From Saccharopolyspora dendranthemae (lineage in GTDB: Bacteria; Actinomycetota; Actinomycetes; Mycobacteriales; Pseudonocardiaceae), in assembly GCF_007829955.1 (NCBI RefSeq), contig NZ_VIWX01000001.1:62001-126000 (forward strand): a stretch of 64,000 nucleotides of DNA. The letters are read 5' to 3'. The position numbers were made by a program, and so were the translations under genes. Position 1 is the stretch's first letter. Each line of letters opens with the position of its first letter. This document shows positions 1 through 64,000 of the stretch, piece by piece. A model generated the notes under the pieces. The model did no database searches, was not told the DNA's origin, and saw only the letters and a list, made by a program, of their open reading frames with translations.

Positions 1-1981
1 CCCCGATCCCCTTCGATCCCATGGGGTTGACGTAGGGGTCGTCCTCCTCGATCCAGTCCACCTCGATGTCCTTGACGTCGGCGCAGCTCGCGACGTGGTA
101 CTGCGCCAGGTCCTGGTTGAGGACGTGCCCGAAGCGCGGATCGACGTGCGCCTTCTCGTGCAGGGCCATCGACAACCCCATCGTCATGCCGCCGAGCAGC
201 TGCGAGGCACCGGTCTTGGCGTTGATGATCCGGCCCGCCGCGAAGATGCCCAGCATGCGCGGCACCTGCACCTCCCCGGTGTCGCGGTGCACCCGGACCT
301 CGGCGAACTGGGCGCCGAAGCTGTGCATCGCGAACCGGCCCCGGTACGGGTTGTCGGGGATCCGGCCGATCGCCGAGATGCCTTCCTCGGGCACCGGACC
401 GCCTTCGGGCAGCTTCTCCCGCAATCGGCGGGCGGCGTCCACGATCGCCGAGCCCCAGCAGGTGATCCCGCTCGAACCACCGGCACCGGAGGCCCACGGC
501 AGGTCGGTGTCGCCGATGCTCAACGTGATCCGGTCCAGGTCGGTGCCCAGCGCGTCGGCGGCGATCTGGGTCAGCGCGGTCCACGCCCCCGTGCCGATGT
601 CGGCCGCACCGACCTGCACCCGGTACCGGCCGTCCGGGCGCGCCTGGATGCCGGCTCGCGTTCCCGGCATCGAGTTGACCGGGTAGGTGGACGCCGCGAC
701 GCCGACGCCCACGAGGAAGGGGCCTTCCCGGCGAGAGCGCGGTGCCGGAGCGCGATCGGCCCACCCGAACCGGTGGGCGCCTTCGCGCAGGCAGGCCACC
801 AGGTTCCGGCTGGAGTAGGGCCGTCCGGTCTCCGGATCGGTGTCGGGGTCGTTGAGGATGCGGAACTCGACGGGGTCCAGGCCGCAGGCGATGGCCATCT
901 CGTCCATCGCCGTCTCCAGCGCGAACATGCCGGGGCACTCACCGGGGGCCCGCATCCACGTCGGCACCGGGATGTCCAGCTCCTCCAGGCGATGGCTGGT
1001 CCGGCGGTTCGGCGCGGCGTACATCATGCGCGCGGGAACTCCGGCCTGCTCCGCGAACTCCTTGATCCGCGCGGTCTGGGCGACGACGTCGTTGCCGACG
1101 GCGGTCAGCTGCCCGTCGGAGTCGGCTCCGAGCCGCACGCGCTGGAACGTGGCGGCGCGATGACCGCCGAGCTGGAACACCTGCCTGCGGGTCAGGGCGA
1201 GCTTCACCGGTCGCGGTTGCACCCGCTGCGCGGCCAGGACCGCCGCGACGACGTGCGCGTGCACGGGTCCCTTGGAGCCGAACCCCCCGCCGACGTGCGG
1301 AGCGATGACGTGGATGTTCTCCCGGTCGATGCCCAGGAGCCCGGTCAGCGCGTCGCGCACCCAGTGCACGCCCTGGGTGGAGTCGTACACGGTGAGCTCG
1401 CCCTCGGACCACGCGGCCGTGGTGGCGTGCGGTTCCATCGCGACGTGGTGCTCCTGCGGCGTGCTGTAGAGCGCGTCGTGCACCACCTCCGACTCCGCGA
1501 GCGCGGCGTCGAAATCTCCCCTGCCGTCGTCGGTCTCGAATCCGCCGTTGACCCGCTCCGGGCGGACCAGGTCCGTGCGCTCGGGGCGCAGCACGACGTC
1601 GTGCCCGGCCTCCTCGTAGGACACCCGGACGAATTCGGCTGCGGCGCGCGCGTTCTCGGAGGACTCGGCGAGCACGACCGCCACGGGCTGGCCCCGGTAC
1701 CCGACCTCGGGTGATTGCAGGATCGCGAGCTCGGCGTCCTCGGTGGAGCTCAGGACCGGTGCGTTCTGGTGGGTCACGACGTCGAGGACGCCGGGCTCGG
1801 CGAGCGCGGCGCCGGTGTCGATGGCGGTGATGCGGCCTCGCGCGATGGTCGACTGCACCAGGTGCGCGTGCACGGGGCCGTCGACGGGGTGCTCGGCGGC
1901 GTAGAGGGCTTGGCCCCGGACCTTCGAGTCCCCTTCGAGGCGGTCGACCGGGGCGCCGATGATCCGGGTGGCGGTGCTCAT
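1..1981 (-). CDS. Molybdenum hydroxylase, molybdopterin-binding subunit (xanthine dehydrogenase/PaoC-like), partial
   Basis: Large catalytic subunit of a xanthine-dehydrogenase-family enzyme that hydroxylates aldehydes or N-heterocycles at a Mo-cytosine-type cofactor. The frame is open from an ATG at 1981 to the window edge (660 codons), so the C-terminus is missing. The N-terminus reads as this family (IGAPVDRLEGDSKVRGQALY). The last visible residues are NPMGSKGIG, the stretch that in relatives ends in the catalytic Glu; the next codon starts with G, so that Glu falls just outside the window. The ATG overlaps the stop of the FAD subunit by 4 nt, so the three subunits are translationally coupled. 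The substrate cannot be told from sequence; PaoABC-type aldehyde oxidase is the nearest match. Confidence 0.9.
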   Translation of the reverse strand, partial: MSTATRIIGAPVDRLEGDSKVRGQALYAAEHPVDGPVHAHLVQSTIARGRITAIDTGAALAEPGVLDVVTHQNAPVLSSTEDAELAILQSPEVGYRGQPVAVVLAESSENARAAAEFVRVSYEEAGHDVVLRPERTDLVRPERVNGGFETDDGRGDFDAALAESEVVHDALYSTPQEHHVAMEPHATTAAWSEGELTVYDSTQGVHWVRDALTGLLGIDRENIHVIAPHVGGGFGSKGPVHAHVVAAVLAAQRVQPRPVKLALTRRQVFQLGGHRAATFQRVRLGADSDGQLTAVGNDVVAQTARIKEFAEQAGVPARMMYAAPNRRTSHRLEELDIPVPTWMRAPGECPGMFALETAMDEMAIACGLDPVEFRILNDPDTDPETGRPYSSRNLVACLREGAHRFGWADRAPAPRSRREGPFLVGVGVAASTYPVNSMPGTRAGIQARPDGRYRVQVGAADIGTGAWTALTQIAADALGTDLDRITLSIGDTDLPWASGAGGSSGITCWGSAIVDAARRLREKLPEGGPVPEEGISAIGRIPDNPYRGRFAMHSFGAQFAEVRVHRDTGEVQVPRMLGIFAAGRIINAKTGASQLLGGMTMGLSMALHEKAHVDPRFGHVLNQDLAQYHVASCADVKDIEVDWIEEDDPYVNPMGSKGIG

Positions 1982-2964
1982 CGCGGCACTCCCGCGAGCT
2001 CGGAGAGCACGCCACCGATCATGTTGCGCACCAGCGGCACCTTGAACTCGTTGTCGGGCAGGGGCTCCGCCGCTTCCAGCTCGGCGTCGGCGGCCCTGGC
2101 GAAGGCTTCGGCGCCGGCGGGGCCGCCGCGCAGGGCGTCCTCGGCGGAGGTCGCGCGCCAGGGCTTGTGCGCGACCCCGCCCAGCGCGAGGCGCACGTCG
2201 CGGACCACACCGTCGGCGACGTCGATCGCGGCGGCGACCGACGCCAGGGCGAAGGCGAACGACGTGCGATCGCGGGCCTTCCGGTAGCGGGAGGTGGTGG
2301 CGAAGCCGAGCGCCGGGACGTCCACCGAGGTGATCAGATCGCCGTGTTCGAGCACGGTGTCCTGCTGCGGTTCGCGCCCGGGCAGCCGGTGCAGGTCGGC
2401 GACGGGCACGCTGCGACTCCCGCCCGGGCCGACCACGTTCACCACGGCATCTAGGGCGACCAGGGCGACGGCCATGTCGGAGGGGTGGGTGGCCACGCAC
2501 TCGTGCGAAGCGCCCAGGATCGCGTGGTCGCGGTGGTATCCCTCGCGCGCCGGGCACCCGCTGCCGGGCTCGCGCTTGTTGCACGGGGTGGTGACGTCCT
2601 GGAAGTAGCCGCACCTGGTGCGCTGCAGCAGGTTCCCGCCGGTGGTCGCCAGGTTGCGCAGCTGCGCCGACGCTCCGGCGAGAACGGCCTGGGACAGCAC
2701 CGGGAAGCGCTGCCGGACGAGCGGGTCCGCGGCCAAGGCGCTGTTGGTGACCGAAGCACCGATGCGCACCTCCTCGCCCCGGTCCTCGATCCGATCGGAG
2801 GTGAGTCGGCGCACGTCGACGAGCACGTCCGGGGAGGCGACCTCCAGCTTCATCAGGTCCACCAGGTTGGTGCCGCCCGCCAGGAACTCGGCACCGGCGG
2901 TGTGCGCGAGCACGCTCACCGCCGAGTCGACGTCGGCGGCGCGCTGGTAGTCGAAGGGCCTCAT
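1978..2964 (-). CDS. Molybdenum hydroxylase FAD-binding subunit with extra Fe-S motif (PaoB/YagS-like)
   Basis: FAD subunit (328 aa) passing electrons between the 2Fe-2S subunit and the final acceptor. The N-terminal FAD-binding motif is visible as FLAGGTNLVDLMK (residues 27-39), with the family TTGGNLLQRTRC at 107-118. A Cys-rich insertion follows (C118, C128, C137, then C156), which matches the insertion that carries an additional 4Fe-4S cluster in E. coli PaoB; ordinary CoxM/XdhB subunits lack it. Start and stop overlap the neighbouring subunit genes by 4 nt on both sides. This places the enzyme with periplasmic-type aldehyde oxidoreductases, although no signal peptide is seen on any subunit here. 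Confidence 0.93.
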   Translation of the reverse strand: MRPFDYQRAADVDSAVSVLAHTAGAEFLAGGTNLVDLMKLEVASPDVLVDVRRLTSDRIEDRGEEVRIGASVTNSALAADPLVRQRFPVLSQAVLAGASAQLRNLATTGGNLLQRTRCGYFQDVTTPCNKREPGSGCPAREGYHRDHAILGASHECVATHPSDMAVALVALDAVVNVVGPGGSRSVPVADLHRLPGREPQQDTVLEHGDLITSVDVPALGFATTSRYRKARDRTSFAFALASVAAAIDVADGVVRDVRLALGGVAHKPWRATSAEDALRGGPAGAEAFARAADAELEAAEPLPDNEFKVPLVRNMIGGVLSELAGVPR

Positions 2965-3452
2965 CGGTTCACCACCTCACCGACCGCGCGCACGATGTTC
3001 GCGTAGGCGCCGCAGCGGCAGAGGTTGCCGCTCATCCGCTCCCGGATCTCGTCGGGGAGATCGGCGCCGTCGGCGGTGACCGCGCTGGGTTCGCCGGCCT
3101 CCAGCTCCTCGATGGCGCCGACGGCCGACACCACCTGGCCAGGGGTGCAGTAGCCGCACTGGAAGGCGTCGTGATGGACGAACCCGCGCTGCACCGGGTG
3201 CGGCTCCGCGCCGTCGAGCCCTTCGGCGGTGCGCAGGTGAGCGCCGTCGTGAGCGACGGCCGGCATCAAGCAGCTGATCACCCGCCTGCCCTCCAGCATC
3301 ACGGTGCACGCGCCGCACTGGCCGTGGTCGCACCCCTTCTTGGGGCTGATGATCCCGAGTCGTTCCCGCAGCGCGTCGAGCACGGTCGTGCGGGTGTCGA
3401 CGGTGAGCCGGTGCTCGATGCCGTCGACGAAGAGCGTGATGTCGGCGTCCAC
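2961..3452 (-). CDS. Molybdenum hydroxylase 2Fe-2S subunit (PaoA/CoxS-like)
   Basis: Small iron-sulfur subunit of 163 aa. It has the plant-type ferredoxin Cys set (KGCDHGQCGACTV, then C at VISCLMP) and the second helical 2Fe-2S domain (FQCGYCTPGQ and GNLCRCGAY). It is the first gene of a three-gene operon and overlaps the FAD gene by 4 nt. PaoA of E. coli has a Tat signal; this protein starts directly with MDADITLFVDG and has none, so the complex is probably cytoplasmic. Length is normal for the family. Confidence 0.95.
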   Translation of the reverse strand: MDADITLFVDGIEHRLTVDTRTTVLDALRERLGIISPKKGCDHGQCGACTVMLEGRRVISCLMPAVAHDGAHLRTAEGLDGAEPHPVQRGFVHHDAFQCGYCTPGQVVSAVGAIEELEAGEPSAVTADGADLPDEIRERMSGNLCRCGAYANIVRAVGEVVNR

Positions 3453-3519
3453 GGGTCCTCCCCATCGTCGTGCCCTGCACCTCGCTTACCCGTGCCCGCG
3501 CGACCCCATGCACGGCTGA

Positions 3520-4371
3520 TCAGTGCAGTTCGCTCCACGGGTCGGTCTTCTGGGCGAGTCGGCGCGCCATGTTCGCGCACCCGTAGGACTGCGGGGTCAC
3601 CCGTCCGAGTTCGCCGAGGTCGATCGGCGTGGCCGCGGGAGCCCCGGGGCGCGCTCGCAGCGAGTAGGGCGCGATCATCGTCTGGCCGTAGGCGTTGCGG
3701 TTGATGTCGAGGAAGATCCGGCCGCCTCGCTTGTTCTTCCGCTGCTCGGTGGTCAACCGGTCCGGGTCGTCGGCCGCAGCGCGCTCGGCCAGCTCGCGCA
3801 TCCGGGACCGGACCTCGTCGAACCCGAGATCGCCGTCCAGGGGCGCCGCGATGTGGAACCCCTTGCCGCCGGTCGCCTGCAGGTGCGGGGCGAGCCCATC
3901 ATCGGTCATCCGGTCGCACATCCGCCGGACCACGTCGCGCAGCGTCGCGAGGTCGACGCCCTCCGGCGGGTCGAGGTCGAGCACCGCGAGCACCGGACGC
4001 TCCAGATCGTCCACTGTGGACAGCGCGATGTGGAACTCCAGGCAGGCCTGATCGGCGAGGTAGAGCAGCGTCTCCTCGTCCTCGACGAGCACGTGGTGCA
4101 CCGGAGGGCCGCCGCCGCGCTGCGGCACCGAGGCGCGCGGCACCCGGTCGGGGAAGTGCTTCGAGGCCTCCTTCTGGAAGAAGCCCCCCGCCTCGATGCC
4201 GTCGGGGAACCGCCGCATGGTCACCGGCTTCCCCCGCGCGTGCGCGATCAGCACACCGGAGGTGGCGCGGTAGTAGTCGAACACGTCCTGCTTCCGCACG
4301 GAGTCCTGCGGGTAGAGCACCTTGTCCGGATGGGACGGCCCGGCGAGGCGCTCGACGTCGTTTCCAGGCAT
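3520..4371 (-). CDS. LigD-type DNA polymerase/primase domain protein (stand-alone)
   Basis: Archaeo-eukaryotic primase superfamily polymerase as found in LigD of bacterial non-homologous end joining. It fills gaps and adds nucleotides, often ribonucleotides, at break ends. From the ATG at 4371 the protein is 283 aa. The metal-binding DLDP (D132, D134), TGGKGFHI (168-174) and a conserved block near RIFLDINRNAYGQTMIAPYS (D222) are all present. There is no ligase or nuclease domain, and no Ku or ligase gene nearby, so it must partner with proteins encoded elsewhere or act alone. A TTG at 4404 would add 11 residues; neither start has a good ribosome site. Confidence 0.88.
   Translation of the reverse strand: MPGNDVERLAGPSHPDKVLYPQDSVRKQDVFDYYRATSGVLIAHARGKPVTMRRFPDGIEAGGFFQKEASKHFPDRVPRASVPQRGGGPPVHHVLVEDEETLLYLADQACLEFHIALSTVDDLERPVLAVLDLDPPEGVDLATLRDVVRRMCDRMTDDGLAPHLQATGGKGFHIAAPLDGDLGFDEVRSRMRELAERAAADDPDRLTTEQRKNKRGGRIFLDINRNAYGQTMIAPYSLRARPGAPAATPIDLGELGRVTPQSYGCANMARRLAQKTDPWSELH
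4009..4021. repeat. GTCCACTGTGGAC palindrome, copy 1
   Basis: Perfect 13-bp palindrome with a single central base pair, inside the LigD-type gene. The same or nearly the same word recurs at least five more times in the window. Confidence 0.6.
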
Positions 4372-4535
4372 GACACCGCGATACCCGGGCGCCGGAACCG
4401 CCAATCACCTGGTCGTGAGCGGCGTTCGCAGCACATCGTTAAAACATTCGGGTGACAACGGGAACCTGCGGCCGTTGTTTTTGTTCCTATTGGCTGTAGG
4501 ACGGTTACGACGAACGCCGAGCTGGGAGAACATCG

Positions 4536-4760
4536 ATGAAGCAACACGTCTACGCCGAACTCATCGGCGGCCCGGAAGACGGCAGATCGTTCTTCATCCC
4601 CGCTGTGGACGCGGACTTACCCATGGGCGAGTTCGCGTTCCCCTCGCCTCGCGACGGGGAGTCGCCATGCTCGCCCTACGCCTGCTACAACCGGCGTGAC
4701 CAGCGCCCCGACGGTGTGTGGCGCTACCAGTACGCCGGCGAGCACAACACCGCACCCTAG
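4536..4760 (+). CDS. Small conserved-looking hypothetical protein
   Basis: Protein of 74 aa beginning MKQHVYAELIGGPEDGRSFFIPAVD and ending in a YQYAGEHNTAP tail. A good ribosome site (GGGAGAAC) lies 5 nt before the ATG. The ELIGGPEDGR start resembles small actinobacterial and phage proteins of unknown role; I do not recognise a domain. No membrane segment or signal peptide. It sits alone between the divergent LigD-type gene and exonuclease III. A possible promoter (TTGTTT at 4475, TAGGAC at 4497) precedes it. Confidence 0.7.
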   Translation: MKQHVYAELIGGPEDGRSFFIPAVDADLPMGEFAFPSPRDGESPCSPYACYNRRDQRPDGVWRYQYAGEHNTAP

Positions 4761-4798
4761 CGCCTCCGATCGTCAGAGCTGTGTGCCAAGCTGCGCGC

Positions 4799-5599
4799 AT
4801 GCGGATCGCCACCTGGAACGTCAACTCGGTAGGAGCCCGGCTGCCCAAGCTGCTCGACTGGCTGGGCACGGCCGAACCCGACGTCGTGTGCCTCCAGGAG
4901 CTCAAGTGCGCCGAGGACGCGTTCCCGTTCGACGAGATCGGTGAGCTCGGCTACGAGACCGCCGCGCACGGCACCGGCCGCTGGAACGGCGTCGCCGTGC
5001 TCTCCCGCGTCGGGCTGACCGACGTGCGGCGAGGGCTGCTCGACCAGCCCGGTTTCCAGGCCGACGGTTCCATGTTCGAAACGCCCGAGCCCCGCGCGGT
5101 CGCCGCGACCTGCGCAGGAGTCCGCGTCTGGTCGGTCTACGTGCCCAACGGCCGCGAGGTCGGGCACCCCCACTACGACTACAAGCTGCGCTGGCTGGAC
5201 GCGCTGCGCGCCACCGCCGTCGAGGAGCTCGCGGCCGACCGCCCGTGGGCCGTGCTGGGCGATTTCAACGTCGCCCCCAACGACGAGGACGTGTGGGACA
5301 TCGCCGCTTTCGAGGGCGCCACCCACGTCACGCCGGACGAGCGCAAGGCGCTGACCTCGCTGACCGAGTCCGGCCTCACCGAGGTCTACCCCAGGCCGCT
5401 GAAGTACGACGTGCCGTTCACCTACTGGGACTACCGGGCGCTGCGGTTCCCGAACAACCAGGGAATGCGGATCGACCTCGCCTACGGCAACGAGTCCTTC
5501 ACCTCCGCGGTCACCGACTCTTACGTCGACCGCAACGCGCGCAAGGGCAAGGGCACCTCCGATCACGCTCCCGTGGTCGTCGATCTCGCACTGGGCTGA
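4799..5599 (+). CDS. xthA: Exodeoxyribonuclease III
   Basis: AP endonuclease and 3'-5' exonuclease of base excision repair, 266 aa. Endonuclease/exonuclease/phosphatase motifs occur in order: TWNVNS (5-10), CLQELK with the metal-binding Glu near 39, YVPNG, GDFNVAP, and the terminal SDHAPVVVDL with the catalytic Asp-His pair. The start is the ATG at 4799; upstream in-frame codons to 4718 are not family sequence. It follows the 74-aa gene by 38 nt and may be cotranscribed. A repair polymerase (LigD type) is adjacent on the other strand. Confidence 0.95.
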   Translation: MRIATWNVNSVGARLPKLLDWLGTAEPDVVCLQELKCAEDAFPFDEIGELGYETAAHGTGRWNGVAVLSRVGLTDVRRGLLDQPGFQADGSMFETPEPRAVAATCAGVRVWSVYVPNGREVGHPHYDYKLRWLDALRATAVEELAADRPWAVLGDFNVAPNDEDVWDIAAFEGATHVTPDERKALTSLTESGLTEVYPRPLKYDVPFTYWDYRALRFPNNQGMRIDLAYGNESFTSAVTDSYVDRNARKGKGTSDHAPVVVDLALG

Positions 5600-5665
5600 G
5601 GGCCTCACCGCTGCGTCCGGGGCGCTAGCTTGCGGGTGACCGTTTCCGCGTGAGGAGTCCTGGAC

Positions 5666-7096
5666 GTGTCCCAGTCGCTGTGCCACCACACCGCCACCGA
5701 CCTCGCCGGGCTGATCCGCGCCGGTGAGGTCTCGGCCCGCGAGGTGATGCGGGCTCACCTGGAGCGGATCGACCGGTTGAACCCCCAGGTCAACGCACTG
5801 GTGTCGCTGGACCCGGAACGGGCGCTCGACGCGGCCGCGGCCGCCGACGAGCGGTGGGCCTCGGGCGAACCGGTCGGCCCCTTGCACGGGCTTCCGATCG
5901 CGCACAAGGACACCCACGACACCGCGGGCATCCGCACGACCCGGGGCTCCCCGCTGCTGGCCGACAACGTGCCCGCGCGCGACGAGCTCGTGGTCGAACG
6001 GCTCAAGGCTGCCGGCACGATCGTGATGGGCAAGACGAACGTCCCTGAGTTCGCGGCGGGGTCGCACACCTTCAACCCGGTGTTCGGCACCACCGCCAAC
6101 CCCTACGCCCCGAATCGCTCGGCGGGCGGCAGCAGCGGCGGCGCGGCGGCGGCGCTGGCCTGCCGGATGCAGCCGCTGGCCGATGGCAGCGACATGGGCG
6201 GTTCACTGCGCAACCCGGCCTCGTTCTGCAACGTCGTCGGTCTCCGCCCGGCGCCGGGCCGGGTGCCCACGTGGCCGGACGCCGCGGCGTGGTCGACGCT
6301 GTCGGTCCAGGGCCCGATGGCGCGCACGGTCGCCGACGTGGCGCTGATGCTCTCGGCGATCGCCGGCCCCGACGACCGGAGCCCGATCTCGATCACCGAA
6401 CCCGGATCGGTGTTCCGGGGATCGCTGGAAGCGGACCTGTCCGGACTGCGGGTCGCGTTCTCGCTGGACCTCGGCGGGGACCTGGTCGTGGACCCGCAGG
6501 TGCGCGCGGTGCTGGAACCGGCCGCGCGGGTGCTCGCCGGCATCGGCGGCCGGGTCAAGGAGGCCGCGCCCGACCTGACGGGCGCGGACGAGGTCTTCCG
6601 CACGTTGCGCGCCTGGCAGTTCGAGCTGGCCCTCGGCGAGCTCCGCGACGCCCACCCGGACCAGATCAAACCGAGCCTCCGCGACAACATCGACGCCGGA
6701 CGGGCCCTCACCGGTGCCGCCGTGGGCCGGGCGGAACGGCTGCACACCGACCTCTACCACCGGATCCGCGAGTTCTTCACCCAGCACGACGTGCTCGCGC
6801 TCCCGGTCAGCCAAGTTCCGCCGTTCGACATCGAGCTCGAGTTCCCCACCGAGATCGGCGGCGTCGCGATGACCTCCTACCTCGACTGGATGCGCTCGGC
6901 CTACTGGATCTCGGCGACCGGGTGCCCGGCGATCTCCGTCCCCGCGGGCTTCACACCGGACGGGCGTCCGGTCGGCCTCCAGCTCGTGGCACCGCACCGC
7001 GGCGAGCGGCGCCTGCTCGAGATCGCCCACGCCTTCGAGCAGGCCACCCAGCACGGCCGGACGCTCCCCGGCCTGGAGTTCAGCGCCGCCCCCTAG
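5666..7096 (+). CDS. Amidase (amidase signature family)
   Basis: Amidase-signature hydrolase of 476 aa that cleaves carboxamides. The catalytic triad is visible: Lys81 (LPIAHKDT), the cis-Ser region RSAGGSSGGAA (Ser156/157) and nucleophile Ser180 in DMGGSLRNPASF. The start is GTG at 5666 with GAGGAG 8 nt upstream. It is not GatA, because no gatB or gatC is nearby and the middle differs; natural substrate unknown. It stands alone in its transcription unit. Confidence 0.92.
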   Translation: MSQSLCHHTATDLAGLIRAGEVSAREVMRAHLERIDRLNPQVNALVSLDPERALDAAAAADERWASGEPVGPLHGLPIAHKDTHDTAGIRTTRGSPLLADNVPARDELVVERLKAAGTIVMGKTNVPEFAAGSHTFNPVFGTTANPYAPNRSAGGSSGGAAAALACRMQPLADGSDMGGSLRNPASFCNVVGLRPAPGRVPTWPDAAAWSTLSVQGPMARTVADVALMLSAIAGPDDRSPISITEPGSVFRGSLEADLSGLRVAFSLDLGGDLVVDPQVRAVLEPAARVLAGIGGRVKEAAPDLTGADEVFRTLRAWQFELALGELRDAHPDQIKPSLRDNIDAGRALTGAAVGRAERLHTDLYHRIREFFTQHDVLALPVSQVPPFDIELEFPTEIGGVAMTSYLDWMRSAYWISATGCPAISVPAGFTPDGRPVGLQLVAPHRGERRLLEIAHAFEQATQHGRTLPGLEFSAAP

Positions 7097-7344
7097 AGAC
7101 CTTCGACGAGGCGGAGCCGCGTTCGCTTCCACCCCGTCTCGCCCGCCGGGACGCCGGCGACCGTCGCACCGCTCGATGCCGTCTCGCAGCAACCGGACGG
7201 GCCTGGAAACCGCGGTTCGTGCTGCTGCGTTGCGCACCGGGCAGCGCAGCGGGGCTTCGCGCTCACGATCCACAGTGGACTGCTGTTTCGTGAATTTTCG
7301 CGACTGGCATGTGGAATCGGACGATCGCCGTCTTGATTCCCGTG
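7097..7344. other. Gene-free stretch before the MFS exporter
   Basis: About 250 bases with no coding frame I can support. It holds one copy of the GTCCAC palindrome (7269) and, near its end, a TTGATT (7333) that could be the -35 of a promoter whose -10 would overlap the first operator-like palindrome at 7345. Confidence 0.5.
7269..7279. repeat. TCCACAGTGGA palindrome, copy 2
   Basis: Intergenic copy of the recurring palindrome. The 11-bp core is perfect; the outermost pair (A/C) is mismatched. Confidence 0.6.
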
Positions 7345-7360
7345 GTGAACACAGGTTTAC
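7345..7360. promoter_or_regulatory. TetR-type operator-like palindrome 1
   Basis: GTGAACACAGGTTTAC: 6-bp half-sites around a 4-bp spacer, one mismatch. It sits 24 bp (start to start) before a perfect second copy and just upstream of the MFS gene, the usual place for an operator of the adjacent TetR regulator. Confidence 0.6.
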
Positions 7361-7368
7361 TCACGGGG

Positions 7369-7384
7369 GTGAACACGAGTTCAC
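7369..7384. promoter_or_regulatory. TetR-type operator-like palindrome 2
   Basis: GTGAACACGAGTTCAC: perfect GTGAAC/GTTCAC arms with a 4-bp spacer, ending 19 nt before the MFS ATG. Same arms and spacer as the copy at 7345. Confidence 0.65.
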
Positions 7385-7403
7385 GTGATGAGTGAGGAGT
7401 CTG

Positions 7404-8855
7404 ATGAACCCCGCCGGGTCCGCAACGTCGGCAACACGCAGTTCGAGATCGGTCATCTTCGTGCTCGCCTCGTGCGGGATCGCGGTATCCCTGATGCAGA
7501 CCCTGGTCGTTCCGCTCCTGCCCGAATTCCCCCACCTGCTCAACACCACCGCGGCCAACGCGGGCTGGCTGGTCACCGCACCGCTCGTGGCCGGTGCGGT
7601 GTGCGCCCCGGTGACCGGACGCCTGGGCGACATGTTCGGCAAGCGCCGGATGCTGCTGTTATCCCTGGCCACGATGGCGCTGGGCAGCGCGGTCGGCGCG
7701 GTCAGCGACGACTTCGCGGCCGTGCTCGTGGGTCGCGTGCTGCAGGGCGCGGCGGTCGGCGTGGTGCCGCTGGGGATCAGCATCATGCGCGACGAGCTGC
7801 CCGAGGAGAAGGTGGGTTCCGGGGTGGCGCTGATGAGCGCGACGCTCGGCATCGGCGGCGCAGTGGGCCTGCCGATCACCGGAGTCGTCGCCCAGGAGCT
7901 CAACTGGCACTGGCTGTTCGCCGGTGCGATGGTCTTCGCCCTCCTCGAGATCGCCCTCATCCTGCGGGTCGTGCCCGAGTCCTCGTCGCGCACCGGCGGC
8001 AAGTTCGACTTCCTCGGCGCGGTGGGGCTGTCGGTCGCGCTGACCTGCCTGCTGCTGGCGATCTCCAAGGGCAACGAGTGGGGCTGGTCGAGCGTGCTCG
8101 TGCTCGGGCTGCTGGCGGCGGCTGTCGCGGTGCTGCTGCTGTGGGGCACCTACGAGCTGCGAGCCGGCGCCCCGCTGGTGGACCTGCGGGTCTCGGCCCG
8201 GCCGACGGTGCTGCTGACCAACATCGCCTCCGTGCTGGTGGGCATCGCGATGTTCACCGGGTTCCTGGTCGGCTCGCAGCTGCTGCAGGCGCCCTCCGAA
8301 ACCGGCTACGGCTACGACATGTCGCTGGTGATCGCGGGCCTGGTCCTGCTGCCGATCGGCGCGGCGATGGGCCTGTTCTCCCCCGTTTCCGCCCGGATCT
8401 CGCGGCGGTACGGACCGCGCACCACGCTCATCCTCGGCGCCTGCGTCCTGGCGCTGGGAAACCTGGGCGGCTCGCTGATGCACGACCCGCTGCCGGTGGT
8501 GGTGATGAACCTGACCGTCGGTTCGATCGGCGGTGCGCTGGCCTACGGCGCGCTCCCGGCGCTGATCATGCGGTCGGTCCCCACCACCGAGACCGCCGCC
8601 GCCAACGCCCTCAACAGCCTGGCCCGGTCCATCGGAACCTCCGCGTGCAGCGCGATCGTGGTCGCGCTGACCACGGGTTCGCTGGTGCACGTGGCCGGTG
8701 GCACCTACCCGTCGATCAACGCCTACTCGTGGGTGTTCGTGGTCGCCGGCGGAGCGGGGCTGCTGGCGGCGGTGATCGCCGCGGCGACGCCGGGACCGCC
8801 TCGGTACGAGGCTGTTACCGCGAGGGTGGCCGTTGCGGTGGGGGGCTCGCGCTAG
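7404..8855 (+). CDS. MFS drug-exporter-like transporter (DHA2/14-TMS type)
   Basis: Membrane transporter of 483 aa, most likely a proton-driven exporter of small toxic molecules. The N-half has the MFS signature GRLGDMFGKRR after the second helix and the antiporter-type motif C region (ATLGIGGAVGLPITG). The hydrophobic pattern allows about 14 helices, as in the EmrB/QacA group. I chose the ATG at 7404; a GTG at 7392 is in frame but GGAG lies between the two. Two operator-like palindromes lie directly upstream and a TetR regulator starts 10 nt downstream, a classical self-regulated efflux unit. The exported compound is unknown. Confidence 0.9.
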   Translation: MNPAGSATSATRSSRSVIFVLASCGIAVSLMQTLVVPLLPEFPHLLNTTAANAGWLVTAPLVAGAVCAPVTGRLGDMFGKRRMLLLSLATMALGSAVGAVSDDFAAVLVGRVLQGAAVGVVPLGISIMRDELPEEKVGSGVALMSATLGIGGAVGLPITGVVAQELNWHWLFAGAMVFALLEIALILRVVPESSSRTGGKFDFLGAVGLSVALTCLLLAISKGNEWGWSSVLVLGLLAAAVAVLLLWGTYELRAGAPLVDLRVSARPTVLLTNIASVLVGIAMFTGFLVGSQLLQAPSETGYGYDMSLVIAGLVLLPIGAAMGLFSPVSARISRRYGPRTTLILGACVLALGNLGGSLMHDPLPVVVMNLTVGSIGGALAYGALPALIMRSVPTTETAAANALNSLARSIGTSACSAIVVALTTGSLVHVAGGTYPSINAYSWVFVVAGGAGLLAAVIAAATPGPPRYEAVTARVAVAVGGSR

Positions 8856-8865
8856 CCTGAGGTGC

Positions 8866-9438
8866 ATGCCCACGGGGTCGATCGAGGAGCAGCGCCGCCA
8901 CGCGTGCGCCACGCGGGAAACCATCTTGAGAGCCGCGCGGCGCCGGTTCTCCTCGTGCGGTTACGCGGATGTGACGCTGCGGGACATCGCGGCGGACGCC
9001 GATGTCAGCGCAGCGCTGGTGGTCAAGTACTTCGGCAGCAAGGAAGACCTCTTCGCGCAGGCCTCGGGATTCGAGCACGACGCCGAGAAGCTGCTGGACT
9101 GCGAGCTGCCGAGGCTGGGCGAGCACCTGGTGCGCACCCTGCTGGACTACCACGAGCGCACCCAGGGCGACCCGCTCGTGCGCGCGGTGTTCACCTCGTC
9201 CCGGCCGGCGGGCGGGCGGTTCCGGGACAACTTCGAGTCCCAGCTGGTCACCCGCCTCGCCGAGCGGCTCACCGGCCCGCGCGCGCGGCTGCGCGCGGAA
9301 CTCGTCTGCAGCCACCTGATGGGCCTGGGAGCCGCCCGGCTGGTGCTGCGCACCAAGGCGATCAGCGCCGAACCCACCGAGGAGCTGGTCGCTCTCACCG
9401 CCCCCCTCATCCAGCGCTGGCTCGACGACCCGCTCTGA
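8866..9438 (+). CDS. TetR-family repressor of the adjacent exporter
   Basis: 190-aa TetR regulator. The N-terminal helix-turn-helix is clear (ETILRAARRRFSSCGYADVTLRDIAADADVSAALVVKYFGSKEDL, written in pieces: ILRAARRRF, VTLRDIA, YFGSKEDL). The C-terminal ligand domain is of the TetR_C class seen in actinobacteria. Start is the ATG at 8866 behind TGAGG; a longer frame from 8833 lies inside the exporter gene's tail. It follows the exporter by 10 nt, so both are probably on one transcript repressed through the palindromes at 7345 and 7369. Confidence 0.9.
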   Translation: MPTGSIEEQRRHACATRETILRAARRRFSSCGYADVTLRDIAADADVSAALVVKYFGSKEDLFAQASGFEHDAEKLLDCELPRLGEHLVRTLLDYHERTQGDPLVRAVFTSSRPAGGRFRDNFESQLVTRLAERLTGPRARLRAELVCSHLMGLGAARLVLRTKAISAEPTEELVALTAPLIQRWLDDPL

Positions 9439-9461
9439 GCCGACCGCGCGCGTGAACGAGG

Positions 9462-10022
9462 TCAGGCCGAGCGGCCGAGGACCGTGGTGTGCGGGATTCC
9501 ATCGAGGGCCTTGGCGAACTGCTCGATGACGTCGGCGAGCGGTCCCGCGCTCTCGTCGTGCACGCTGAGCACCTCGTCGACCAGCGACAGGTGCTTGTCG
9601 AGCAGGAAGAAGCTCTGCACGGCGTGACGGGCGCCGAGCGAGTGCACGACCGGGCGCAACGCGTAATCGATGGCCAGCACGTGCGCGACGCTGCCGCCGG
9701 TGGCCAGCGGCAGCACGGCCTTGCCGGCGAAGCCGAACTGCGGCAGCAGGTCGAGGAACGACTTGAGCAGGCCCGAGTAGGCGGCCTTGTAGGTGGGCGT
9801 GGCCAGCACGATCCCGTCGGCGGCCTCCACCTGAGCGACCGCGGAGGCGATGGCCGGATCGCTGACGTCCGCGCTCAGCAGCGCCTCGGCCGGCAGGGTC
9901 CGCACCCGGAGGTGCTCGGTGGTGCGCCCGTCTGCCGCAAGTCGCTGGGCGATGTGCTCGCCGATCTTCTCCGTCTTCGACGTGCGCGACGGACTACCGG
10001 AAATGACCAAAACGGTGGACAC
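9462..10022 (-). CDS. NAD(P)H-dependent FMN reductase (SsuE/MsuE type)
   Basis: Flavodoxin-like reductase of 186 aa supplying reduced FMN to a two-component monooxygenase. The phosphate-binding loop ISGSPSRTSKTEK (7-19) and the family stretch ATPTYKAAYSGLLKSFLDLLPQ are present. The start is a GTG at 10022 with GGGAG 6 nt upstream; upstream in-frame codons are a non-coding extension. It is divergent from the class III aminotransferase across 330 bp. SsuE relatives serve sulfonate desulfonation, but no monooxygenase is adjacent. Confidence 0.92.
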   Translation of the reverse strand: MSTVLVISGSPSRTSKTEKIGEHIAQRLAADGRTTEHLRVRTLPAEALLSADVSDPAIASAVAQVEAADGIVLATPTYKAAYSGLLKSFLDLLPQFGFAGKAVLPLATGGSVAHVLAIDYALRPVVHSLGARHAVQSFFLLDKHLSLVDEVLSVHDESAGPLADVIEQFAKALDGIPHTTVLGRSA

Positions 10023-10353
10023 GACTGCTCCCTGATCCTGGTCCGCGAGCGGACCGATACCGGGTTCGGCCGATGACGGCGTCTCCCCTTCGACGTGTGG
10101 TTTCGTCAAAGGCGACAGGCCTGCGTCGTCACGCGCTGGAGGTCGACGTGCATCCGCCTGCTGAGTCTCGGAGAGGTCACGCCGACCATCGTCTTGGCCC
10201 CGCGGTGGGGTGTCAACGAACGGACGCCGGATCTCACGTGGCGGACAGCCCGATGGCCAGAGATGGCGTCGGCGAACTCCCCGGCCGCACCTCTGGCCAT
10301 CGGGGTGTCCGGGCGACGAAGCTGTCGGGCGAACTACGAAGGAGGATTTCCCC
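10023..10353. other. Divergent intergenic region between FMN reductase and aminotransferase
   Basis: 330 bases without a supportable gene. Its main content is the long inverted repeat at 10242-10311. The strong AGGAGG ribosome site of the aminotransferase lies at 10340-10345. I found no convincing -10/-35 pair. Confidence 0.5.
10242..10311. promoter_or_regulatory. Long leader hairpin upstream of the aminotransferase
   Basis: Two 24-base arms (10242-10265 and 10288-10311) are inverted copies with two mismatches, separated by 22 bases. The core is CCGATGGCCAGAG against CTCTGGCCATCGG. It ends 42 bases before the aminotransferase ATG, has no T-tract, and could be an attenuator, a protein-binding leader, or a remnant of a mobile repeat. 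Confidence 0.55.
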
Positions 10354-11604
10354 ATGTCATCTCGCCAGACCGCGCTGTGGCACCCGTTCGCGGACATGTT
10401 CGAGGTCAAGAGCAGCAGCTTCTGCGTCACCAAGGCCGAGGGGGTCTGGATCTACGACGACTCCGGACGCCGCTACCTCGACGGCACGGCCAGCCTCTGG
10501 TACGCCAACGCCGGGCACGGCCGCACCGAGATCGTCGAGGCCGCCGCGGCGCAGATGCGCGAGCTGGAGTCCTACTTCGTCTTCAACGACTACACCAACC
10601 GGCCTGCCGAGGAGCTGGCCACGAGGTTGTCGGAACTCGCCCCGATGCCCCGCGCGAAGATCTTCCTCACCACCGGTGGCGGTGAGTCCATCGACACGGC
10701 CGCGAAGCTCGCCCGGCAGTACTGGGCGCAGCGCGGGCAGCCGCAGCGCACCCACATCCTCAGCCGCGGCAACGCCTACCACGGCACCAACGGCATGGGC
10801 ACCAGCATCGGCGGCATCGAGGCCAACCAGGCCGGGTTCGGCCAGCTCGTGCCGGAGACGGGGCGCGTGGCCCACGACGACGCCGAGAGCCTGCGGGAGG
10901 CCATCGACCGCATCGGCGCCGAGAAGATCGCGGCGTTCTTCGCCGAGCCCGTGATCGGCGCCGGCGGCCTCCACCCGCCGGAACCGGGCTACCTGGAAGC
11001 AGTGGCCAAGATCTGCTCCGAGCACGGCATCCTGTTCGTCGCCGACTCGGTGATCTGCGGGTTCGGCCGCGTGGGCACCTGGTTCGGCGTCGAGCGCTGG
11101 GGACTGCAGCCCGACATGATCACCTTCGCCAAGGGCGTCACGAGCGGTTACCTGCCGCTGGGCGGTGTGGTGGTCGCCGAGCACGTGGCCGAGCCGTTCT
11201 GGGACGAGCCCGGACGGGTGTTCCGTCACGGCGCGACCTACTCCGGGCACCCGACGGTGGCCGCCGCGGCGATGGCCAACCTCGACATCCTGGAGCGCGA
11301 GAACCTCCTCAGCCGCGCCGACGAGCTGGAGCGGCCGCTGCACGAGGCGCTTTCGAGTCTCGCCGACCACCCGTCGGTCGCCGAGGTGCGCGGCGGCGTC
11401 GGCCTGCTCGGCGCAGTGGAGCTCACCGCGGACGCACTCGCCGCGGGCGCATTGCCCACGCTGCAGAAGAAGATTCGCGAGCTCGGCGTGATCGTCCGCC
11501 CGCTCGGCAAGGCGCTGGCGGTCTCGCCGCCGCTGATCATCACCGAGGAGGAGATCGGGCTCATCGGCAAGGCGTTCGCCGAGGGCCTCGACTCCGTGGC
11601 CTGA
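10354..11604 (+). CDS. Class III PLP aminotransferase (omega-amino acid:pyruvate type)
   Basis: 416-aa fold-type I aminotransferase using pyridoxal phosphate. The PLP-phosphate region TTGGGES (106-112), the pyridine-binding Asp231 (LFVADSVICGFGR) and the Schiff-base Lys260 (ITFAKGVTSGYLPLGG) are present. The start is ATG 10354 behind a perfect AGGAGG; in-frame sequence upstream to 10210 is the hairpin leader. The family transfers amino groups from omega-amines such as taurine, beta-alanine or diamines to pyruvate. A sulfonate-related FMN reductase lies next door, so taurine is a possible but unproven donor. Confidence 0.93.
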   Translation: MSSRQTALWHPFADMFEVKSSSFCVTKAEGVWIYDDSGRRYLDGTASLWYANAGHGRTEIVEAAAAQMRELESYFVFNDYTNRPAEELATRLSELAPMPRAKIFLTTGGGESIDTAAKLARQYWAQRGQPQRTHILSRGNAYHGTNGMGTSIGGIEANQAGFGQLVPETGRVAHDDAESLREAIDRIGAEKIAAFFAEPVIGAGGLHPPEPGYLEAVAKICSEHGILFVADSVICGFGRVGTWFGVERWGLQPDMITFAKGVTSGYLPLGGVVVAEHVAEPFWDEPGRVFRHGATYSGHPTVAAAAMANLDILERENLLSRADELERPLHEALSSLADHPSVAEVRGGVGLLGAVELTADALAAGALPTLQKKIRELGVIVRPLGKALAVSPPLIITEEEIGLIGKAFAEGLDSVA

Positions 11605-11618
11605 CCGCTGCGGGAAAC

Positions 11619-11654
11619 GTCGGAGCGGTCACGACACGCCGTGACCGCTCCGAC
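11619..11654. terminator. Hairpin terminator after the aminotransferase
   Basis: Perfect 15-bp arms (GTCGGAGCGGTCACG and its complement) around a 6-base loop, starting 15 bases after the stop codon. There is no U-run, as is common in high-GC actinobacteria. Confidence 0.8.
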
Positions 11655-11986
11655 GCGCCCGGCACGCGATCGTCGTTCACCCCCTCGGCTATTACAGGGG
11701 CCACCGGCCTGGAACATCCCCGTTGTGGAACCGATACGTCCGGAGGTGGTCCCGACCAGCTTTCGTCACGTACGTTTTTCACCAGATCGAGCGTCATCGC
11801 AGATGGAGAAGGCTGTGGGTGACGTTGGCGATGTTCGCTTCAGCCCGCCGAAACCAGGGCTGATCAGCGGATTGCAAGGCCGTGAGCAAAAGGGGCCCCT
11901 GCGCACCAGGCACCCAGTAGAGTTGGCAAAATACGGCTTCCGGGTGATCGAAAGCGCAGTGGGGGCGGACGGAGGAACTCAACCAG
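11655..11986 (+). other. Leader region of the HATPase-like gene
   Basis: 330 bases with no gene I can support. It holds two 10-bp palindromes, GCTGATCAGC near 11859 and AGGGGCCCCT near 11891, and a GGAGGA ribosome site at 11971. Several AT-richer steps (TAGAGT at 11918, AAAATACG near 11928) could be promoter parts, but no pair has proper spacing. Confidence 0.4.
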
Positions 11987-12496
11987 GTGAACACTCAGAC
12001 CGCACAAGTCGACGACCTTCGACTGATCGCGCTCCCGAGCGCGGTGAACTGCACCGAGATGTTCGTGCGGTTCTCCCTGGCCGAGTGGAGTCTGCGCGAG
12101 ATGACCGACATCGCCACGCAGCTCACCGGTGCCCTGGTGACCGCTGCCGTGGACGCGGCCGACCAGAAGAACCCCGGTTTCATCACCGTCCGCCTGCGCC
12201 TGAGCGGTGAGAGCCTCGTCGCCGAGGTCCAGGACGAGCAGGCCACCGTTCCCCCGCAGCTCGCGCCCGGCTTCGCCGAAGGCCGCTGCGGTGCGAACGC
12301 GCTGCGCACCGGCGGCACCCTGGTGTGGTGCGAGATGCCGCTGCCCAGCGGCGTCAAGGCCGACTCGGTCCCGCTCCCCCGCCGCTCCCGCAAGAAGAAC
12401 GCGATGGCACCGCAGACCACCGAGGAGACCGCCGAGGTCGACCCCGAGGTCATCAAGCGCCTGCTCTCCGGACTGAGCAACGGCGGCTTGGACTGA
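11987..12496 (+). CDS. HATPase-like (anti-sigma/RsbW-fold) regulatory protein
   Basis: 169-aa protein beginning MNTQTAQVDDLRLIALPSAVNC. The segment CTEMFVRFSLAEWSLREMTDIATQLTGALVTAAVDAAD has the layout of the first helices of RsbW/SpoIIAB-type ATP-binding anti-sigma proteins common in actinobacteria. The N-box Asn (normally ELVTNA) reads TAAVDAA, so ATP binding may be lost or altered. A basic linker (PRRSRKKN) and an acidic C-terminal tail follow the domain. Start is a GTG with GGAGGA 10 nt upstream. It may bind a sigma factor or anti-anti-sigma partner encoded elsewhere; none is in the window. Confidence 0.65.
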   Translation: MNTQTAQVDDLRLIALPSAVNCTEMFVRFSLAEWSLREMTDIATQLTGALVTAAVDAADQKNPGFITVRLRLSGESLVAEVQDEQATVPPQLAPGFAEGRCGANALRTGGTLVWCEMPLPSGVKADSVPLPRRSRKKNAMAPQTTEETAEVDPEVIKRLLSGLSNGGLD

Positions 12497-12509
12497 CACC
12501 GGAGCAGCG

Positions 12510-13076
12510 GTGCCGTCCAACATGAGGTGGGTGGCGCGCTCGGGATCGGTCGACGACTTCCTGGCGCTGTACGAACCGTCGATGGCGACCGGGTGGACCG
12601 ACAGCTCGGGCCGGTCCCTCCTGCACTGCGTGCTGGCGAACAAGGACCCGGCGGCTCGGGTCGCGCTGGCGAACCGCGTGCTGGATGACGGCGCCGATGC
12701 CTCGGCCCTGACGGAGGAAGGCCGGACGGCGGCTCACGTGCTGCTGGCGCAGAAGCGGCATGATCCCCCGGCGGAAGCGCCGCTGCTGGAGCGGTTGTTC
12801 GACGGGGGCGCGGACGTCAACCACGTCGTGAAGGCCGAGCAGGCCGGAACGCCCTTGTACGCGCTGGCGGAGCAGTTCCAGTTCCCCGACGAGTTCTTCG
12901 CCCCCTATTACGACGTCTTCTTCGCTCGGCCCGATCTCGACCTGACGAAGGGGACGCTGCACGGCCAGTGCGACATGTGGATCTTCCGCGGATGGTGGGA
13001 TCGTCGGTCGGACCTCGTCCGGCGCGCTGAGGACTACCTGATGACGGTTGTTGGCATCCATCCTCGTGACGTGTGA
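12510..13076 (+). CDS. Ankyrin-repeat protein
   Basis: 188-aa cytoplasmic protein. Repeat-like units can be seen: GWTDSSGRSLLHCVLANKD, then VLDDGADASALTEEGRTAAHVLLAQ, then LFDGGADVNHVV..GTPLYALAE. The GADxxxxxxxGxTxxHxLL pattern is that of ankyrin repeats, a protein-binding scaffold. The GTG start is preceded by GGAG 5 nt away and lies 13 nt after the HATPase-like gene, so the two are probably cotranscribed. The binding partner is unknown. Confidence 0.82.
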   Translation: MPSNMRWVARSGSVDDFLALYEPSMATGWTDSSGRSLLHCVLANKDPAARVALANRVLDDGADASALTEEGRTAAHVLLAQKRHDPPAEAPLLERLFDGGADVNHVVKAEQAGTPLYALAEQFQFPDEFFAPYYDVFFARPDLDLTKGTLHGQCDMWIFRGWWDRRSDLVRRAEDYLMTVVGIHPRDV

Positions 13077-13179
13077 GCACGGCGCGTGAGCGCGCACTCC
13101 TTCCTGCTCCCGCGGGTCACCTCGCCTGGATGACCTGCACCTTGTTTCGCCAGGCCGCACCCCGGGCACCTTCCGGGAC

Positions 13180-15000
13180 ATGGACCAGGCAATGTTCCGC
13201 TCCGAACTGGCACAGCAGCTGCGGGTGGACTCGGTGCGGTCCAGCACCGCCGCCGGATCCGGGCACCCCACCTCGTCGATGTCCGCGGCCGATCTGCTGG
13301 CCGTGCTGCTCGACGGGCACCTGCGGCTGGATTTCGACCGTCCGGACGATCCCGCCAACGATCACCTGATCTTCTCCAAGGGTCACGCGTCGCCGCTCCA
13401 GTACGCCGTCTTCAAGGCGGTCGGCGCCATCGAGGACGACGAGCTGCTGACGTTCCGCAAGTTCGACAGCAGGCTCGAAGGCCACCCGACCCCCGTTCTG
13501 CCGTGGGTCGACGTGGCGACCGGTTCGCTCGGGCAGGGCTTGCCCATCGGGGTCGGCCTGGCGCTCGCGGCCAAGCGGCTCGATCGCCTTCCCTACCGGG
13601 TGTGGGTGCTCTGCGGTGACAGCGAGATGGCCGAGGGCTCGGTCTGGGAGGCCCTGGAGCACGCGGGCCACGAGCAGCTGGACAACCTCGTCGCGCTGAT
13701 CGACGTCAACCGCCTCGGCCAGACCGGACCGACCATGCACGGCTGGGATCTGGGCTCCTACGCCGCTCGTGCGCAGGCCGCGGGCTGGCGCACCATCGAG
13801 ATCGACGGCCACGACCTCGACGAGATCGAAGCCGCGCTGACCGCGGCGGAGGACGGCGACGGGCGCCCGGTCGCGATCCTCGCCGCCACCCAGAAGGGCA
13901 AGGGAGTCTCCGAGGTCGCCGACAAACCCGGTTTCCACGGCAAGCCGCTGAGCCACGCCGAGGAGGCCATCGCCGAGCTCGGCGGCCTGCGCGACCTGCG
14001 GGTCAAACCCGCCAAGCCCGAGGAGGGCCTCTCCCCGCACGTGTTCGACACCGGCTCCAGCGGTCTTCCCGCCTTCGAGGAGGGCACCGAGCTGGCCACC
14101 CGCAAGGCCTACGGACAGGCGCTGGCGGCCCTGGGCGACCGGCGCGGAGACGTGGTGGCGATGGACGGCGAGGTGTCGAACTCGACGTTCAGCGAGCTGT
14201 TCCGCGACAGCCACCCGGATCGCTACTTCGAGATGTACATCGCGGAGCAGCAGATGGTGGCCGCCGCGGTGGGCATGCAGGTGCGCGGCTGGTGCGCGTT
14301 CGCCTCGACCTTCGCCGCGTTCCTCTCCCGCGCCTACGACTTCGTCCGCATGGCCGCGGTCAGCAGGGCCGACCTGAGGCTCATGGGCTCGCACGCCGGC
14401 GTGGCCATCGGCGAGGACGGTCCCTCCCAGATGGCCTTGGAAGACCTGGCCGCGTTCCGCGCGGTGCACGGCAGCACGGTGCTCTACCCGTGCGACGCCA
14501 ACCAGACCGTGCAGCTGGTCGCGGCGATGGCCGACCTCCCCGGGATCAGCTACCTGCGCACGAGCCGCGGGGCGATGCCGGTGATCTACCCGCCGGACGA
14601 GCAGTTCCCGGTCGGCGGTTCCAAGGTGGTCCGGGACGGAGCGGACGTGACGCTGGTCGGCGCCGGGGTCACCCTGCACGAAGCGCTCAAGGCCGCCGAC
14701 GTCCTGGAGGCGGAGGGGATCGGCGCGCGGGTGATCGACCTGTACTCGATCAAGCCCGTCGACACCGAGGCGCTGCGCAGGGCCGCGACCGAGACCGGGG
14801 GCCTGGTCACCGCCGAGGACCACTGGCCCGAGGGCGGTCTCGGCGAGGCGGTGCTCAGCGCGCTGGCCGATCAGCCGACGCAGGTGCGCGCGCTCGCCGT
14901 GCACGAGATGCCCGGTTCCGGCACACCCGCGGAGCTGCTGGGTCAGGCGCGCATCGACGCCACCGCCATCGCCGACAAGGCGCGCGAACTCGTGCGATGA
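13180..15000 (+). CDS. Transketolase
   Basis: Thiamine-diphosphate enzyme of the non-oxidative pentose phosphate pathway. At 606 aa it is of the shorter, animal-like class rather than the 660-700 aa bacterial Tkt. It has the N-terminal SAGSGHPTSSMSAAD-like block (reads TAAGSGHPTSSMSAADLL), FSKGHASPLQYA, TGSLGQGL, the ThDP/metal motif CGDSEMAEGS ending in DVNRLGQTG, and YIAEQQMV with the catalytic Glu of the second half. No strong ribosome site precedes the ATG, which lies about 100 bases after the ankyrin gene. A longer transketolase probably exists elsewhere; this copy may serve a specialised pathway. Confidence 0.93.
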   Translation: MDQAMFRSELAQQLRVDSVRSSTAAGSGHPTSSMSAADLLAVLLDGHLRLDFDRPDDPANDHLIFSKGHASPLQYAVFKAVGAIEDDELLTFRKFDSRLEGHPTPVLPWVDVATGSLGQGLPIGVGLALAAKRLDRLPYRVWVLCGDSEMAEGSVWEALEHAGHEQLDNLVALIDVNRLGQTGPTMHGWDLGSYAARAQAAGWRTIEIDGHDLDEIEAALTAAEDGDGRPVAILAATQKGKGVSEVADKPGFHGKPLSHAEEAIAELGGLRDLRVKPAKPEEGLSPHVFDTGSSGLPAFEEGTELATRKAYGQALAALGDRRGDVVAMDGEVSNSTFSELFRDSHPDRYFEMYIAEQQMVAAAVGMQVRGWCAFASTFAAFLSRAYDFVRMAAVSRADLRLMGSHAGVAIGEDGPSQMALEDLAAFRAVHGSTVLYPCDANQTVQLVAAMADLPGISYLRTSRGAMPVIYPPDEQFPVGGSKVVRDGADVTLVGAGVTLHEALKAADVLEAEGIGARVIDLYSIKPVDTEALRRAATETGGLVTAEDHWPEGGLGEAVLSALADQPTQVRALAVHEMPGSGTPAELLGQARIDATAIADKARELVR

Positions 15001-15066
15001 GGGTTCCCGGGAGAGCCGACGGGGTATGGCGTAGGTGAGCGAGCGCGCAGGGCAGGAGGTGTTGTC

Positions 15067-15264
15067 GTGCTGGCCGATCGCGCGGACATGCTGCGGGTGC
15101 TCAGCCACGTGCAATTCCCGGCGACCAGGCGGGAGATCGTGCAGCAGTGCGAGGAGCTCGGAGCCGGGCCGGAGCAGATGGATCGACTCGACGAGCTGCC
15201 CGAGGGCACCTACGTCGAGGCCGACACGGTGCTGCAGGCCCTTCCCCACCCGATGCACGAGTGA
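15067..15264 (+). CDS. DUF2795-like small protein
   Basis: 65-aa protein, MLADRADMLRVLSHVQFPATRREIVQ and a closing LPEGTYVEADTVLQAL, the pattern of DUF2795 proteins common in actinobacteria and thought to bind or sense something through a small helical fold. GTG start with AGGAGG 7 nt upstream. It is 66 nt downstream of transketolase. Function unknown. Confidence 0.8.
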   Translation: MLADRADMLRVLSHVQFPATRREIVQQCEELGAGPEQMDRLDELPEGTYVEADTVLQALPHPMHE

Positions 15265-15278
15265 GTCCACACCGGACT

Positions 15279-15557
15279 TCAGGTCTCCCGGTGCTGGCGT
15301 TGGCCGAAGCACGCGGCGATCAGGCCTGCCGCGGTGATCATGGCGAGCGCGGAAGCGGTCCACACCAGCCCGCTCAGCAGGGACAGCAACGACACCACCG
15401 CCGTCAGAGCGACAGCGGTGAACACCAGCACCTGGCGCAGCAGGCTCCAGCCGCGGTCGCCCTCGAACCGCTCGAACTTCTCCGCCAGTTCAGGCTCTGC
15501 GGCTTCCAGCGCCGATTCGATCTCGGCGAGCCTGTCCCGCTCGTGCTTGCTCAACAT
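15279..15557 (-). CDS. DUF3040 membrane protein
   Basis: 92-aa protein with the DUF3040 N-terminus (MLSKHERDRLAEIESALEAAEPELAEKF) followed by two hydrophobic segments (about 41-61 and 64-84). Actinobacteria-specific family of small membrane proteins with no known function; in some it is part of the cell-envelope stress set. A second member is at 52895. It converges on the DUF2795 gene with 14 bases between. Confidence 0.88.
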   Translation of the reverse strand: MLSKHERDRLAEIESALEAAEPELAEKFERFEGDRGWSLLRQVLVFTAVALTAVVSLLSLLSGLVWTASALAMITAAGLIAACFGQRQHRET

Positions 15558-15735
15558 GACGAGCTCCTAGTGACGTCCCCTTTGACCCCAACGAGGTACT
15601 CGCTCCCCTGTTGCCGCAGGCGGCCCGTGGAGCCCATCCAGGCTCGCACGTGATCACCCGTCGTCCCTACGCTGCAGTCGGGTGATTTTCGGCGTGCCGA
15701 ACGACGTCCCGGTGATCACCGAGCGTGTCCACCGA

Positions 15736-16752
15736 CTACGAGTAGTGCAAGACGCCTTCGGTCCGCTGCGAGCCCAGCTCGTCCTGGAGCACCAGGACGT
15801 CCAGGTGCGCGGCGGTTTCCAGCACCGCCATCATCTGGTTGAAGACGTCGAGGTCGTCGAAGGCGCGTTCGCGGCGGGTCCAGGTCAGCGCCCGCGCGGC
15901 CTCGTAAGCGGTGCTCGCTCCTGCCGTGACGACCGCGGCGGTGGCCACCAGACGCGCGTCGTGGTGCGCCAGCAGCTCGTCGACGCGGTCGTGGACGCTG
16001 TCGGTGACCGGGCCGTGCGCCGGGAGCAGCCGCATGTCGGGCATCCCGCGCACCAGCCGCAGCGAAGCGAGGTAGTCCCGCAGCGGGCTGGCGGTGGGTG
16101 CCTGCTCGAACCCGATCGACGGGGTGATGTGCGGCAGCACGTGGTCCCCGGCGAACATCAGCCCGGCTTGTTCCTCCAAGAACACCAGGTGCCCTCGGGT
16201 GTGGCCCGGCGTGGGCAGCGCGCGCAACTGCCGCTCGGTGAGCCCGAGGTCGGTGGCGGCGTTGATCCAGGTGTCCGGCATCTCCCAGACGTGATGGCGC
16301 GATCCGCTGCTGCGCACGCTGAGCAGCTCGTCCCGGACCGGTTTGGCGCCGTGCTCGGCCAGCATCTCCAGCTGTCGGTCCATCGACCGGTGGTCGGGCG
16401 ACATCAGGCGTTCGAGGGTGTGCCGCTCCTCCTCCCCGAGCAGCACCTCGGAGCCGTGCTCGCGGCGCAAGGTCAGGGCCTGGGTGTAGTGGTCCCGGTG
16501 AGCGTGCGTGACCAGGAACCGGGTGATGTCGCCCGGTCCCGCACCGATCTGCGCGAGCGCGGAGGTCAGCTGCTCGCGGGATTCCTCCAGCGCCCAGCCG
16601 CCGTCGACCAGGGTCAGCGAGTTGCCGTCGGTGATGGCGTAGACGTTGACCGCGCGCAGCCCGTCGTTGGGCAGCGGCAGCGGGATCCGGTGCACGCCCG
16701 GCGCCACTTCGAAGGCCCCCGGCTCCATCCACTCGTACCGCGACTCGCCCAT
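15736..16752 (-). CDS. MBL-fold metallo-hydrolase
   Basis: 338-aa beta-lactamase-fold hydrolase. The metal site is complete: THAHRDH (H83, H85, D87, H88), PGHTRGH and AGDHVLPH. The N-terminal layout, ALPLPNDGLRAVNVYAI-like (PLPLPNDGLRAVNVYAI), is typical of glyoxalase II-like proteins linked to acyl-CoA and thioester metabolism. I start at the ATG 16752 with GGAGG upstream; an extra 16 codons to 16800 would run into the operator palindrome. It is divergent from the GntR gene and shares the palindrome at 16790. Confidence 0.9.
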   Translation of the reverse strand: MGESRYEWMEPGAFEVAPGVHRIPLPLPNDGLRAVNVYAITDGNSLTLVDGGWALEESREQLTSALAQIGAGPGDITRFLVTHAHRDHYTQALTLRREHGSEVLLGEEERHTLERLMSPDHRSMDRQLEMLAEHGAKPVRDELLSVRSSGSRHHVWEMPDTWINAATDLGLTERQLRALPTPGHTRGHLVFLEEQAGLMFAGDHVLPHITPSIGFEQAPTASPLRDYLASLRLVRGMPDMRLLPAHGPVTDSVHDRVDELLAHHDARLVATAAVVTAGASTAYEAARALTWTRRERAFDDLDVFNQMMAVLETAAHLDVLVLQDELGSQRTEGVLHYS

Positions 16753-16789
16753 GACGACACCTCCAGAAACCCGGTCCACCAGCTCTACC

Positions 16790-16815
16790 ACACATACCAA
16801 CCGGTTGGTGTGTGT
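16790..16815. promoter_or_regulatory. 26-bp operator-like palindrome
   Basis: Two 13-bp arms with no spacer and one mismatch, centred on ACCAACCGGTTGGT. Sequences of this form are typical TetR operators of actinobacterial acyl-CoA genes. It lies 38 bases before the MBL-fold hydrolase start and 175 bases before the GntR gene; the protein that binds it is not obvious. Confidence 0.7.
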
Positions 16816-16863
16816 TGGCGCTCACCCAGGTGCAGTAGACTCCCCGGATCCGGTAGGCCAGTC

Positions 16864-16876
16864 GTCCACTGTGGAC
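16864..16876. repeat. GTCCACTGTGGAC palindrome, copy 3
   Basis: Perfect intergenic copy, identical to the one at 4009. Confidence 0.6.
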
Positions 16877-16989
16877 CACGACGGTCGATTCCGGCCGGAA
16901 CGCCCCGCCTCGGGGATCCGGGTTGACCGGGTGGGCGCGAGAGCTCTTGGTTCTCGCGGCCTTCCAGATCACGAACGGGCGGAGACCGC

Positions 16990-17631
16990 GTGTCGTTGCC
17001 GGACGAGCTCGCCGAACAGATCCTCGGGTCGATCATCGACGGCACCTACCCGGCCGGCGGCGCGCTGCCGTCCGAACCCGAGCTCGCGGAGCTGTTCTCG
17101 CTGAGCAGGTTGACCGTTCGCGAGGCCGTCACGACGCTGCGGGCGCAGAACGTCGTGCGCATCGAGCGAGGTCGCGGCACCTACGTCAACCCGCCGGCCG
17201 AGTGGACCTCGTTGCACTCGATGATCCGCGCCGCGACCTCCCCCGGCGCCGACCCGGAGGTCGCCGACGGCGCGCACGTGGCGCGCCGGGTGCTGGAGGG
17301 CGGGATCGCCGAGCTCGCCGCTCTCCACCGCACCGACGCCGACCTGGAGCGGCTGCGCGAGCACCTGCGGACCATGCGCGAAACGGGCGGTCCCGAGGCC
17401 CACGTCGCCTTCCACCAAGCGATCGTGCGCGCCACCGGCAACGTCTTCGTCCCGCTGCTGTTCGAACCGTTCACCCAGCTCCTCGCCGAGCTGCCCGCGG
17501 AGAGCGACCGCGACGCGCTCTCGCGGCACGAGCGGCTGCTGGCCGCCATCGAGGCTCGCGATCCCGCCGCGGCACGCCGGTTCATGGCCGCTCACCTGCG
17601 TTCTCACGACGAATCCGCGCGATCCGCGTAA
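16990..17631 (+). CDS. GntR/FadR-family regulator
   Basis: 213-aa regulator. The N-terminal winged helix is typical (GALPSEPELAELFSLSRLTVREA, split here as LPSEPELAE and LSRLTVREA, then RIERGRGTYV). The C-terminal half is the all-helical FCD ligand domain with a probable metal-binding His in HVAFHQAIVRATGN. FadR-subfamily members respond to carboxylates or acyl compounds. GTG start with GGAG 5 nt before it. It stands 50 bases ahead of the hydrolase-oxygenase-acyltransferase-methyltransferase run and is the natural candidate to control it. Confidence 0.9.
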   Translation: MSLPDELAEQILGSIIDGTYPAGGALPSEPELAELFSLSRLTVREAVTTLRAQNVVRIERGRGTYVNPPAEWTSLHSMIRAATSPGADPEVADGAHVARRVLEGGIAELAALHRTDADLERLREHLRTMRETGGPEAHVAFHQAIVRATGNVFVPLLFEPFTQLLAELPAESDRDALSRHERLLAAIEARDPAAARRFMAAHLRSHDESARSA

Positions 17632-17655
17632 CCCCGGCAACGGCTGATCGTTGAT

Positions 17656-17675
17656 CTCCCCGGGAATCCCGGGAG
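17656..17675 (+). promoter_or_regulatory. Hairpin overlapping the ribosome site of the S15 hydrolase
   Basis: CTCCC at 17656-17660 can pair with GGGAG at 17671-17675, with CCCGGG words nested inside. The right arm is the Shine-Dalgarno sequence (GGGAGG) of the gene at 17682, so the structure could hold back translation. Confidence 0.45.
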
Positions 17676-17681
17676 GTCTGG

Positions 17682-19532
17682 ATGCGTCGCTCATTGCTGG
17701 CCCTGATCCTCGCACTGCTGACCGGCCTCGCCGGCCTGACCGCGGCCGACGCCGCCCCCGCGCCCGCGTGGACCGCGCGCGCCGAAGACCACCCGCGAGC
17801 GGTGGTCCAGACCGACGTCCCGGTGCGGATGTCCGACGGGACCGTGCTGCGCGCGGACGTGCGTCTGCCCGCCGATGCCGAGGGACGGCCGGTGCCCGGC
17901 CGATTTCCCGTGCTGCTGACCATCATCGCCTACAACAAGGCGCTCATGAGCGGTCCGGGGGCGAGCGCCCTCGGCGGCGATCCGGACTACTTCGCCAAGC
18001 GCGGCTACGCCCACGTCTCCGTCGACGCGCGCGGCACCGGTTCCTCCGGCGGTGACTGGCAGGCGTTCAGCGCGCGCGAGAACGCCGACTCCGGCGAGAT
18101 CGTCAACTGGGCGGCCTCACCCGAACGCCCGTGGAGCAACGGGTCGGTCGGCATGCACGGCGCCTCCTACATGGGCATCAACCAGCTGTTCGCGGCGGGA
18201 CACCGGCCACCGGGGCTCAAGGCGATCTTCCCGCAGGTCCCGGCGATGGACACCTACCGCGACGTGGTCGCCTCGGGTGGTGCCCTCGACGTCGGGTTCA
18301 TCCCGCTGTGGATGGGGCTGGTCACCGGGGCCGGGTTGGTCCCGCCCGCCTACGGCGCCCGGGAGCCGGACAGCGCGCTGCAGACCTACCTCGACCGCGT
18401 TCAGGGCGCCACGAGCTTCACCGCACCGACCCTGCTGGAGGCCACGCTCGGGCTCAACGCGGCCTTCGACGGCCCCTTCTACGCCGAGCGCTCCCCCGCG
18501 AGCGTGCTCGACCGCATCGACGTGCCGACCTTCCTCGTCGGCGGTGAGTACGACCTGTTCCAGCGCGGGACCCCGATGGTGTTCGACGCGCTCCGCAAGC
18601 GCGGCGTGCCGGTCAAGATGATCTACGGACCGTGGGACCACGTGCAGGGCGCCGGTGACCACCTCGCCGAAGCAGGCCACGGCACGCTGCAGGAGCTCCA
18701 ACTGCGCTGGTTCGACCACTACGTGCGCGGGCAGGCCGATCCTGCGCTGGACACTGACGTCCCGCCGCTGACCTACCACGAGATCGGGTCCGGGCAGTGG
18801 TTCTCCGCCGACCAGTGGATCGGCGAGCAGCGGGCGCGCAGCTTCCAGCTCTCCGGCACCTCGCTGCCGGGACGGCCGGGCGAGCTGGTGGATTCCGCGC
18901 CCCGCCCCGGTCAGAGCACCGTGCCCCCGGTTCCGGTCTCCGGGCTGTGCACGCGTTCGACCAACCAGTGGACCGCCGGTCTGCCCAACGCCGTCGGCAT
19001 CGCGCAGCTCTGCGGCGACAACAGGTGGAACGACCTGTCCGGGACGGTCTTCGAGACCGCTCCGATGGCCGAGGCGGTCCGGATGCGCGGACCGATCAAC
19101 GCCCACCTCAACGCCTCGACGCCCACCGGGAACGGGATGCTGTCGGTGTCGGTGTCCTCGGTGCCCCCCGACGGGTCGGTCGACCGGCTCACCGGCGGTT
19201 GGCAGGTGCTCTCGCACCGGGCGCTGGACGAGTCCCGCTCGCGCTACCTCGACGGGAAGCTGATCCAGCCGTTCCACCCGTTCACCCGGGAAGCGCAGAG
19301 CACCATGCGGCCCGGTGTCGCCGAACCGGTCGACGTCGAGGTGTTCCCGACCGGCGCGGTGATCCCCCCTGGCCACCGGCTCCGGATCGCGGTCCAGGCC
19401 TTCGACGTCCCCCACCTGCTGCCCACGGTGCGCGACCTGCCTGCGGCTCTGTCGCCGGTCACCCTCCACACGTCCCCGGAGAACCCTTCGGAGATCACGC
19501 TGCCCATCGTCCCGGCCTCGGAAGGAATCTGA
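17682..19532 (+). CDS. Secreted CocE/NonD-family (S15) hydrolase
   Basis: 616-aa alpha/beta hydrolase, exported. The first 25 residues form a Sec signal (MRRSLLALILALLTGLAGL, cleavage near ADA-APA). Then comes the X-Pro dipeptidyl-peptidase S15 fold: LRADVRLP, the RGTGSSGG oxyanion region, nucleophile Ser162 in GMHGASYMG, Asp in GGEYDLF and His in GPWDHVQ. The C-terminal jelly-roll domain follows. The family holds esterases, acylases and glutaryl-7-ACA-type amidases. The stop overlaps the next ATG by one base (TGATG), tying this enzyme to the oxygenase-acyltransferase genes. It could cleave an ester or amide outside the cell, perhaps related to the product of those genes. Confidence 0.9.
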   Translation: MRRSLLALILALLTGLAGLTAADAAPAPAWTARAEDHPRAVVQTDVPVRMSDGTVLRADVRLPADAEGRPVPGRFPVLLTIIAYNKALMSGPGASALGGDPDYFAKRGYAHVSVDARGTGSSGGDWQAFSARENADSGEIVNWAASPERPWSNGSVGMHGASYMGINQLFAAGHRPPGLKAIFPQVPAMDTYRDVVASGGALDVGFIPLWMGLVTGAGLVPPAYGAREPDSALQTYLDRVQGATSFTAPTLLEATLGLNAAFDGPFYAERSPASVLDRIDVPTFLVGGEYDLFQRGTPMVFDALRKRGVPVKMIYGPWDHVQGAGDHLAEAGHGTLQELQLRWFDHYVRGQADPALDTDVPPLTYHEIGSGQWFSADQWIGEQRARSFQLSGTSLPGRPGELVDSAPRPGQSTVPPVPVSGLCTRSTNQWTAGLPNAVGIAQLCGDNRWNDLSGTVFETAPMAEAVRMRGPINAHLNASTPTGNGMLSVSVSSVPPDGSVDRLTGGWQVLSHRALDESRSRYLDGKLIQPFHPFTREAQSTMRPGVAEPVDVEVFPTGAVIPPGHRLRIAVQAFDVPHLLPTVRDLPAALSPVTLHTSPENPSEITLPIVPASEGI

Positions 19533-20377
19533 TGACCGCTGCGGTGACCGACATCGTCGACACCGACCGCTATCCGCTCAACGACCCCGGAGGCCCCGAG
19601 TGGGTCCGGGCCGTGGAGTCGGTGCGCGCGGACCTGCGCGACACCGGCTGCAGCGTGCTGCGCGACTTCGTGGCCGCCGAGCACCGCGAGGCGCTGAGAG
19701 CCGAGTGCGCGGGCATCGCCGACCGCGCCTACTACGAAGAGCAGACCGTCAACGTCTACAACACCGCCCCGGACGCGTCTCTGCCCGACGGACACCCGGG
19801 CAAGCGAACGACGTTGCGCGGCAACGCGTTCGTGGCGCGCGAGGACATCCCGGCGGAGCACCTCATCCACCGGCTCTACACCGACGAGCTGTTCCAGCGC
19901 TTCCTCGCCGACTGCCTGCGCAAACCCCGGATCCACCCGCTGGAGGACCCGCTCGCCGGCCTCGTGGTCAACATCGTCAACCCGGGCAAGGAGCACCCCT
20001 GGCACTTCGACACCAACGAGTTCGCGGTCAGCATGGTCACCCAGCAACCGGAGGGCGGCGGGGTCTTCGAGTACTGGCCGCACATCCGCTCGGCGGAGTC
20101 GGAGAACTTCGCCGACGTCGGCGCGGTGATCGACGGCAACGGCGGCGATCAGGTGCGGAAACTCCCGCTCCGGCCCGGTGATCTGCAGCTGTTCCACGGC
20201 CGCTACTCGCTGCACCGGGTGAGCGCCGTCGAGGGGGAAGTGGCCAGGCACTCGGCGATCTTCGCCTACAGTGATCGCCCAGGGGTGGTGGGAACCGCGG
20301 AACGCACCCGGCAGCTGTTCGGCCGGGTCACCGCGGCTCACGGCAACACCGCCCGGACCGACGACCTGCTCGACTGA
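19532..20377 (+). CDS. 2-oxoglutarate/Fe(II) oxygenase, BesD/HalD-like, with an intact HxD triad
   Basis: 281-aa cytoplasmic oxygenase of the family whose members are often labelled HalD/BesD halogenases of free amino acids. Core motifs: NVYNTAPDASLPDGHP, LVVNIVNPGKEHPWHFDTNEFAV, LPLRPGDLQLFHGRYSLHRV, RHSAIFAYSDRPG. The iron ligands appear as H158, D160 (HFD) and H228, with R239 likely binding 2-oxoglutarate. Halogenases replace the carboxylate by Gly or Ala to make room for chloride; here the Asp is kept, so hydroxylation is predicted. ATG at 19532 overlaps the previous stop. The amino-acid substrate is not known; lysine-like substrates are known for the named relatives. Confidence 0.85.
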   Translation: MTAAVTDIVDTDRYPLNDPGGPEWVRAVESVRADLRDTGCSVLRDFVAAEHREALRAECAGIADRAYYEEQTVNVYNTAPDASLPDGHPGKRTTLRGNAFVAREDIPAEHLIHRLYTDELFQRFLADCLRKPRIHPLEDPLAGLVVNIVNPGKEHPWHFDTNEFAVSMVTQQPEGGGVFEYWPHIRSAESENFADVGAVIDGNGGDQVRKLPLRPGDLQLFHGRYSLHRVSAVEGEVARHSAIFAYSDRPGVVGTAERTRQLFGRVTAAHGNTARTDDLLD

Positions 20378-20441
20378 GGAATGTCCACCAGCGGCTGACA
20401 CCGCCCTTGAGAAGCAGATCCTAAAGACGAACGAGGTTGCT

Positions 20442-22202
20442 TTGCGCACCAGCACTTTCGGCAACGAGGACGCGCTCCCCCGCATCCCGCTGCCCACGCT
20501 CGAAGACAGCGGATCCCGGTTCCTGCAGTGGTGCGCGCCGCTGCTGACCGACGAGGAGCTGTCCACCACCAGGCAGGCCGTCTCCGAGTTCCTCGACTCC
20601 GAGACCGCCAAGGAGCTGCACGCTTCGCTCACGGCCTACACCGGCCAGGACGACGTGCACAGCTGGCTGGACGAGTTCTGGCGGGACCGCTACCTGGGCC
20701 GCAGGGACCGGATCGCGCTCAACGCGAACTTCTTCTTCCTGTTCAACGACACCGATGACGACCAGATCAGTCGCGCCGTGCGGCTCATCGCCGCGTCGGT
20801 GGACCACAAGCTGGCGCTGGACGCCGAGACCGTTCCGCCCACTACGCGCCGCGGCCAGCCGCTGTCCATGCAGCAGCACCGGTACCTGTTCTCCACCACC
20901 CGCATCCCGCGCGCCGAGCGCGACGGCGTGCGGGCTCCCCACACCCCCGGGCAGCCCGGTCCGAGCCAGGCCCGGCACATCGTGGTGTTCTTCCGGGGCA
21001 ACGCGTTCCGGCTCGACGTGATCGGCCAGGACGGCGTCCCGCACACCCTCGACGAGCTCTCCGAGGCGCTGCGCGAGATCACCGCCACCACCGACCGCGG
21101 CCCCGGAGTCGGCGCTCTGACCAGCAACGACCGCGTCACCTGGGCGGCGAACAGGGAGGCCCTGCTGCTGGACAACACCGGTTCGGTCGACGTGATCGAG
21201 ACGGCGCTGTTCTGCCTGGCCCTGGAGCACGAGCTCCCGTCCGACACCGGCGGCAAGTGCAAGCAGCTGCTGGCCGGAGACCCGACCGACCGCTGGTTCG
21301 ACAAGGGGATCACGCTGATCGTGTTCCCCGACGGGGCGGCCGGTGTCAACGGCGAGCACTGCCTGCTCGACGGGACGACCATCGTCGAGTACGTCGACGC
21401 GCTGCTGACCGGGACCGCCGAGTCGCACTCGCAGGCCTCGGGAGCCGCCTCGCAGGGAGCACCGAAGCCGTCAGCGCTGGAATTCCGCCTCTCGCCGGAG
21501 CTCTCGGGTGAGATCGAGTCGGCGGCCAAGGACTACCAGGCCTACTCCGACGCGACCGCGACCCGCACCGTGAGCCTCGACTTCGGCTCGGAGCGCGCCA
21601 AGTCGCTCGGGGTGTCCCCGGACGCGTTCGTGCAGATGGCCTTCCAGCTGGCGCACCGCCGGTCGAAGGGCTTCACCGGAGCGACCTACGAGTCCATCGC
21701 GACGCGGACGTTCCACCACGGGCGCACCGAGGCGATGCGCGTGGTCACCCCGGAGATCCTCGACTTCGTCGCCGCGATGGAGGACCCGGGCGCGGACCGC
21801 ACCACCCGCACCGAGGCGTTCCGGCGTGCGGCCGACGCGCACGTCACGCGCGCCAAGGAGTGCCAGGCGGGCGACGCGCCCGAGCAGCACCTGTGGGAGC
21901 TGCAGCTGATCGCGGCCCGCCGGGGCCAGGAGTTCGCTCCTGCGCTCTACACCTCGCCCGGGTGGCTGAAGATGCGCGACGACTACCTGAGCACCAGCGC
22001 CGCGCCGTCGGTGAACATCCAGTACTTCGGCTTCGGCGCCACCAGCGAGCACTGCATCGGCGTCGCCTACCTGCTGCTGCCGCAGAGCTTCAACGTGCAC
22101 CTGAGCACGCCGCTGACCGTCGGCGAGCAGATGACCGGGTTCGCCGACCAGCTCGCGGTAGCGATCGAGGAGCTCACCGAACTCCTCGGCGCCGAGTCAT
22201 GA
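20442..22202 (+). CDS. Carnitine/choline-type O-acyltransferase with altered substrate pocket
   Basis: 586-aa enzyme of the carnitine/choline acyltransferase family, which moves acyl groups from CoA to a hydroxyl of a quaternary amine. The catalytic His306 lies in GVNGEHCLLDGT. The binding block TYESIATRTFHHGRTEAMR supplies Y416, S418 and T429, at the spacing of Tyr452, Ser454 and Thr465 of mouse carnitine acetyltransferase. The LSTS motif is at 516-519 and YFGFGATSEHCIGVAYLLLP follows. At the position of Arg518 (carboxylate-binding in that enzyme) stands Gln482 (PEQHLWEL). The start is TTG 20442, with GAGG 5 nt before; no other in-frame start exists after the upstream stop. Such enzymes are rare in bacteria. 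Confidence 0.85.
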   Translation: MRTSTFGNEDALPRIPLPTLEDSGSRFLQWCAPLLTDEELSTTRQAVSEFLDSETAKELHASLTAYTGQDDVHSWLDEFWRDRYLGRRDRIALNANFFFLFNDTDDDQISRAVRLIAASVDHKLALDAETVPPTTRRGQPLSMQQHRYLFSTTRIPRAERDGVRAPHTPGQPGPSQARHIVVFFRGNAFRLDVIGQDGVPHTLDELSEALREITATTDRGPGVGALTSNDRVTWAANREALLLDNTGSVDVIETALFCLALEHELPSDTGGKCKQLLAGDPTDRWFDKGITLIVFPDGAAGVNGEHCLLDGTTIVEYVDALLTGTAESHSQASGAASQGAPKPSALEFRLSPELSGEIESAAKDYQAYSDATATRTVSLDFGSERAKSLGVSPDAFVQMAFQLAHRRSKGFTGATYESIATRTFHHGRTEAMRVVTPEILDFVAAMEDPGADRTTRTEAFRRAADAHVTRAKECQAGDAPEQHLWELQLIAARRGQEFAPALYTSPGWLKMRDDYLSTSAAPSVNIQYFGFGATSEHCIGVAYLLLPQSFNVHLSTPLTVGEQMTGFADQLAVAIEELTELLGAES

Positions 22203-23002
22203 GCCTGACCGGCGAGCACAAGGCCGACTTCAGCGACATCTACGTCCAACCTGACCCGCGGGCGTACGTCTCGACGCTGGAGCGCTTCGAGTACCAGATC
22301 CCGCAGCGCGCCACCCCGATCTTCCGCGAGGTGATCGGGGCGGCGCGCCCCGGGCGCGTGCTGGACGTCTGCTGCTCCTACGGCATCAACTCGGCCCTGC
22401 TGAAGTCCACGTCGGATCCCGCCGACGTCCTCACCCGCTACGCGGAGCCGGGCGTCGCGAGTCTGTCCCCGGCGGAGCTGGCCGCTCGGGACCGCGAGCG
22501 GTACGGCGGCGGGCTCGAGATCGTCGGACTGGACGTCTCCGAACCGGCGATCGACTACGGCCGCCGCTCCGGACTGCTCACCGACGGCTGGGCCGAGGAC
22601 CTCGAGAGCACCGATCCCACAGCGGAGCTCACCAAGGGGGTCGCCGACACCGACCTCATCATCTCCACCGGAGGTGTCGGGTACGTCGGCCTCGCGACGT
22701 TCGAGCGGTTGCTCCAGGCGATCAACCGGCCGGGCGATCTGTGGTTGGCGATCTTCGTGCTCAGGGTCTTCGACTACTCGGAGATCAGCGACCTGCTGGC
22801 GGCGCACGGCCTGGTCACCGAACGCCTGCCCGGAACCTTCCCGCAGCGCCGGTTCGCCGACGCCGAGGAGCAGCGGGCCGCGGTCCACGACGTGCGGCTC
22901 CAGGGCCACGATCCCGAGGGCAAGGAATCAGCGGGGTGGTACCACGCCCACTGCTACCTCACCCGCCCGAAGGGCGCCGAAGCACCACCGCTCCTCGCCT
23001 GA
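22199..23002 (+). CDS. Class I SAM-dependent methyltransferase of the cassette
   Basis: 267-aa Rossmann methyltransferase. Motif I is unusual, RVLDVCCSYGINSALL (53-68) instead of DxGxGxG. Then EIVGLDVSEPAIDYG binds the ribose and DLIISTGGVGYVG stands for motif IV. The start ATG overlaps the stop of the acyltransferase (ATGA), so the two are coupled. Its place after an amino-acid oxygenase and an acyltransferase for quaternary amines suggests N-methylation of the same molecule; O-methylation is equally possible from sequence alone. A terminator follows at 23052. Confidence 0.85.
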   Translation: MSLTGEHKADFSDIYVQPDPRAYVSTLERFEYQIPQRATPIFREVIGAARPGRVLDVCCSYGINSALLKSTSDPADVLTRYAEPGVASLSPAELAARDRERYGGGLEIVGLDVSEPAIDYGRRSGLLTDGWAEDLESTDPTAELTKGVADTDLIISTGGVGYVGLATFERLLQAINRPGDLWLAIFVLRVFDYSEISDLLAAHGLVTERLPGTFPQRRFADAEEQRAAVHDVRLQGHDPEGKESAGWYHAHCYLTRPKGAEAPPLLA

Positions 23003-23051
23003 CCACCACGATTCGAATCTCGCGCGACATTCGAACAGGCAGAACACGTCA

Positions 23052-23080
23052 CCGGCCCCGGGGCGATGCCTCGGGGCCGG
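23052..23080. terminator. Bidirectional hairpin terminator between convergent genes
   Basis: 13-bp arms (CCGGCCCCGGGGC against GCCTCGGGGCCGG, one G-U pair) around a 3-base loop, 50 bases after the methyltransferase stop and 16 before the carboxylase stop on the other strand. Confidence 0.85.
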
Positions 23081-23095
23081 CAGCGTGCGTCAGGA

Positions 23096-24868
23096 CTACT
23101 TGATCTCGCAGAGGGTCGTGCCCTGGGTGACGGAGTCGCCGGGCTTCGCGTCGAGCCCGGTGACCGTGCCCGCCTTGTGCGCGGTGACGGGGTTCTCCAT
23201 CTTCATCGCCTCCAGGACGGCGATCTGGTCACCTTCGGCGACCTCCTGCCCGTCCTCGACCGCGACCTTCACGATCGTGCCCTGCATCGGCGCGGCGACG
23301 GCGTCACCGGACGCGGCGCCCCCGGCCTTGCCACCGGCGCGCTTGCGCGGCTTGGCCTTGGCCGCCGGAGCCGCCGAGGTCGCGGCGAACGCGGCCGGCA
23401 GCGAGACCTCCAGGCGGCGACCGCCGACCTCGACGATGACCGTCTGCCGCTCCTCGGTCTCCTCGGCCACGTCGGCACCACCGGTGTAGGGCTCGATGGT
23501 GTTGTCGAACTCGGTCTCGATCCACCGCGTGTGCACGGTGAAGCCGTCGCTGCCGACGAAAGCCGGATCGCGCACGATCGCGCGGTGGAACGGCAGGACC
23601 GTGGCCATGCCCTCCACCTGCATCTCGTCGAGCACGCGGCGGGCGCGCTGCAGCGCCTGACCCCGGTCGGCGCCGGTGACGATGACCTTGGCCAGCAGCG
23701 AGTCGAACTGCCCGCCGATGACGCTGCCGCTCTCCACACCCGCGTCGACGCGCACGCCCGGGCCCTGCGGGGCGACGAACTTCGTCACCGTGCCGGGTGC
23801 GGGCAGGAAGTTGCGGCCGGCGTCCTCGCCGTTGATGCGGAACTCGATGGAGTGGCCGCGCGGTTCCGGATCGGAACCGAGGTGGAGCTTCTCGCCGGAG
23901 GCGATGCGGAACTGCTCGCGAACGAGGTCGATGCCGGTGGTCTCCTCGGAGACCGGGTGCTCAACCTGCAGCCGGGTGTTGACCTCCAGGAACGAGATCG
24001 TGCCGTCCTGGCCCACCAGGAACTCCACGGTGCCCGCGCCGTAGTAACCGGCCTCCGCGCAGATCGAACGCGCGGCCTCGTGGATCCGGCTGTGCTGGTC
24101 GTCGCTGAGGAAGGGCGCCGGTGCCTCTTCGACGAGCTTCTGGTGGCGGCGCTGCAGCGAGCAGTCGCGGGTGCCCACGACGACGACGTTGCCGTGCTGG
24201 TCGGCGACCACCTGGGCCTCGACATGGCGCGGGCGGTCCAGGTACCGCTCGACGAAGCACTCACCCCGGCCGAAGGCCGACTCCGCCTCGCGGACGGCGG
24301 AGGCGAACAGCTCCGGGATCTCCTCGATGGTGCGGGCGACCTTCAGGCCGCGACCGCCGCCGCCGAACGCGGCCTTGATGGCCACCGGCAGGCCGTGCTC
24401 CTGGGCGAAGGCGACGACCTCGTCGGCGCCCGGGACCGGGTCCTTGGTGCCGGGCACCAGCGGCGCCCCCGCGCGGGTGGCGATGTGCCGGGCGGTGACC
24501 TTGTCCCCGAGGTCCCGGATCGCCTGCGGCGACGGGCCGATCCAGATCAGTCCGGCGTCGAGCACCGCCTGGGCGAAGTCGGCGTTCTCCGACAGGAAGC
24601 CGTAACCCGGGTGCACGGCGTCGGCCTCGGCGCGCTTGGCGACGTCGATGATCTTGTCGATGTTCAGGTACGACTCACCGGGCGTGGAACCGCCCAGCGC
24701 GAAGGCCTCGTCGGCCAGCCGCACGTGCGCGGCATCGGCGTCGGGCTCGGCGTAGACCGCGACGGAGGCGATGGCCTCGTCCTGGCAGGCGCGGATGACC
24801 CGCACCGCGATCTCACCGCGGTTGGCGATCAGGACCTTGCTGATCGGCGTCACGTCCACAGTGGTCAA
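23096..24868 (-). CDS. Acyl-CoA carboxylase alpha subunit (biotin carboxylase plus biotin carrier)
   Basis: 590-aa protein with biotin carboxylase at the N-terminus ([21 protein letters not shown]-grasp loop [26 protein letters not shown]) and a biotin carrier domain at the C-terminus carrying the modified Lys in [10 protein letters not shown] Lys/Ala-rich linker ([19 protein letters not shown]) joins them. It is the AccA3/PccA-type subunit that serves acetyl-CoA and propionyl-CoA carboxylases in actinobacteria. It is last in the order beta, epsilon, alpha on the minus strand, 61 nt after the epsilon gene. Confidence 0.96.
24854..24866. repeat. GTCCACAGTGGTC, palindrome copy 4 (one mismatch)
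   Basis: Copy of the recurring palindrome lying over the first codons of the carboxylase alpha subunit, with one mismatched pair. Confidence 0.5.
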
Positions 24869-24929
24869 CTCCTCATTTTCCCGGCGCGACGCCGGAGCAG
24901 GCGGAAAACATCAAGTCTGGCAACGGACT

Positions 24930-25169
24930 TCAGCCCGGCATGCCCGAGGCACGCCACGCGTGCGGACCCGGGCGGAGCGGGCGGCGACCCGCCGGGTGGC
25001 GCACCGCCGACACCGGGTCGCCCCACAGCGACAGCGGTGTCGACTCCTCCTCGGGAGCGCGTGCGGCCGAAGCACCGGCCAGCGCGGCGGTCAGCGCGGC
25101 GATCTCGACGTCGTCGGGCTCGCCGCGCACGATGCGCAGCACCGGTCGCTGCGGTGTCTCTTCGCTCAT
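24930..25169 (-). CDS. accE: Acyl-CoA carboxylase epsilon subunit
   Basis: 79-aa protein MSEETPQRPVLRIVRGEPDDVEIAALTAALAG and then WGDPVSAVRHP. The LRIVRGxPxxxExAALxAVL pattern is the epsilon subunit of actinobacterial acyl-CoA carboxylases, a small activator that locks the alpha and beta subunits together. It lies 13 nt after the beta subunit stop and just ahead of the alpha subunit, the expected spot. The last part, rich in Arg/Pro (RPLRPGPHAWRASGMPG), matches the conserved tail. Confidence 0.88.
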   Translation of the reverse strand: MSEETPQRPVLRIVRGEPDDVEIAALTAALAGASAARAPEEESTPLSLWGDPVSAVRHPAGRRPLRPGPHAWRASGMPG

Positions 25170-25182
25170 CGGAGAACTCCCA

Positions 25183-26823
25183 TCACAGCGGGATGTTGCC
25201 GTGCTTCTTGGCGGGCAGGCTCGCACGCTTGTCGCGCAGCATGCGCAGCGAGCGGGCCACGTAGCCGCGGGTGTGCGACGGCGGGATGACCGAGTCCACG
25301 TACCCGCGCTCGGCGGCGGTGTAGGGGTTGCACAGGGTGTCCTCGTACTCCTGCTGCAACCGCGCGCGCAGGGCCTCGACGTCCTCACCGGCTGCGGCGG
25401 CGTCGCCGAGCTGCCGCCGGTAGAGGATGTTGGCCGCGCCCTGAGCACCCATGACCGCGATCTGCGCGGTCGGCCAGGCCAGGTTGATGTCGGCGCCGAG
25501 GTGCTTGGAGCCCATCACGTCGTACGCGCCGCCATAGGCCTTGCGCGTGATGACCGTGACCAGCGGGACGGTGGCCTCGGCGTAGGCGTAGAGCAGCTTC
25601 GCGCCGCGCCGGATGATGCCGTTCCACTCCTGGTCGGTTCCGGGGAGGAAACCGGGCACGTCGACGAAGGTCAGCACCGGGATGTTGAAGGCGTCGCAGG
25701 TCCGCACGAAGCGCGCGGCCTTCTCGCTCGCGCCGATGTCCAGCGTTCCGGCGAACTGGGTGGGCTGGTTGGCCACGATGCCCACCGGCTGACCCTCGAC
25801 GCGCCCGTAGCCGGTGACGATGTTGGGCGCGAACAGCGAGGAGACCTCCAGGAACTCCTCGTCGTCGACGACCGCGGCGATCACCCGGTGCATGTCGTAG
25901 GGCTGGTTGGGCGAGTCGGGCACCAGCGTGTCCAGCTCGCGGTCCTCGTCGGTGATCGCGTCCGCGATCGACCCGGCACCGGTGTCGGCACCCTCGAAGA
26001 CCGGCGCCTCGGAGAGGTTGTTGCTCGGCAGGAACGACAGCAGTTCCTTGACGTAGCCGACGGCGTCGTCCTCGTCGGAGGCGAGGTAGTGCGCGTTGCC
26101 GGAGCGGGAGTTGTGCGTGTGCGCGCCGCCCAGCTCCTCGAAGGTCACGTCCTCGCCGGTGACGGTCTTGATGACGTCCGGGCCGGTGATGAACATGTGC
26201 GAGGTCTTGTCGACCATCACCGTGAAGTCGGTGATGGCCGGCGAGTACACCGCACCACCCGCGCACGGCCCCATGATCAGCGAGATCTGCGGGATGACGC
26301 CCGAAGCGTGGGTGTTGCGCTTGAAGATCTCGGCGTAGAGGCCCAGCGCCGCCACGCCCTCCTGGATGCGCGCGCCGCCGGAGTCGTTGATGCCGATCAG
26401 CGGGCACCCGGTCTTGAGCGCCAGGTCCATGACCTTCACGATCTTCTCGCCGAAGACCTCGCCCAGCGAACCGCCGAAAACGGTGAAGTCCTGGGAGAAC
26501 ACGCACACCTTGCGGCCGTCGACGGTGCCGTAACCGGTCACCACGCCGTCGCCGTACGGGCGGTTGGCCTCCATGCCGAAGTTCGTGGAGCGGTGCCGCG
26601 CGTGTTCGTCGAGCTCGACGAACGAGCCCTCGTCCAGCAGCATGTCGATGCGTTCGCGGGCGGTCTTCTTGCCCTTCTCGTGCTGCTTGGCCACCGCGCG
26701 CGCCGAGCCGGCGTGCACCGCCTCGTCGTTCCGCCGGTACAGATCCGCAAGCTTGCCTGCGGTCGTGTGGATGTCCGGCACGTCAACCGGCGGCTGACCC
26801 ACCGGCTCCGTCGCGCTGCTCAT
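25183..26823 (-). CDS. pccB: Propionyl-CoA-type carboxylase beta subunit (carboxyltransferase)
   Basis: 546-aa carboxyltransferase with the two crotonase-like halves: oxyanion loops at [13 protein letters not shown] (144-156) and [11 protein letters not shown] (185-195) in the first, and [19 protein letters not shown] with [14 protein letters not shown] in the second. In actinobacteria one residue in the last motif sets acyl-CoA preference: Asp in PccB against Ile in AccB. Asp435 is present, so propionyl-CoA is the predicted substrate and (S)-methylmalonyl-CoA the product. First gene of the operon with epsilon and alpha; a promoter-like pair lies upstream at 26905-26934. Confidence 0.95.
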
Positions 26824-26904
26824 GCAACCAACCTGTCCTCGTTACCTGCTCGGTTCCAGTATCCGCGGGTCTGCGCGGTTCGGCGGGCGGATCTGTCCTG
26901 GTGG

Positions 26905-26934
26905 AGATTAATTGCCGCGGGTTGATCGAGTCAA
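26905..26934 (-). promoter_or_regulatory. Predicted promoter of the carboxylase operon
   Basis: On the minus strand TTGACT (26934-26929) and TAATCT (26910-26905) are 18 bases apart, about 80 bases upstream of the beta subunit ATG. Both hexamers fit the housekeeping consensus well for a GC-rich genome. Confidence 0.55.
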
Positions 26935-27029
26935 ACGCTCAAGTGACCCGCCAGTAGCCGCTGCCGCCCGTTCCAGCGGAGGTCTCCTGGTGATTTTGCC
27001 GCTAAGTGAATGACGGGTAGCGCACACAC

Positions 27030-28211
27030 TCACCCCTCGACCGGCGTTTCGAGCATCAGCGCCGAGCCCAGTCGCAGCACCGTCCTGGCATCGCGGATCG
27101 GACCGGTGCGCGCCATGTCGTTGGCCGCGGTCAGCGCCGCCTGGACCAGGATCCGGGAGCGCACCGGGTCCAGCTCCGGACGCGCCTCGCACAGCAGCCC
27201 CACCCACTCGGCGACGTAGGAGTGCTGGGTCTGACGCGCCCGGTGGCGTTCGACAGCGGGCAGGTGGCCGACCTCGCTGACCAGGATGTCGATGAACCCG
27301 CCGTGGTCGAAGGCGAAGCGGATGTAGGACCGCAGCAGCGCGCGCAGCGCCTCGGCCGGATCGGTCTTGGTGGCCAGGGTCCGCTCCAGCTCCACCTCCA
27401 GCCAGGCGTTGCCGCGGGTGATCACCGCGCTGAGCAGCTCCTGCTTGCTGGCGAAGTAGTTGTACAGGCTCGGCCCGGCGATCCCGGCCGCGGCGCCGAC
27501 GTCCTCGGTGGTGACCTTGCTGTAGCCGGCGTCGGCGAACAGCCGGGTGGCCGCGGCCAGCAGCAACCGGCGGCGCGAGGACCGCCCGGCGAAGCGCTCG
27601 AGCTGGTCGGGGCCGGCCTCCGGGCGCGGCGCGAGGTCGTGGGGCGGGCGGTGGCCGATGATCACGACCATCTCGCCGAGCAGCCCCTCGAACTCCCGCC
27701 GCGACAGCTGCACCTGGTGGTAGGACGGGCTGGTCAGCACGCTGAACATGCACCAGGCGCGGAACCGCGCGTCGGCGTCGTCGAGGCCGGGCTGGAAGGC
27801 GTGGGCGAGCCGGGTCAGACCGCGTGCGACCTCCCGCAGTTCCGCGCGCAGCACGTCGCGGCGTTCGTCCGGCAGCCGGCGGGACTCCCGCTGCCAGAGC
27901 ACGCCGAGCTGGCGGTGATCGAGCGCGGCGGCCGCCAGCCGGGCCACCACCTGCTCGACGTCACCGGTGTCGGCGGTGATCTCGGTGAACGGGTGCAGCT
28001 CGTCGAGCACGACGTGGGTCAGCAGCTGCTGCTTGCCCGCGAAGTGCCGGTACAGCGCGGAGGATCCGACGCCGACCGCCTCGGCGATGTCGCTCATGCC
28101 GACCTGGTCGAAACCGTCGCGGTAGAACAGCTCGGCCGCCGCAGCGGTGATCAGGGCTCGCCGGTTCCGGGGCCGCGTGTTGCGCGCGGGCGGGCTTCCC
28201 ACCTCGGCCAT
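27030..28211 (-). CDS. TetR-family regulator with two tandem TetR modules
   Basis: 393-aa protein containing two complete TetR-like halves. The first helix-turn-helix lies near residues 15-65 (ALITAAAAELFYRDGF, SSALYRHFAGKQQLL), the second near 210-260 (RLLLAAATRLFADAGYSK, PSLYNYFASKQELL). Each is followed by helical ligand-type sequence. Tandem TetR proteins are known in mycolic-acid actinobacteria near acyl-CoA genes. I start at ATG 28211 with GGAGG before it. It is encoded on the same strand upstream of the carboxylase operon and may regulate it; a ligand such as an acyl-CoA is a guess. Confidence 0.88.
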   Translation of the reverse strand: MAEVGSPPARNTRPRNRRALITAAAAELFYRDGFDQVGMSDIAEAVGVGSSALYRHFAGKQQLLTHVVLDELHPFTEITADTGDVEQVVARLAAAALDHRQLGVLWQRESRRLPDERRDVLRAELREVARGLTRLAHAFQPGLDDADARFRAWCMFSVLTSPSYHQVQLSRREFEGLLGEMVVIIGHRPPHDLAPRPEAGPDQLERFAGRSSRRRLLLAAATRLFADAGYSKVTTEDVGAAAGIAGPSLYNYFASKQELLSAVITRGNAWLEVELERTLATKTDPAEALRALLRSYIRFAFDHGGFIDILVSEVGHLPAVERHRARQTQHSYVAEWVGLLCEARPELDPVRSRILVQAALTAANDMARTGPIRDARTVLRLGSALMLETPVEG

Positions 28212-28451
28212 CACCACCTCCACTCACTGCACGCACCGTATCCGGCCGAGGCTATTTCCCCGCGCCACCGCGAACAACCTCACTCCTCCCGGCCGAGCAC
28301 CGCAGGACCACCACCGCACGATTCCCCGGTTCTCGTCAGCGTCACGAGCGCCGAGGGCCGGACCATGTCCCTTTCGTCCTGCGTGGACAGCTGATCGTCG
28401 TCGAGACCCGCGGAATCCTCGGATAGGCTGAAACCCCACGTTGTCACTACT

Positions 28452-28464
28452 GTTCACAGTGGAC
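28452..28464. repeat. GTTCACAGTGGAC, palindrome copy 5 (one mismatch)
   Basis: Copy of the recurring palindrome 9 bases before the DUF2252 ATG, between it and a TAGGCT that could be the -10. Confidence 0.55.
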
Positions 28465-28472
28465 GGAACCCC

Positions 28473-29819
28473 ATGTCCGAGCTCGCTCGAAGCCTCGGTG
28501 CCACCGACACCGACGCCCGCCGCGGTTGGATCGCCGACATCCTCGTCGACGCCTTCTCCGAACTCATGGAGCGCGATCCGGCGGCCTTCCGCACCAAATT
28601 CCGCAAGATGGCGGCCGACCCGTTCGCCTTCTACCGGGGCAGCGCGTGCTTGTTCTACGCCGACGTCAACCGCCTCCCCGACCCGTGGGCGGACGAGCGC
28701 ACGAGCAGGGTGTGGATCCAGGGCGACCTGCACGCGCAGAACTTCGGCACGTACATGAACGCCTCTGGCGTGCTGGTCTTCGACGTCAACGACTTCGACG
28801 AGGCCTACCTCGGGCACTTCACCTGGGACCTGCAGCGGTTCGCCGCCAGCCTGGCGCTGCTCGCGTGGAGCAAGGCGCTGCCGGACTCCGACATCGTGTC
28901 GTTCGTGCGCCGCGCCGCGACGTCCTACCTGGACCAGGTTCGCTCCTTCGCCACCGAGGAGGGCGACTCGGACTACTCGCTGCGGCTGTCGACCACCGAC
29001 GGCACGATCCACGACCTGCTGCAGCAGACGCGGCTGCGCAGCCGCACCGAACTGCTCGGCAGGCTCACCGAGGCCGAGGGGTACGACCGGCGGATGCGGC
29101 GCGGCCCGAACATCCGCCAGCTCGACGACGCCGAGCGCGGCCGCGTCGAGCAGGCCTTCGAGCGCTACCTGGAGACGATCCCGCAGGAGAACCGGATGCG
29201 GGAGGTCGCCTACACGATCAAGGACATCGTGGGGTCCAGCGGTTTCGGCATCGGCAGCGCGGGACTGCCCGCCTACAACGTGCTCATCGAGGGCCCGACC
29301 GAGGCGCTGGAGAACGACGTGGTGCTGTCGATGAAGCAGGGCAACGTGGCGGCTCCGTCGCGGGTGGTCACCGACGAGCGCATCCGCAGCCGCTTCGAGC
29401 ACCACGGGCACCGGACCGCTCTGTCGCAGCGCGCGTTGCAGGCGCACGCGGATCCCATGCTCGGCCACACCGAGATCGGCGGTGTCGGCTACCTCGTCGA
29501 CGAGCTCTCGCCCTACGAGTCGGACCTGGACTGGGACGACCTCACCGAGCCGAGCGACATCCTGCCGGTGCTGGACTACCTCGGCCGGGCGATGGCGAAG
29601 ATCCACTGCGTGTCGGACGCGCAGTCGGACACCGAGCTGGTCGACTTCCAGGTCGAGGAGGCGATCCTCGCCGTCATCGGTGATCGCGAGGAGGAGTTCG
29701 TCGACTGGCTCGTCGACTTCGCCCTGGACTACGCGGTGGTCGTCCGCGACGACCACCGCCTGTTCGTCGACGCGTTCCGCAACGGCGAGATCGGCGGCGT
29801 CACCGCGACCGCGGACTGA
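28473..29819 (+). CDS. DUF2252 protein (kinase-like fold)
   Basis: 448-aa protein of the DUF2252 family. The sequence WIQGDLHAQNFGTY followed by VLVFDVNDFDEAYLG mirrors the catalytic loop (HxDxxxxN) and DFD metal motif of aminoglycoside-phosphotransferase-like kinases, as known for the family. FAFYRGSACLFYAD at the N-terminus is the family mark. The C-terminal Asp-rich part (VDELSPYESDLDWDDL) completes it. Substrate unknown. It is monocistronic and ends 11 nt before the convergent GNAT gene. Confidence 0.88.
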   Translation: MSELARSLGATDTDARRGWIADILVDAFSELMERDPAAFRTKFRKMAADPFAFYRGSACLFYADVNRLPDPWADERTSRVWIQGDLHAQNFGTYMNASGVLVFDVNDFDEAYLGHFTWDLQRFAASLALLAWSKALPDSDIVSFVRRAATSYLDQVRSFATEEGDSDYSLRLSTTDGTIHDLLQQTRLRSRTELLGRLTEAEGYDRRMRRGPNIRQLDDAERGRVEQAFERYLETIPQENRMREVAYTIKDIVGSSGFGIGSAGLPAYNVLIEGPTEALENDVVLSMKQGNVAAPSRVVTDERIRSRFEHHGHRTALSQRALQAHADPMLGHTEIGGVGYLVDELSPYESDLDWDDLTEPSDILPVLDYLGRAMAKIHCVSDAQSDTELVDFQVEEAILAVIGDREEEFVDWLVDFALDYAVVVRDDHRLFVDAFRNGEIGGVTATAD

Positions 29820-29829
29820 GGACGAGCCC

Positions 29830-30519
29830 TCAGGCCGAGGGCGCCTGCAGGGCCTGGAACATCGGTCGGTTGTGAATCCGGAAGCCCATCCGCTCGTAGA
29901 GGGCGATGGCTCCGGTGTTGGTGGCCACCGCGTGCAGGAACGGCTGCTCGTCGCGGCCCCTGATGCTCGCGACCAGTGCCCGGACCAGGCGGGACGCCAG
30001 TCCTCTTCCGCGGTGGGCGGGGTCGGTGCACACGGCGCTGATCTCGGTCCAGCCCTGCGGGCGCATCCGCTCGCCGGCCATCGCGACGAGCTCTCCCCCG
30101 CTGCGGATCCCCAGGTAGGTGCCGAGTTCGACGGTGCGGTCCTCGAAGGGGCCCGGTTGGGTGCGCTTCACCAGCTCGCGCATCTCGGGAACGTCGGCGG
30201 CGGTCAGCGCGACGGCTTCCGGCTCGGGCGCTCCGGTCACGCCGTCGTCGACCATCTGGACCCCGGGCAGCGCCTCGAACGCGTGCCACGCGGGGGGTGC
30301 CGTGCGCACGGGCCCGGTGATGACCATGAACCCGCCCGGCCCGACGAGCTTCGCCGCGTCGCGCCACGCCCCGGCGTCGGGTTCGGCGGGCAGCGCCAGG
30401 AAGGGCGAGAGGGACGGCGCGTAGCGCACGGCTTCACCGGATCGTTCGGCGAAGCGCGCGTGCGCGCCGTTCAACGAGTGCCACACCGGGTTGTCCAGCT
30501 GTCCCATGCCGTTCGACAC
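29830..30519 (-). CDS. GNAT-family N-acetyltransferase (FR47-like)
   Basis: 229-aa acetyltransferase. The acetyl-CoA pyrophosphate loop is DPAHRGRGLASRLVRALVA, followed by LHAVATNTGAIALYERMGF, the usual last strand and helix. The first 100 residues are a separate N-terminal half without a clear motif, making it a two-module protein with only the second active. Lies 60 nt after the glutamine synthetase-like gene on the same strand. Acceptor unknown. Confidence 0.87.
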   Translation of the reverse strand: MSNGMGQLDNPVWHSLNGAHARFAERSGEAVRYAPSLSPFLALPAEPDAGAWRDAAKLVGPGGFMVITGPVRTAPPAWHAFEALPGVQMVDDGVTGAPEPEAVALTAADVPEMRELVKRTQPGPFEDRTVELGTYLGIRSGGELVAMAGERMRPQGWTEISAVCTDPAHRGRGLASRLVRALVASIRGRDEQPFLHAVATNTGAIALYERMGFRIHNRPMFQALQAPSA

Positions 30520-30579
30520 GCGTCTCCCCCTCGTCGGTCGTCGCGGTGCAGAACAACCGCAGGCGCGACCGCGTTTGTC

Positions 30580-31956
30580 CTACCAGGTCCAGCGCGTGGC
30601 GGAGGCCACGTCCTCGGGGTCGGCCTCGGCGAAGCGCGCGGCCTCTCCCCTGCGGACGGTCAGGATCGCGTCGTGCAGCTCGGGTTCCAGCGCCTCGGCC
30701 AGGACCTCCGAGGAGGCCAGCGCGTCGGCCGCCTCGTCCGGTCCGGCCGGGAGCCGTTCGATCCCGGCCTCGGCGCGTGCGGATTCGCTCAGCAGCGCCG
30801 GGTCTCCGGTGATCTCGTCGGGCAGGGTCAGCTCCTCGCGCACCCCGGCCGTTCCCGCGGCGATCACCGCCCCCACGACCAGGTAGGGGTTCGCGGTGGC
30901 GTCGAAGCACTTGATCTCGGCGTTGGCGGCCCAGGACTGGGTGCCCGCGGTCCCGGTGATCAGGCGCAGCGCGGCCTCCCGGGCTTCCCTGCCCCAGACC
31001 TGCCAGATGCCCGCCCAGCGGGACGGGCCGAGCCTCAGGAAGCTCGCCGGGTTGCCCGCTCCGATGGCCACGAGCGCGGGAAGTTCGCGCAGCACACCGG
31101 CGAGGAAGGACTCGCCCCGGGCCTGCAGCCCGTGCCGCCCTGGCCCGTCGGCCAGCAGGTTCCCCCGCGAGTCGTGGACCGACAGGTGCAGGTGCGCACC
31201 CGATCCCGCTCCCCCCGGCACGAGACACGGAGCGAAGCTCGCGCGCCAGCCGTGGTTGCGGGTCACCGCGCGCACGGTGTGCCGGGCGAGCACCGCGTCG
31301 TCGGCGGCGCCCACCGGTGATGCCGGCGCCACCGACAGTTCCGCCTGACCGGCCGCGTACTCGGGGTGGAACTGCAGCACCTCCACGCCTTGTTCGCGCA
31401 TGGCCCGGGTGAGCGCCAGGCCGTAGTCGGCGAGCGCTTCCAGCCGCACCTGCCCGTAGCCGGGTCCGCTGATCGCGGGCACGAAATCGTCCTGCTCCTC
31501 GGCGACGACCCATTCGTGCTCGAAGGCCACCGACACCGACAAGCCCGCGTCGGCCGCCGCTTCGACCTGCCGGGCGGCGAAGGCCCGCTGGCACGCGACG
31601 AACCGCGGGCCGTCCTGGGTGTACTTGTCGGCGGGAGCCCAGGCCCACCCGGGCATCGCCGCCAGCTGGGTCAGCCGGGAGATGTCCGGGATGAGTCGCA
31701 GGTCGCCGTCCGGGCCGCCGAGGTGGGTCCCGCGCAGCATCACGTCGTCGAAGGTGAAGGTCTCGAAGCAGGGAGAGGCGCCGAGCCCGTAGCGGCAGAG
31801 CTCCGACAACCGGTCCAGCGGCGCGGTCTTGACCCGCGTGATCCCCGCGTTGTCCACGAACGACAGCTCCACGAGCTCCACGCCCTCGGCGCGCAACCGC
31901 GCCGAGGCGGGCACCAGTTCGGCAGGCTCCGCAGCCGGGATTCGATCGCCGCTCAT
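30580..31956 (-). CDS. Glutamine synthetase-family enzyme (gamma-glutamyl-amine ligase type)
   Basis: 458-aa ATP-dependent ligase. Visible are the Glu pair region VAFEHEWVVAEE, FHPEYAAGQAELSVAP, the GSGAHLHLSV ammonia/ATP motif, RLGPSRWAG and NAEIKCFDATANPYL. The sequence departs from GlnA: no adenylylation Tyr loop is seen and the N-terminus is longer in ASARLRAEGVELVELSFVDNAGITRVKTAPLD. Such paralogues attach glutamate to amines (PuuA, IpuC). I start at ATG 31956; an upstream start at 32022 adds 22 residues that do not look family-like. Confidence 0.87.
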   Translation of the reverse strand: MSGDRIPAAEPAELVPASARLRAEGVELVELSFVDNAGITRVKTAPLDRLSELCRYGLGASPCFETFTFDDVMLRGTHLGGPDGDLRLIPDISRLTQLAAMPGWAWAPADKYTQDGPRFVACQRAFAARQVEAAADAGLSVSVAFEHEWVVAEEQDDFVPAISGPGYGQVRLEALADYGLALTRAMREQGVEVLQFHPEYAAGQAELSVAPASPVGAADDAVLARHTVRAVTRNHGWRASFAPCLVPGGAGSGAHLHLSVHDSRGNLLADGPGRHGLQARGESFLAGVLRELPALVAIGAGNPASFLRLGPSRWAGIWQVWGREAREAALRLITGTAGTQSWAANAEIKCFDATANPYLVVGAVIAAGTAGVREELTLPDEITGDPALLSESARAEAGIERLPAGPDEAADALASSEVLAEALEPELHDAILTVRRGEAARFAEADPEDVASATRWTW

Positions 31957-32070
31957 GAGCCCACGGTAGTCGCCACGAGGGCCGATTTCCGGACGTGCGG
32001 CGTTCACCCGGGCGACGCGCACCAGCCCGGCGCCGCGCCTCGTCAGGCGCTGCGCCGGGCCGGTGATCGA

Positions 32071-32673
32071 TCAGTTCTGCTGCTGGGCCAGGAGTTGTTC
32101 GAACGGGACGGGTTCCTCGAACGGATCCGGCGCCTGGACCGCCGGACGCTGCTCGACGAGCGCAGCCAGCTCACCGGCCGCGCGTTCGACGCGGTCGGCC
32201 AACGTGCTGTCCCCGCCGGTCGCCCAGTCCTCCGATGCCGCGTAGACCGAGGTCGGCGCGACGACGGCGTGCAGGTAGGCGAACATCGGCCGCATCGCGT
32301 GCTCCAGCGCCAGGGAGTGCCTGGCCGAACCGCCGGTCGCGCCGATCACCACGGGCTTGCCCGCCAGCGCTTCCTTGTCCAGCACGTCGAAGAAGGACTT
32401 GAACAGGCCGCTGTAGGACGCCTGGAAGATCGGGGTGATCGCGATCAGCCCGTCCGCCCCGCGCACGGCCTCCAGCACCTCGTCCAGCTCCGGTGAGGGG
32501 AAACCGGTGACGAAGTTGTTGGCGATGTCCTTGGCGTGATCCCGCAGCTCGACGAAACGGACGTTGACCTGCGCGTTGCGGGCGGTGGCCGTGGCCAGCC
32601 GGTCGGCCAGCATCCGCGTCGAGGACGGGTTGCTCAGCCCCGCCGAGATCACGACGATGGTGCGCTCGCTCAT
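32071..32673 (-). CDS. NADPH-dependent FMN reductase (CE1759 type)
   Basis: 200-aa flavodoxin-fold reductase: ISAGLSNPSSTRMLADRLA for the FMN phosphate, ITPIFQASYSGLFKSFFDVLD, and IGATGGSARHSLALEHAMRPMF. Its start overlaps the stop of the LLM oxidoreductase gene (ATGA), the two-component flavin monooxygenase arrangement. A Pro/Glu/Gln-rich tail ends the protein. The second SsuE-like reductase of this window (9462) shares the same middle motif. Confidence 0.92.
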   Translation of the reverse strand: MSERTIVVISAGLSNPSSTRMLADRLATATARNAQVNVRFVELRDHAKDIANNFVTGFPSPELDEVLEAVRGADGLIAITPIFQASYSGLFKSFFDVLDKEALAGKPVVIGATGGSARHSLALEHAMRPMFAYLHAVVAPTSVYAASEDWATGGDSTLADRVERAAGELAALVEQRPAVQAPDPFEEPVPFEQLLAQQQN

Positions 32674-33770
32674 TTCGCGACCTCCTCCTTCTGCTCCGCC
32701 TGCTTCGCAGCCAGCAGGGACTCGTGGGTCGGGGCCTCGGGGACATGCGCGGGCTTGAGCTTGGCGAACTCCTCGCGCAGCACCGGGACCACCTCTTCAC
32801 CGAGGATGTCCAGCTGCTCCAGGACCGTCTTGAGCGGCAGGCCAGCGTGGTCCATCAGGAACAGCTGGCGCTGGTAGTCGCCGACGGTCTCGCGGAAGCC
32901 CAGCGTGCGATCGATGACCTCTTGCGGGCTGCCGACCGTCAGCGGGGTGGCCTGGCTGAACTCCTCCAGCGACGGCCCGCCGCCGTAGACCGGTGCGTTG
33001 TCGAAGTAGGGCCGGAACTCGCGCACGGCGTCCTGGGAGTTCTTGCGCATGAACACCTGTCCACCGAGCCCGACGACGGCCTGGTCGGCCTTGCCGTGCC
33101 CGTAGTGCTCGAAGCGCTGCCGGTACAGCCGCACCATGCGCTTGGTGTGGTCGGAGGGCCAGAAGATGTTGTTGTGGAAGAAGCCGTCGCCGTAGTAGGC
33201 CGCCTGCTCGGCGATCTCGGGCGAGCGGATCGAGCCGTGCCAGACGAACGGCGCGACGCCGTCGAGCGGGCGCGGGGTCGAGGTGAACGACTGCAGCGGA
33301 GTGCGGAACTTGCCCTCCCAGTCGACCACGTCTTCCTGCCACAACCGGCGCAGCAGCCCGTAGTTCTCGATCGCCAGCGGGATGCCCTGCCGGATGTCCT
33401 GGCCGAACCACGGGTAGACCGGTCCGGTGTTGCCGCGGCCCATCATCACGTCCACGCGCCCGCCCGCGAGGTGCTGCAGCATCGCGAAGTCCTCGGCGAT
33501 CTTCACCGGGTCGTTCGTGGTGATCAGCGTGGTGGAGGTGGACAGGATGAGTTTCTTGGTCTGGGCCGCGATGTAGCCGAGCATCGTCGTCGGCGAGGAG
33601 GCCACGAACGGCGGGTTGTGGTGCTCGCCGGTGGCGAAGACGTCGAGTCCGACCTCTTCGGCCTTGAGCGCGATCCGCACCATCGACTGAATCCGCTCGG
33701 CCTCGGTCGGAGTCCGTCCGTTGGTCGGGTCAGTCGTCACGTCACTGACCGAGAAGATCCCGAACTGCAT
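32670..33770 (-). CDS. LLM-class flavin-dependent oxidoreductase (CE1758 type)
   Basis: 366-aa luciferase-like TIM-barrel monooxygenase using FMNH2 from the coupled reductase. Family marks: FATGEHHNPPFVASSPTTMLGYIAAQTKKLIL, GRVDVMMGRGNTGPVYPWFG and WHGSIRSPEIAEQAAYYGDGFFHNN. The C-terminal end is charged (AAKQAEQKEEVAK). ATG with AGGGAG 7 nt upstream. On the minus strand TACAAA sits near the expected -10 about 45 bases before the ATG, without a good -35. The pair is conserved in corynebacteria and relatives; substrate unknown. Confidence 0.92.
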   Translation of the reverse strand: MQFGIFSVSDVTTDPTNGRTPTEAERIQSMVRIALKAEEVGLDVFATGEHHNPPFVASSPTTMLGYIAAQTKKLILSTSTTLITTNDPVKIAEDFAMLQHLAGGRVDVMMGRGNTGPVYPWFGQDIRQGIPLAIENYGLLRRLWQEDVVDWEGKFRTPLQSFTSTPRPLDGVAPFVWHGSIRSPEIAEQAAYYGDGFFHNNIFWPSDHTKRMVRLYRQRFEHYGHGKADQAVVGLGGQVFMRKNSQDAVREFRPYFDNAPVYGGGPSLEEFSQATPLTVGSPQEVIDRTLGFRETVGDYQRQLFLMDHAGLPLKTVLEQLDILGEEVVPVLREEFAKLKPAHVPEAPTHESLLAAKQAEQKEEVAK

Positions 33771-33964
33771 TGTGAACTCCCTACTCGACCCGAGCCCGCG
33801 TCATTTTGTACGAGCTTCAACTACTTGCGGGAACGAGTCTTCCTTACGAAGTATTCCCGGCGCCCGCACCACACCTCGAAGGAGACCCAGGTCACCATTC
33901 GCCCGTTCCCCGCCGACTCACCGAGGTGCGTGGGCACCGGAGGACGTCCGGCCCGCTGCGTAAG

Positions 33965-35830
<1,866 letters not shown>

Positions 35831-35891
35831 CTCCGGCCAGCCGGGCGTTTAAACTCCGCCGGTAGGCGGGGCGTCGAGGGAAGCGAAGCTG

Positions 35892-36695
35892 ATGAGCGAA
35901 TGGACGAGCGGCACGCCGTTGCGCGGCGTGAACACCACGGTGGCGCACAACGCGCGGGTGTGGAACTTCTGGCTGGAGGGCAAGGACAACTACGCCGTCG
36001 ACCGCGAGGTCGGCGAGCACATCCAGCAGATGTTCCCGCTGATCGCCGACGTGGCCCGCGCCGACCGTGGATTCCTCAAGCGCGCGGTCGCGCACCTGGC
36101 CGGTGAGGTCGGCATCCGCCAGTTCCTCGACATCGGAACCGGGTTGCCGACCGCCGACAACACCCACCAGGTCGCGCAGCAGATCGCACCGGAGTCCGAC
36201 ATCGTCTACGTCGACAACGATCCGCTGGTGCTCACCCATGCTCGCGCGCTGCTGACCAGCTCGCCGCTCGGCCGCACGGACTACGTCGAGGCCGATGCGC
36301 GGCACACCGACGAGATCCTGCGGGCGGCCTCCCGGACGCTGAACTTCGAACAGCCGATCGCGGTGATGCTGCTCGGGATCCTCAACTTCATCCCCGAAAC
36401 CGCCCAGGCCGCCGAGGTCGTCCACCAGCTGGTCCGGGCGATCCCGTCCGGCAGCTACGTGGTGATCAGCCACCCGACCACCGAGCTCGACGGCGAGGCC
36501 AACCGCGAGGCGATGGCCTTCTGGAACGAGAACGCCACGCCCCCGATCACCGCCAGGAGCGGTGAGGACGTCGCGGCGTTCGCCCACGGGCTGGAGCTCC
36601 TCGAACCGGGGCTCGTCTCCTGCGCGCGGTGGCGCAACCCCGACGCCTCGGAGCCCAGCGTCCCGCAGTACGGCCTGGTCGCCAGGAAGTCCTGA
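35892..36695 (+). CDS. SAM-dependent methyltransferase, DUF574 type
   Basis: 267-aa member of an actinobacterial methyltransferase family (S-adenosyl methyltransferase, formerly DUF574), present in many copies in Streptomyces and relatives. It has HNARVWNFWLEGKDNYAVDRE at the N-terminus, QFLDIGTGLPTADNTHQVAQ for SAM, and DIVYVDNDPLVLTHARALL. Function of the family is largely unknown. ATG preceded by GAGGGAAG. It converges on the aldo/keto reductase with 7 bases between. Confidence 0.92.
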   Translation: MSEWTSGTPLRGVNTTVAHNARVWNFWLEGKDNYAVDREVGEHIQQMFPLIADVARADRGFLKRAVAHLAGEVGIRQFLDIGTGLPTADNTHQVAQQIAPESDIVYVDNDPLVLTHARALLTSSPLGRTDYVEADARHTDEILRAASRTLNFEQPIAVMLLGILNFIPETAQAAEVVHQLVRAIPSGSYVVISHPTTELDGEANREAMAFWNENATPPITARSGEDVAAFAHGLELLEPGLVSCARWRNPDASEPSVPQYGLVARKS

Positions 36696-36702
36696 CGCCA
36701 GG

Positions 36703-37692
36703 TCACCTCTCGCTGTCGAGATCGGCCATCAGGGGTGTCGGGTAGCGGTCGCCGCGCACGGCGTCGCGCGGGACCAGGTCGTCGAGGCGGGCGAGGTCAC
36801 CGGCGTCGAGCGAGACCGCGTTGCTGGCGATCATCGACTCGATCTGCTCCGGGCGGCGTGCGCCGATGACGGGCAGGACGTCCTCGCCCTGCGCGGCGAC
36901 CCAGGCGATGGCCAGCTGCGCGACGGTCGCCCCCTTCTCCGCGGCGATCTCCCGCACGCGCGCGACGAGCGCCTCGTTGTGCTCGAGGTTGCCCTCCTGG
37001 AAGCGCGGCATCATCGGCAGCGCCCCTTCTCTGGCACCGCTGCCGCCGATGAGCCCGCGCGAGAGCACGCTGTAGGCGGTGATGCCGATGCCGAGCTCGC
37101 GGCAGGCCGGCAGGATCTCGTCCTCGATCGTGCGGGTCAGCAGCGAGTACTCGATTTGCAGGTCGCTGATGGGTGCCACCGCGGCAGCGCGCCGGATCGT
37201 CTCCGCACCGACCTCGCTGAGCCCGATGTGGCGGACGTAGCCCTTCTCGACCATCTCCGCGATCGCGCCGATGGTGTCCTCGATGGGCACGTCGGGGTCG
37301 AGCCGGGCGGGGCGGTAGACGTCGACGTGGTCGACGCCGAGGCGCTGCAGGGAGTAGGTCAGGAAGTTCTGCATCGCGGCGGGTCGCGCGTCGAAGCCGA
37401 CCGACGCGCCGCCGGGCCCGCGCAGGGCACCGAACTTCACCGAGAGCACGACCTCCTCGCGGCTGCGGCCCCCGAGGGCGCGGCCGATGAGCGCTTCGTT
37501 GTGGCCGCTGCCGTAGAAGTCGCCGGTGTCCAGGAAGTTCCCCCCGGCGTCCAGGTAGGAGTGGATGAGCCGGACGCTCTGGTCGTCGTCGGTCTGGCCG
37601 TAGGCTCCCGACAGGCCCATGCAGCCCAGGCCGGGCGAGCTGACGGACGGACCGGTGGCGCCGAGGCGGCGGGTGGTGAGCTGAGCTGTCAT
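36703..37692 (-). CDS. Aldo/keto reductase lacking the tetrad histidine
   Basis: 329-aa NADPH-dependent TIM-barrel reductase related to the YajO/potassium-channel beta group. Of the tetrad, Asp55 (FLDTGDFYGSG), Tyr60 and Lys86 (LSVKFG) are present. The His that normally follows in DLYYQHRVDP is replaced: here the line reads DVYRPARLDPDVP, with Ala129 at the His position. I start at ATG 37692; the longer frame to 37740 runs into the operator region of the divergent Xre regulator. The two genes are 101 bases apart and probably regulator and target. Confidence 0.9.
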   Translation of the reverse strand: MTAQLTTRRLGATGPSVSSPGLGCMGLSGAYGQTDDDQSVRLIHSYLDAGGNFLDTGDFYGSGHNEALIGRALGGRSREEVVLSVKFGALRGPGGASVGFDARPAAMQNFLTYSLQRLGVDHVDVYRPARLDPDVPIEDTIGAIAEMVEKGYVRHIGLSEVGAETIRRAAAVAPISDLQIEYSLLTRTIEDEILPACRELGIGITAYSVLSRGLIGGSGAREGALPMMPRFQEGNLEHNEALVARVREIAAEKGATVAQLAIAWVAAQGEDVLPVIGARRPEQIESMIASNAVSLDAGDLARLDDLVPRDAVRGDRYPTPLMADLDSER

Positions 37693-37793
37693 GCCACCAC
37701 GGTGCGCCCACCCGCGGCACCTCGCCCAGGCCCGGCACATCCAGGGACCGGTGCTCCCTGGCTGACCGGCGCGGAGAGAGCGATGATGGAGGT

Positions 37794-38639
37794 GTGATCG
37801 ACCGTCCGGGACTCGCCGACTTCCTGCGCCGCCGCCGGGAGTTGCTGCGCCCCGCCGACGTGGGAGTGCCCGAAGGGCTGCGCCGCCGCACGCCCGGCCT
37901 GCGGCGGGACGAGGTCGCCCAGCTCGCCGGGATCTCCACCGACTACTACACGCGGCTGGAGCAGCGCCGCGGATCGCATCCGTCCGAGGCGGTGGTGGCC
38001 GGGCTGGCCCGCGCGCTGCGCTTCACCCTCGACGAACGCGACCACCTGTTCCACCTGGCCGGGATGACCCCGCCGCCGCGCCGGGCCGGCGGGCACATCC
38101 GGCCGAGCTTGATCAGCCTCGCCGACCGGCTCACCGACGTGCCGGTCACCATCTGCACCGACCTCAACGAGGTCCTCTGGCAGAACGCGCTCTCGATCGC
38201 GCTGGTGGGTGACCGGAGGCAACCGGGCGCGCGGCACGGCAGCATCGTGTGGCGCTGGTTCACCGAACCGGGGATGCGGAGCGAGATCCCGGAAGAGGAT
38301 TGGCCGCACCACTCGTCGGCCCACGTCAGCGACCTGCGCGCCACCTACTCCCGCCGGGCCGGGGAGCACGACATCACCAGCCTCGTCGAGGACCTGCTGG
38401 AGCGCAGCGACGAGTTCCGCGAGCTGTGGGAGCGCCACGAGGTCGGCGTCCGCCACACGGACCGGAAGCGGTTCCTGCACCCGGAGGTCGGCGCGGTCGA
38501 GGTCAACTGCGAAACGCTGCTCACCCCGGAGGCGGACCTCAAGTTCCTCGCCTACTTCCCCGCCGAGGGCACCGACGCCAGGGAGAAGCTGGATCTCCTG
38601 CGAGTCATCGGGATCCAGGACCTCCGCCCGAGCCCCTGA
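37794..38639 (+). CDS. Xre-family regulator with MmyB-like ligand domain
   Basis: 281-aa transcription factor. The N-terminal helix-turn-helix is RRDEVAQLAGISTDYYTRLEQRRGSHPS. The C-terminal domain (about 95-281) is PAS-like, with LTDVPVTICTDLNEVLWQNALSIAL and VNCETLLTPEADLKFLAYFP, the MmyB class that may bind fatty acids. GTG start; GGAGG lies only one base before it, so the true site may be the GAGAG further upstream. Divergent from the aldo/keto reductase, the most likely target. Confidence 0.9.
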   Translation: MIDRPGLADFLRRRRELLRPADVGVPEGLRRRTPGLRRDEVAQLAGISTDYYTRLEQRRGSHPSEAVVAGLARALRFTLDERDHLFHLAGMTPPPRRAGGHIRPSLISLADRLTDVPVTICTDLNEVLWQNALSIALVGDRRQPGARHGSIVWRWFTEPGMRSEIPEEDWPHHSSAHVSDLRATYSRRAGEHDITSLVEDLLERSDEFRELWERHEVGVRHTDRKRFLHPEVGAVEVNCETLLTPEADLKFLAYFPAEGTDAREKLDLLRVIGIQDLRPSP

Positions 38640-39149
38640 CGGACCCGGACGACGGGTTCCTGTACGTCCCGAGGGCAGGCGGTGAGGCCGAGGGCGCGGT
38701 GGTCAGGCATCGCGGTGCGGCCCCTCTCGGCCGCGGTGGCGACCAGGGTCCAGCCCGAGCCCCGCTACCAGACGGCTCGAACCACCGGTCGAACCCCGCC
38801 CGGGAAAGCTCCACTCGAACACTGCCTCGACCCCGAAACCGCGCTCTGACCAGGGACTTCCGGTCCCTGTGCGCGACGTCACGCCCGGGGTTCCGAGGAG
38901 CCGTTTTCGCTGGTCGTCCATGAACACCATCGATTACCCTCCGCAATCGATCAGGGTTCGCAGGCCCATGTATCCCCTGTTCGGAGGATGGCTTCTTGAA
39001 GCCACGACTACCCGTCGTTACCTTCGATGAGGCGAGCTACGGAGCGGTCACGGCGTCAGCCGTCCCCCGACGCAACCGGAGCCCCCGCCGGTTGTGACCG
39101 CCCCCGACTCGCACCCCCGACATCCACCCCGCGCCCCCGAGAGGAAGCC
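38640..39149. other. Gene-free stretch of 510 bases
   Basis: No frame here looks coding. It holds a 7-bp inverted repeat ATCGATT/AATCGAT (38929-38951) interleaved with ACCCT/AGGGT (38936-38957), which could be an operator, and a perfect 7-bp hairpin CAACCGG/CCGGTTG at 39073-39094 in the presumed leader of the small secreted protein. Confidence 0.5.
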
Positions 39150-39362
39150 GTGCTCCGCCAGCGTTTCCAGAAGCTGCTTCCGGTGTCCGACCGCGAGGAC
39201 ACCACTCGCCTGACGCATCGCCTGGCCGCCGCCGCGGTCCTGGCCATGGCGACGATCGCCCCGACCGCTCAGGCGCTCGCAGCTCCCGCCCCCGAACCGG
39301 CGCCTGCTGTCGCCCCCGCAGCAGCGTCCGCCGTCGCCCCCGCGCCGCAGACCGCCCCGTAA
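39150..39362 (+). CDS. Small secreted Ala/Pro-rich protein
   Basis: 70-aa protein if the GTG at 39150 is used (GAGAGGAAG just before it). Residues 1-40 look like a Sec signal with a long charged n-region and hydrophobic core LAAAAVLAMATIAPTAQALA. The mature part is only about 30 residues, almost all Ala, Pro and Val, in APAP-type repeats. A strong terminator follows within 15 bases of the stop, which supports a real gene. Role unknown; it could be a wall-spacer or a secreted peptide precursor. Confidence 0.6.
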   Translation: MLRQRFQKLLPVSDREDTTRLTHRLAAAAVLAMATIAPTAQALAAPAPEPAPAVAPAAASAVAPAPQTAP

Positions 39363-39376
39363 GGCACCCACGAACT

Positions 39377-39414
39377 GAGGTGGGCCGGAATGTTCCCCCC
39401 TTCCGGCCCACCTC
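39377..39414. terminator. Strong hairpin terminator
   Basis: Perfect 14-bp arms (GAGGTGGGCCGGAA and complement) around a 10-base C-rich loop, followed by TTCCC. It serves the small secreted protein gene and, from the other side, the DUF4236-like gene that ends at 39428. Confidence 0.9.
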
Positions 39415-39427
39415 TTCCCAATTCAGC

Positions 39428-39610
39428 TCACCGACGCCGCTTGCCGCGGAACGTGTAGTGGCCCGGCCCCGGCGTGTCGAAGGTCGTCTTGCCGTGCGTC
39501 ATGTTCCGGCTGAACCGGCCGAGCTTGAAGCCCCACGACGTGACGCGCGTGTTGTGGATGTTGAGGTAGAGCGGACCTAACCTGACCCGCCGGTGCAGGT
39601 GAAATCCCAT
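39428..39610 (-). CDS. DUF4236-like small protein
   Basis: 60-aa basic protein, MGFHLHRRVRLGPLYLNIHN then TSWGFKLGRFSRNMTHGKTTFDTPGPGHYTFRGKRRR. The MGFxxRRxxRLGPLxLN start and the Gly-rich C-terminal strand match DUF4236-type proteins of unknown function. Ribosome site GGAAGGG 7 nt before the ATG. It is divergent from the acyltransferase by 242 bases. Confidence 0.72.
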   Translation of the reverse strand: MGFHLHRRVRLGPLYLNIHNTRVTSWGFKLGRFSRNMTHGKTTFDTPGPGHYTFRGKRRR

Positions 39611-39852
39611 GCCTGAACCCTTCCGCAGAACGTCGCTTCAGCCCGCGCGAGTCGACCTCGCCAACCGGGCACATCACTCAGCACATCACAGATCGGACAT
39701 CCCCAGCCAGGAACCGATCTTCCCCGCGGGCACCGACCCGTACGGCGGCGGGCATCGAACCCACGCGGGAGCCGGGTTACAGTACCTTCCCTACCGCTGG
39801 GTAGGACCCGTTGCGCGGGTACGTCGCACACGCCGTCGTTCGAGGTCGACAG

Positions 39853-40470
39853 ATGAACCGTTGGTTGGGCCGGTTGACGCGGGCTTGGTGGCAGTGGGCG
39901 CGCAACGGTGCGGCGATCACCGCGCGGACGCGGGAAGGCCGCAGCTTCGGCGCCATGGGAGCGCGCAGTCACCTGGCGTTCCCGCAAGGTGCGCTGACCG
40001 GCACCGAACGCATCCACGTCGGCTCGGACTGCATCATCAACGAGCACACCGTGCTCTCGGCCGGACTCCCCGGTGCCCTCCTGGGCGACGGCGAACCGAT
40101 GATCGTGCTGGGCGATCGCTGCGTGCTCGGGCGCAACTCCGAGATCCTGGCGATGTCCTCGGTCGTGCTCGGCGACGACGTGTGGACCTCCAGCCGGGTC
40201 ACGATCGTCGACCACCACCACCGGCACGACCTCACCGACGTGCCCGTCGCGTCGCAGTGGCCGCTGCCGGTCCGGCCGGTGATCATCGGTTCGGGAACCG
40301 TGATCAGCACCGGTTCGGTCATCCTCGCCGGGGCGCAGATCGGCGAGAACTCGATCGTCGCCTCCGGCGCTCAGGTGACGGCAGGCGTCTACCCCCCGAA
40401 CAGCGTGCTCGCCGGAGTGCCGGCCCGCGTCATCCGCACCCACTCCCCCGTCGAAGCCGACGCCGTCTGA
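39853..40470 (+). CDS. Hexapeptide-repeat acyltransferase (LbH family)
   Basis: 205-aa acyltransferase with left-handed beta-helix repeats: IHVGSDCIINEHTVLSA, IVLGDRCVLGRNSEILAMSSVVLGDDVWTSSRVTIVDHHH, IIGSGTVISTGSVILAGAQIGENSIVASGAQV. The catalytic His is probably in DHHHRHDL. It ends in the usual LAGVPARVIR. ATG 39853 behind GAGG, 8 nt. The family acetylates sugars or antibiotics in the cytoplasm; no sugar pathway is adjacent, so the substrate is open. Confidence 0.9.
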   Translation: MNRWLGRLTRAWWQWARNGAAITARTREGRSFGAMGARSHLAFPQGALTGTERIHVGSDCIINEHTVLSAGLPGALLGDGEPMIVLGDRCVLGRNSEILAMSSVVLGDDVWTSSRVTIVDHHHRHDLTDVPVASQWPLPVRPVIIGSGTVISTGSVILAGAQIGENSIVASGAQVTAGVYPPNSVLAGVPARVIRTHSPVEADAV

Positions 40471-40508
40471 GGGGTCCTCGCAGCATCACGGTGCTTCGCG
40501 CTGCGGGA

Positions 40509-41744
40509 TCAGGTGGCGAGGAATTCCAGGGCGAGGACCTGGGCCTCGCCGACGCCGAAGCCCAGCAGCGCACCGGTGGCGATGAGCATCCACTCCTCCT
40601 CGCGGAAGGCCGGGCGCAGCAGCTCCTCGAACTCCTCGGCGTCCAGCTCCTTCATCTTGCTGACCAGGGTGTTGCGGATGTCCATGGCGTCGGCGGCGTA
40701 GTCCTCGACGTAGCTCATGGTCTCGGGGAGCCTGCCCATCACCATCTCGGCGATGCGGTTCTTGAGGTCTTGGTAGCGACGCCCGCCGACGGCGAAGACC
40801 ACCAGCGGTTTGGCGATGCTGGTGCGGCGGCTGAGCTCCTCGTCGACCTTGCGGGTCACCAGCGCCAGGACCTTGTCCGACAGAGGCCCGCGCATGACCT
40901 CCTCGATGACGTTGCGCGGGGTGATGATCTCCCTCGCGATCAGCTCGCCGTAGGCCTCCGAGACCTCCTCCCTGCGCTTGAGGAACAGGCCCTGCCACTC
41001 GAAGAGCCCCAAGTAGGTCTTGGGCTGCTGCGGGCGGAAGATCATCTTCAGCGCGAGCCAGTCGGTGAACCAGCCCGTGAACAGGCCGAACAGGGGCATC
41101 AGGATCGGGGCCTTGAACACCACCCACGCCGACATCTGCACCAGGCCGATGATGAAGCCGAACACCGCACCCGAGCGCCGGATGAACTGGAACTCCTTGT
41201 CGCCCGCCTCCAGGAAGATCCGGTTCAGCAGCTCCTTGTCCCGCACCAGCGCGCTCACGACCATGGACTTGAGGTCGAAGACGTTGTCCACATCGGACTT
41301 GATCTCGTCCATGATCTCCGACAGCATCCGCGGCGCGTCGTTCTGCACCCGCTGGATCATGCCCCGCCGCACGATCTTCGGCATCGCCTCCCAGACCGCG
41401 GGCTGGTAGGTGGAACCGACCTCTTCGACGATCTCCTCGATCGCGTGCCGCAGCGGCTTCTCGACCTCGGCGACGATGCGTTCGGGGTCGAGCCGCTCCA
41501 CGACCTCCTGCGGGCTCAGCAGCTGCTCGGTGAGCGTGTCGCAGGCGATCCCGGCCATCTTCGCCGCGTGCTTGGGAACGATTCCCTGCCAGCCCAGCCA
41601 CGGCTTCTTCCCGCGGAAGTCCACGGGGTAGAACATCATCTTGATCGCGAGGATCTTCGTGACGTAACCGATCAAGGCGGCCACGAGCGGGATCGAGAGG
41701 TAGAGCAACCAGTGCTCGCCGAAGTCCTGGAGAATCGCGCCCAA
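40509..41744 (-). CDS. DUF445 membrane-associated protein
   Basis: 411-aa protein. Hydrophobic segments occur at the N-terminus (WLLYLSIPLVAALIGYVTKILAIKMMF) and near residue 200 (FGFIIGLVQMSAW, ILMPLFGLFTGWFTDWLALKMIFRP), with a last one at the C-terminus (MLIATGALLGFGVG). The repeated TKxLAIKMMFxP/TDWLALKMIFRP element is the DUF445 hallmark. Start is a TTG at 41744 with GAGGGG 7 nt upstream. Family function unknown. The Abi-alpha gene lies 65 bases upstream on the same strand. Confidence 0.9.
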   Translation of the reverse strand: MGAILQDFGEHWLLYLSIPLVAALIGYVTKILAIKMMFYPVDFRGKKPWLGWQGIVPKHAAKMAGIACDTLTEQLLSPQEVVERLDPERIVAEVEKPLRHAIEEIVEEVGSTYQPAVWEAMPKIVRRGMIQRVQNDAPRMLSEIMDEIKSDVDNVFDLKSMVVSALVRDKELLNRIFLEAGDKEFQFIRRSGAVFGFIIGLVQMSAWVVFKAPILMPLFGLFTGWFTDWLALKMIFRPQQPKTYLGLFEWQGLFLKRREEVSEAYGELIAREIITPRNVIEEVMRGPLSDKVLALVTRKVDEELSRRTSIAKPLVVFAVGGRRYQDLKNRIAEMVMGRLPETMSYVEDYAADAMDIRNTLVSKMKELDAEEFEELLRPAFREEEWMLIATGALLGFGVGEAQVLALEFLAT

Positions 41745-41809
41745 CTCGCACCCCTCACCCGAAATCCCCTGAACGCCTGCGCAACGGCTGCGACCCTACC
41801 TCGCGCGGG

Positions 41810-42640
41810 TCACCCGTCCAGGGTGTCGCCGGGCGACGCGAGCACGGTCGGATCGCACCGCTTCCAGAACCGGGCGCCGAGATCGGACAGCCGCACGCTG
41901 CGGCGCACCGCCTTCGTCGACCTCGCCGAGCGCAGCGCTTCCCGGATCCGTGCCTCGGTCTGCAGGATCTCGTACTGGTCGTCCATGTTCTCCAGCTCGG
42001 GACCGATCTCGACCAGCCCCAGCGCGTGCAACCGCGTCAGGTAGTGCGGAACCTCGTCGTGCAGCGCCACTCCCACCGCCCGCCCGACGGTGGATCCGTT
42101 GCGCATCACGAACTTGCTGTTGCCACCGATGCCCGCGCGCTCGGCGACGTGCACCACCGGGTAGGCCGCGCCGTCACCGAGACCCGCGAGGATCCGTGCC
42201 TCGTCGGGCGTGATCAGGCGCAGGATCGCGGCGTAGAAGTGCTCGCGGGCCTCCGCCTTGCTCGCGGTCGCCGAGCGGAACAGGAGCTCGGACATGGCCT
42301 CGCGCAGCCCGTCCTGGGCGTCGGCGTCCTCGTCGTCGGTCGCTTCGGGCGCGGCGTTCCCGGTGAGGTCGCCGTCCGGTTCCTCCTGATCGCGCTCGTC
42401 GACCGAGTCGAGCCAGACGCGCACCCCCGAGGCCACGACCTTCTCGACGGCCTGCACCTGGCGTTGCACCTCGACACCGCCGGGCAGCTCCCTGACCAGG
42501 TCGATCCCGGTGCGCGCGACGTCACGGCCGACCCTGCCCGCCAAGCCGAGCAGGCCGCCGATCACGTTCGACCCGGCCCGCTCGTCCTCGGCGGCGTGCG
42601 GCTCCTCGTCCTTGCGGCTGAGCTCGATCTCCCCTGCCAC
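41810..42640 (-). CDS. Abi-alpha (DUF4393) family protein
   Basis: 276-aa protein of the Abi-alpha/DUF4393 family, first met in phage-abortive-infection contexts. The core EHFYAAILRLITPDEARILAGL and the closing VRLSDLGARFWKRCDP are family-like. An acidic, disordered stretch sits around DERDQEEPDGDLTGNAAPEATDDEDADAQ (a single low-complexity region near residues 80-110). GTG start at 42640 with GGGGG before it; 61 extra codons upstream look non-coding. Its neighbour is DUF445, not a toxin or nuclease, so an anti-phage role is not shown. Confidence 0.78.
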   Translation of the reverse strand: MAGEIELSRKDEEPHAAEDERAGSNVIGGLLGLAGRVGRDVARTGIDLVRELPGGVEVQRQVQAVEKVVASGVRVWLDSVDERDQEEPDGDLTGNAAPEATDDEDADAQDGLREAMSELLFRSATASKAEAREHFYAAILRLITPDEARILAGLGDGAAYPVVHVAERAGIGGNSKFVMRNGSTVGRAVGVALHDEVPHYLTRLHALGLVEIGPELENMDDQYEILQTEARIREALRSARSTKAVRRSVRLSDLGARFWKRCDPTVLASPGDTLDG

Positions 42641-42908
42641 GCGACCCCCTACCGTTGCCCCGACTGCTCGTTGATCCCCGCTCAGGCGATCAACGATCCG
42701 CCGAGTATCACCCGGCCCGCCCCGCGCGGAACAGGTCGGGGTCGATCCCGGATCACCGCGAGGCCGTCCTCCCCGGGCGGCGGGCATCCTCGATCGCGGA
42801 CGCCCAGGCGCGCCGTGCAGCACCGGCTCCAGGCGTGACTTCGTTTCAGCGCGCGGCTACGCGGGCATGGCTGTGCGTGGAGTGGCCGGCTGACATGGAG
42901 GAGCGACG

Positions 42909-43274
42909 GTGGCGAAGAGCAAACCTGACGTTCAGGTGCGCAGGATCTACGAGGAACCGGCCGACCGGGACGGCACCCGCGTGCTGGTCGACCGCGTCTG
43001 GCCTCGCGGGCTGAGCAAGGACAAGGCCTCCCTCAGCGAGTGGTGCAAGGAAGTCGCGCCCTCGACGGAGCTGCGCACGTGGTACGGCCACGATCCGGAG
43101 AAGTTCGTCGAGTTCGACCGCCGCTACCGAGCCGAACTCGATGAGCCGGAGAAGGCCGAGGCGGTCGAGCACTTGCGCGCACTGGCCAGGCGCGAACGGC
43201 TCACGCTGCTGACCGGCACCAAGGACCCGGACATCAGCCAAGCCGCGGTCCTGGTCGACGTCCTGACCGACTGA
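42909..43274 (+). CDS. DUF488 (YeaO-like) protein
   Basis: 121-aa protein with the DUF488 pattern: VQVRRIYEEPADRDGTRVLVDRVWPRGLSKDKA, W.KEVAPSTELRTWYGHDPEKFVEFDRRYRAEL and LTLLTGTKDPDISQAAVLVDVL. Typical length for the family, function unknown. GTG start with GGAGGAG 5 nt before. Stands alone. Confidence 0.9.
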   Translation: MAKSKPDVQVRRIYEEPADRDGTRVLVDRVWPRGLSKDKASLSEWCKEVAPSTELRTWYGHDPEKFVEFDRRYRAELDEPEKAEAVEHLRALARRERLTLLTGTKDPDISQAAVLVDVLTD

Positions 43275-43390
43275 CCCGATGCGGGCGGCGTGCCCGGAAA
43301 CCGCGGGAGCGACCCGCGGTTCCGGCCCGCGATGGCGGTGTGCGTCACAGGAGAACTCCACTGACCTGCGCAGAGTGGTAGAGGTCAAGG

Positions 43391-43810
43391 ATGAGCACCC
43401 CCAGCGACGACCGGGACGGTGACGGCGTCGAGTCGCGGACGCTCCACGTCTCGGACGCCTTGCAAGCGCGTCTGGACACCTTCCGCGAGTCCACCAGTCG
43501 CACCACGACTTCCGCGACCTTCGAGGCGATCGCGCATTTCCGCGCCGAGCTGCCGGAGTTGGTGCGCGGTGCTCGTGCCCGGCTCACCTCGCCGGTCGCC
43601 GATGAGGCGGAGGTCCGCTACCTAGGTGCGGGACCCGTGCAGCTGCGGCTGCGCCCGGACGCCGCCGGTGCGGAACTGCTGGACCGGCTCTCGGCCAAAC
43701 TCGGCCTGCCCTGGACGACGTGGGTTCCGGCGGTGCTCAACGCCTACCTGCCCGGGCGCCAGGAGCCCGAGAACATGCCGTGGCTCGTGCGGGAGGCGCC
43801 GCGCAGCTGA
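43391..43810 (+). CDS. Hypothetical protein, ribbon-helix-helix-like N-terminus
   Basis: 139-aa soluble protein. The N-terminal part, ESRTLHVSDALQARLDTFRESTSRTTTSATFEAIAHF, has the strand-helix-helix rhythm of ribbon-helix-helix DNA-binding or antitoxin proteins. The C-terminal part contains LGLPWTTWVPAVLNAYLPGRQEPENMPWLVREA. No domain recognised for certain. AGAGGT lies 8 bases before the ATG. No toxin partner is visible; the next gene is convergent. Confidence 0.6.
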   Translation: MSTPSDDRDGDGVESRTLHVSDALQARLDTFRESTSRTTTSATFEAIAHFRAELPELVRGARARLTSPVADEAEVRYLGAGPVQLRLRPDAAGAELLDRLSAKLGLPWTTWVPAVLNAYLPGRQEPENMPWLVREAPRS

Positions 43811-43823
43811 GCGGGCTCGCCGC

Positions 43824-44540
43824 TCAGCCGGTGCGCGCGGACCGGTGCAGCTGGACGCAGCACTCGCCGGAACGCGGCTCGAGGGTGGCTGCGGTGCCGG
43901 TGGCGCGCAGCCCGGTGAGGAAACCGGCGAGGAAGGCGTGGTTGATGCCGCAGACCACGTCCGGGGATCGCGCCGCGAGCGGGTGGAAGGGGCAGTTGAG
44001 CAGCCGCACGCACCCGGGTGACTGGCGGGAGGGTTCGAAGCCGTGTCGCGCCAGCACCTCCTCGGCGAGGGTGAGGGCGCGTTCGACGCCGAGCCTGCCC
44101 GGCCGGGAGCGCTCCCGCTCGGCGTCGCCGAGCTGCTGACCTCGTTCGCGAGCGGTGCGCAGCGCGGCTTGCCGGGCGGTTTCGCCCTCCCCCTCGGTGA
44201 GCACGGCCTGCAGCAGGATGTCGGCGAGCAGGTCGTGCTGCCGGGGCGGGATGGAGATCCGGATGTCGACGTCCGCCGGTTCGTAGACCTTCGGGGCCCT
44301 CCCGACCTTGCGGACGCCGCCGCCCGTTTGGGAGCGGGCTACGAGCAACCCGGCGTCGACCAGCTTGTCGAGGTGGAAGGCGGCGAGCTTGCGGGAGATC
44401 CCGACCTCGGCAGCTGCTTCGTCACGGGTCACCGGCCGCCGGGCGCGGCGGATGAACTCGTACATCCCCCACCGCAGCTCGTCGTCCAGGACGGCCACGG
44501 TCGCGATCGGAAGCCCCGGGACGTCACCGCTTGCGCTCAC
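43824..44540 (-). CDS. ArsR/SufR-like regulator with C-terminal Cys motif
   Basis: 238-aa regulator. The winged helix-turn-helix is RWGMYEFIRRARRPVTRDEAAAEVGISRKLAAFHLDKLVDAGLL. The C-terminal half carries CVRLLNCPFHPLAA and DVVCGINHAFLAGFL, then GECCVQL, the Cys arrangement of SufR-type proteins that bind a 4Fe-4S cluster. I choose the GTG at 44540: it lies 6 bases after a TATGCT that looks like a -10, suggesting a leaderless mRNA. Divergent from GTP cyclohydrolase I, whose promoter overlaps operator-like words. Confidence 0.82.
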   Translation of the reverse strand: MSASGDVPGLPIATVAVLDDELRWGMYEFIRRARRPVTRDEAAAEVGISRKLAAFHLDKLVDAGLLVARSQTGGGVRKVGRAPKVYEPADVDIRISIPPRQHDLLADILLQAVLTEGEGETARQAALRTARERGQQLGDAERERSRPGRLGVERALTLAEEVLARHGFEPSRQSPGCVRLLNCPFHPLAARSPDVVCGINHAFLAGFLTGLRATGTAATLEPRSGECCVQLHRSARTG

Positions 44541-44546
44541 CTCACC

Positions 44547-44552
44547 AGCATA
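44547..44552 (-). promoter_or_regulatory. Probable -10 of the SufR-like regulator (leaderless)
   Basis: TATGCT on the minus strand, six bases before the GTG start codon; transcription would begin at or next to the start codon. The -35 region is poor. Confidence 0.4.
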
Positions 44553-44596
44553 GCGTGATTTGTCCAACACAAGTGGGCCGAACCCCTGATTTCACA

Positions 44597-44631
44597 GGAC
44601 ACTTGTTTCCGACTCTCAATAAAACTAATGT
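44597..44631 (+). promoter_or_regulatory. folE promoter with overlapping operator-like palindrome
   Basis: TTGTTT (44603-44608) and TAATGT (44626-44631) are spaced by 17 bases, ending 27 bases before the folE ATG. The -35 overlaps GGACACTTGTTTCC (44597-44610), a near-palindrome. A second ACAAGTG half-site (44569-44575) lies on the regulator side in opposite orientation to CACTTGT (44600-44606). Confidence 0.55.
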
Positions 44632-44658
44632 TTTTTGGTGAAAAGAGAGGAGCTGCCC

Positions 44659-45258
44659 ATGACCCACAGCACCGCACTGCGCGTCGTGCACCAGCCCGAC
44701 ACCGGCATCGACCTCGAAGCAGCCGAACGTGCCGCCGGGCAGCTCTTACGGGCGTTGGGGATCTCCACCGACTCCGAGAGCCTGTCCGGTACCCCGGGCC
44801 GGATCGCCCGCGCCTACGCCGAGCTGTTCACACCTCGGCCGTTCGACCTGACGACCTTCCCCAACGACGAGGGCTACGACGAGATGGTGCTCGCCCGGTC
44901 CATCCCGGTGCGCTCGGTCTGCGAGCACCACCTGCTGCCCTTCGTCGGAGTCGCCCACGTCGGCTACCTGCCCGGCGAGCGCATCCTCGGACTGTCCAAA
45001 CTGGCCAGGATCGTCGAGCACTTCGCCTGCCGCCCGCAGGTTCAGGAGCGCTTGACCAAGCAGGTCGCCGACTGGTTGTCCGAACACCTGCAGCCGAAGG
45101 GCGTGGGTGTGGTGATCGAAGCCGAGCACACCTGCATGACCCTGCGCGGCGCCCGCGCCACCGGCGCCAGCACCGTGACCTCGACCCTGCTGGGCACCCT
45201 GCGCGACGACGCCCGCTCGCGACAGGAGTTCTTCTCCCTGACCGGCGTCCACCGCTGA
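44659..45258 (+). CDS. folE: GTP cyclohydrolase I
   Basis: 199-aa enzyme converting GTP to 7,8-dihydroneopterin triphosphate, first step of folate and pterin synthesis. Zinc ligands Cys88 and His91 (SVCEHHLLPFVG) and Cys159 (EAEHTCMTLRG) with catalytic His157 are present; GLSKLARIVEHFACRPQVQERLT is the usual helix. The start is ATG 44659 with GAGGAG upstream. No other folate gene is near, and the gene is divergent from a SufR-like regulator. It may be a second, regulated FolE used under metal, oxidative or iron-sulfur stress. Confidence 0.94.
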   Translation: MTHSTALRVVHQPDTGIDLEAAERAAGQLLRALGISTDSESLSGTPGRIARAYAELFTPRPFDLTTFPNDEGYDEMVLARSIPVRSVCEHHLLPFVGVAHVGYLPGERILGLSKLARIVEHFACRPQVQERLTKQVADWLSEHLQPKGVGVVIEAEHTCMTLRGARATGASTVTSTLLGTLRDDARSRQEFFSLTGVHR

Positions 45259-45447
45259 CCGGCACCACGCAGCCTCTCGCGGTCACCTCGGTGATGACAC
45301 CGATCCGCCGTCCTTCTTCGATCAGAGCGGGCGCTGCCCCCCTCCAGGAATTCACGCTGCTTCTCCCGCGGTGACAGCTGCTTGGCTAGCGGAAGGTATT
45401 GCGGCTCCACCACATTCATCGACTAACCCTGGCCGAAGCCCGCGTCG

Positions 45448-46968
45448 TCAACCGGAGACGGCCTTGTTCCTCAGCACGTTCTTCTGCAGCTTGCCGGTGG
45501 AGGTCTTCGGAAGGTCGCCGAAGACGATCCTCTTCGGCGCCTTGAACGCGGCGATCCGGGTTCGGACGAACTCGACCAGCTCGGCCTCGCTCGCGCCTCC
45601 GGTCTCGCGCAGGCTGACGAACGCGACCGGGACCTCGCCCCACTTCTCGTCCGGTGCGGCGACGACTGCCGCTTCGAGGACGTCCGGATGGGCGGTGAGT
45701 GCGTTCTCGACCTCGATGGAGGTGATGTTCTCGCCGCCGGAGATGATCACGTCCTTCATCCGGTCGCGCAGTTCGACGTAGCCGTCGGGGTGGCGGACTC
45801 CCAGGTCACCGCTGCGGAACCAGCCGTCGGTCGTGGCGTTGTCGGTGGCTTCGGGATCGCGGTAGTAGCCGAGCATGACGTTGTTGCCGCGCAGCAGGAT
45901 CTCCCCCGGCGTCAGGCCGTCGGCAGGGACGTCCTCGCCGTCGGGATCCGTGACGCGGACCGGTTCGGCGACGACGTTGCCGATGCCCTGCCGGGCGATC
46001 AGCCGCGCGCGGTGCTGCGCGTCGGCCGCGTCCCACTCCGGCTGCCACTCGCAGACGACGGCGGGACCGAAGGTCTCGGTGAGCCCGTAGAGGTGCCGGA
46101 TGTCGAAGCCGAGCTCGCCCATTCGCGCCAGCAGCGCCGGCCACGGCGGTGCGCCCCCGGCGAAGACCCGCAGCACGTGGTCCAGGTCCCGGGCCTCGGG
46201 GTGCTCGGCGAGCATCGACAGGACGGTGGGCGCGGCGCAGAAGTGGGTGATCCCCTCCTCGGTGATCGCCCGCCAGATCGCGCCGGGATCGACCTTCCGC
46301 AGGCAGTGGTGCACACCCCCGGCAGCGGTCACCGCCCACGGGAAGCACCAGCCGTTGGTGTGGAACATCGGCAGCGTCCACAGGTACTGGGAGGACGTGT
46401 CGAGCTTCGCGTGGTAGGCCATCGCCAGGGCCTGCAGGTAGGCGCCCCGGTGGTGGTACATCACGCCCTTGGGGCGGCCGGTGGTGCCGCTGGTGTAGTT
46501 GATCGACAGCAGCGATCGCTCGTCGGCGACCTCGACGCGGTGCGGCTCGGCGCCGTCGACCAGCTCGTCGTAGGACTCGGAGTCGATCACCGGGATCGGC
46601 TGCTCCCCCAGCGCGTCCCGGTGCTCGGCGTCGACCAGGACGAGGCTCGCTCCGCTGTGCTCGAGGATGTAGGAGATCTCGGCCGGGGCGAGCCGGGTGT
46701 TGAGCGCGACCAGCACCGCACCCGCCAGCGGCACGCCGTAGTGGGCTTCCAGAAGCAGGTGCGTGTTCGGCGAGAGCACCGCGACGCGGTCGCCGGGCTC
46801 GACACCCCGCGCGGCCAGGAGCCCGGCCAGCCGCTGCGCGCGCTGCCACAGCTGGGCGTAGGTGTCCCGGCGCTCGCCGTCGACGACGGCGGGCCGGTCG
46901 GCGAACACCGCGGCTGCTCGTTCCAGGAAGGACACCGGAGACAGTTCCCGAAAAGCGATCCCGGTCAA
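45448..46968 (-). CDS. Acyl-CoA synthetase (AMP-binding, fatty/aromatic acid:CoA ligase)
   Basis: 506-aa adenylate-forming ligase. The phosphate loop is YTSGTTGRPKGVMYHHRGAY, then YGLTETFGPAVV, GWFRSGDLGVRHPDGYVELRDRMKDVIISGGENI, and the C-terminal Lys in KTSTGKLQKNVLR. It is of the medium/long-chain FadD type rather than acetyl-CoA synthetase. I start at the TTG 46968, which has GGGAGG 6 nt upstream; longer frames to 47010 and 47070 contain that ribosome site. Convergent with folE across 189 bases that hold no clear gene. Confidence 0.93.
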   Translation of the reverse strand: MTGIAFRELSPVSFLERAAAVFADRPAVVDGERRDTYAQLWQRAQRLAGLLAARGVEPGDRVAVLSPNTHLLLEAHYGVPLAGAVLVALNTRLAPAEISYILEHSGASLVLVDAEHRDALGEQPIPVIDSESYDELVDGAEPHRVEVADERSLLSINYTSGTTGRPKGVMYHHRGAYLQALAMAYHAKLDTSSQYLWTLPMFHTNGWCFPWAVTAAGGVHHCLRKVDPGAIWRAITEEGITHFCAAPTVLSMLAEHPEARDLDHVLRVFAGGAPPWPALLARMGELGFDIRHLYGLTETFGPAVVCEWQPEWDAADAQHRARLIARQGIGNVVAEPVRVTDPDGEDVPADGLTPGEILLRGNNVMLGYYRDPEATDNATTDGWFRSGDLGVRHPDGYVELRDRMKDVIISGGENITSIEVENALTAHPDVLEAAVVAAPDEKWGEVPVAFVSLRETGGASEAELVEFVRTRIAAFKAPKRIVFGDLPKTSTGKLQKNVLRNKAVSG

Positions 46969-47175
46969 CGCGAAACCTCCCTCTCGCCCGTCGTCGGGCG
47001 GGCGGAGCATAACCAACCGGATCGCCTCGGGGCGAGGGTCGGAACTCCTGGCCGCGGGAGTTGTGCGCACCGTCGTCGAGGAGGTCAGCGAGGGCCGAAG
47101 CCTACTTCGACGGGCGAGTTCCTCACGACGTTCTCCCGGTGGCCGCGCGGGAATTCGCCTCCCCCCGCGGTCCGC

Positions 47176-47820
47176 TCACCGCTGCCCGTCCGCGGCGGTG
47201 GAGCCGCCGCCGCGCGCGAGGCCGACGTCGAGCACGAGCGCCTGGCGACGCTGGTGGACGGTGAGGTAACGCAGACCCTCGGGTCCTGCCGTGAACTGGC
47301 GGCGGGACCGGCGCGGGAGCCACACCAGCGCTCCCGCGCTGAGCTCCACGGTGTCGAGTTCGGTCTCGAGCTCGCCGCTGCCGGCGAGAACGTGGATCAG
47401 CACGTCCAGGTCCGGGCCGACGTGCGCGTCGATGCGGCCGTTCGCGGACAGCGCGATGATGTTGGAATCCAGGTCCCGCTCGCGGAAGGGAAGCGTCCAC
47501 ACCGCGCCCGCGGCTCCGCCGTCGGGGACTTCCTCGGCGGTGTTGAGCAGGACCCTGGGCAGCGGGGCGGCCGCCAGCTTGGTGATCTTGATGCGCCAAT
47601 TCCCGGGCTCGCGGCGGAGGTAGTCCCACCGGTGGCTGCCCGGGTGTTCCACCTCGAACTCGTCCCGCAGGTGCTTCGGGTCGTGGTCGTTGATCAGCAC
47701 GAACCCATCACCGACCGGCAACGAGGCGTAGGTGGTGAAGATCGTGGGGTGCTTGTCCGGCTTGCGCAGCGGGCGCACGTCCAGCTCCTGGTCCGGCTGC
47801 GGGGACAGCTCCACCGGCAT
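47176..47820 (-). CDS. DUF2249-cupin protein
   Basis: 214-aa protein of two domains. The N-terminal DUF2249 (residues 1-75) reads LDVRPLRKPDKHPTIFTTYASL and LINDHDPKHLRDEFEVEHPGSHRWDYL. The C-terminal part is a cupin beta-barrel (LIHVLAGSGELETELDTVELSAGALVWLPRRSRRQF). DUF2249 proteins are linked with nitric-oxide and hybrid-cluster functions in other bacteria. It is divergent from a regulator with a Fe-S-type Cys motif, with a large palindrome between, a likely control unit. A metal or NO role is an inference. Confidence 0.85.
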   Translation of the reverse strand: MPVELSPQPDQELDVRPLRKPDKHPTIFTTYASLPVGDGFVLINDHDPKHLRDEFEVEHPGSHRWDYLRREPGNWRIKITKLAAAPLPRVLLNTAEEVPDGGAAGAVWTLPFRERDLDSNIIALSANGRIDAHVGPDLDVLIHVLAGSGELETELDTVELSAGALVWLPRRSRRQFTAGPEGLRYLTVHQRRQALVLDVGLARGGGSTAADGQR

Positions 47821-47833
47821 CGACTCCTCCTGA

Positions 47834-47866
47834 AGAGTTCTTACAAGTCAACCTTGTGTAAACTCT
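47834..47866. promoter_or_regulatory. 33-bp operator-like palindrome between divergent genes
   Basis: Arms AGAGTTCTTACAAG and CTTGTGTAAACTCT (11 of 14 pairs) around TCAAC. It lies 14 bases before the DUF2249-cupin start and 84 bases before the regulator start. The ACAAG/CTTGT inner half-sites resemble the words upstream of folE. Confidence 0.7.
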
Positions 47867-47949
47867 ACGACACGGCCTTCGCCATCGGCGCGTGACCCGA
47901 CGGCCGCACGGGCCGGCGACTTCGCCGCCACCAGGAGGAAGGTGACAGC

Positions 47950-48621
47950 ATGCCGAGCCGGAACACCAGGCCGCAGGACGGCACGGGCCGACGCGGCGAC
48001 ATCGTCCGGGCACTGCGCACGGCGGCACGTCCGCTGCCGATCGCGGAGATCGCCGACCAGCTCCAGGTGCACCCGAACACCGTGCGGTTCCACATGGACG
48101 CCCTCGTGGCGAACGGCCAGGTCGAGCCCGTCAGCCCGGAGCACCGGACTCCGGGCAGGCCGCCCCGGCTGTTCCAGGCCGTCGCGGGGATGAACCCGAC
48201 CGGGCCCCGGCACTACCGGCTGCTGGCCGAAGTCCTGGTCGACGCCATCGCCGCCGAGCCCGACCGAGCCGACCGCGCGGTCGAGGCCGGCAGCGCCTGG
48301 GGACGCAAGCACGGCACAGCGACGGGCGCGCACGACTCGGGCCAGGCCGTCGACGACCTCGTCGCGCTGCTCGACGACATCGGCTTCGCCCCGGAGAGGG
48401 AGACCGATCGCGAGTCCGGCGGTGCGCCGCAGATCAGCCTGCGGAACTGCCCGTTCCTCGAATTCGCTGCGACCGAGCCGCAGATCACCTGCGCGATCCA
48501 CCTGGGCCTGATGCGAGGAGCGGTGGGCGCGGAAGAATCCCCGATCACGGTCGAGCGGTTGGAGCCGTTCGCCGCACCCGACCGGTGCGTCGTCCACCTG
48601 GCCACCGCCGAGCGGGATTGA
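47950..48621 (+). CDS. HTH regulator with SufR-like Cys motif
   Basis: 223-aa DeoR/ArsR-like regulator. The helix-turn-helix is RPLPIAEIADQLQVHPNTVRFHMDALVANGQVE. The C-terminal half has SLRNCPFLEFAATEPQITCAIHLGLMRG and later DRCVVHL, the same Cys spacing as the regulator at 43824. This predicts a cluster-binding sensor, for example of NO or redox. AGGAGGAAGG precedes the ATG. It is followed by the zinc-ribbon gene at 48644 after 22 nt. Confidence 0.85.
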   Translation: MPSRNTRPQDGTGRRGDIVRALRTAARPLPIAEIADQLQVHPNTVRFHMDALVANGQVEPVSPEHRTPGRPPRLFQAVAGMNPTGPRHYRLLAEVLVDAIAAEPDRADRAVEAGSAWGRKHGTATGAHDSGQAVDDLVALLDDIGFAPERETDRESGGAPQISLRNCPFLEFAATEPQITCAIHLGLMRGAVGAEESPITVERLEPFAAPDRCVVHLATAERD

Positions 48622-48643
48622 TGATCACGACAGCGGGGAGATC

Positions 48644-48781
48644 ATGAGCGAACCCGATCCCCAGGGCGACCCGGCCTGCTGGCTGGCGCGCGTCTGCCCG
48701 GAATGCGGCCGCATCGCCGACGAGGACCCACCCACCCGCTGCCAGAACTGCGGCGCGGAGATCGACCCGGACGGCGAGTGA
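48644..48781 (+). CDS. Small zinc-ribbon protein
   Basis: 45-aa protein MSEPDPQGDPACWLARVCPE then CGRIADEDPP, CQNCGAEIDPDGE. Two CxxC knuckles (VCPECG and CQNCG) form a rubredoxin-like zinc ribbon. GGGGAG lies 3 bases before the ATG and the gene follows the cluster-sensing regulator by 22 nt, so it is probably the last gene of that transcript. Function unknown. Confidence 0.75.
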   Translation: MSEPDPQGDPACWLARVCPECGRIADEDPPTRCQNCGAEIDPDGE

Positions 48782-48832
48782 TCAGGCGACCTCCACTACG
48801 AGGTCTTCGGCCCGGATCTGGGGGAATGAGCG

Positions 48833-49330
48833 TCAGAACTCGAAGCCGCCGGGCTTGCCGTTGCGGTCGGCGACGAGACCGGCGAGCGTCGCGATGGCGA
48901 TCTCGGGCGGGGTGCGGGAGCCGATGTTAAGGCCGATCGGCCGGTGCACGCGCTCGATCTGGACGTCGTCGACGCCGAGGTCGCGCAGCGCTTGGACGTG
49001 CGGGCCCGCGTGGCGGGGGTTGCCCATGATCCCGATCCAGCGCGCCTCGTGCTGCAGGGCATCGCGCAGCATCGGGCCGAGCTCGTCGCGGTGGTGGTCG
49101 GTCACGACCACATCGGTGCTCGGGCTCAGCTCCGGCATCCCGGTCAGCGCGTCCAGGCCCGCCGCCCGGTGCGGGTCGGGTTCGACGAGCATCGTGTCGT
49201 AGCCGAGGTCCCGGCCGTAGCGCAGCAGGTGTTCGGCGACGGGCGAGGCGAAGACGGCCGCCAGCACTCGACGTCCGGATTCGCTCGGCACTTCACCGTG
49301 CGCGACCGCGCACGCGACATCCTCGGTCAT
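48833..49330 (-). CDS. Short XdhC/CoxI-family protein
   Basis: 165-aa protein holding only the C-terminal Rossmann domain of XdhC: RRVLAAVFASPVAEHLLRYGRDLGYDTMLVEPDPHR, then VVVTDHHRDELGPMLRDAL and the family mark IGLNIGSRTPPEIAIATLAGLVADRNG. Full XdhC proteins also have an N-terminal CoxI domain; it is missing and no upstream frame supplies it. XdhC proteins bring modified molybdenum cofactor to hydroxylases such as the one at 1-3452. The gene is 43 nt from the methyltransferase gene on the same strand. Confidence 0.88.
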   Translation of the reverse strand: MTEDVACAVAHGEVPSESGRRVLAAVFASPVAEHLLRYGRDLGYDTMLVEPDPHRAAGLDALTGMPELSPSTDVVVTDHHRDELGPMLRDALQHEARWIGIMGNPRHAGPHVQALRDLGVDDVQIERVHRPIGLNIGSRTPPEIAIATLAGLVADRNGKPGGFEF

Positions 49331-49372
49331 GCGCCCAGCATGCCAGCCGCGCTACGGCCGGGACCACTCCCG

Positions 49373-49999
49373 CTACAGCCGGGTCGCCGTCGCCAGCCAG
49401 GCCGGGACGTCGACCTGCTCGCCGTCCGCGACGCCGAGGACCTGGGCGTGCTCACCCCTGGCGACGCCCTGGTAGGTGGTCGGGCGGACTCGTTCCAACC
49501 GCCAGCCGTCGGCGAACACGCTCGGGAAGACCGACTCGGCGACCCGCGGCCCCAGCGCGGGCTCGACGTCGGCCAGCGCCAGCACGTGCACCGTCGCGCC
49601 AGGCCGGCACACGCCGTGCAGGCTGCGCGCGTAGCGGCGCTGGTCGTCCTCGCCGAACACGTGGAACAGGGCGCTGTCGACGACCGTGTCGTAGGGCCCG
49701 CCGGTCAGCGCCAGCGCGTCGGCGACCGCGAAGCGCGCGACCACATCGCGATCGGCGGCGTTGTCCTCGGCGAGTGCGATCGCGCGCGGCGCGGAGTCCA
49801 CGCCCAGCACGTCGTACCCGAGTTCGGCGAGCAGGATGGTGTGCTCGCCGGTGCCGCAACCGGGGTCGAGCACCGCTCCCCCGATCTCGCCGTCGCGTTC
49901 GAGCTCGACGATCGCCCGCTGCGGCGCACCGATCACCCAAGGTGCGGTGCCCGCCACATACGCCTCGTCGAATACTGAGCGATCCACTGACGTTCCCAT
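49373..49999 (-). CDS. Class I SAM-dependent methyltransferase
   Basis: 208-aa methyltransferase. Motif I is GGAVLDPGCGTGEHTILLAELGYDVLGVD, followed by APRAIALAEDNAA and AVADALAL. The N-terminus FDEAYVAGTAPWVIGAPQRAIVEL resembles thiopurine/tellurite-type methyltransferases (TehB-like) that detoxify small molecules. Substrate unknown. Starts with an ATG at 49999; GAGG-like sequence lies nearby. It is on the minus strand, divergent from the ClpC-like gene. Confidence 0.9.
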   Translation of the reverse strand: MGTSVDRSVFDEAYVAGTAPWVIGAPQRAIVELERDGEIGGAVLDPGCGTGEHTILLAELGYDVLGVDSAPRAIALAEDNAADRDVVARFAVADALALTGGPYDTVVDSALFHVFGEDDQRRYARSLHGVCRPGATVHVLALADVEPALGPRVAESVFPSVFADGWRLERVRPTTYQGVARGEHAQVLGVADGEQVDVPAWLATATRL

Positions 50000-50110
50000 G
50001 ATGTGTCCCCTTCGTTCGAGCAGGTCACATCAGCGTGCAACCTCCACCTAACTGGAGGTCAACGCTGCCGGGCCCGCGGTGCGCAGTGATGCGCGCCACT
50101 CGTCGATCGA

Positions 50111-50139
50111 TTGGGAATTACCGGGTCCTCACTTATGTT
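50111..50139 (+). promoter_or_regulatory. Promoter of the ClpC-like gene
   Basis: TTGGGA (50111-50116) and TATGTT (50134-50139) spaced by 17 bases, the housekeeping arrangement. Transcription would start near 50146, inside the HAIR-like site. Confidence 0.6.
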
Positions 50140-50140
50140 G

Positions 50141-50161
50141 GTTGATAGTGACAGACTCAAG
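50141..50161. promoter_or_regulatory. HAIR-like HspR operator
   Basis: GTTGATA-N7-ACTCAAG. The right half is the perfect HAIR half-site (consensus CTTGAGT-N7-ACTCAAG); the left half is degenerate. Position over the start of transcription fits repression by HspR. Confidence 0.7.
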
Positions 50162-50206
50162 TAGATGGCGGCGATGCTTCGCAACACCGCCACGAGGAGG
50201 TTGAGA

Positions 50207-52696
<2,490 letters not shown>

Positions 52697-52710
52697 GCTG
52701 ACGAGTCACC

Positions 52711-52742
52711 AGGAGGCGGGCACCTGCGGGTGCTCGCCTCCT
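52711..52742. terminator. Hairpin terminator after the ClpC-like gene
   Basis: 13-bp arms (AGGAGGCGGGCAC against GTGCTCGCCTCCT, one mismatch) around a 6-base loop, 15 bases after the stop. Confidence 0.85.
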
Positions 52743-52894
52743 CTCGTGCGCGGACGACCCGACGCGGATTCGCGTTTCACCTGGTCATGGCATTGCGGGT
52801 TGCTGGGGTCGTCCCCCGGATTGACCCTTCACAGCACGTTCCCACGTTGCGATACTTGTTCAACCAGGCGGGATTGACCCGGTGGAGGTGAGCG

Positions 52895-53161
52895 ATGCTC
52901 CCCAGGGACGAGCAGCGCCGCCTGCGAGAGATCGAGCGACAGCTCGTCGACGACGATCCCAGGCTCGCGCGCAGGCTGAGCCAGACCAGCATGTTCGGCT
53001 ACGTGCGCGCGAACGTCTCCGCACGGTTGGCGATGGTCGCCTGCGCCGGAGTGCTGTCGATCATGTGCGTGTTCCTCAACGAGGGCGCGGCGGCCCTGAC
53101 CGCTGCGACGCTGGCCGGGATCCTGCTGATCTCCCGCAACTGGCGGCTCGGCCTCGACTGA
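52895..53161 (+). CDS. DUF3040 membrane protein (second copy)
   Basis: 88-aa member of the same family as the gene at 15279: MLPRDEQRRLREIERQLVDDDPRLARRL then hydrophobic segments VSARLAMVACAGVLSIMCVFL and AAALTAATLAGILLIS. GGAGGTGA 5 nt before the ATG. Function unknown. Confidence 0.88.
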   Translation: MLPRDEQRRLREIERQLVDDDPRLARRLSQTSMFGYVRANVSARLAMVACAGVLSIMCVFLNEGAAALTAATLAGILLISRNWRLGLD

Positions 53162-53163
53162 TC

Positions 53164-53176
53164 GTCCACTGTGGCC
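53164..53176. repeat. GTCCACTGTGGCC, palindrome copy 6 (one mismatch)
   Basis: Intergenic copy of the recurring palindrome, three bases after the DUF3040 stop. Confidence 0.55.
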
Positions 53177-53329
53177 GGAGGATTCCGCGCGGCCCCGCGG
53201 ATGCGCTGCGCCCGAACGCCTCGCGGCTTCCCGCTTCCCCACACGCCGAGGTGTGTCGGTTTGGTGCGTGCGCGCGCCCACGAGGAGAATCGGTTGCCGG
53301 ACTGATTCTTCCGCGGTTGGGAGCTCGTG

Positions 53330-54193
53330 ATGACCACTGTCGCCTTCCTGGGCACCGGCACGATGGGTGCGCCGATGGCGCGGAACCTGGTGGCCGCCGG
53401 GTTCGACCTGCGGGTGTGGAACCGCACGCGCAGCCGGGCCGATCCGCTGGCCGAGTCCGGCGCCGTCGTCGTCGACTCCCCGGCCGAGGCCGCACGAGGC
53501 GCGGACGTGCTGGTGACGATGCTGCTCGACGCGGAGGCCACGCTCGCCGCGGGCCGTGAAGCGGCCGCCGCCCTCGATCCCGGCGCCGTGTGGGTGCAGA
53601 TGGGCACCATCGGACTACCGGGCATCGAGTCGGTGTGCCGGGCCGCGGCCGACACCGGTGGCGTCGCCGTCGTGGACGCCCCGGTGCTGGGCACGAAGGT
53701 CCCGGCGGAGAAGGGCGAGCTGGTGGTGCTGGCGGCCGGTGCTCCGGAGCTGCGAGACCGCGTGCAGCCGGTGTTCGACGCGGTCGGTTCCCGCACCCAG
53801 TGGGTCGGCGAGGACCCGGCCCTGGCCGGCGGGTCCAGGCTGAAGCTGGTCGCCAACAACTGGGTCCTCACCCTCACCAACGCCGTGGGCGAATCCATCG
53901 CGCTCGCCGAGGACCTTGACGTGGACCCGTCCCAGTTCCTCGCCGCCATCAAGGACACCGCGGTTGATTCCGCCTACGCGCACATGAAGGGCGCCGCGAT
54001 CATCAGCGGTGAGTACCCACCCGCGTTCACCCTCTCGGCCGCCGCCAAGGACGCCGGGCTCGTGGCCCAGGCGGCCAGCGACGCGGTGCGGCTGGACCTC
54101 GCCGAAGCGGTCAGGGCCCGGTTCGCCCGAGCCCTGACCGCCGGACACGCCGACGAGGACATGGCTGCGGTGTACTACGCGTCGAAGCGGTGA
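53330..54193 (+). CDS. NAD(P)-dependent beta-hydroxyacid dehydrogenase (HIBADH/GLYR family)
   Basis: 287-aa dehydrogenase. The nucleotide loop is VAFLGTGTMGAPMARNLVAAGFDLRVWNRT (5-34), then DAPVLGTKVPAEKGELVVLAAG and the catalytic Lys in LKLVANNWVLTLTNAVGES. It resembles 3-hydroxyisobutyrate dehydrogenase and glyoxylate/succinic-semialdehyde reductases; the canonical substrate-binding GSSG/DAPVSGG block reads DAPVLGT, so substrate is open. Start ATG 53330 (GTG 53327 also possible) behind GGGAG. Convergent with the GH3 gene, 1 base apart. Confidence 0.9.
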   Translation: MTTVAFLGTGTMGAPMARNLVAAGFDLRVWNRTRSRADPLAESGAVVVDSPAEAARGADVLVTMLLDAEATLAAGREAAAALDPGAVWVQMGTIGLPGIESVCRAAADTGGVAVVDAPVLGTKVPAEKGELVVLAAGAPELRDRVQPVFDAVGSRTQWVGEDPALAGGSRLKLVANNWVLTLTNAVGESIALAEDLDVDPSQFLAAIKDTAVDSAYAHMKGAAIISGEYPPAFTLSAAAKDAGLVAQAASDAVRLDLAEAVRARFARALTAGHADEDMAAVYYASKR

Positions 54194-54194
54194 A

Positions 54195-56384
54195 TCACCG
54201 CGCTCGCCGCGGCGCGTCGACGGTGAACGCACCGCGCAGCCGGACGTCGCGGGACGATTCGCCGACGTGGACCCGGTACTCGCCGGGCGCGACGGACCAG
54301 TCCCGCGTCAGCTCGTCCCAGTAGGCCAGGGCGCGGTCGGTGAGGGTGAACTCCACCGACGCCGCGCGTCCCGGTTCGAGGGTGAGCTTCGCGAAGCCCT
54401 TGAGCTGCTGCGGAGGCTGCGGCACGTCCTCGCGCGGGGAGGGCAGGCCGAGGTACAGCTGCGGCACCGCGTGGCCCGCGCGCGAGCCGGTGTTGGTGAC
54501 CACGACGCTCACCCGGTCGCCGCTGATCCGCAGGTCGGAGTAGGCGAAGGAGGTGTAGGACAGGCCGTGGCCGAACGGGAAGGCCGGTTCGATCTCCTGC
54601 GCGTCGTAGTGCCGGTACCCGACGAACACGCCTTCGGTGAAGTGCACGTCCAGGCCCTCGCCCGGGTAGCGAGCGGCATCGCCGGCGGTCGGGGTGTCGT
54701 CGTCGCTGTCCGGGAAGGTCAGCGGGAGCCGGCCGCCGGGGTCGACGTCGCCGAACAGCACCCTGGCGATCGCGGTTCCCGCGTTGGCGCCCGGGTACCA
54801 GGCCTCCAGCAGCGCCCGCGTCCGGTACCGCCACGGGGTGCGCACCGGCCCACCGGTCTCCAGCACCACGACGGTGTTGGCGTTGGCCTCCAGCGCCGCG
54901 TCGATGATCGCGTCCTGGTTCGCCAGCGGGTTGCCGAGCGCGGGCGGTGGGAACTGCGCGATGCCCGAGTCCAGGTCGAGGTTCGGCTTGTCCAGGAACT
55001 CCGACATCATGTCCGAGGCGATCACCACGACGACGTCGGCGTTGCGAGCCGCTTCCGCCGCGGCCGCCGGGGTCTTGCCCGGTTCGTGGACGACGGTGAT
55101 GCCTGCCTCCGCGCCGCGCTGCGCGATGCCCTGCAGCGGTGAGATGTAGCTGTAGGGGGTGGTCGAGGACGAACCACCGCCCTGCACGAACTCGTCGGCG
55201 GCCTCTCCGATCACCGCGATGGTCTTGCCGCGCAGCGCGCTCGGGTCCAGCGGCAGCAGCCCGTCGTTGCGCAGCAGGGTCATGCCCTGCTCGGCGACGT
55301 GCCCGGCGGTCTCGAGGTGAGCCGCCTTGTCGATCTGGCTGTCGTCGTCCGGGTACTCGGCCCGGTCGAAGATGCCGTGCGAGAACATGGTTCGCAGGAT
55401 GCGGCGGACATGTTCGTCCACATCGGACGTCGCGGCCTGTCCCGAGGCCAGCGTGGCGCGGATCGCGGCGGGCGAGTAGACCAAGGCGGGCCAGGGCTCG
55501 AAATCCATGCCGTTGGCCAGCGAGTTGCCGGTCGAGTGCATCGCGGCGTAGTCGGCGATGGTGTAGCCGGTGAAGCCCCACTCGTGCTTGAGCAGGTCGT
55601 TGAGCAGCCACTGGTGCTCGCAGGCGTACTGACCGCCGACCCGGTTGTAGGAGCCCATCACCGCCCCGACGCCCGCTTCGCGGACGGCTGCCTCGAACGG
55701 CGGGAGGTAGATCTCGCGCAGCGTCCGCTCGTCGAGGACGGCGTTGTAGAGCATCCGCGACCCGACGACGCCCAGCTGCCCTTCCTGGGTGTAGGCGGCG
55801 AAGTGCTTGACGCAGACCATGACGCCTTCGGAGTGCGCTCCGGCGGCCCAGCCGACTCCGATGCGCGCGGACAGCAGCGGGTCCTCGCCGAACCCCTCGA
55901 AAGCGCGGCCGGACGTGGGAATCCGCAGCACGTCGACGGTCGGGCCGAACACCACGTCATTGCCCTTGCAGCGCACCTCGTTGGCCACCGTGGCGCCGTA
56001 GGTCTTGGCCAGCTCGGGATCGAACGAGGCCGCCAACGACGCGCCGGAGGGCATCGAGGTACCGCTGCCCTGCCGGGATCCCACGGGACCGTCGCCGTAG
56101 TACACCGGCGGAATCCCGAGCCGATCGACGCCGTGGCCGGTGCCGGTGTGCCCGAATCCGGCGGCACCGGCCAGATCGTCGCCGCCGAGCAGCGAGATCT
56201 TCTCGTCCAGGGTCAGCTCGCGCAGCACCATCGCCGCACGCTGGTCGGGCGAGAGCGCGGGATCGCACCACGCGTGGTCTCCGCAGCGCCCCGGCACGGC
56301 TGCTGCCGTCCCGGTGGGCAGAGCGGTGGCCAATCCGGCCAGTCCGGCAGCGGTCATGAGCGTCCGGCGGTTCACTGGGTGCAT
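54195..56384 (-). CDS. Secreted GH3 family beta-glucosidase
   Basis: 729-aa glycoside hydrolase family 3 enzyme. The N-terminus has a twin-arginine-type signal (NRRTLMTAAGLAGLATALP). The catalytic domain includes YYGDGPVGSRQGSGTSMPSG, KHFAAYTQEGQ (193-203) and the nucleophile Asp278 in GFTGYTIADYAAMHST; the second domain has EGMTLLRNDGLLPL-like QGMTLLRNDGLLPLD and the C-terminal fibronectin-III-like domain follows (VSVVVTNTGSRAG). It splits beta-glucosides outside the cell. Located 70 bases downstream of QuiC in the shikimate block, so it could free quinate/shikimate or phenolic glycosides; that is an inference. Confidence 0.92.
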   Translation of the reverse strand: MHPVNRRTLMTAAGLAGLATALPTGTAAAVPGRCGDHAWCDPALSPDQRAAMVLRELTLDEKISLLGGDDLAGAAGFGHTGTGHGVDRLGIPPVYYGDGPVGSRQGSGTSMPSGASLAASFDPELAKTYGATVANEVRCKGNDVVFGPTVDVLRIPTSGRAFEGFGEDPLLSARIGVGWAAGAHSEGVMVCVKHFAAYTQEGQLGVVGSRMLYNAVLDERTLREIYLPPFEAAVREAGVGAVMGSYNRVGGQYACEHQWLLNDLLKHEWGFTGYTIADYAAMHSTGNSLANGMDFEPWPALVYSPAAIRATLASGQAATSDVDEHVRRILRTMFSHGIFDRAEYPDDDSQIDKAAHLETAGHVAEQGMTLLRNDGLLPLDPSALRGKTIAVIGEAADEFVQGGGSSSTTPYSYISPLQGIAQRGAEAGITVVHEPGKTPAAAAEAARNADVVVVIASDMMSEFLDKPNLDLDSGIAQFPPPALGNPLANQDAIIDAALEANANTVVVLETGGPVRTPWRYRTRALLEAWYPGANAGTAIARVLFGDVDPGGRLPLTFPDSDDDTPTAGDAARYPGEGLDVHFTEGVFVGYRHYDAQEIEPAFPFGHGLSYTSFAYSDLRISGDRVSVVVTNTGSRAGHAVPQLYLGLPSPREDVPQPPQQLKGFAKLTLEPGRAASVEFTLTDRALAYWDELTRDWSVAPGEYRVHVGESSRDVRLRGAFTVDAPRRAR

Positions 56385-56407
56385 CTGGCGCAGGGCCCCT
56401 CTCACTC

Positions 56408-56420
56408 CGTACGTCGTACG
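56408..56420. promoter_or_regulatory. Palindrome CGTACGTCGTACG upstream of the GH3 gene
   Basis: Perfect 13-bp palindrome with a single central base, 24 bases before the GH3 start and between it and the QuiC gene. Likely an operator; the binding protein is unknown. Confidence 0.6.
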
Positions 56421-56454
56421 ATTTGACCCAGTTTCCGCCAGAACTCGCTGTGGA

Positions 56455-58278
56455 TCATCGTCCAGATGCAGTAGTGATCCGCTGCCTCCGGTGCGCGGCC
56501 ATCCGCACCGGCGCGTTGACGACTCCGTAACCGGCGTAGTCGCCGACCCGCTGGACGAGTTCGAGGAACACCCGCGAGCCGAAGAGCTCCGTGAACAGGT
56601 GCAGGAACTCCCCTCCCGCGTCGCGGTCGTAGAGCACCGCGCATCGCCGCAGCGACGCCAGCAGCTCGGGTTCGAGCCCGAAGCGGGCATCGAGGTCGTC
56701 GTAGTAGTTGTCGGGGATGGCCAGCACCGGAGCGCCCGAGGCGCGCAGCTGCTCGGCGGCCGCGAGCACGTCGGTGCAGGAGAAGGCGATGTGCTGCGGG
56801 TCGCGGACGGCCGGTGCCCACTCCCCGCGCCGCACCAGGGTTCCGTTGAGCGCGATGCGGACCGAGCGGCCGGAGTCCACCATCCCGCGGTTGCGGACCA
56901 TGCCGAACGGGGCCGCGTACTCGGTGATCTCCTCCGGTTCCAGGCCGAGCACCGACCGGCAGAACAGCGCGGCCTCGTCGAAGTGGTCGAACGGCTGGGT
57001 CAGCGACACGTGGTCGATGCCGGTGATTCCCAGACCTCCACCCGGTGCCCGGGTGTCGCGGAAGTCGGAGAGCCACCCCTCGGGTGCGGAGGTGTCGCAG
57101 AAGAACACCCCGGTGCCGTCCGGTGCGGCGACCGATGCCAGGCCCGCCTCCTGCGGGTCGTGCTCGCGCGGCAGGATCGGCGAGCTCATCGCCACGGCCC
57201 GGCGGGCGGAGCGCTGCGGATCGGAGCTCTCGACCGCCAGCGCACCGATCTCGGCGGTGTCCGCGGTCGAGGAAGTCGTGTTGATCAGCACTCGCGCGCC
57301 GCCCTGCTCCCAGCGTCGGACGGATTTGCTGCGGTGCTCGCCGGTCTCGGTGAACCCGAGCGCGTCCAGCGCCGCCGCCAGCCCCGTGGCATTCGCGGGG
57401 TCGGCCACGAGCTCGGCGAACGCGTACCCGTCGAGCTCCGGAGCGGGTTCGGCGACCGGGACGCCGAGCTGCTCCTCCAGCAGTCGCAGCGAGCGCATCG
57501 CGTCCACCGCAGCGGGTTTCGGATCGGCCTGCCGGAACACGTCGTTGAACACCTCCAGCGACAGCGGCCCGGTGTAGCCGGCGTCGAGGACGTTGCCGGC
57601 GAAGGCCTTCAGGTCGAACGAGCCCTGTCCCGGGAACAGCCGGTGGTGCCTGCTCCACTGCAGCACGTCCATGTCGAGCTTCGGCGCGTCGGCAAGCTGC
57701 AGGTAGAACAGCTTGTCGCCGGGAATGGTGCGGATCAGCGCAGGGTCTCCGCCGCGGGAGAGCACGTGGAAGGAGTCCAGGCACAGCCCCAGCGCCGGGT
57801 GGTCGGCGCGGCGCACGATCCGCCACGAGTGCTCGTAGGTGTTGACGAAACGACCCCAGGCCAACGCCTCGTAGGCCACTCGCACGCCCCGGTCCTGCGC
57901 GCGCTCGGCCAGCGTCCGCAGCTGCTCGGCGGCCAGCTCGTCGTCGTCGACGGCGTCCGGTGACACCGTCGAGCACACCAGGACCATGTCCGCGCCCAGC
58001 TGCTCCATGACGTCGAACTTGCGCTCGGCGCGGCGCAGGTTGTCGCGCAACCGCGCGGGCGGGACGGCCTCGAAGTCCCGGAACGGCTGGTACAGCTCGA
58101 CCGACAGCCCCAGATCCCGGCAGCGAGCACCGATGGCGGAGGGCGAGGCCGCCGAGGCGATCAGGTCGTTCTCGAAGATCTCCACACCGTCGAAACCGGC
58201 TGCGGCAGCGGCGGCGAGCTTGTCCTCCAGGGTCCCCGACAGGCAGACCGTGGCGATGGACCGTCGTGGCTCAGACAT
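56455..58278 (-). CDS. quiC: 3-dehydroshikimate dehydratase, two-domain QuiC type
   Basis: 607-aa enzyme turning 3-dehydroshikimate into protocatechuate. Residues 1-280 are the xylose-isomerase-like barrel: TVCLSGTLEDKLAAAAAAGFDGVEIFENDL, VAYEALAWGRFVNTYEHSW, LGLCLDSFHVLSRGGDP, LSLEVFNDVFRQADP. Residues 290-607 are a vicinal-oxygen-chelate half like 4-hydroxyphenylpyruvate dioxygenase: GIDHVSLTQPFDHFDE, PQHIAFSCTDVLAAAEQL and LELVQRVGDYAGYG supply His, His and Glu. This is the fused architecture of Pseudomonas QuiC1. ATG 58278 with GGAGGGAG. Overlaps the dehydrogenase stop by 8 nt. Confidence 0.92.
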   Translation of the reverse strand: MSEPRRSIATVCLSGTLEDKLAAAAAAGFDGVEIFENDLIASAASPSAIGARCRDLGLSVELYQPFRDFEAVPPARLRDNLRRAERKFDVMEQLGADMVLVCSTVSPDAVDDDELAAEQLRTLAERAQDRGVRVAYEALAWGRFVNTYEHSWRIVRRADHPALGLCLDSFHVLSRGGDPALIRTIPGDKLFYLQLADAPKLDMDVLQWSRHHRLFPGQGSFDLKAFAGNVLDAGYTGPLSLEVFNDVFRQADPKPAAVDAMRSLRLLEEQLGVPVAEPAPELDGYAFAELVADPANATGLAAALDALGFTETGEHRSKSVRRWEQGGARVLINTTSSTADTAEIGALAVESSDPQRSARRAVAMSSPILPREHDPQEAGLASVAAPDGTGVFFCDTSAPEGWLSDFRDTRAPGGGLGITGIDHVSLTQPFDHFDEAALFCRSVLGLEPEEITEYAAPFGMVRNRGMVDSGRSVRIALNGTLVRRGEWAPAVRDPQHIAFSCTDVLAAAEQLRASGAPVLAIPDNYYDDLDARFGLEPELLASLRRCAVLYDRDAGGEFLHLFTELFGSRVFLELVQRVGDYAGYGVVNAPVRMAAHRRQRITTASGR

Positions 58279-59113
58279 GCGCTCCCTCCAGTTCGGCGAA
58301 GTGCCGCACCATGCGTTCGGCGTTCGGTTCCAGCCCGGTGAACAGGCGCAACGATCCGGCCGCCTGGAACACCGCCATGCCACCGCCGTCGAGCACCCGG
58401 CAGCCGCGTTCGCGCGCGGCGAGGACGAGCCCCGTCTCCAGCGGGCGGTAGACGACGTCGGCGACCCACAACTCGGCCCGCAGCTGGTCGGCGGGCACCG
58501 GGAGTCCGGGATGCGCGGCCATCCCGGTCGGCGTCGCGTGCACCAGACCGTGCGCCTTCGCCAGCTCGTCGGCCAGCCCGCCTCCGACGACCGCGTGCGA
58601 CGGCAGGGAGTCGGCGAGCGCGGCAGCCCGCTCGGCGTCCCTGTCGAGGATGCGCACCTCCCCGGCGCCCAGCCCCAGCAGCGCGTGCGCCACCGCAGCT
58701 CCGGCACCGCCCGCCCCGAGCAGCAGCACCCGCTCAAGCGAGGCGTCGGGCAGGCCGCGCCGGAAGCTGCGGGCGAACCCGGAGTGGTCGGTGTTGTGAC
58801 CGATCGCGCGATGCCCGTCGAAGACCACCGTGTTCACCGCGCCGAGCGCGGCCGCGTCCTCGTCGACCTCGTCGAGCCGTTCCAACACGAGCTGCTTGCA
58901 GGGGTGGGTGATGTTCAGGCCCCGGTATCCCTCGGCGCGGGCTCGGGCCAGCACCTCGCCGACGGCCGCCGGCGGCTCGCCCAGCTCGTCCAGATCCCAC
59001 CGCAGGTAGCGGTAGTCGAGGCCGAGTTCGGCGGCCTCCCGCTCGTGCAGCGCCGGGCTCAGGGACGGGCCGATGCCCGCGCCGATGAGGCCCACCAGGT
59101 AGCCGTCGTGCAC
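58271..59113 (-). CDS. Shikimate/quinate dehydrogenase (AroE-like, catabolic)
   Basis: 280-aa NAD(P)-dependent dehydrogenase of the AroE fold. Substrate residues: GPSLSPALHEREAAEL, NITHPCKQ with the catalytic Lys, and IGHNTDHSGF with the paired Asp. The nucleotide site is LLLGAGGAGAAVAHALLGLGAGEVRILDRD. Its operon with QuiC suggests it oxidises shikimate (or quinate) in catabolism rather than making shikimate. GTG start with GGGGAG 6 nt before it; the operator at 59137 lies just upstream. Confidence 0.92.
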   Translation of the reverse strand: MHDGYLVGLIGAGIGPSLSPALHEREAAELGLDYRYLRWDLDELGEPPAAVGEVLARARAEGYRGLNITHPCKQLVLERLDEVDEDAAALGAVNTVVFDGHRAIGHNTDHSGFARSFRRGLPDASLERVLLLGAGGAGAAVAHALLGLGAGEVRILDRDAERAAALADSLPSHAVVGGGLADELAKAHGLVHATPTGMAAHPGLPVPADQLRAELWVADVVYRPLETGLVLAARERGCRVLDGGGMAVFQAAGSLRLFTGLEPNAERMVRHFAELEGAHV

Positions 59114-59136
59114 TCCGCACTCCCCAATAAGTAACG

Positions 59137-59148
59137 AACTAGCTAGTT
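59137..59148. promoter_or_regulatory. Operator-like palindrome A of the shikimate block
   Basis: AACTAGCTAGTT, a perfect 12-bp palindrome 24 bases before the dehydrogenase start. With the base before it, the word GAACTAGCTAG matches 10 of 11 bases at 59925 upstream of the transporter. Confidence 0.7.
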
Positions 59149-59230
59149 AATAGTACGCACACGACCTCCCCGACCGGAAGGCTTCGTCGACTAGAGTGGC
59201 GCTGAAGTGCAACAACCGCAGGGGAGCATC

Positions 59231-59881
59231 GTGGCCGCACCGACGTCCGACACCGGAGCGATCAAGCAGCGCGACGCCGACCGGACGCGCGCCGAGATCC
59301 TGCGAGTGGCCACCGAGGAGTTCGCCGACAAGGGCTACGCCGGAGCCCGGGTGGACGAGATCGCCGCGCGCACCAGCACCACCAAGCGGATGATCTACTA
59401 CTACTTCTCCAGCAAGGACAAGCTCTACCTCGCGGCGCTGGAGAACGCCTACTCGGTGATCCGCGGCCTGGAGAACGAGGTCGACGTCGATCAGCTCGAA
59501 CCTGCGGAGGCGATCCGCAGGCTGGCCGAGCTGACCTTCGACCACCACGAGTCGCACCCGGACTTCCTGCGACTGGTCAGCATCGAGAACATCCACCGCG
59601 CCGAGCACCTGGCCAAGTCCGAGCTGCTGCCCGGACTGGCCGGACCCGCGGTGGAGGTGCTCGACGGAGTGCTGCGACGCGGACGCGAGAGCGGCCGGTT
59701 CCGCGACGACGTCGACGCGCTGGACGTGCACATGATGATCAGCTCGTTCTGCGTCTTCCGCACCGCCAACCGCTACACGTTCCAGGCGATCTTCGAGCGC
59801 GACCTGCTCGACCCGGAACGCCGCGACCACTACCGGCGGATGCTCGGCGACATGGTGCTCGACTTCTTGTCACGCAGGTGA
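59231..59881 (+). CDS. TetR-family regulator of shikimate/quinate genes
   Basis: 216-aa TetR regulator. Helix-turn-helix: AEILRVATEEFADKGYAGARVDEIAARTSTTKRMIYYYFSSKDKLY. The C-terminal domain (ELTFDHHESHPDFLRLVSIENIHRAEHL) is of the class found with aromatic-acid and shikimate genes. GTG start 59231 with GGGGAG upstream. It sits between divergent catabolic genes and the transporter, with an operator-like word on each side, the expected layout for a local repressor. The inducer could be shikimate, quinate or protocatechuate. Confidence 0.9.
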   Translation: MAAPTSDTGAIKQRDADRTRAEILRVATEEFADKGYAGARVDEIAARTSTTKRMIYYYFSSKDKLYLAALENAYSVIRGLENEVDVDQLEPAEAIRRLAELTFDHHESHPDFLRLVSIENIHRAEHLAKSELLPGLAGPAVEVLDGVLRRGRESGRFRDDVDALDVHMMISSFCVFRTANRYTFQAIFERDLLDPERRDHYRRMLGDMVLDFLSRR

Positions 59882-59890
59882 AATCGGGCC

Positions 59891-59919
59891 TTGACACACG
59901 TTCACGGGCGCTTCACAGT
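59891..59919 (+). promoter_or_regulatory. Promoter of the MFS importer
   Basis: TTGACA (59891-59896) and CACAGT (59914-59919), 17 bases apart, directly before operator B. The -35 is a perfect match. Confidence 0.6.
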
Positions 59920-59924
59920 CTTTG

Positions 59925-59942
59925 GAACTAACTAGATGGTTC
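59925..59942. promoter_or_regulatory. Operator-like site B of the shikimate block
   Basis: GAACTAACTAGATGGTTC, with GAAC/GTTC ends, lying immediately downstream of the -10. Shares GAACTA-A/G-CTAG with site A at 59136. Confidence 0.65.
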
Positions 59943-59985
59943 ATAAGTCACCGCGCAACGGTGCACGGACTCGCTGGAGCTGAAA

Positions 59986-61302
59986 GTGACCGACGGCCCG
60001 AGAGCCACCCGGGGCAAACCGCGCAAGGCGGCCATCGCCGCGTGGATCGGAAGCGCGCTCGAATACTACGACTTCTTCATCTACGGCACCGCCGCCGCGC
60101 TGGTGTTCAAGAAGATCTTCTTCCCGACCTCCGACCCCACGACCGGCACGCTGCTCGCGCTGGCGTCCTTCGGCGTCGGCTACCTGGCGCGGCCGATCGG
60201 CGCGTTCGTCCTCGGCCACATCGGTGACGCCTTCGGCCGCAAGCGGGTCCTGGTCTCCACCGTCCTGCTGATGGGGATCTCCACGGTCCTGGTCGGCTGC
60301 CTGCCCACCTACGACCAGATCGGCGTGGCCGCACCCGCCCTGCTGGTGGCGTTGCGCCTTCTGCAAGGCTTCTCGGCAGCCGGCGAGCAGGCCGGCGCCA
60401 ACTCGATGTCGCTGGAACACGCCCCCGAGCACCGGCGCGCCTACTACACGAGCTTCACGCTCAGCGGCACCCAGGCCGGCCAGATCCTGGCCACCGCGGT
60501 GTTCCTCCCGGTGGCCGCGCTCCCGGAGGAGCACCTGCTCAGCTGGGGCTGGCGAGTGCCGTTCTGGCTCAGCGCGGTCGTCGTGATCGTGGGGCTGGTC
60601 ATCCGCAGCAAGCTCGACGAGACACCGGTGTTCGTCGACGAGGTCGCCCACGCCGAGCAGGAGAGGACTCCCCTCGTCCCGCTGTTCCGCGAGCAGTGGG
60701 CGGACGTCCTCCGCGTCGTCGTGGCCTCGGTGATCTCCGCGGTGAGCACCCTGTTCACCGTCTACGCGCTGAGCTACGCGGTGAACACCGCGGGCTTGGC
60801 GGAAACCCCGATCCTGTGGGTGGGCGTGCTGGCCAACGTCGTTGCGCTGGCGGCGATCCCGCTGTGGGCCGCGCTGTCGGACCGGATCGGCCGCAAACCC
60901 GTGTTCATCGGGGGCTCGGCGGGGTGCGCGGTGTTGATGTTCGGTTACCTGTGGTCGCTGTCGATCGGCAGCTGGGCGCTGATCTTCACCTTCGGAATCC
61001 TGCTCTTCGGCGTCGTCTACAGCGCCACGAACGGGATCTGGCCGGCGTTCTACGGCGAGATGTTCCCGGCGAAGGTGCGGTTGTCGGGCATGGCCGTGGG
61101 AACCCAGATCGGTTTCGCGCTGGCCGGCTTCTCCCCCAGCATCGCCGCGGCGATCGGCGGCGGGCGGGAAGGCTGGATCTACGTCGCCCTGTTCACCGCG
61201 GGTCTCTGCGCTCTCAACATCATCGCGGTCGCCTCCGCTCGCGAAACCCACACCACCGCAACGCCGAACCTGGGCCTGCCCAGAACTCCGGCCGCGGCCT
61301 GA
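59986..61302 (+). CDS. MFS shikimate/quinate:H+ symporter
   Basis: 438-aa transporter of the metabolite:H+ symporter family (ShiA-like). It begins with KAAIAAWIGSALEYYDFFIYGTAAALVFKK, the family mark, then FGVGYLARPIGAFVLGHIGDAFGRKRVL and LLQGFSAAGEQAGANSM. About 12 helices. Start GTG 59986 with GGAG 6 nt before it. It is predicted to bring shikimate or quinate to the AroE-like and QuiC enzymes. A hairpin lies after it and then the insertion sequence. Confidence 0.9.
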   Translation: MTDGPRATRGKPRKAAIAAWIGSALEYYDFFIYGTAAALVFKKIFFPTSDPTTGTLLALASFGVGYLARPIGAFVLGHIGDAFGRKRVLVSTVLLMGISTVLVGCLPTYDQIGVAAPALLVALRLLQGFSAAGEQAGANSMSLEHAPEHRRAYYTSFTLSGTQAGQILATAVFLPVAALPEEHLLSWGWRVPFWLSAVVVIVGLVIRSKLDETPVFVDEVAHAEQERTPLVPLFREQWADVLRVVVASVISAVSTLFTVYALSYAVNTAGLAETPILWVGVLANVVALAAIPLWAALSDRIGRKPVFIGGSAGCAVLMFGYLWSLSIGSWALIFTFGILLFGVVYSATNGIWPAFYGEMFPAKVRLSGMAVGTQIGFALAGFSPSIAAAIGGGREGWIYVALFTAGLCALNIIAVASARETHTTATPNLGLPRTPAAA

Positions 61303-61321
61303 GGAACGGCTCCAGGGGCTG

Positions 61322-61376
61322 ATGCGCGCGGCGGTGCGCTGAGTTCCACACCAGAGGCAACGACCACCGCGCGCAT
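61322..61376. terminator. Long hairpin after the MFS importer
   Basis: ATGCGCGCGGCGGT and ACCACCGCGCGCAT (one mismatch) with 27 bases between, 20 bases after the stop. Possible terminator, though the loop is long. Confidence 0.45.
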
Positions 61377-61425
61377 GAAGAACGACCCCCGGAACACCTC
61401 ATCGGGTGAAAGTTGCAGGAGTGAG

Positions 61426-61487
61426 CCAGTTTTAGTCCAAACCGAGCCATGATCATGTCCTGGGGTTCCCCCGTGGGTCTGGACACC
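61426..61487 (+). repeat. Left terminal inverted repeat of the IS
   Basis: Starts CCAGTTTTAGTCCAAAC, the first 17 bases identical to the complement of the right end. An inner block around GGGGTTCCCCCGTGGG is also identical, with a divergent middle. Confidence 0.9.
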
Positions 61488-61524
61488 CTGATTCTGGGCC
61501 TGCGGGTCTGGGGAGGAGTGTCTT

Positions 61525-61845
61525 TTGGTGACGCGGAGGAAGTCGAAGTTTCGGGAGGAGTTCAAGCGGGACGCGGTGGCGTTGGTGGCTGATTCGGGGC
61601 GCAGTGTGAATCACGTGGCCCGGGAGCTGGGACTCAACGCCGAGACGTTGCGGGTGTGGGTTAGAAAGGCCCGCATGGACACCGAGGAGCCCGATACGGG
61701 CCAGGAGCCGGGCGTGGTGCAACCCAGCGAGGCAGCGAAGGATGTGGAGCTCGCTGAGCTGCGGAAACGGGTGGCCGAGCTGGAAGAGGAACGCGAGATT
61801 CTGCGCACGGCAGCCGCGTATTTCGCCAAGGAGATGGGTCGATGA
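61525..61845 (+). CDS. IS3 transposase OrfA
   Basis: 106-aa helix-turn-helix protein (KFREEFKRDAVALVADSGRSVNHVARELGLNAETLRVWVRKA) with a leucine-zipper-like coil at the end (ELAELRKRVAELEEEREILRTAAAYFAKEM). It binds the terminal repeats. GGAGGAG upstream; GTG at 61528 is an alternative start. Its stop overlaps the OrfB ATG by 4 nt. Confidence 0.93.
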   Translation: MVTRRKSKFREEFKRDAVALVADSGRSVNHVARELGLNAETLRVWVRKARMDTEEPDTGQEPGVVQPSEAAKDVELAELRKRVAELEEEREILRTAAAYFAKEMGR

Positions 61846-62744
61846 CCCTCCGCTACCGGTTCATCTCCGCCCATTCCGGCCGGTGGGCCATCCAGCGGAT
61901 CTGCACTGTCCTGGGACTCTGGCGGTCGGGCTATTATGCCTGGTTGAAGGCTGAATCGGCCCGGCAATCCAAGGTCGGTGAGGATGAGGCCTTGGTGGCG
62001 GAGATCCGCGAGATCCACCACCAACACCACGGCGCTTACGGGGCGCCGAGGATCACGATGGAACTGCGCTCGCGGGGCCGGCTGGTCAACCACAAACGGG
62101 TGGAACGGTTGATGGCCGAGCACGGCATCGTGGGCCGTCACCAGCGGAAATACCAGCGCACCACCCGGCCCGACGCTCAAGCGGCCCCGGCACCGGATTT
62201 GGTGGGCCGGGAATTCACCGCCACCCGGCTGGATGAGAAGTGGTGCGGCGACATCACTTACCTGCCGTTGGGGCGCGGGTATCTGTATTTGGCCACGGTG
62301 ATCGACATGTCCTCGCGCAGGCTCGTGGGCTGGTCACTGGCCGATCACATGACCGCCGGGCTGGTCTGCGACGCACTCGAATCCGCCATCGCTACCCGAG
62401 GTGGGCGGGTCGACGGGGTGGTGTTCCACAGCGACCGCGGCCGGCAATACACCAGCGCCGAATTCGGACATCTCTGCGACCAACACGGCATCCAACGGTC
62501 GATGGGCAGGGTCGGATCCAGCTACGACAACGCCCTGGCCGAATCGTTCTTCGCGACCCTCAAACGCGAACTACTCGCCCCCGGCCGATCGTTCTGGCGC
62601 ACCGAAACCCAAGCACGACAAGACATATTCCGGTGGATCGCCTACTACAACCACCACCGCAGACACTCCGCCCTCGGCCACCACAGCCCCATCCACCACG
62701 AACAACACACCACGACCACTACAGTCGATCTACACGCCGCATAA
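61842..62744 (+). CDS. IS3 transposase OrfB (DDE integrase)
   Basis: 300-aa catalytic subunit. The DDE triad is Asp137 (CGDITYL), Asp198 (HSDRGRQY) and Glu234 (DNALAESFF); the last two are 36 residues apart, the IS3 DD(35)E spacing. AYGAPRITMELRSRGRLVNHKRVERLM is the usual N-terminal domain. It overlaps OrfA by ATGA, so either coupling or a -1 frameshift fusion is possible. Intact, so likely active. Confidence 0.95.
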   Translation: MTLRYRFISAHSGRWAIQRICTVLGLWRSGYYAWLKAESARQSKVGEDEALVAEIREIHHQHHGAYGAPRITMELRSRGRLVNHKRVERLMAEHGIVGRHQRKYQRTTRPDAQAAPAPDLVGREFTATRLDEKWCGDITYLPLGRGYLYLATVIDMSSRRLVGWSLADHMTAGLVCDALESAIATRGGRVDGVVFHSDRGRQYTSAEFGHLCDQHGIQRSMGRVGSSYDNALAESFFATLKRELLAPGRSFWRTETQARQDIFRWIAYYNHHRRHSALGHHSPIHHEQHTTTTTVDLHAA

Positions 62745-62750
62745 AAACCC

Positions 62751-62812
62751 GGTGTCCACCCCCACGGGGGAACCCCAGTCCGAAATGTCGGCTCAGTTTG
62801 GACTAAAACTGG
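62751..62812 (-). repeat. Right terminal inverted repeat of the IS
   Basis: Complement of the left repeat; it begins 6 bases after the OrfB stop. Confidence 0.9.
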
Positions 62813-63153
62813 GTTTCGGCCCTGCCTCGGGCGGCGGCAGGTCGATCCCGGCTGGTGGGACCGCGACCGGTTTCGTTGACCTGCCGGGTGGGGGCTGCGA
62901 GCATCCCTCTCGTGTTCACCCGGAACGCCTCCTCCTGGCGCCTGCACGTCGATCTGCGACGGCAGGCCAGCTCCATCTGTCCGGCTCAGTAGAGCCCTTG
63001 AGGCCCCCTGCGCGCTTCCCGCTGAGAAGCGCGCGAGATCAGCCCCTCCCCCGCCTGGTCAGCTCCGCATTGGACTGACCGGCTCCTCGCGCACGCCCGG
63101 TGACGTCGTCTCCCGGGCCGATGCGTCATGCCTCGCAGATGGAGTGAAACACC
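62813..63153. other. Gene-free stretch between the IS and the sulfonate-binding protein
   Basis: 340 bases without a supportable gene. It contains a 9-bp inverted repeat CGGCAGGTC/GACCTGCCG (62835-62843, 62878-62886) and GGTCAG/CTGACC near 63058-63080. GGAG at 63141 is the ribosome site of the next gene. No SAM or other sulfur riboswitch motif seen. Confidence 0.45.
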
Positions 63154-64000
63154 TTGCGCCGTCGTGATTTCCTGTCCTTGGCCGCTGCCGGTTCGGCAGT
63201 CGGCCTGCTCACCGCGTGCTCCGGAGGCCGTGCTGGTGACGCGGAGTCGGCACCCGTGCCGCCACCCGTCGCACCCGAGCAGCTCTCCGGGGTGACGCTG
63301 CGCGTCGGCGACCAGAAGGGAGCGTCCCAGTCGCTGCTGCGCTCCGCCGGGCTGGACGACTTCCCCTACGAGGTCGAGTGGGCGACCTTCACCTCCGGCC
63401 CGCCGCTGCTGGAAGCGCTGTCGGCCGACGCCATCGACATCGGCGGCACGGGCAACACTCCCCCGCTGTTCGCCGCAGCGGCCGGTGCCGACATCAAGAT
63501 CGTGGCCGCCTCGCAGGGCAACGTGGAGAGCGACGCCCTGGTCGTGCTACCGAATTCCCCGCTCCAGTCGCGAGAGCAGCTCCGCGGGCGCAAGATCGCC
63601 GTCTCCAAGGGCAGCTCCGCGCACGGCCAGATCCTGCAGACCCTGGCCGCGGTCGGCCTCACGCCCGACGACGTCGAGCTCGTCTTCCTGCAGCCCGCCG
63701 ACGCGCTCGGCGCGTTCAAGCAGGGCGCGGTCGACGCGTGGGCGATCTGGGACCCCTACTTCGCTCAGATCCAGCTCGAATCCGGTGCGCGCCCGATCGC
63801 CGACGGGCGCGGTGGCGGCGCCAACGGCTACAGCTTCCAGGTCGCAGGTACGGCTGCGCTGGCCGACGCGAAGCGCAACAGCGCGATCGCGGACTACCTC
63901 ACCCGGCTGGCCAGGGCCAACCGGTTCGCCGACACCAACCGCGAGAAGCGCGCCCAAGCCTGGTCGCAGGACACCGGGCTGCGCATCGAGGTCACCCGCA
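63154..64000 (+). CDS. ABC transporter substrate-binding lipoprotein (aliphatic sulfonate type), partial
   Basis: First 282 aa of an SsuA/TauA-like periplasmic-binding-type protein; the C-terminus is beyond the window. It begins with a twin-arginine lipoprotein signal (MRRRDFLSLAAAGSAVGLLTACSGG, in two parts: RRDFL and lipobox LTAC, Cys22). Family motifs are VGDQKGASQSLLRSAGL, EWATFTSGPPLLEALSADAIDIGGTGNTPPLFAAAAG, KIAVSKGSSAHG, FLQPADALGAFKQGAVDAWAIWDPYF. TTG start with GGAG 9 bases before it. It should feed sulfonates to an ABC permease beyond the edge. Two SsuE-like FMN reductases lie elsewhere in the window. Confidence 0.9.
   Translation, partial: MRRRDFLSLAAAGSAVGLLTACSGGRAGDAESAPVPPPVAPEQLSGVTLRVGDQKGASQSLLRSAGLDDFPYEVEWATFTSGPPLLEALSADAIDIGGTGNTPPLFAAAAGADIKIVAASQGNVESDALVVLPNSPLQSREQLRGRKIAVSKGSSAHGQILQTLAAVGLTPDDVELVFLQPADALGAFKQGAVDAWAIWDPYFAQIQLESGARPIADGRGGGANGYSFQVAGTAALADAKRNSAIADYLTRLARANRFADTNREKRAQAWSQDTGLRIEVTR

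Follow-up and report, generated by a model that had tools for sequence, protein, structure and literature searches.

Two described repressors lie closest to the regulators studied here. SufR (Rv1460, Synechocystis, S. avermitilis) represses the suf operon, beside which it sits, and is described as recognizing the operator CAAC-N6-GTTG and responding to redox stress and iron starvation (PMC8593673). ArnR of Corynebacterium glutamicum, in which a winged-HTH (wHTH) domain is joined to a C-terminal sensor domain, represses narKGHJI and hmp. According to PMC12343034 it is a proven [4Fe-4S] nitric oxide (NO) sensor: NO abolishes its DNA binding, its Cys-to-Ala variants lose both cluster and DNA binding, its preparations held some Zn, and a TRAPP-like fold is reported for its sensor domain. 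NsrR belongs to a different protein family (Rrf2) and follows the logic of a [4Fe-4S] NO-responsive local repressor that we propose here for another pair.

We analyzed a 64,000-nucleotide stretch of Saccharopolyspora dendranthemae DNA (the window) that encodes this pair, R1 and R2. They share the architecture of ArnR, are homologous to SufR by profile, with C-terminal Cys residues as in SufR, and likewise sit beside their proposed targets, but outside the suf operon. In place of the ArnR targets, their neighbors are a second GTP cyclohydrolase gene (folE2) and a gene for a DUF2249-cupin protein; no hmp, nor or nar gene adjoins R1 or R2 among the annotated window genes. We found no description of the two regulator classes, their loci or folE2 control in the open-licence PMC literature.

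Results

Both open reading frames and the Cys motifs quoted for them were located where a first-pass annotation of this DNA had placed them, as were folE and the DUF2249-cupin gene, each divergent from its regulator (Table 1). The gap between R1 and R2 is 3.4 kb; they lie at 106 kb and 110 kb of the contig that also carries the genome's suf-linked SufR.

Table 1. Features of the R1 and R2 loci, in window coordinates.
Feature	Position	Strand	Basis or remark
DUF488 protein close to R1	42909..43274	+	PF22752/PF04343
R1, winged-HTH regulator, R1-type, 248 aa	43824..44570	-	HTH_20 (Pfam)
ACAAGTG-N24-CACTTGT pair	44569..44606		Rare in window, poorly conserved
26-bp imperfect dyad, putative R1 operator	44618..44643	+	Conserved motif
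folE paralog, second GTP cyclohydrolase I	44659..45258	+	PF01227 7e-63 (query started one codon upstream, 44656)
DUF2249-cupin protein, proposed R2 target	47176..47820	-	PF10006 1e-25; Cupin_2 below cut-off
Candidate R2 operator, ACAAG-TCAAC-CTTGT core (47843-47857)	47834..47866		Inverted arms and conservation
R2, winged-HTH regulator, R2-type, 223 aa	47950..48621	+	HTH_20 (Pfam)
Zinc-ribbon-like peptide downstream of R2, 45 aa	48644..48781	+	Pfam zinc-ribbon matches below cut-off

R1 and R2 are homologous across most of their length, with 26% identity (BLASTP 1e-13; profile-profile 6e-33). The annotation had called them duplicated; the homology holds, a recent duplication is unsupported, and the two are distant, anciently related kin. 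The HTH_20 score of R1 was only slightly over the cut-off, and with NF033788, the profile of ArsR/SmtB metalloregulators, R1 reached 18.7 bits against a curated cut-off of 55 and R2 had no match. The predicted R1 model (pLDDT 85) contains an ArsR-type wHTH, and wHTH matches took up the whole-model list of the structural aligner. Foldseek returned weak matches of the R1 model to TRAPPII chains and TPC6 (E 0.009-0.022, TM by target at most 0.51). A search of solved structures by sequence gave no useful match, and the single-sequence model of R2 was poor (pLDDT 60.5) and was left unused. Relatives of two small neighbors recur elsewhere: those of the 45-aa peptide adjoin or neighbor R1-type regulators in L101 and L106, and those of the DUF488 protein appear in the relatives' loci L100, L133, L139, L141 and L142.

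The candidate ligands are Cys193, Cys207, Cys237 and Cys238 in R1 and Cys167, Cys181, Cys213 and His184 in R2, each set being invariant in 16/16 hand-chosen relatives. The strict NCPF-C-CC pattern occurred in 77 of the 80 named R1 loci. These are the 80 best among 545 confirmed loci; one genome contributes two of them, and a few are on short contigs. In L115 and L168 no R1 frame was readable from the start point used. A SufR-type arrangement, as the annotation had it, did not emerge: the spacing is 14/30 in R1 and 14/32 in R2, versus 13/28 in Rv1460 (Cys 203/216/244). The genome's suf-linked SufR, with a first spacing of 13, is encoded elsewhere (G000:C1:961031), adjoining a sufB-like frame recognized from its translation; hhalign related it to the R1 and R2 sets at 5e-11 and 4e-14, respectively. 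Neither R1 nor R2 matched TIGR02702, the NCBIfam SufR profile, at E 0.01. Weak matches were found in 10/16 R2-type members (best 6e-7) and 0/16 R1-type members, and the suf-linked SufR itself scored 84.7 bits, under the 178.8 cut-off. ArnR is closer, for by published positions (Cys 179/193/223) its 14/30 spacing is identical to that of R1, which has a fourth invariant Cys, whereas R2 matches it in the first spacing alone. A conserved His has been noted in ArnR, and that of the R2 class is invariant.

With their invariant Cys residues and ArnR-nearest spacing, R1 and R2 are probably best read as cluster-based sensors with separate outputs; this much of the first-pass proposal we keep, without SufR as the model. 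Counting against a cluster, comparable Cys sets may bind zinc instead (compare the Zn held by ArnR). It is also conceivable, if improbable, that both are metalloregulators with direct binding of Zn, Cu or Co at the Cys site, the spare FolE covering metal stress as in metal-resistant Cupriavidus. The ArsR/SmtB type of the wHTH and the CC motif of R1 would agree with direct metal binding, and FolE isoenzymes of C. metallidurans are reported to serve in zinc and cadmium stress (PMC10882993). The second FolE, however, keeps its Zn-ligand motif, CEHH being present in 104/105 paralog-side matches (some of them repeated loci), and thus looks unlike the metal-promiscuous type; nor do the DUF2249, fdxA and ctaD neighbors described below suggest metals.

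Upstream of folE2, the dyad covers a -10-like TAATGT (44626-44631) that, read by eye, lies 17 bp from a TTGTTT (44603-44608). Its motif was found de novo in 71/71 relatives searched, with 35 bits compared with 15.5-17.1 in shuffles; these were 71 of the 80 named loci, the 9 without any sought neighbor being excluded. At up to 3 mismatches, a pattern designed to include the window site had that site as its sole match in the 6.4-Mb genome (control, 0). We also considered the ACAAGTG-N24-CACTTGT pair as the main R1 operator. It occurred in 0 of 100 shuffles of the window and its left arm overlaps the listed start codon of R1, and an ACAAG/CTTGT pair was found in only 1/71 orthologous intergenic regions; it is probably not the main operator.

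On the R2 side, the dyad has arms of 14 nt each that are 79% complementary. The ACAAG-N5-CTTGT core was found once in the window and in 0 of 100 shuffles, while lone ACAAG sites were at chance level (52 in the window against a shuffle mean of 47.1, with 52 reached in 19/100 shuffles). R2-type relatives have the same dyad with compensating arm changes, ACAAC/GTTGT. Thus the ACAAG/CTTGT half-sites that the annotation had reported in both intergenic regions stood up before the DUF2249-cupin gene, not before folE. The similar operators it implied gave way to two different conserved dyads, whose cores, ACCAA-N6-TTGGT for R1 and ACAAS-N5-STTGT for R2, also differ from the SufR operator.

Blind EM on 26 R2 upstream regions returned a coding-like motif first and the expected dyad second, in 12/26. 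A matrix built from six eye-read sites, four further typed sites being left out, gave 27 readings above 12 bits, 12 of which were the six training sites counted on both strands. Of the sites outside the training set, those in L139, L129 and L133 were in the fdxA/DUF2249 gap and that in L136 preceded a different gene. As a control, three one-strand passes over block-shuffled sequence yielded 3 readings over the 12-bit level. The R2 dyad had a single perfect match genome-wide; at 2 mismatches its pattern matched 6 times against 10 in the control, which is background, and we claim no further targets. With one good genomic match per operator, both regulators look local.

The housekeeping folE lies on another contig (C7), where the frames on either side, judged by eye, resemble ftsH and folP. 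Across 150 family genomes, an R1-like regulator was present in 57/63 with the folE paralog and in 5/87 without it (p 3e-28); in this table one genome (G011, one match, incomplete) was added by hand as having the paralog and two (G084, G106) are doubtful. Among 20 distant R1-type loci, 18 had folE, which is no rate because most were chosen for a nearby folE. The housekeeping folE of this genome is split by ~320 residues bearing a LAGLIDADG domain (intein), and the main folE appeared split in the same way in 21/150 family genomes, the intein being read directly here and the other 20 judged by match pattern. We rejected the idea that the paralog is a spare for intein-bearing genomes, as it was present in 10/21 with a split folE and 53/129 others (p 0.64).

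Tetrahydropterin is a cofactor of NO synthase, and R1 could in principle control pterin supply for NO production rather than defence. This genome has two NO synthase genes, and 84/150 family genomes have one, with a weak association with the paralog (42/63 with it, 42/87 without; p 0.03, uncorrected). We regard such a role as very unlikely, given that NO synthase is present in those 42 genomes lacking the paralog and missing from 21/63 that have it, and that folE2 is distant from both NO synthase genes here.

The proposed R2 target is the only DUF2249 gene found genome-wide; in haloarchaea, genes of this domain increase during denitrification (PMC11218638). The R2 class was found in 70/296 class-wide genomes at E 1e-40. 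Within 1.5 kb of the best 29 R2-type loci class-wide we counted fdxA 13 times, DUF2249 12, ctaD 3 and NsrR-like plus Hmp 1; 20 larger class-wide regions (L275-L294) held ctaD 2, aconitase 1, aceE 1 and NsrR-like plus Hmp 1. In both L148 and L272 an NsrR-like gene lay ~5 kb or less from the R2 relative; in L148 the matches to Hmp and NsrR score under their curated cut-offs. The ZPP truncated haemoglobin has its label from the record, with no NCBIfam or Pfam match at 0.001. The best 80 of 545 R1 loci contained folE in 50, an R1-folE pair of S. spinosa among them, and a DUF2231 gene in 48; NO-target enzymes were few (aconitase 1, sdhB 1, DUF2249 1, ctaD 0, fdxA 0).

On some plasmids, R1 and R2 relatives lie among additional genes, presumed second copies, for NO-harmed enzymes. 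Many plasmid neighbors, among them transaldolase, DUF488 and carbonic anhydrase, fall outside the classical NO targets. These neighbors, the rarity of NO-target enzymes near R1 loci and the lack of hmp, nor and nar genes beside R1 and R2 among the annotated window genes count against NO as the signal, and with such low counts the rich islands are a minority.

Discussion

The basis observed for both regulators is homology, invariant candidate ligands, distinct conserved dyads, single genome sites and gene linkage. From it we infer a cluster, DNA binding, repression and a signal, and consider it reasonably probable that both act as local repressors resembling SufR and ArnR, most likely carrying [4Fe-4S] and released by cluster damage, most likely through NO. 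Holo-R1 would occupy its dyad over the -10 region and keep the second folE silent, while holo-R2 would occupy ACAAG-N5-CTTGT and silence the DUF2249-cupin gene and probably its own. Loss of or damage to the cluster, most likely through NO, would free the promoters.

The same local Fe-S repressors might instead follow SufR-like logic and respond to iron or Fe-S shortage or general oxidative stress, which we judge unlikely, though the most plausible of the other signals. Both are homologous to SufR, for which redox stress and iron starvation are the described cues (PMC8593673); the loci of relatives contain genes for aconitase, SdhB, ferredoxin, MetH and catalase, which would suit general cluster or oxidant damage, and an iron-siderophore ABC transporter lies ~12 kb from an R1 relative in Streptomyces NBC_00525. 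The neighbors of R1 and R2 are not suf genes, however, and DUF2249 and the NsrR-like/Hmp neighbors indicate nitrogen oxides.

If NO is the signal, a broader and more tentative picture is a decentralized NO regulon in actinomycetes: mobile islands of spare NO-tolerant isoenzymes, in small units each with its own [4Fe-4S] sensor, that would allow a piecewise metabolic swap. The sensors would form two undescribed subfamilies with different operators and a fourth ligand from CC (R1) or His (R2). The spare enzymes would comprise FolE2, aconitase, SdhB, cytochrome oxidase subunit I, FdxA, pyruvate dehydrogenase E1 and B12-dependent methionine synthase. A recount of the island genes slightly lowered our already low estimate for this regulon.

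For two widespread regulator classes there are now candidate ligands, proposed operators and one target unit apiece, which makes it feasible to study the chemistry of the cluster alongside the response of the promoter. A second GTP cyclohydrolase and the unexplained DUF2249 domain are placed under probable Fe-S/NO control, and plasmid loci that gather genes for NO-sensitive enzymes are brought to attention.

Two regulators of the SufR/ArnR kind

R1 and R2 are each divergent from the target that the first-pass annotation had assigned to them, and the interval between them holds folE, an acyl-CoA synthetase gene and the DUF2249-cupin gene. R1 and R2 are 26% identical and do not represent a recent duplication. 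A profile of R2 relatives, searched against the 6.4-Mb genome with 150 of 230 candidates scored, gave only three near-full-profile matches: R2, R1 and the suf-linked SufR, which lies at 961 kb on the same contig. Two of these three, R1 and R2, are 3.4 kb apart. R1 and R2 are of the SufR/ArnR kind, but neither is SufR itself.

Regulators, proposed R1 operator and nearby features of the window
Feature	Position	Strand	Remark
R1 regulator	43824-44570	-	divergent from GTP cyclohydrolase I gene (folE)
R2 regulator	47950-48621	+	divergent from DUF2249-cupin gene
Copy of R1-class motif (proposed operator)	44618-44643		15 bp before folE start
45-aa zinc-ribbon-like peptide	48644-48781		after R2
Clp-type (ClpC/ClpB-like) ATPase gene	50165-52696		1.5 kb beyond R2
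Pfam Abi_alpha (abortive infection alpha) match, 8.5e-34	41810-42823		1 kb from R1

Relatives of the 45-aa peptide occur directly behind an R1-type regulator (L101:6587-6700) and about 2 kb from one (L106:8564-8665), so the peptide seems to move between classes.

Cysteines and predicted structure

R1 carries C187, C193, C207, C237 and C238, and the last four are invariant in 16 of 16 R1-type proteins (R1 and 15 chosen others, 35-80% identical to it). The strict R1 Cys pattern fits 77 of the 80 named loci, the best 80 of 545; two of the other three retain the Cys without the Asn before CPF, and one was unreadable. The three cysteines of R2 (C167, C181, C213) and H184 are invariant in 16 of 16 chosen R2-type proteins. 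The published ligands are C203, C216 and C244 for the SufR Rv1460 (PMC6034842), and C179, C193 and C223 with a conserved His close by for ArnR (PMC12343034). The SufR-like arrangement first suggested does not hold for R1, whose spacing is identical to that of ArnR and not that of Rv1460. We infer that C238 in R1 and H184 in R2 may be fourth cluster ligands; direct metal sensing by the two regulators seems improbable.

The R1 model (45-sequence alignment, pLDDT 85) combines a winged HTH with a C-terminal alpha/beta domain, and its matches among solved structures were mostly ArsR-type wHTH domains. The comparison covers R1 only, the R2 model being of too low quality for use. Weak matches of the R1 model to TRAPP subunits may parallel the sensor domain of ArnR, reported to be TRAPP-like (PMC12343034).

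R1 relatives and the folE paralog

An R1-like regulator was found at E 1e-30 in 62 of 150 sampled Pseudonocardiaceae genomes, and a folE paralog was scored in 63. Both occurred in 57, while the regulator was present in 5 of the 87 genomes lacking the paralog (p 3e-28). The named loci (best 80 of 545) come from Streptomyces, Nocardia, Amycolatopsis, Microbispora, Actinomadura and others; among the neighbor types sought, the nearest divergent one was DUF2231 in 48, folE in 22, a membrane protein in 1 and none in 9.

Directly behind the R1-linked folE in seven loci (L101, L103, L106, L107, L109, L128 and L139) is a ferredoxin-NAD reductase-like gene, HcaD-like in L139 with a weaker match to NorW, which suggests an operon with an electron-transfer step. 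An intein-like insert, about 320 residues long and including a LAGLIDADG domain, interrupts the housekeeping folE (G000:C7:16353-17858), which lies between an ftsH-like frame (before) and a folP-like frame (after). The insertion point immediately precedes the Cys of the Zn-ligand motif CEHH. The main folE is apparently split likewise in 21 of the 150 genomes.

Pterin supply for NO synthase is a very improbable role for R1. The window genome has two NO synthase matches (G000:C1:1534527-1535585 and G000:C3:412340-413254), and at least one was found in 84 of the 150 genomes.

Proposed operators of the two classes

A prior-free motif search was run on 71 R1 intergenic regions, those of the named loci with a sought divergent neighbor (9 of the 80 were left out). 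It found ATAAGACCAAnATTTgTTGGTGAAAt in 71 of 71 at 35 bits; the regions are kin by descent, and the motif flanks appeared far less similar than the motif. Two block-shuffled sets of the same regions gave 15.5-17.1 bits in 13-16 of 71. The motif is an imperfect dyad, with a correlation of 0.52 at zero offset, the highest of nine offsets tried, and some single sites are near-perfect palindromes (e.g. L174, L191). The window's copy is the sole match in its genome and covers a -10-like element read by eye.

Promoters of R2 relatives carry ACAAC-N5-GTTGT in place of the window's ACAAG-N5-CTTGT, so both arms have changed together. A six-site matrix found the R2 element in the fdxA/DUF2249 gap of L139 (the Nocardioides JS614 plasmid), L129 and L133, all outside the training set. 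Of 30 family-level R2 matches, the window's included, 15 had DUF2249 no more than 1.5 kb away, as did 12 of the top 29 class-wide matches. The half-sites had been called similar; the conserved dyads of the two classes in fact differ, which argues for different proposed operators.

Plasmid contexts and a proposed mechanism

On annotated plasmids, both regulator classes sit amid genes for central enzymes. The Nocardioides JS614 plasmid has folE, aceE, fdxA, ctaD, tal, gap and one regulator per class; the Rhodococcus opacus and ZPP plasmids have aconitase, glutamate synthase, tal, folE, fdxA and ctaD, with sdhB and an annotated truncated haemoglobin gene in addition on ZPP. The R. erythropolis plasmid carries metH, a flavohaemoprotein-like gene and an NsrR-like gene, and Streptomyces NBC_00271 has DUF2249, fdxA, ctaD, an annotated truncated haemoglobin and Rrf2. 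NO targets include aconitase, cytochrome oxidase, pyruvate dehydrogenase and B12-dependent MetH. None of these central-enzyme or NO-linked neighbors was present at the Kitasatospora NBC_00039 locus. Outside this plasmid group, R1 relatives seldom have such enzymes nearby: the 80 named loci (best 80 of 545) gave aconitase 1, sdhB 1, ctaD 0 and fdxA 0. In four records lacking annotation, a similarity scan picked up an aconitase relative in each of L143 and L149, DUF2249 in L146 and nothing relevant in L144.

On the L139, L141, L142 and L148 plasmids, central-enzyme genes (aconitase, SdhB, CtaD, FdxA, AceE, MetH, transaldolase, GAPDH and FolE, not all in each) are interleaved with R1-/R2-type regulators, DUF488 and slipin/SPFH genes.

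In Streptomyces NBC_00525 only the unit of DUF2231, membrane protein and folE genes is present; an iron-siderophore transporter lies about 12 kb off. Iron or oxidant sensing by R1 and R2 rather than NO sensing is unlikely, though the least so of the alternatives. On the most likely reading, NO sensing, holo-repressors would occupy operators lying over promoters, and nitrosylation or loss of the cluster would release them; everything from the cluster through to the signal is inferred here. FolE2 would serve as the backup of a Zn-Cys enzyme, and the DUF2249-cupin an NO/denitrification-linked protein. DUF2249 genes are reported to go up under denitrification in Haloferax mediterranei (PMC11218638), and Rv2621c, termed ArnR-like (PMC12343034), is listed with the regulators upregulated on day 1 when M. 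tuberculosis non-culturability is modelled with nitrite (PMC6593118).

The open-licence PMC literature yielded no description of the two classes or their proposed operators. What is new here is two regulator classes of the SufR/ArnR kind, each with a proposed operator.
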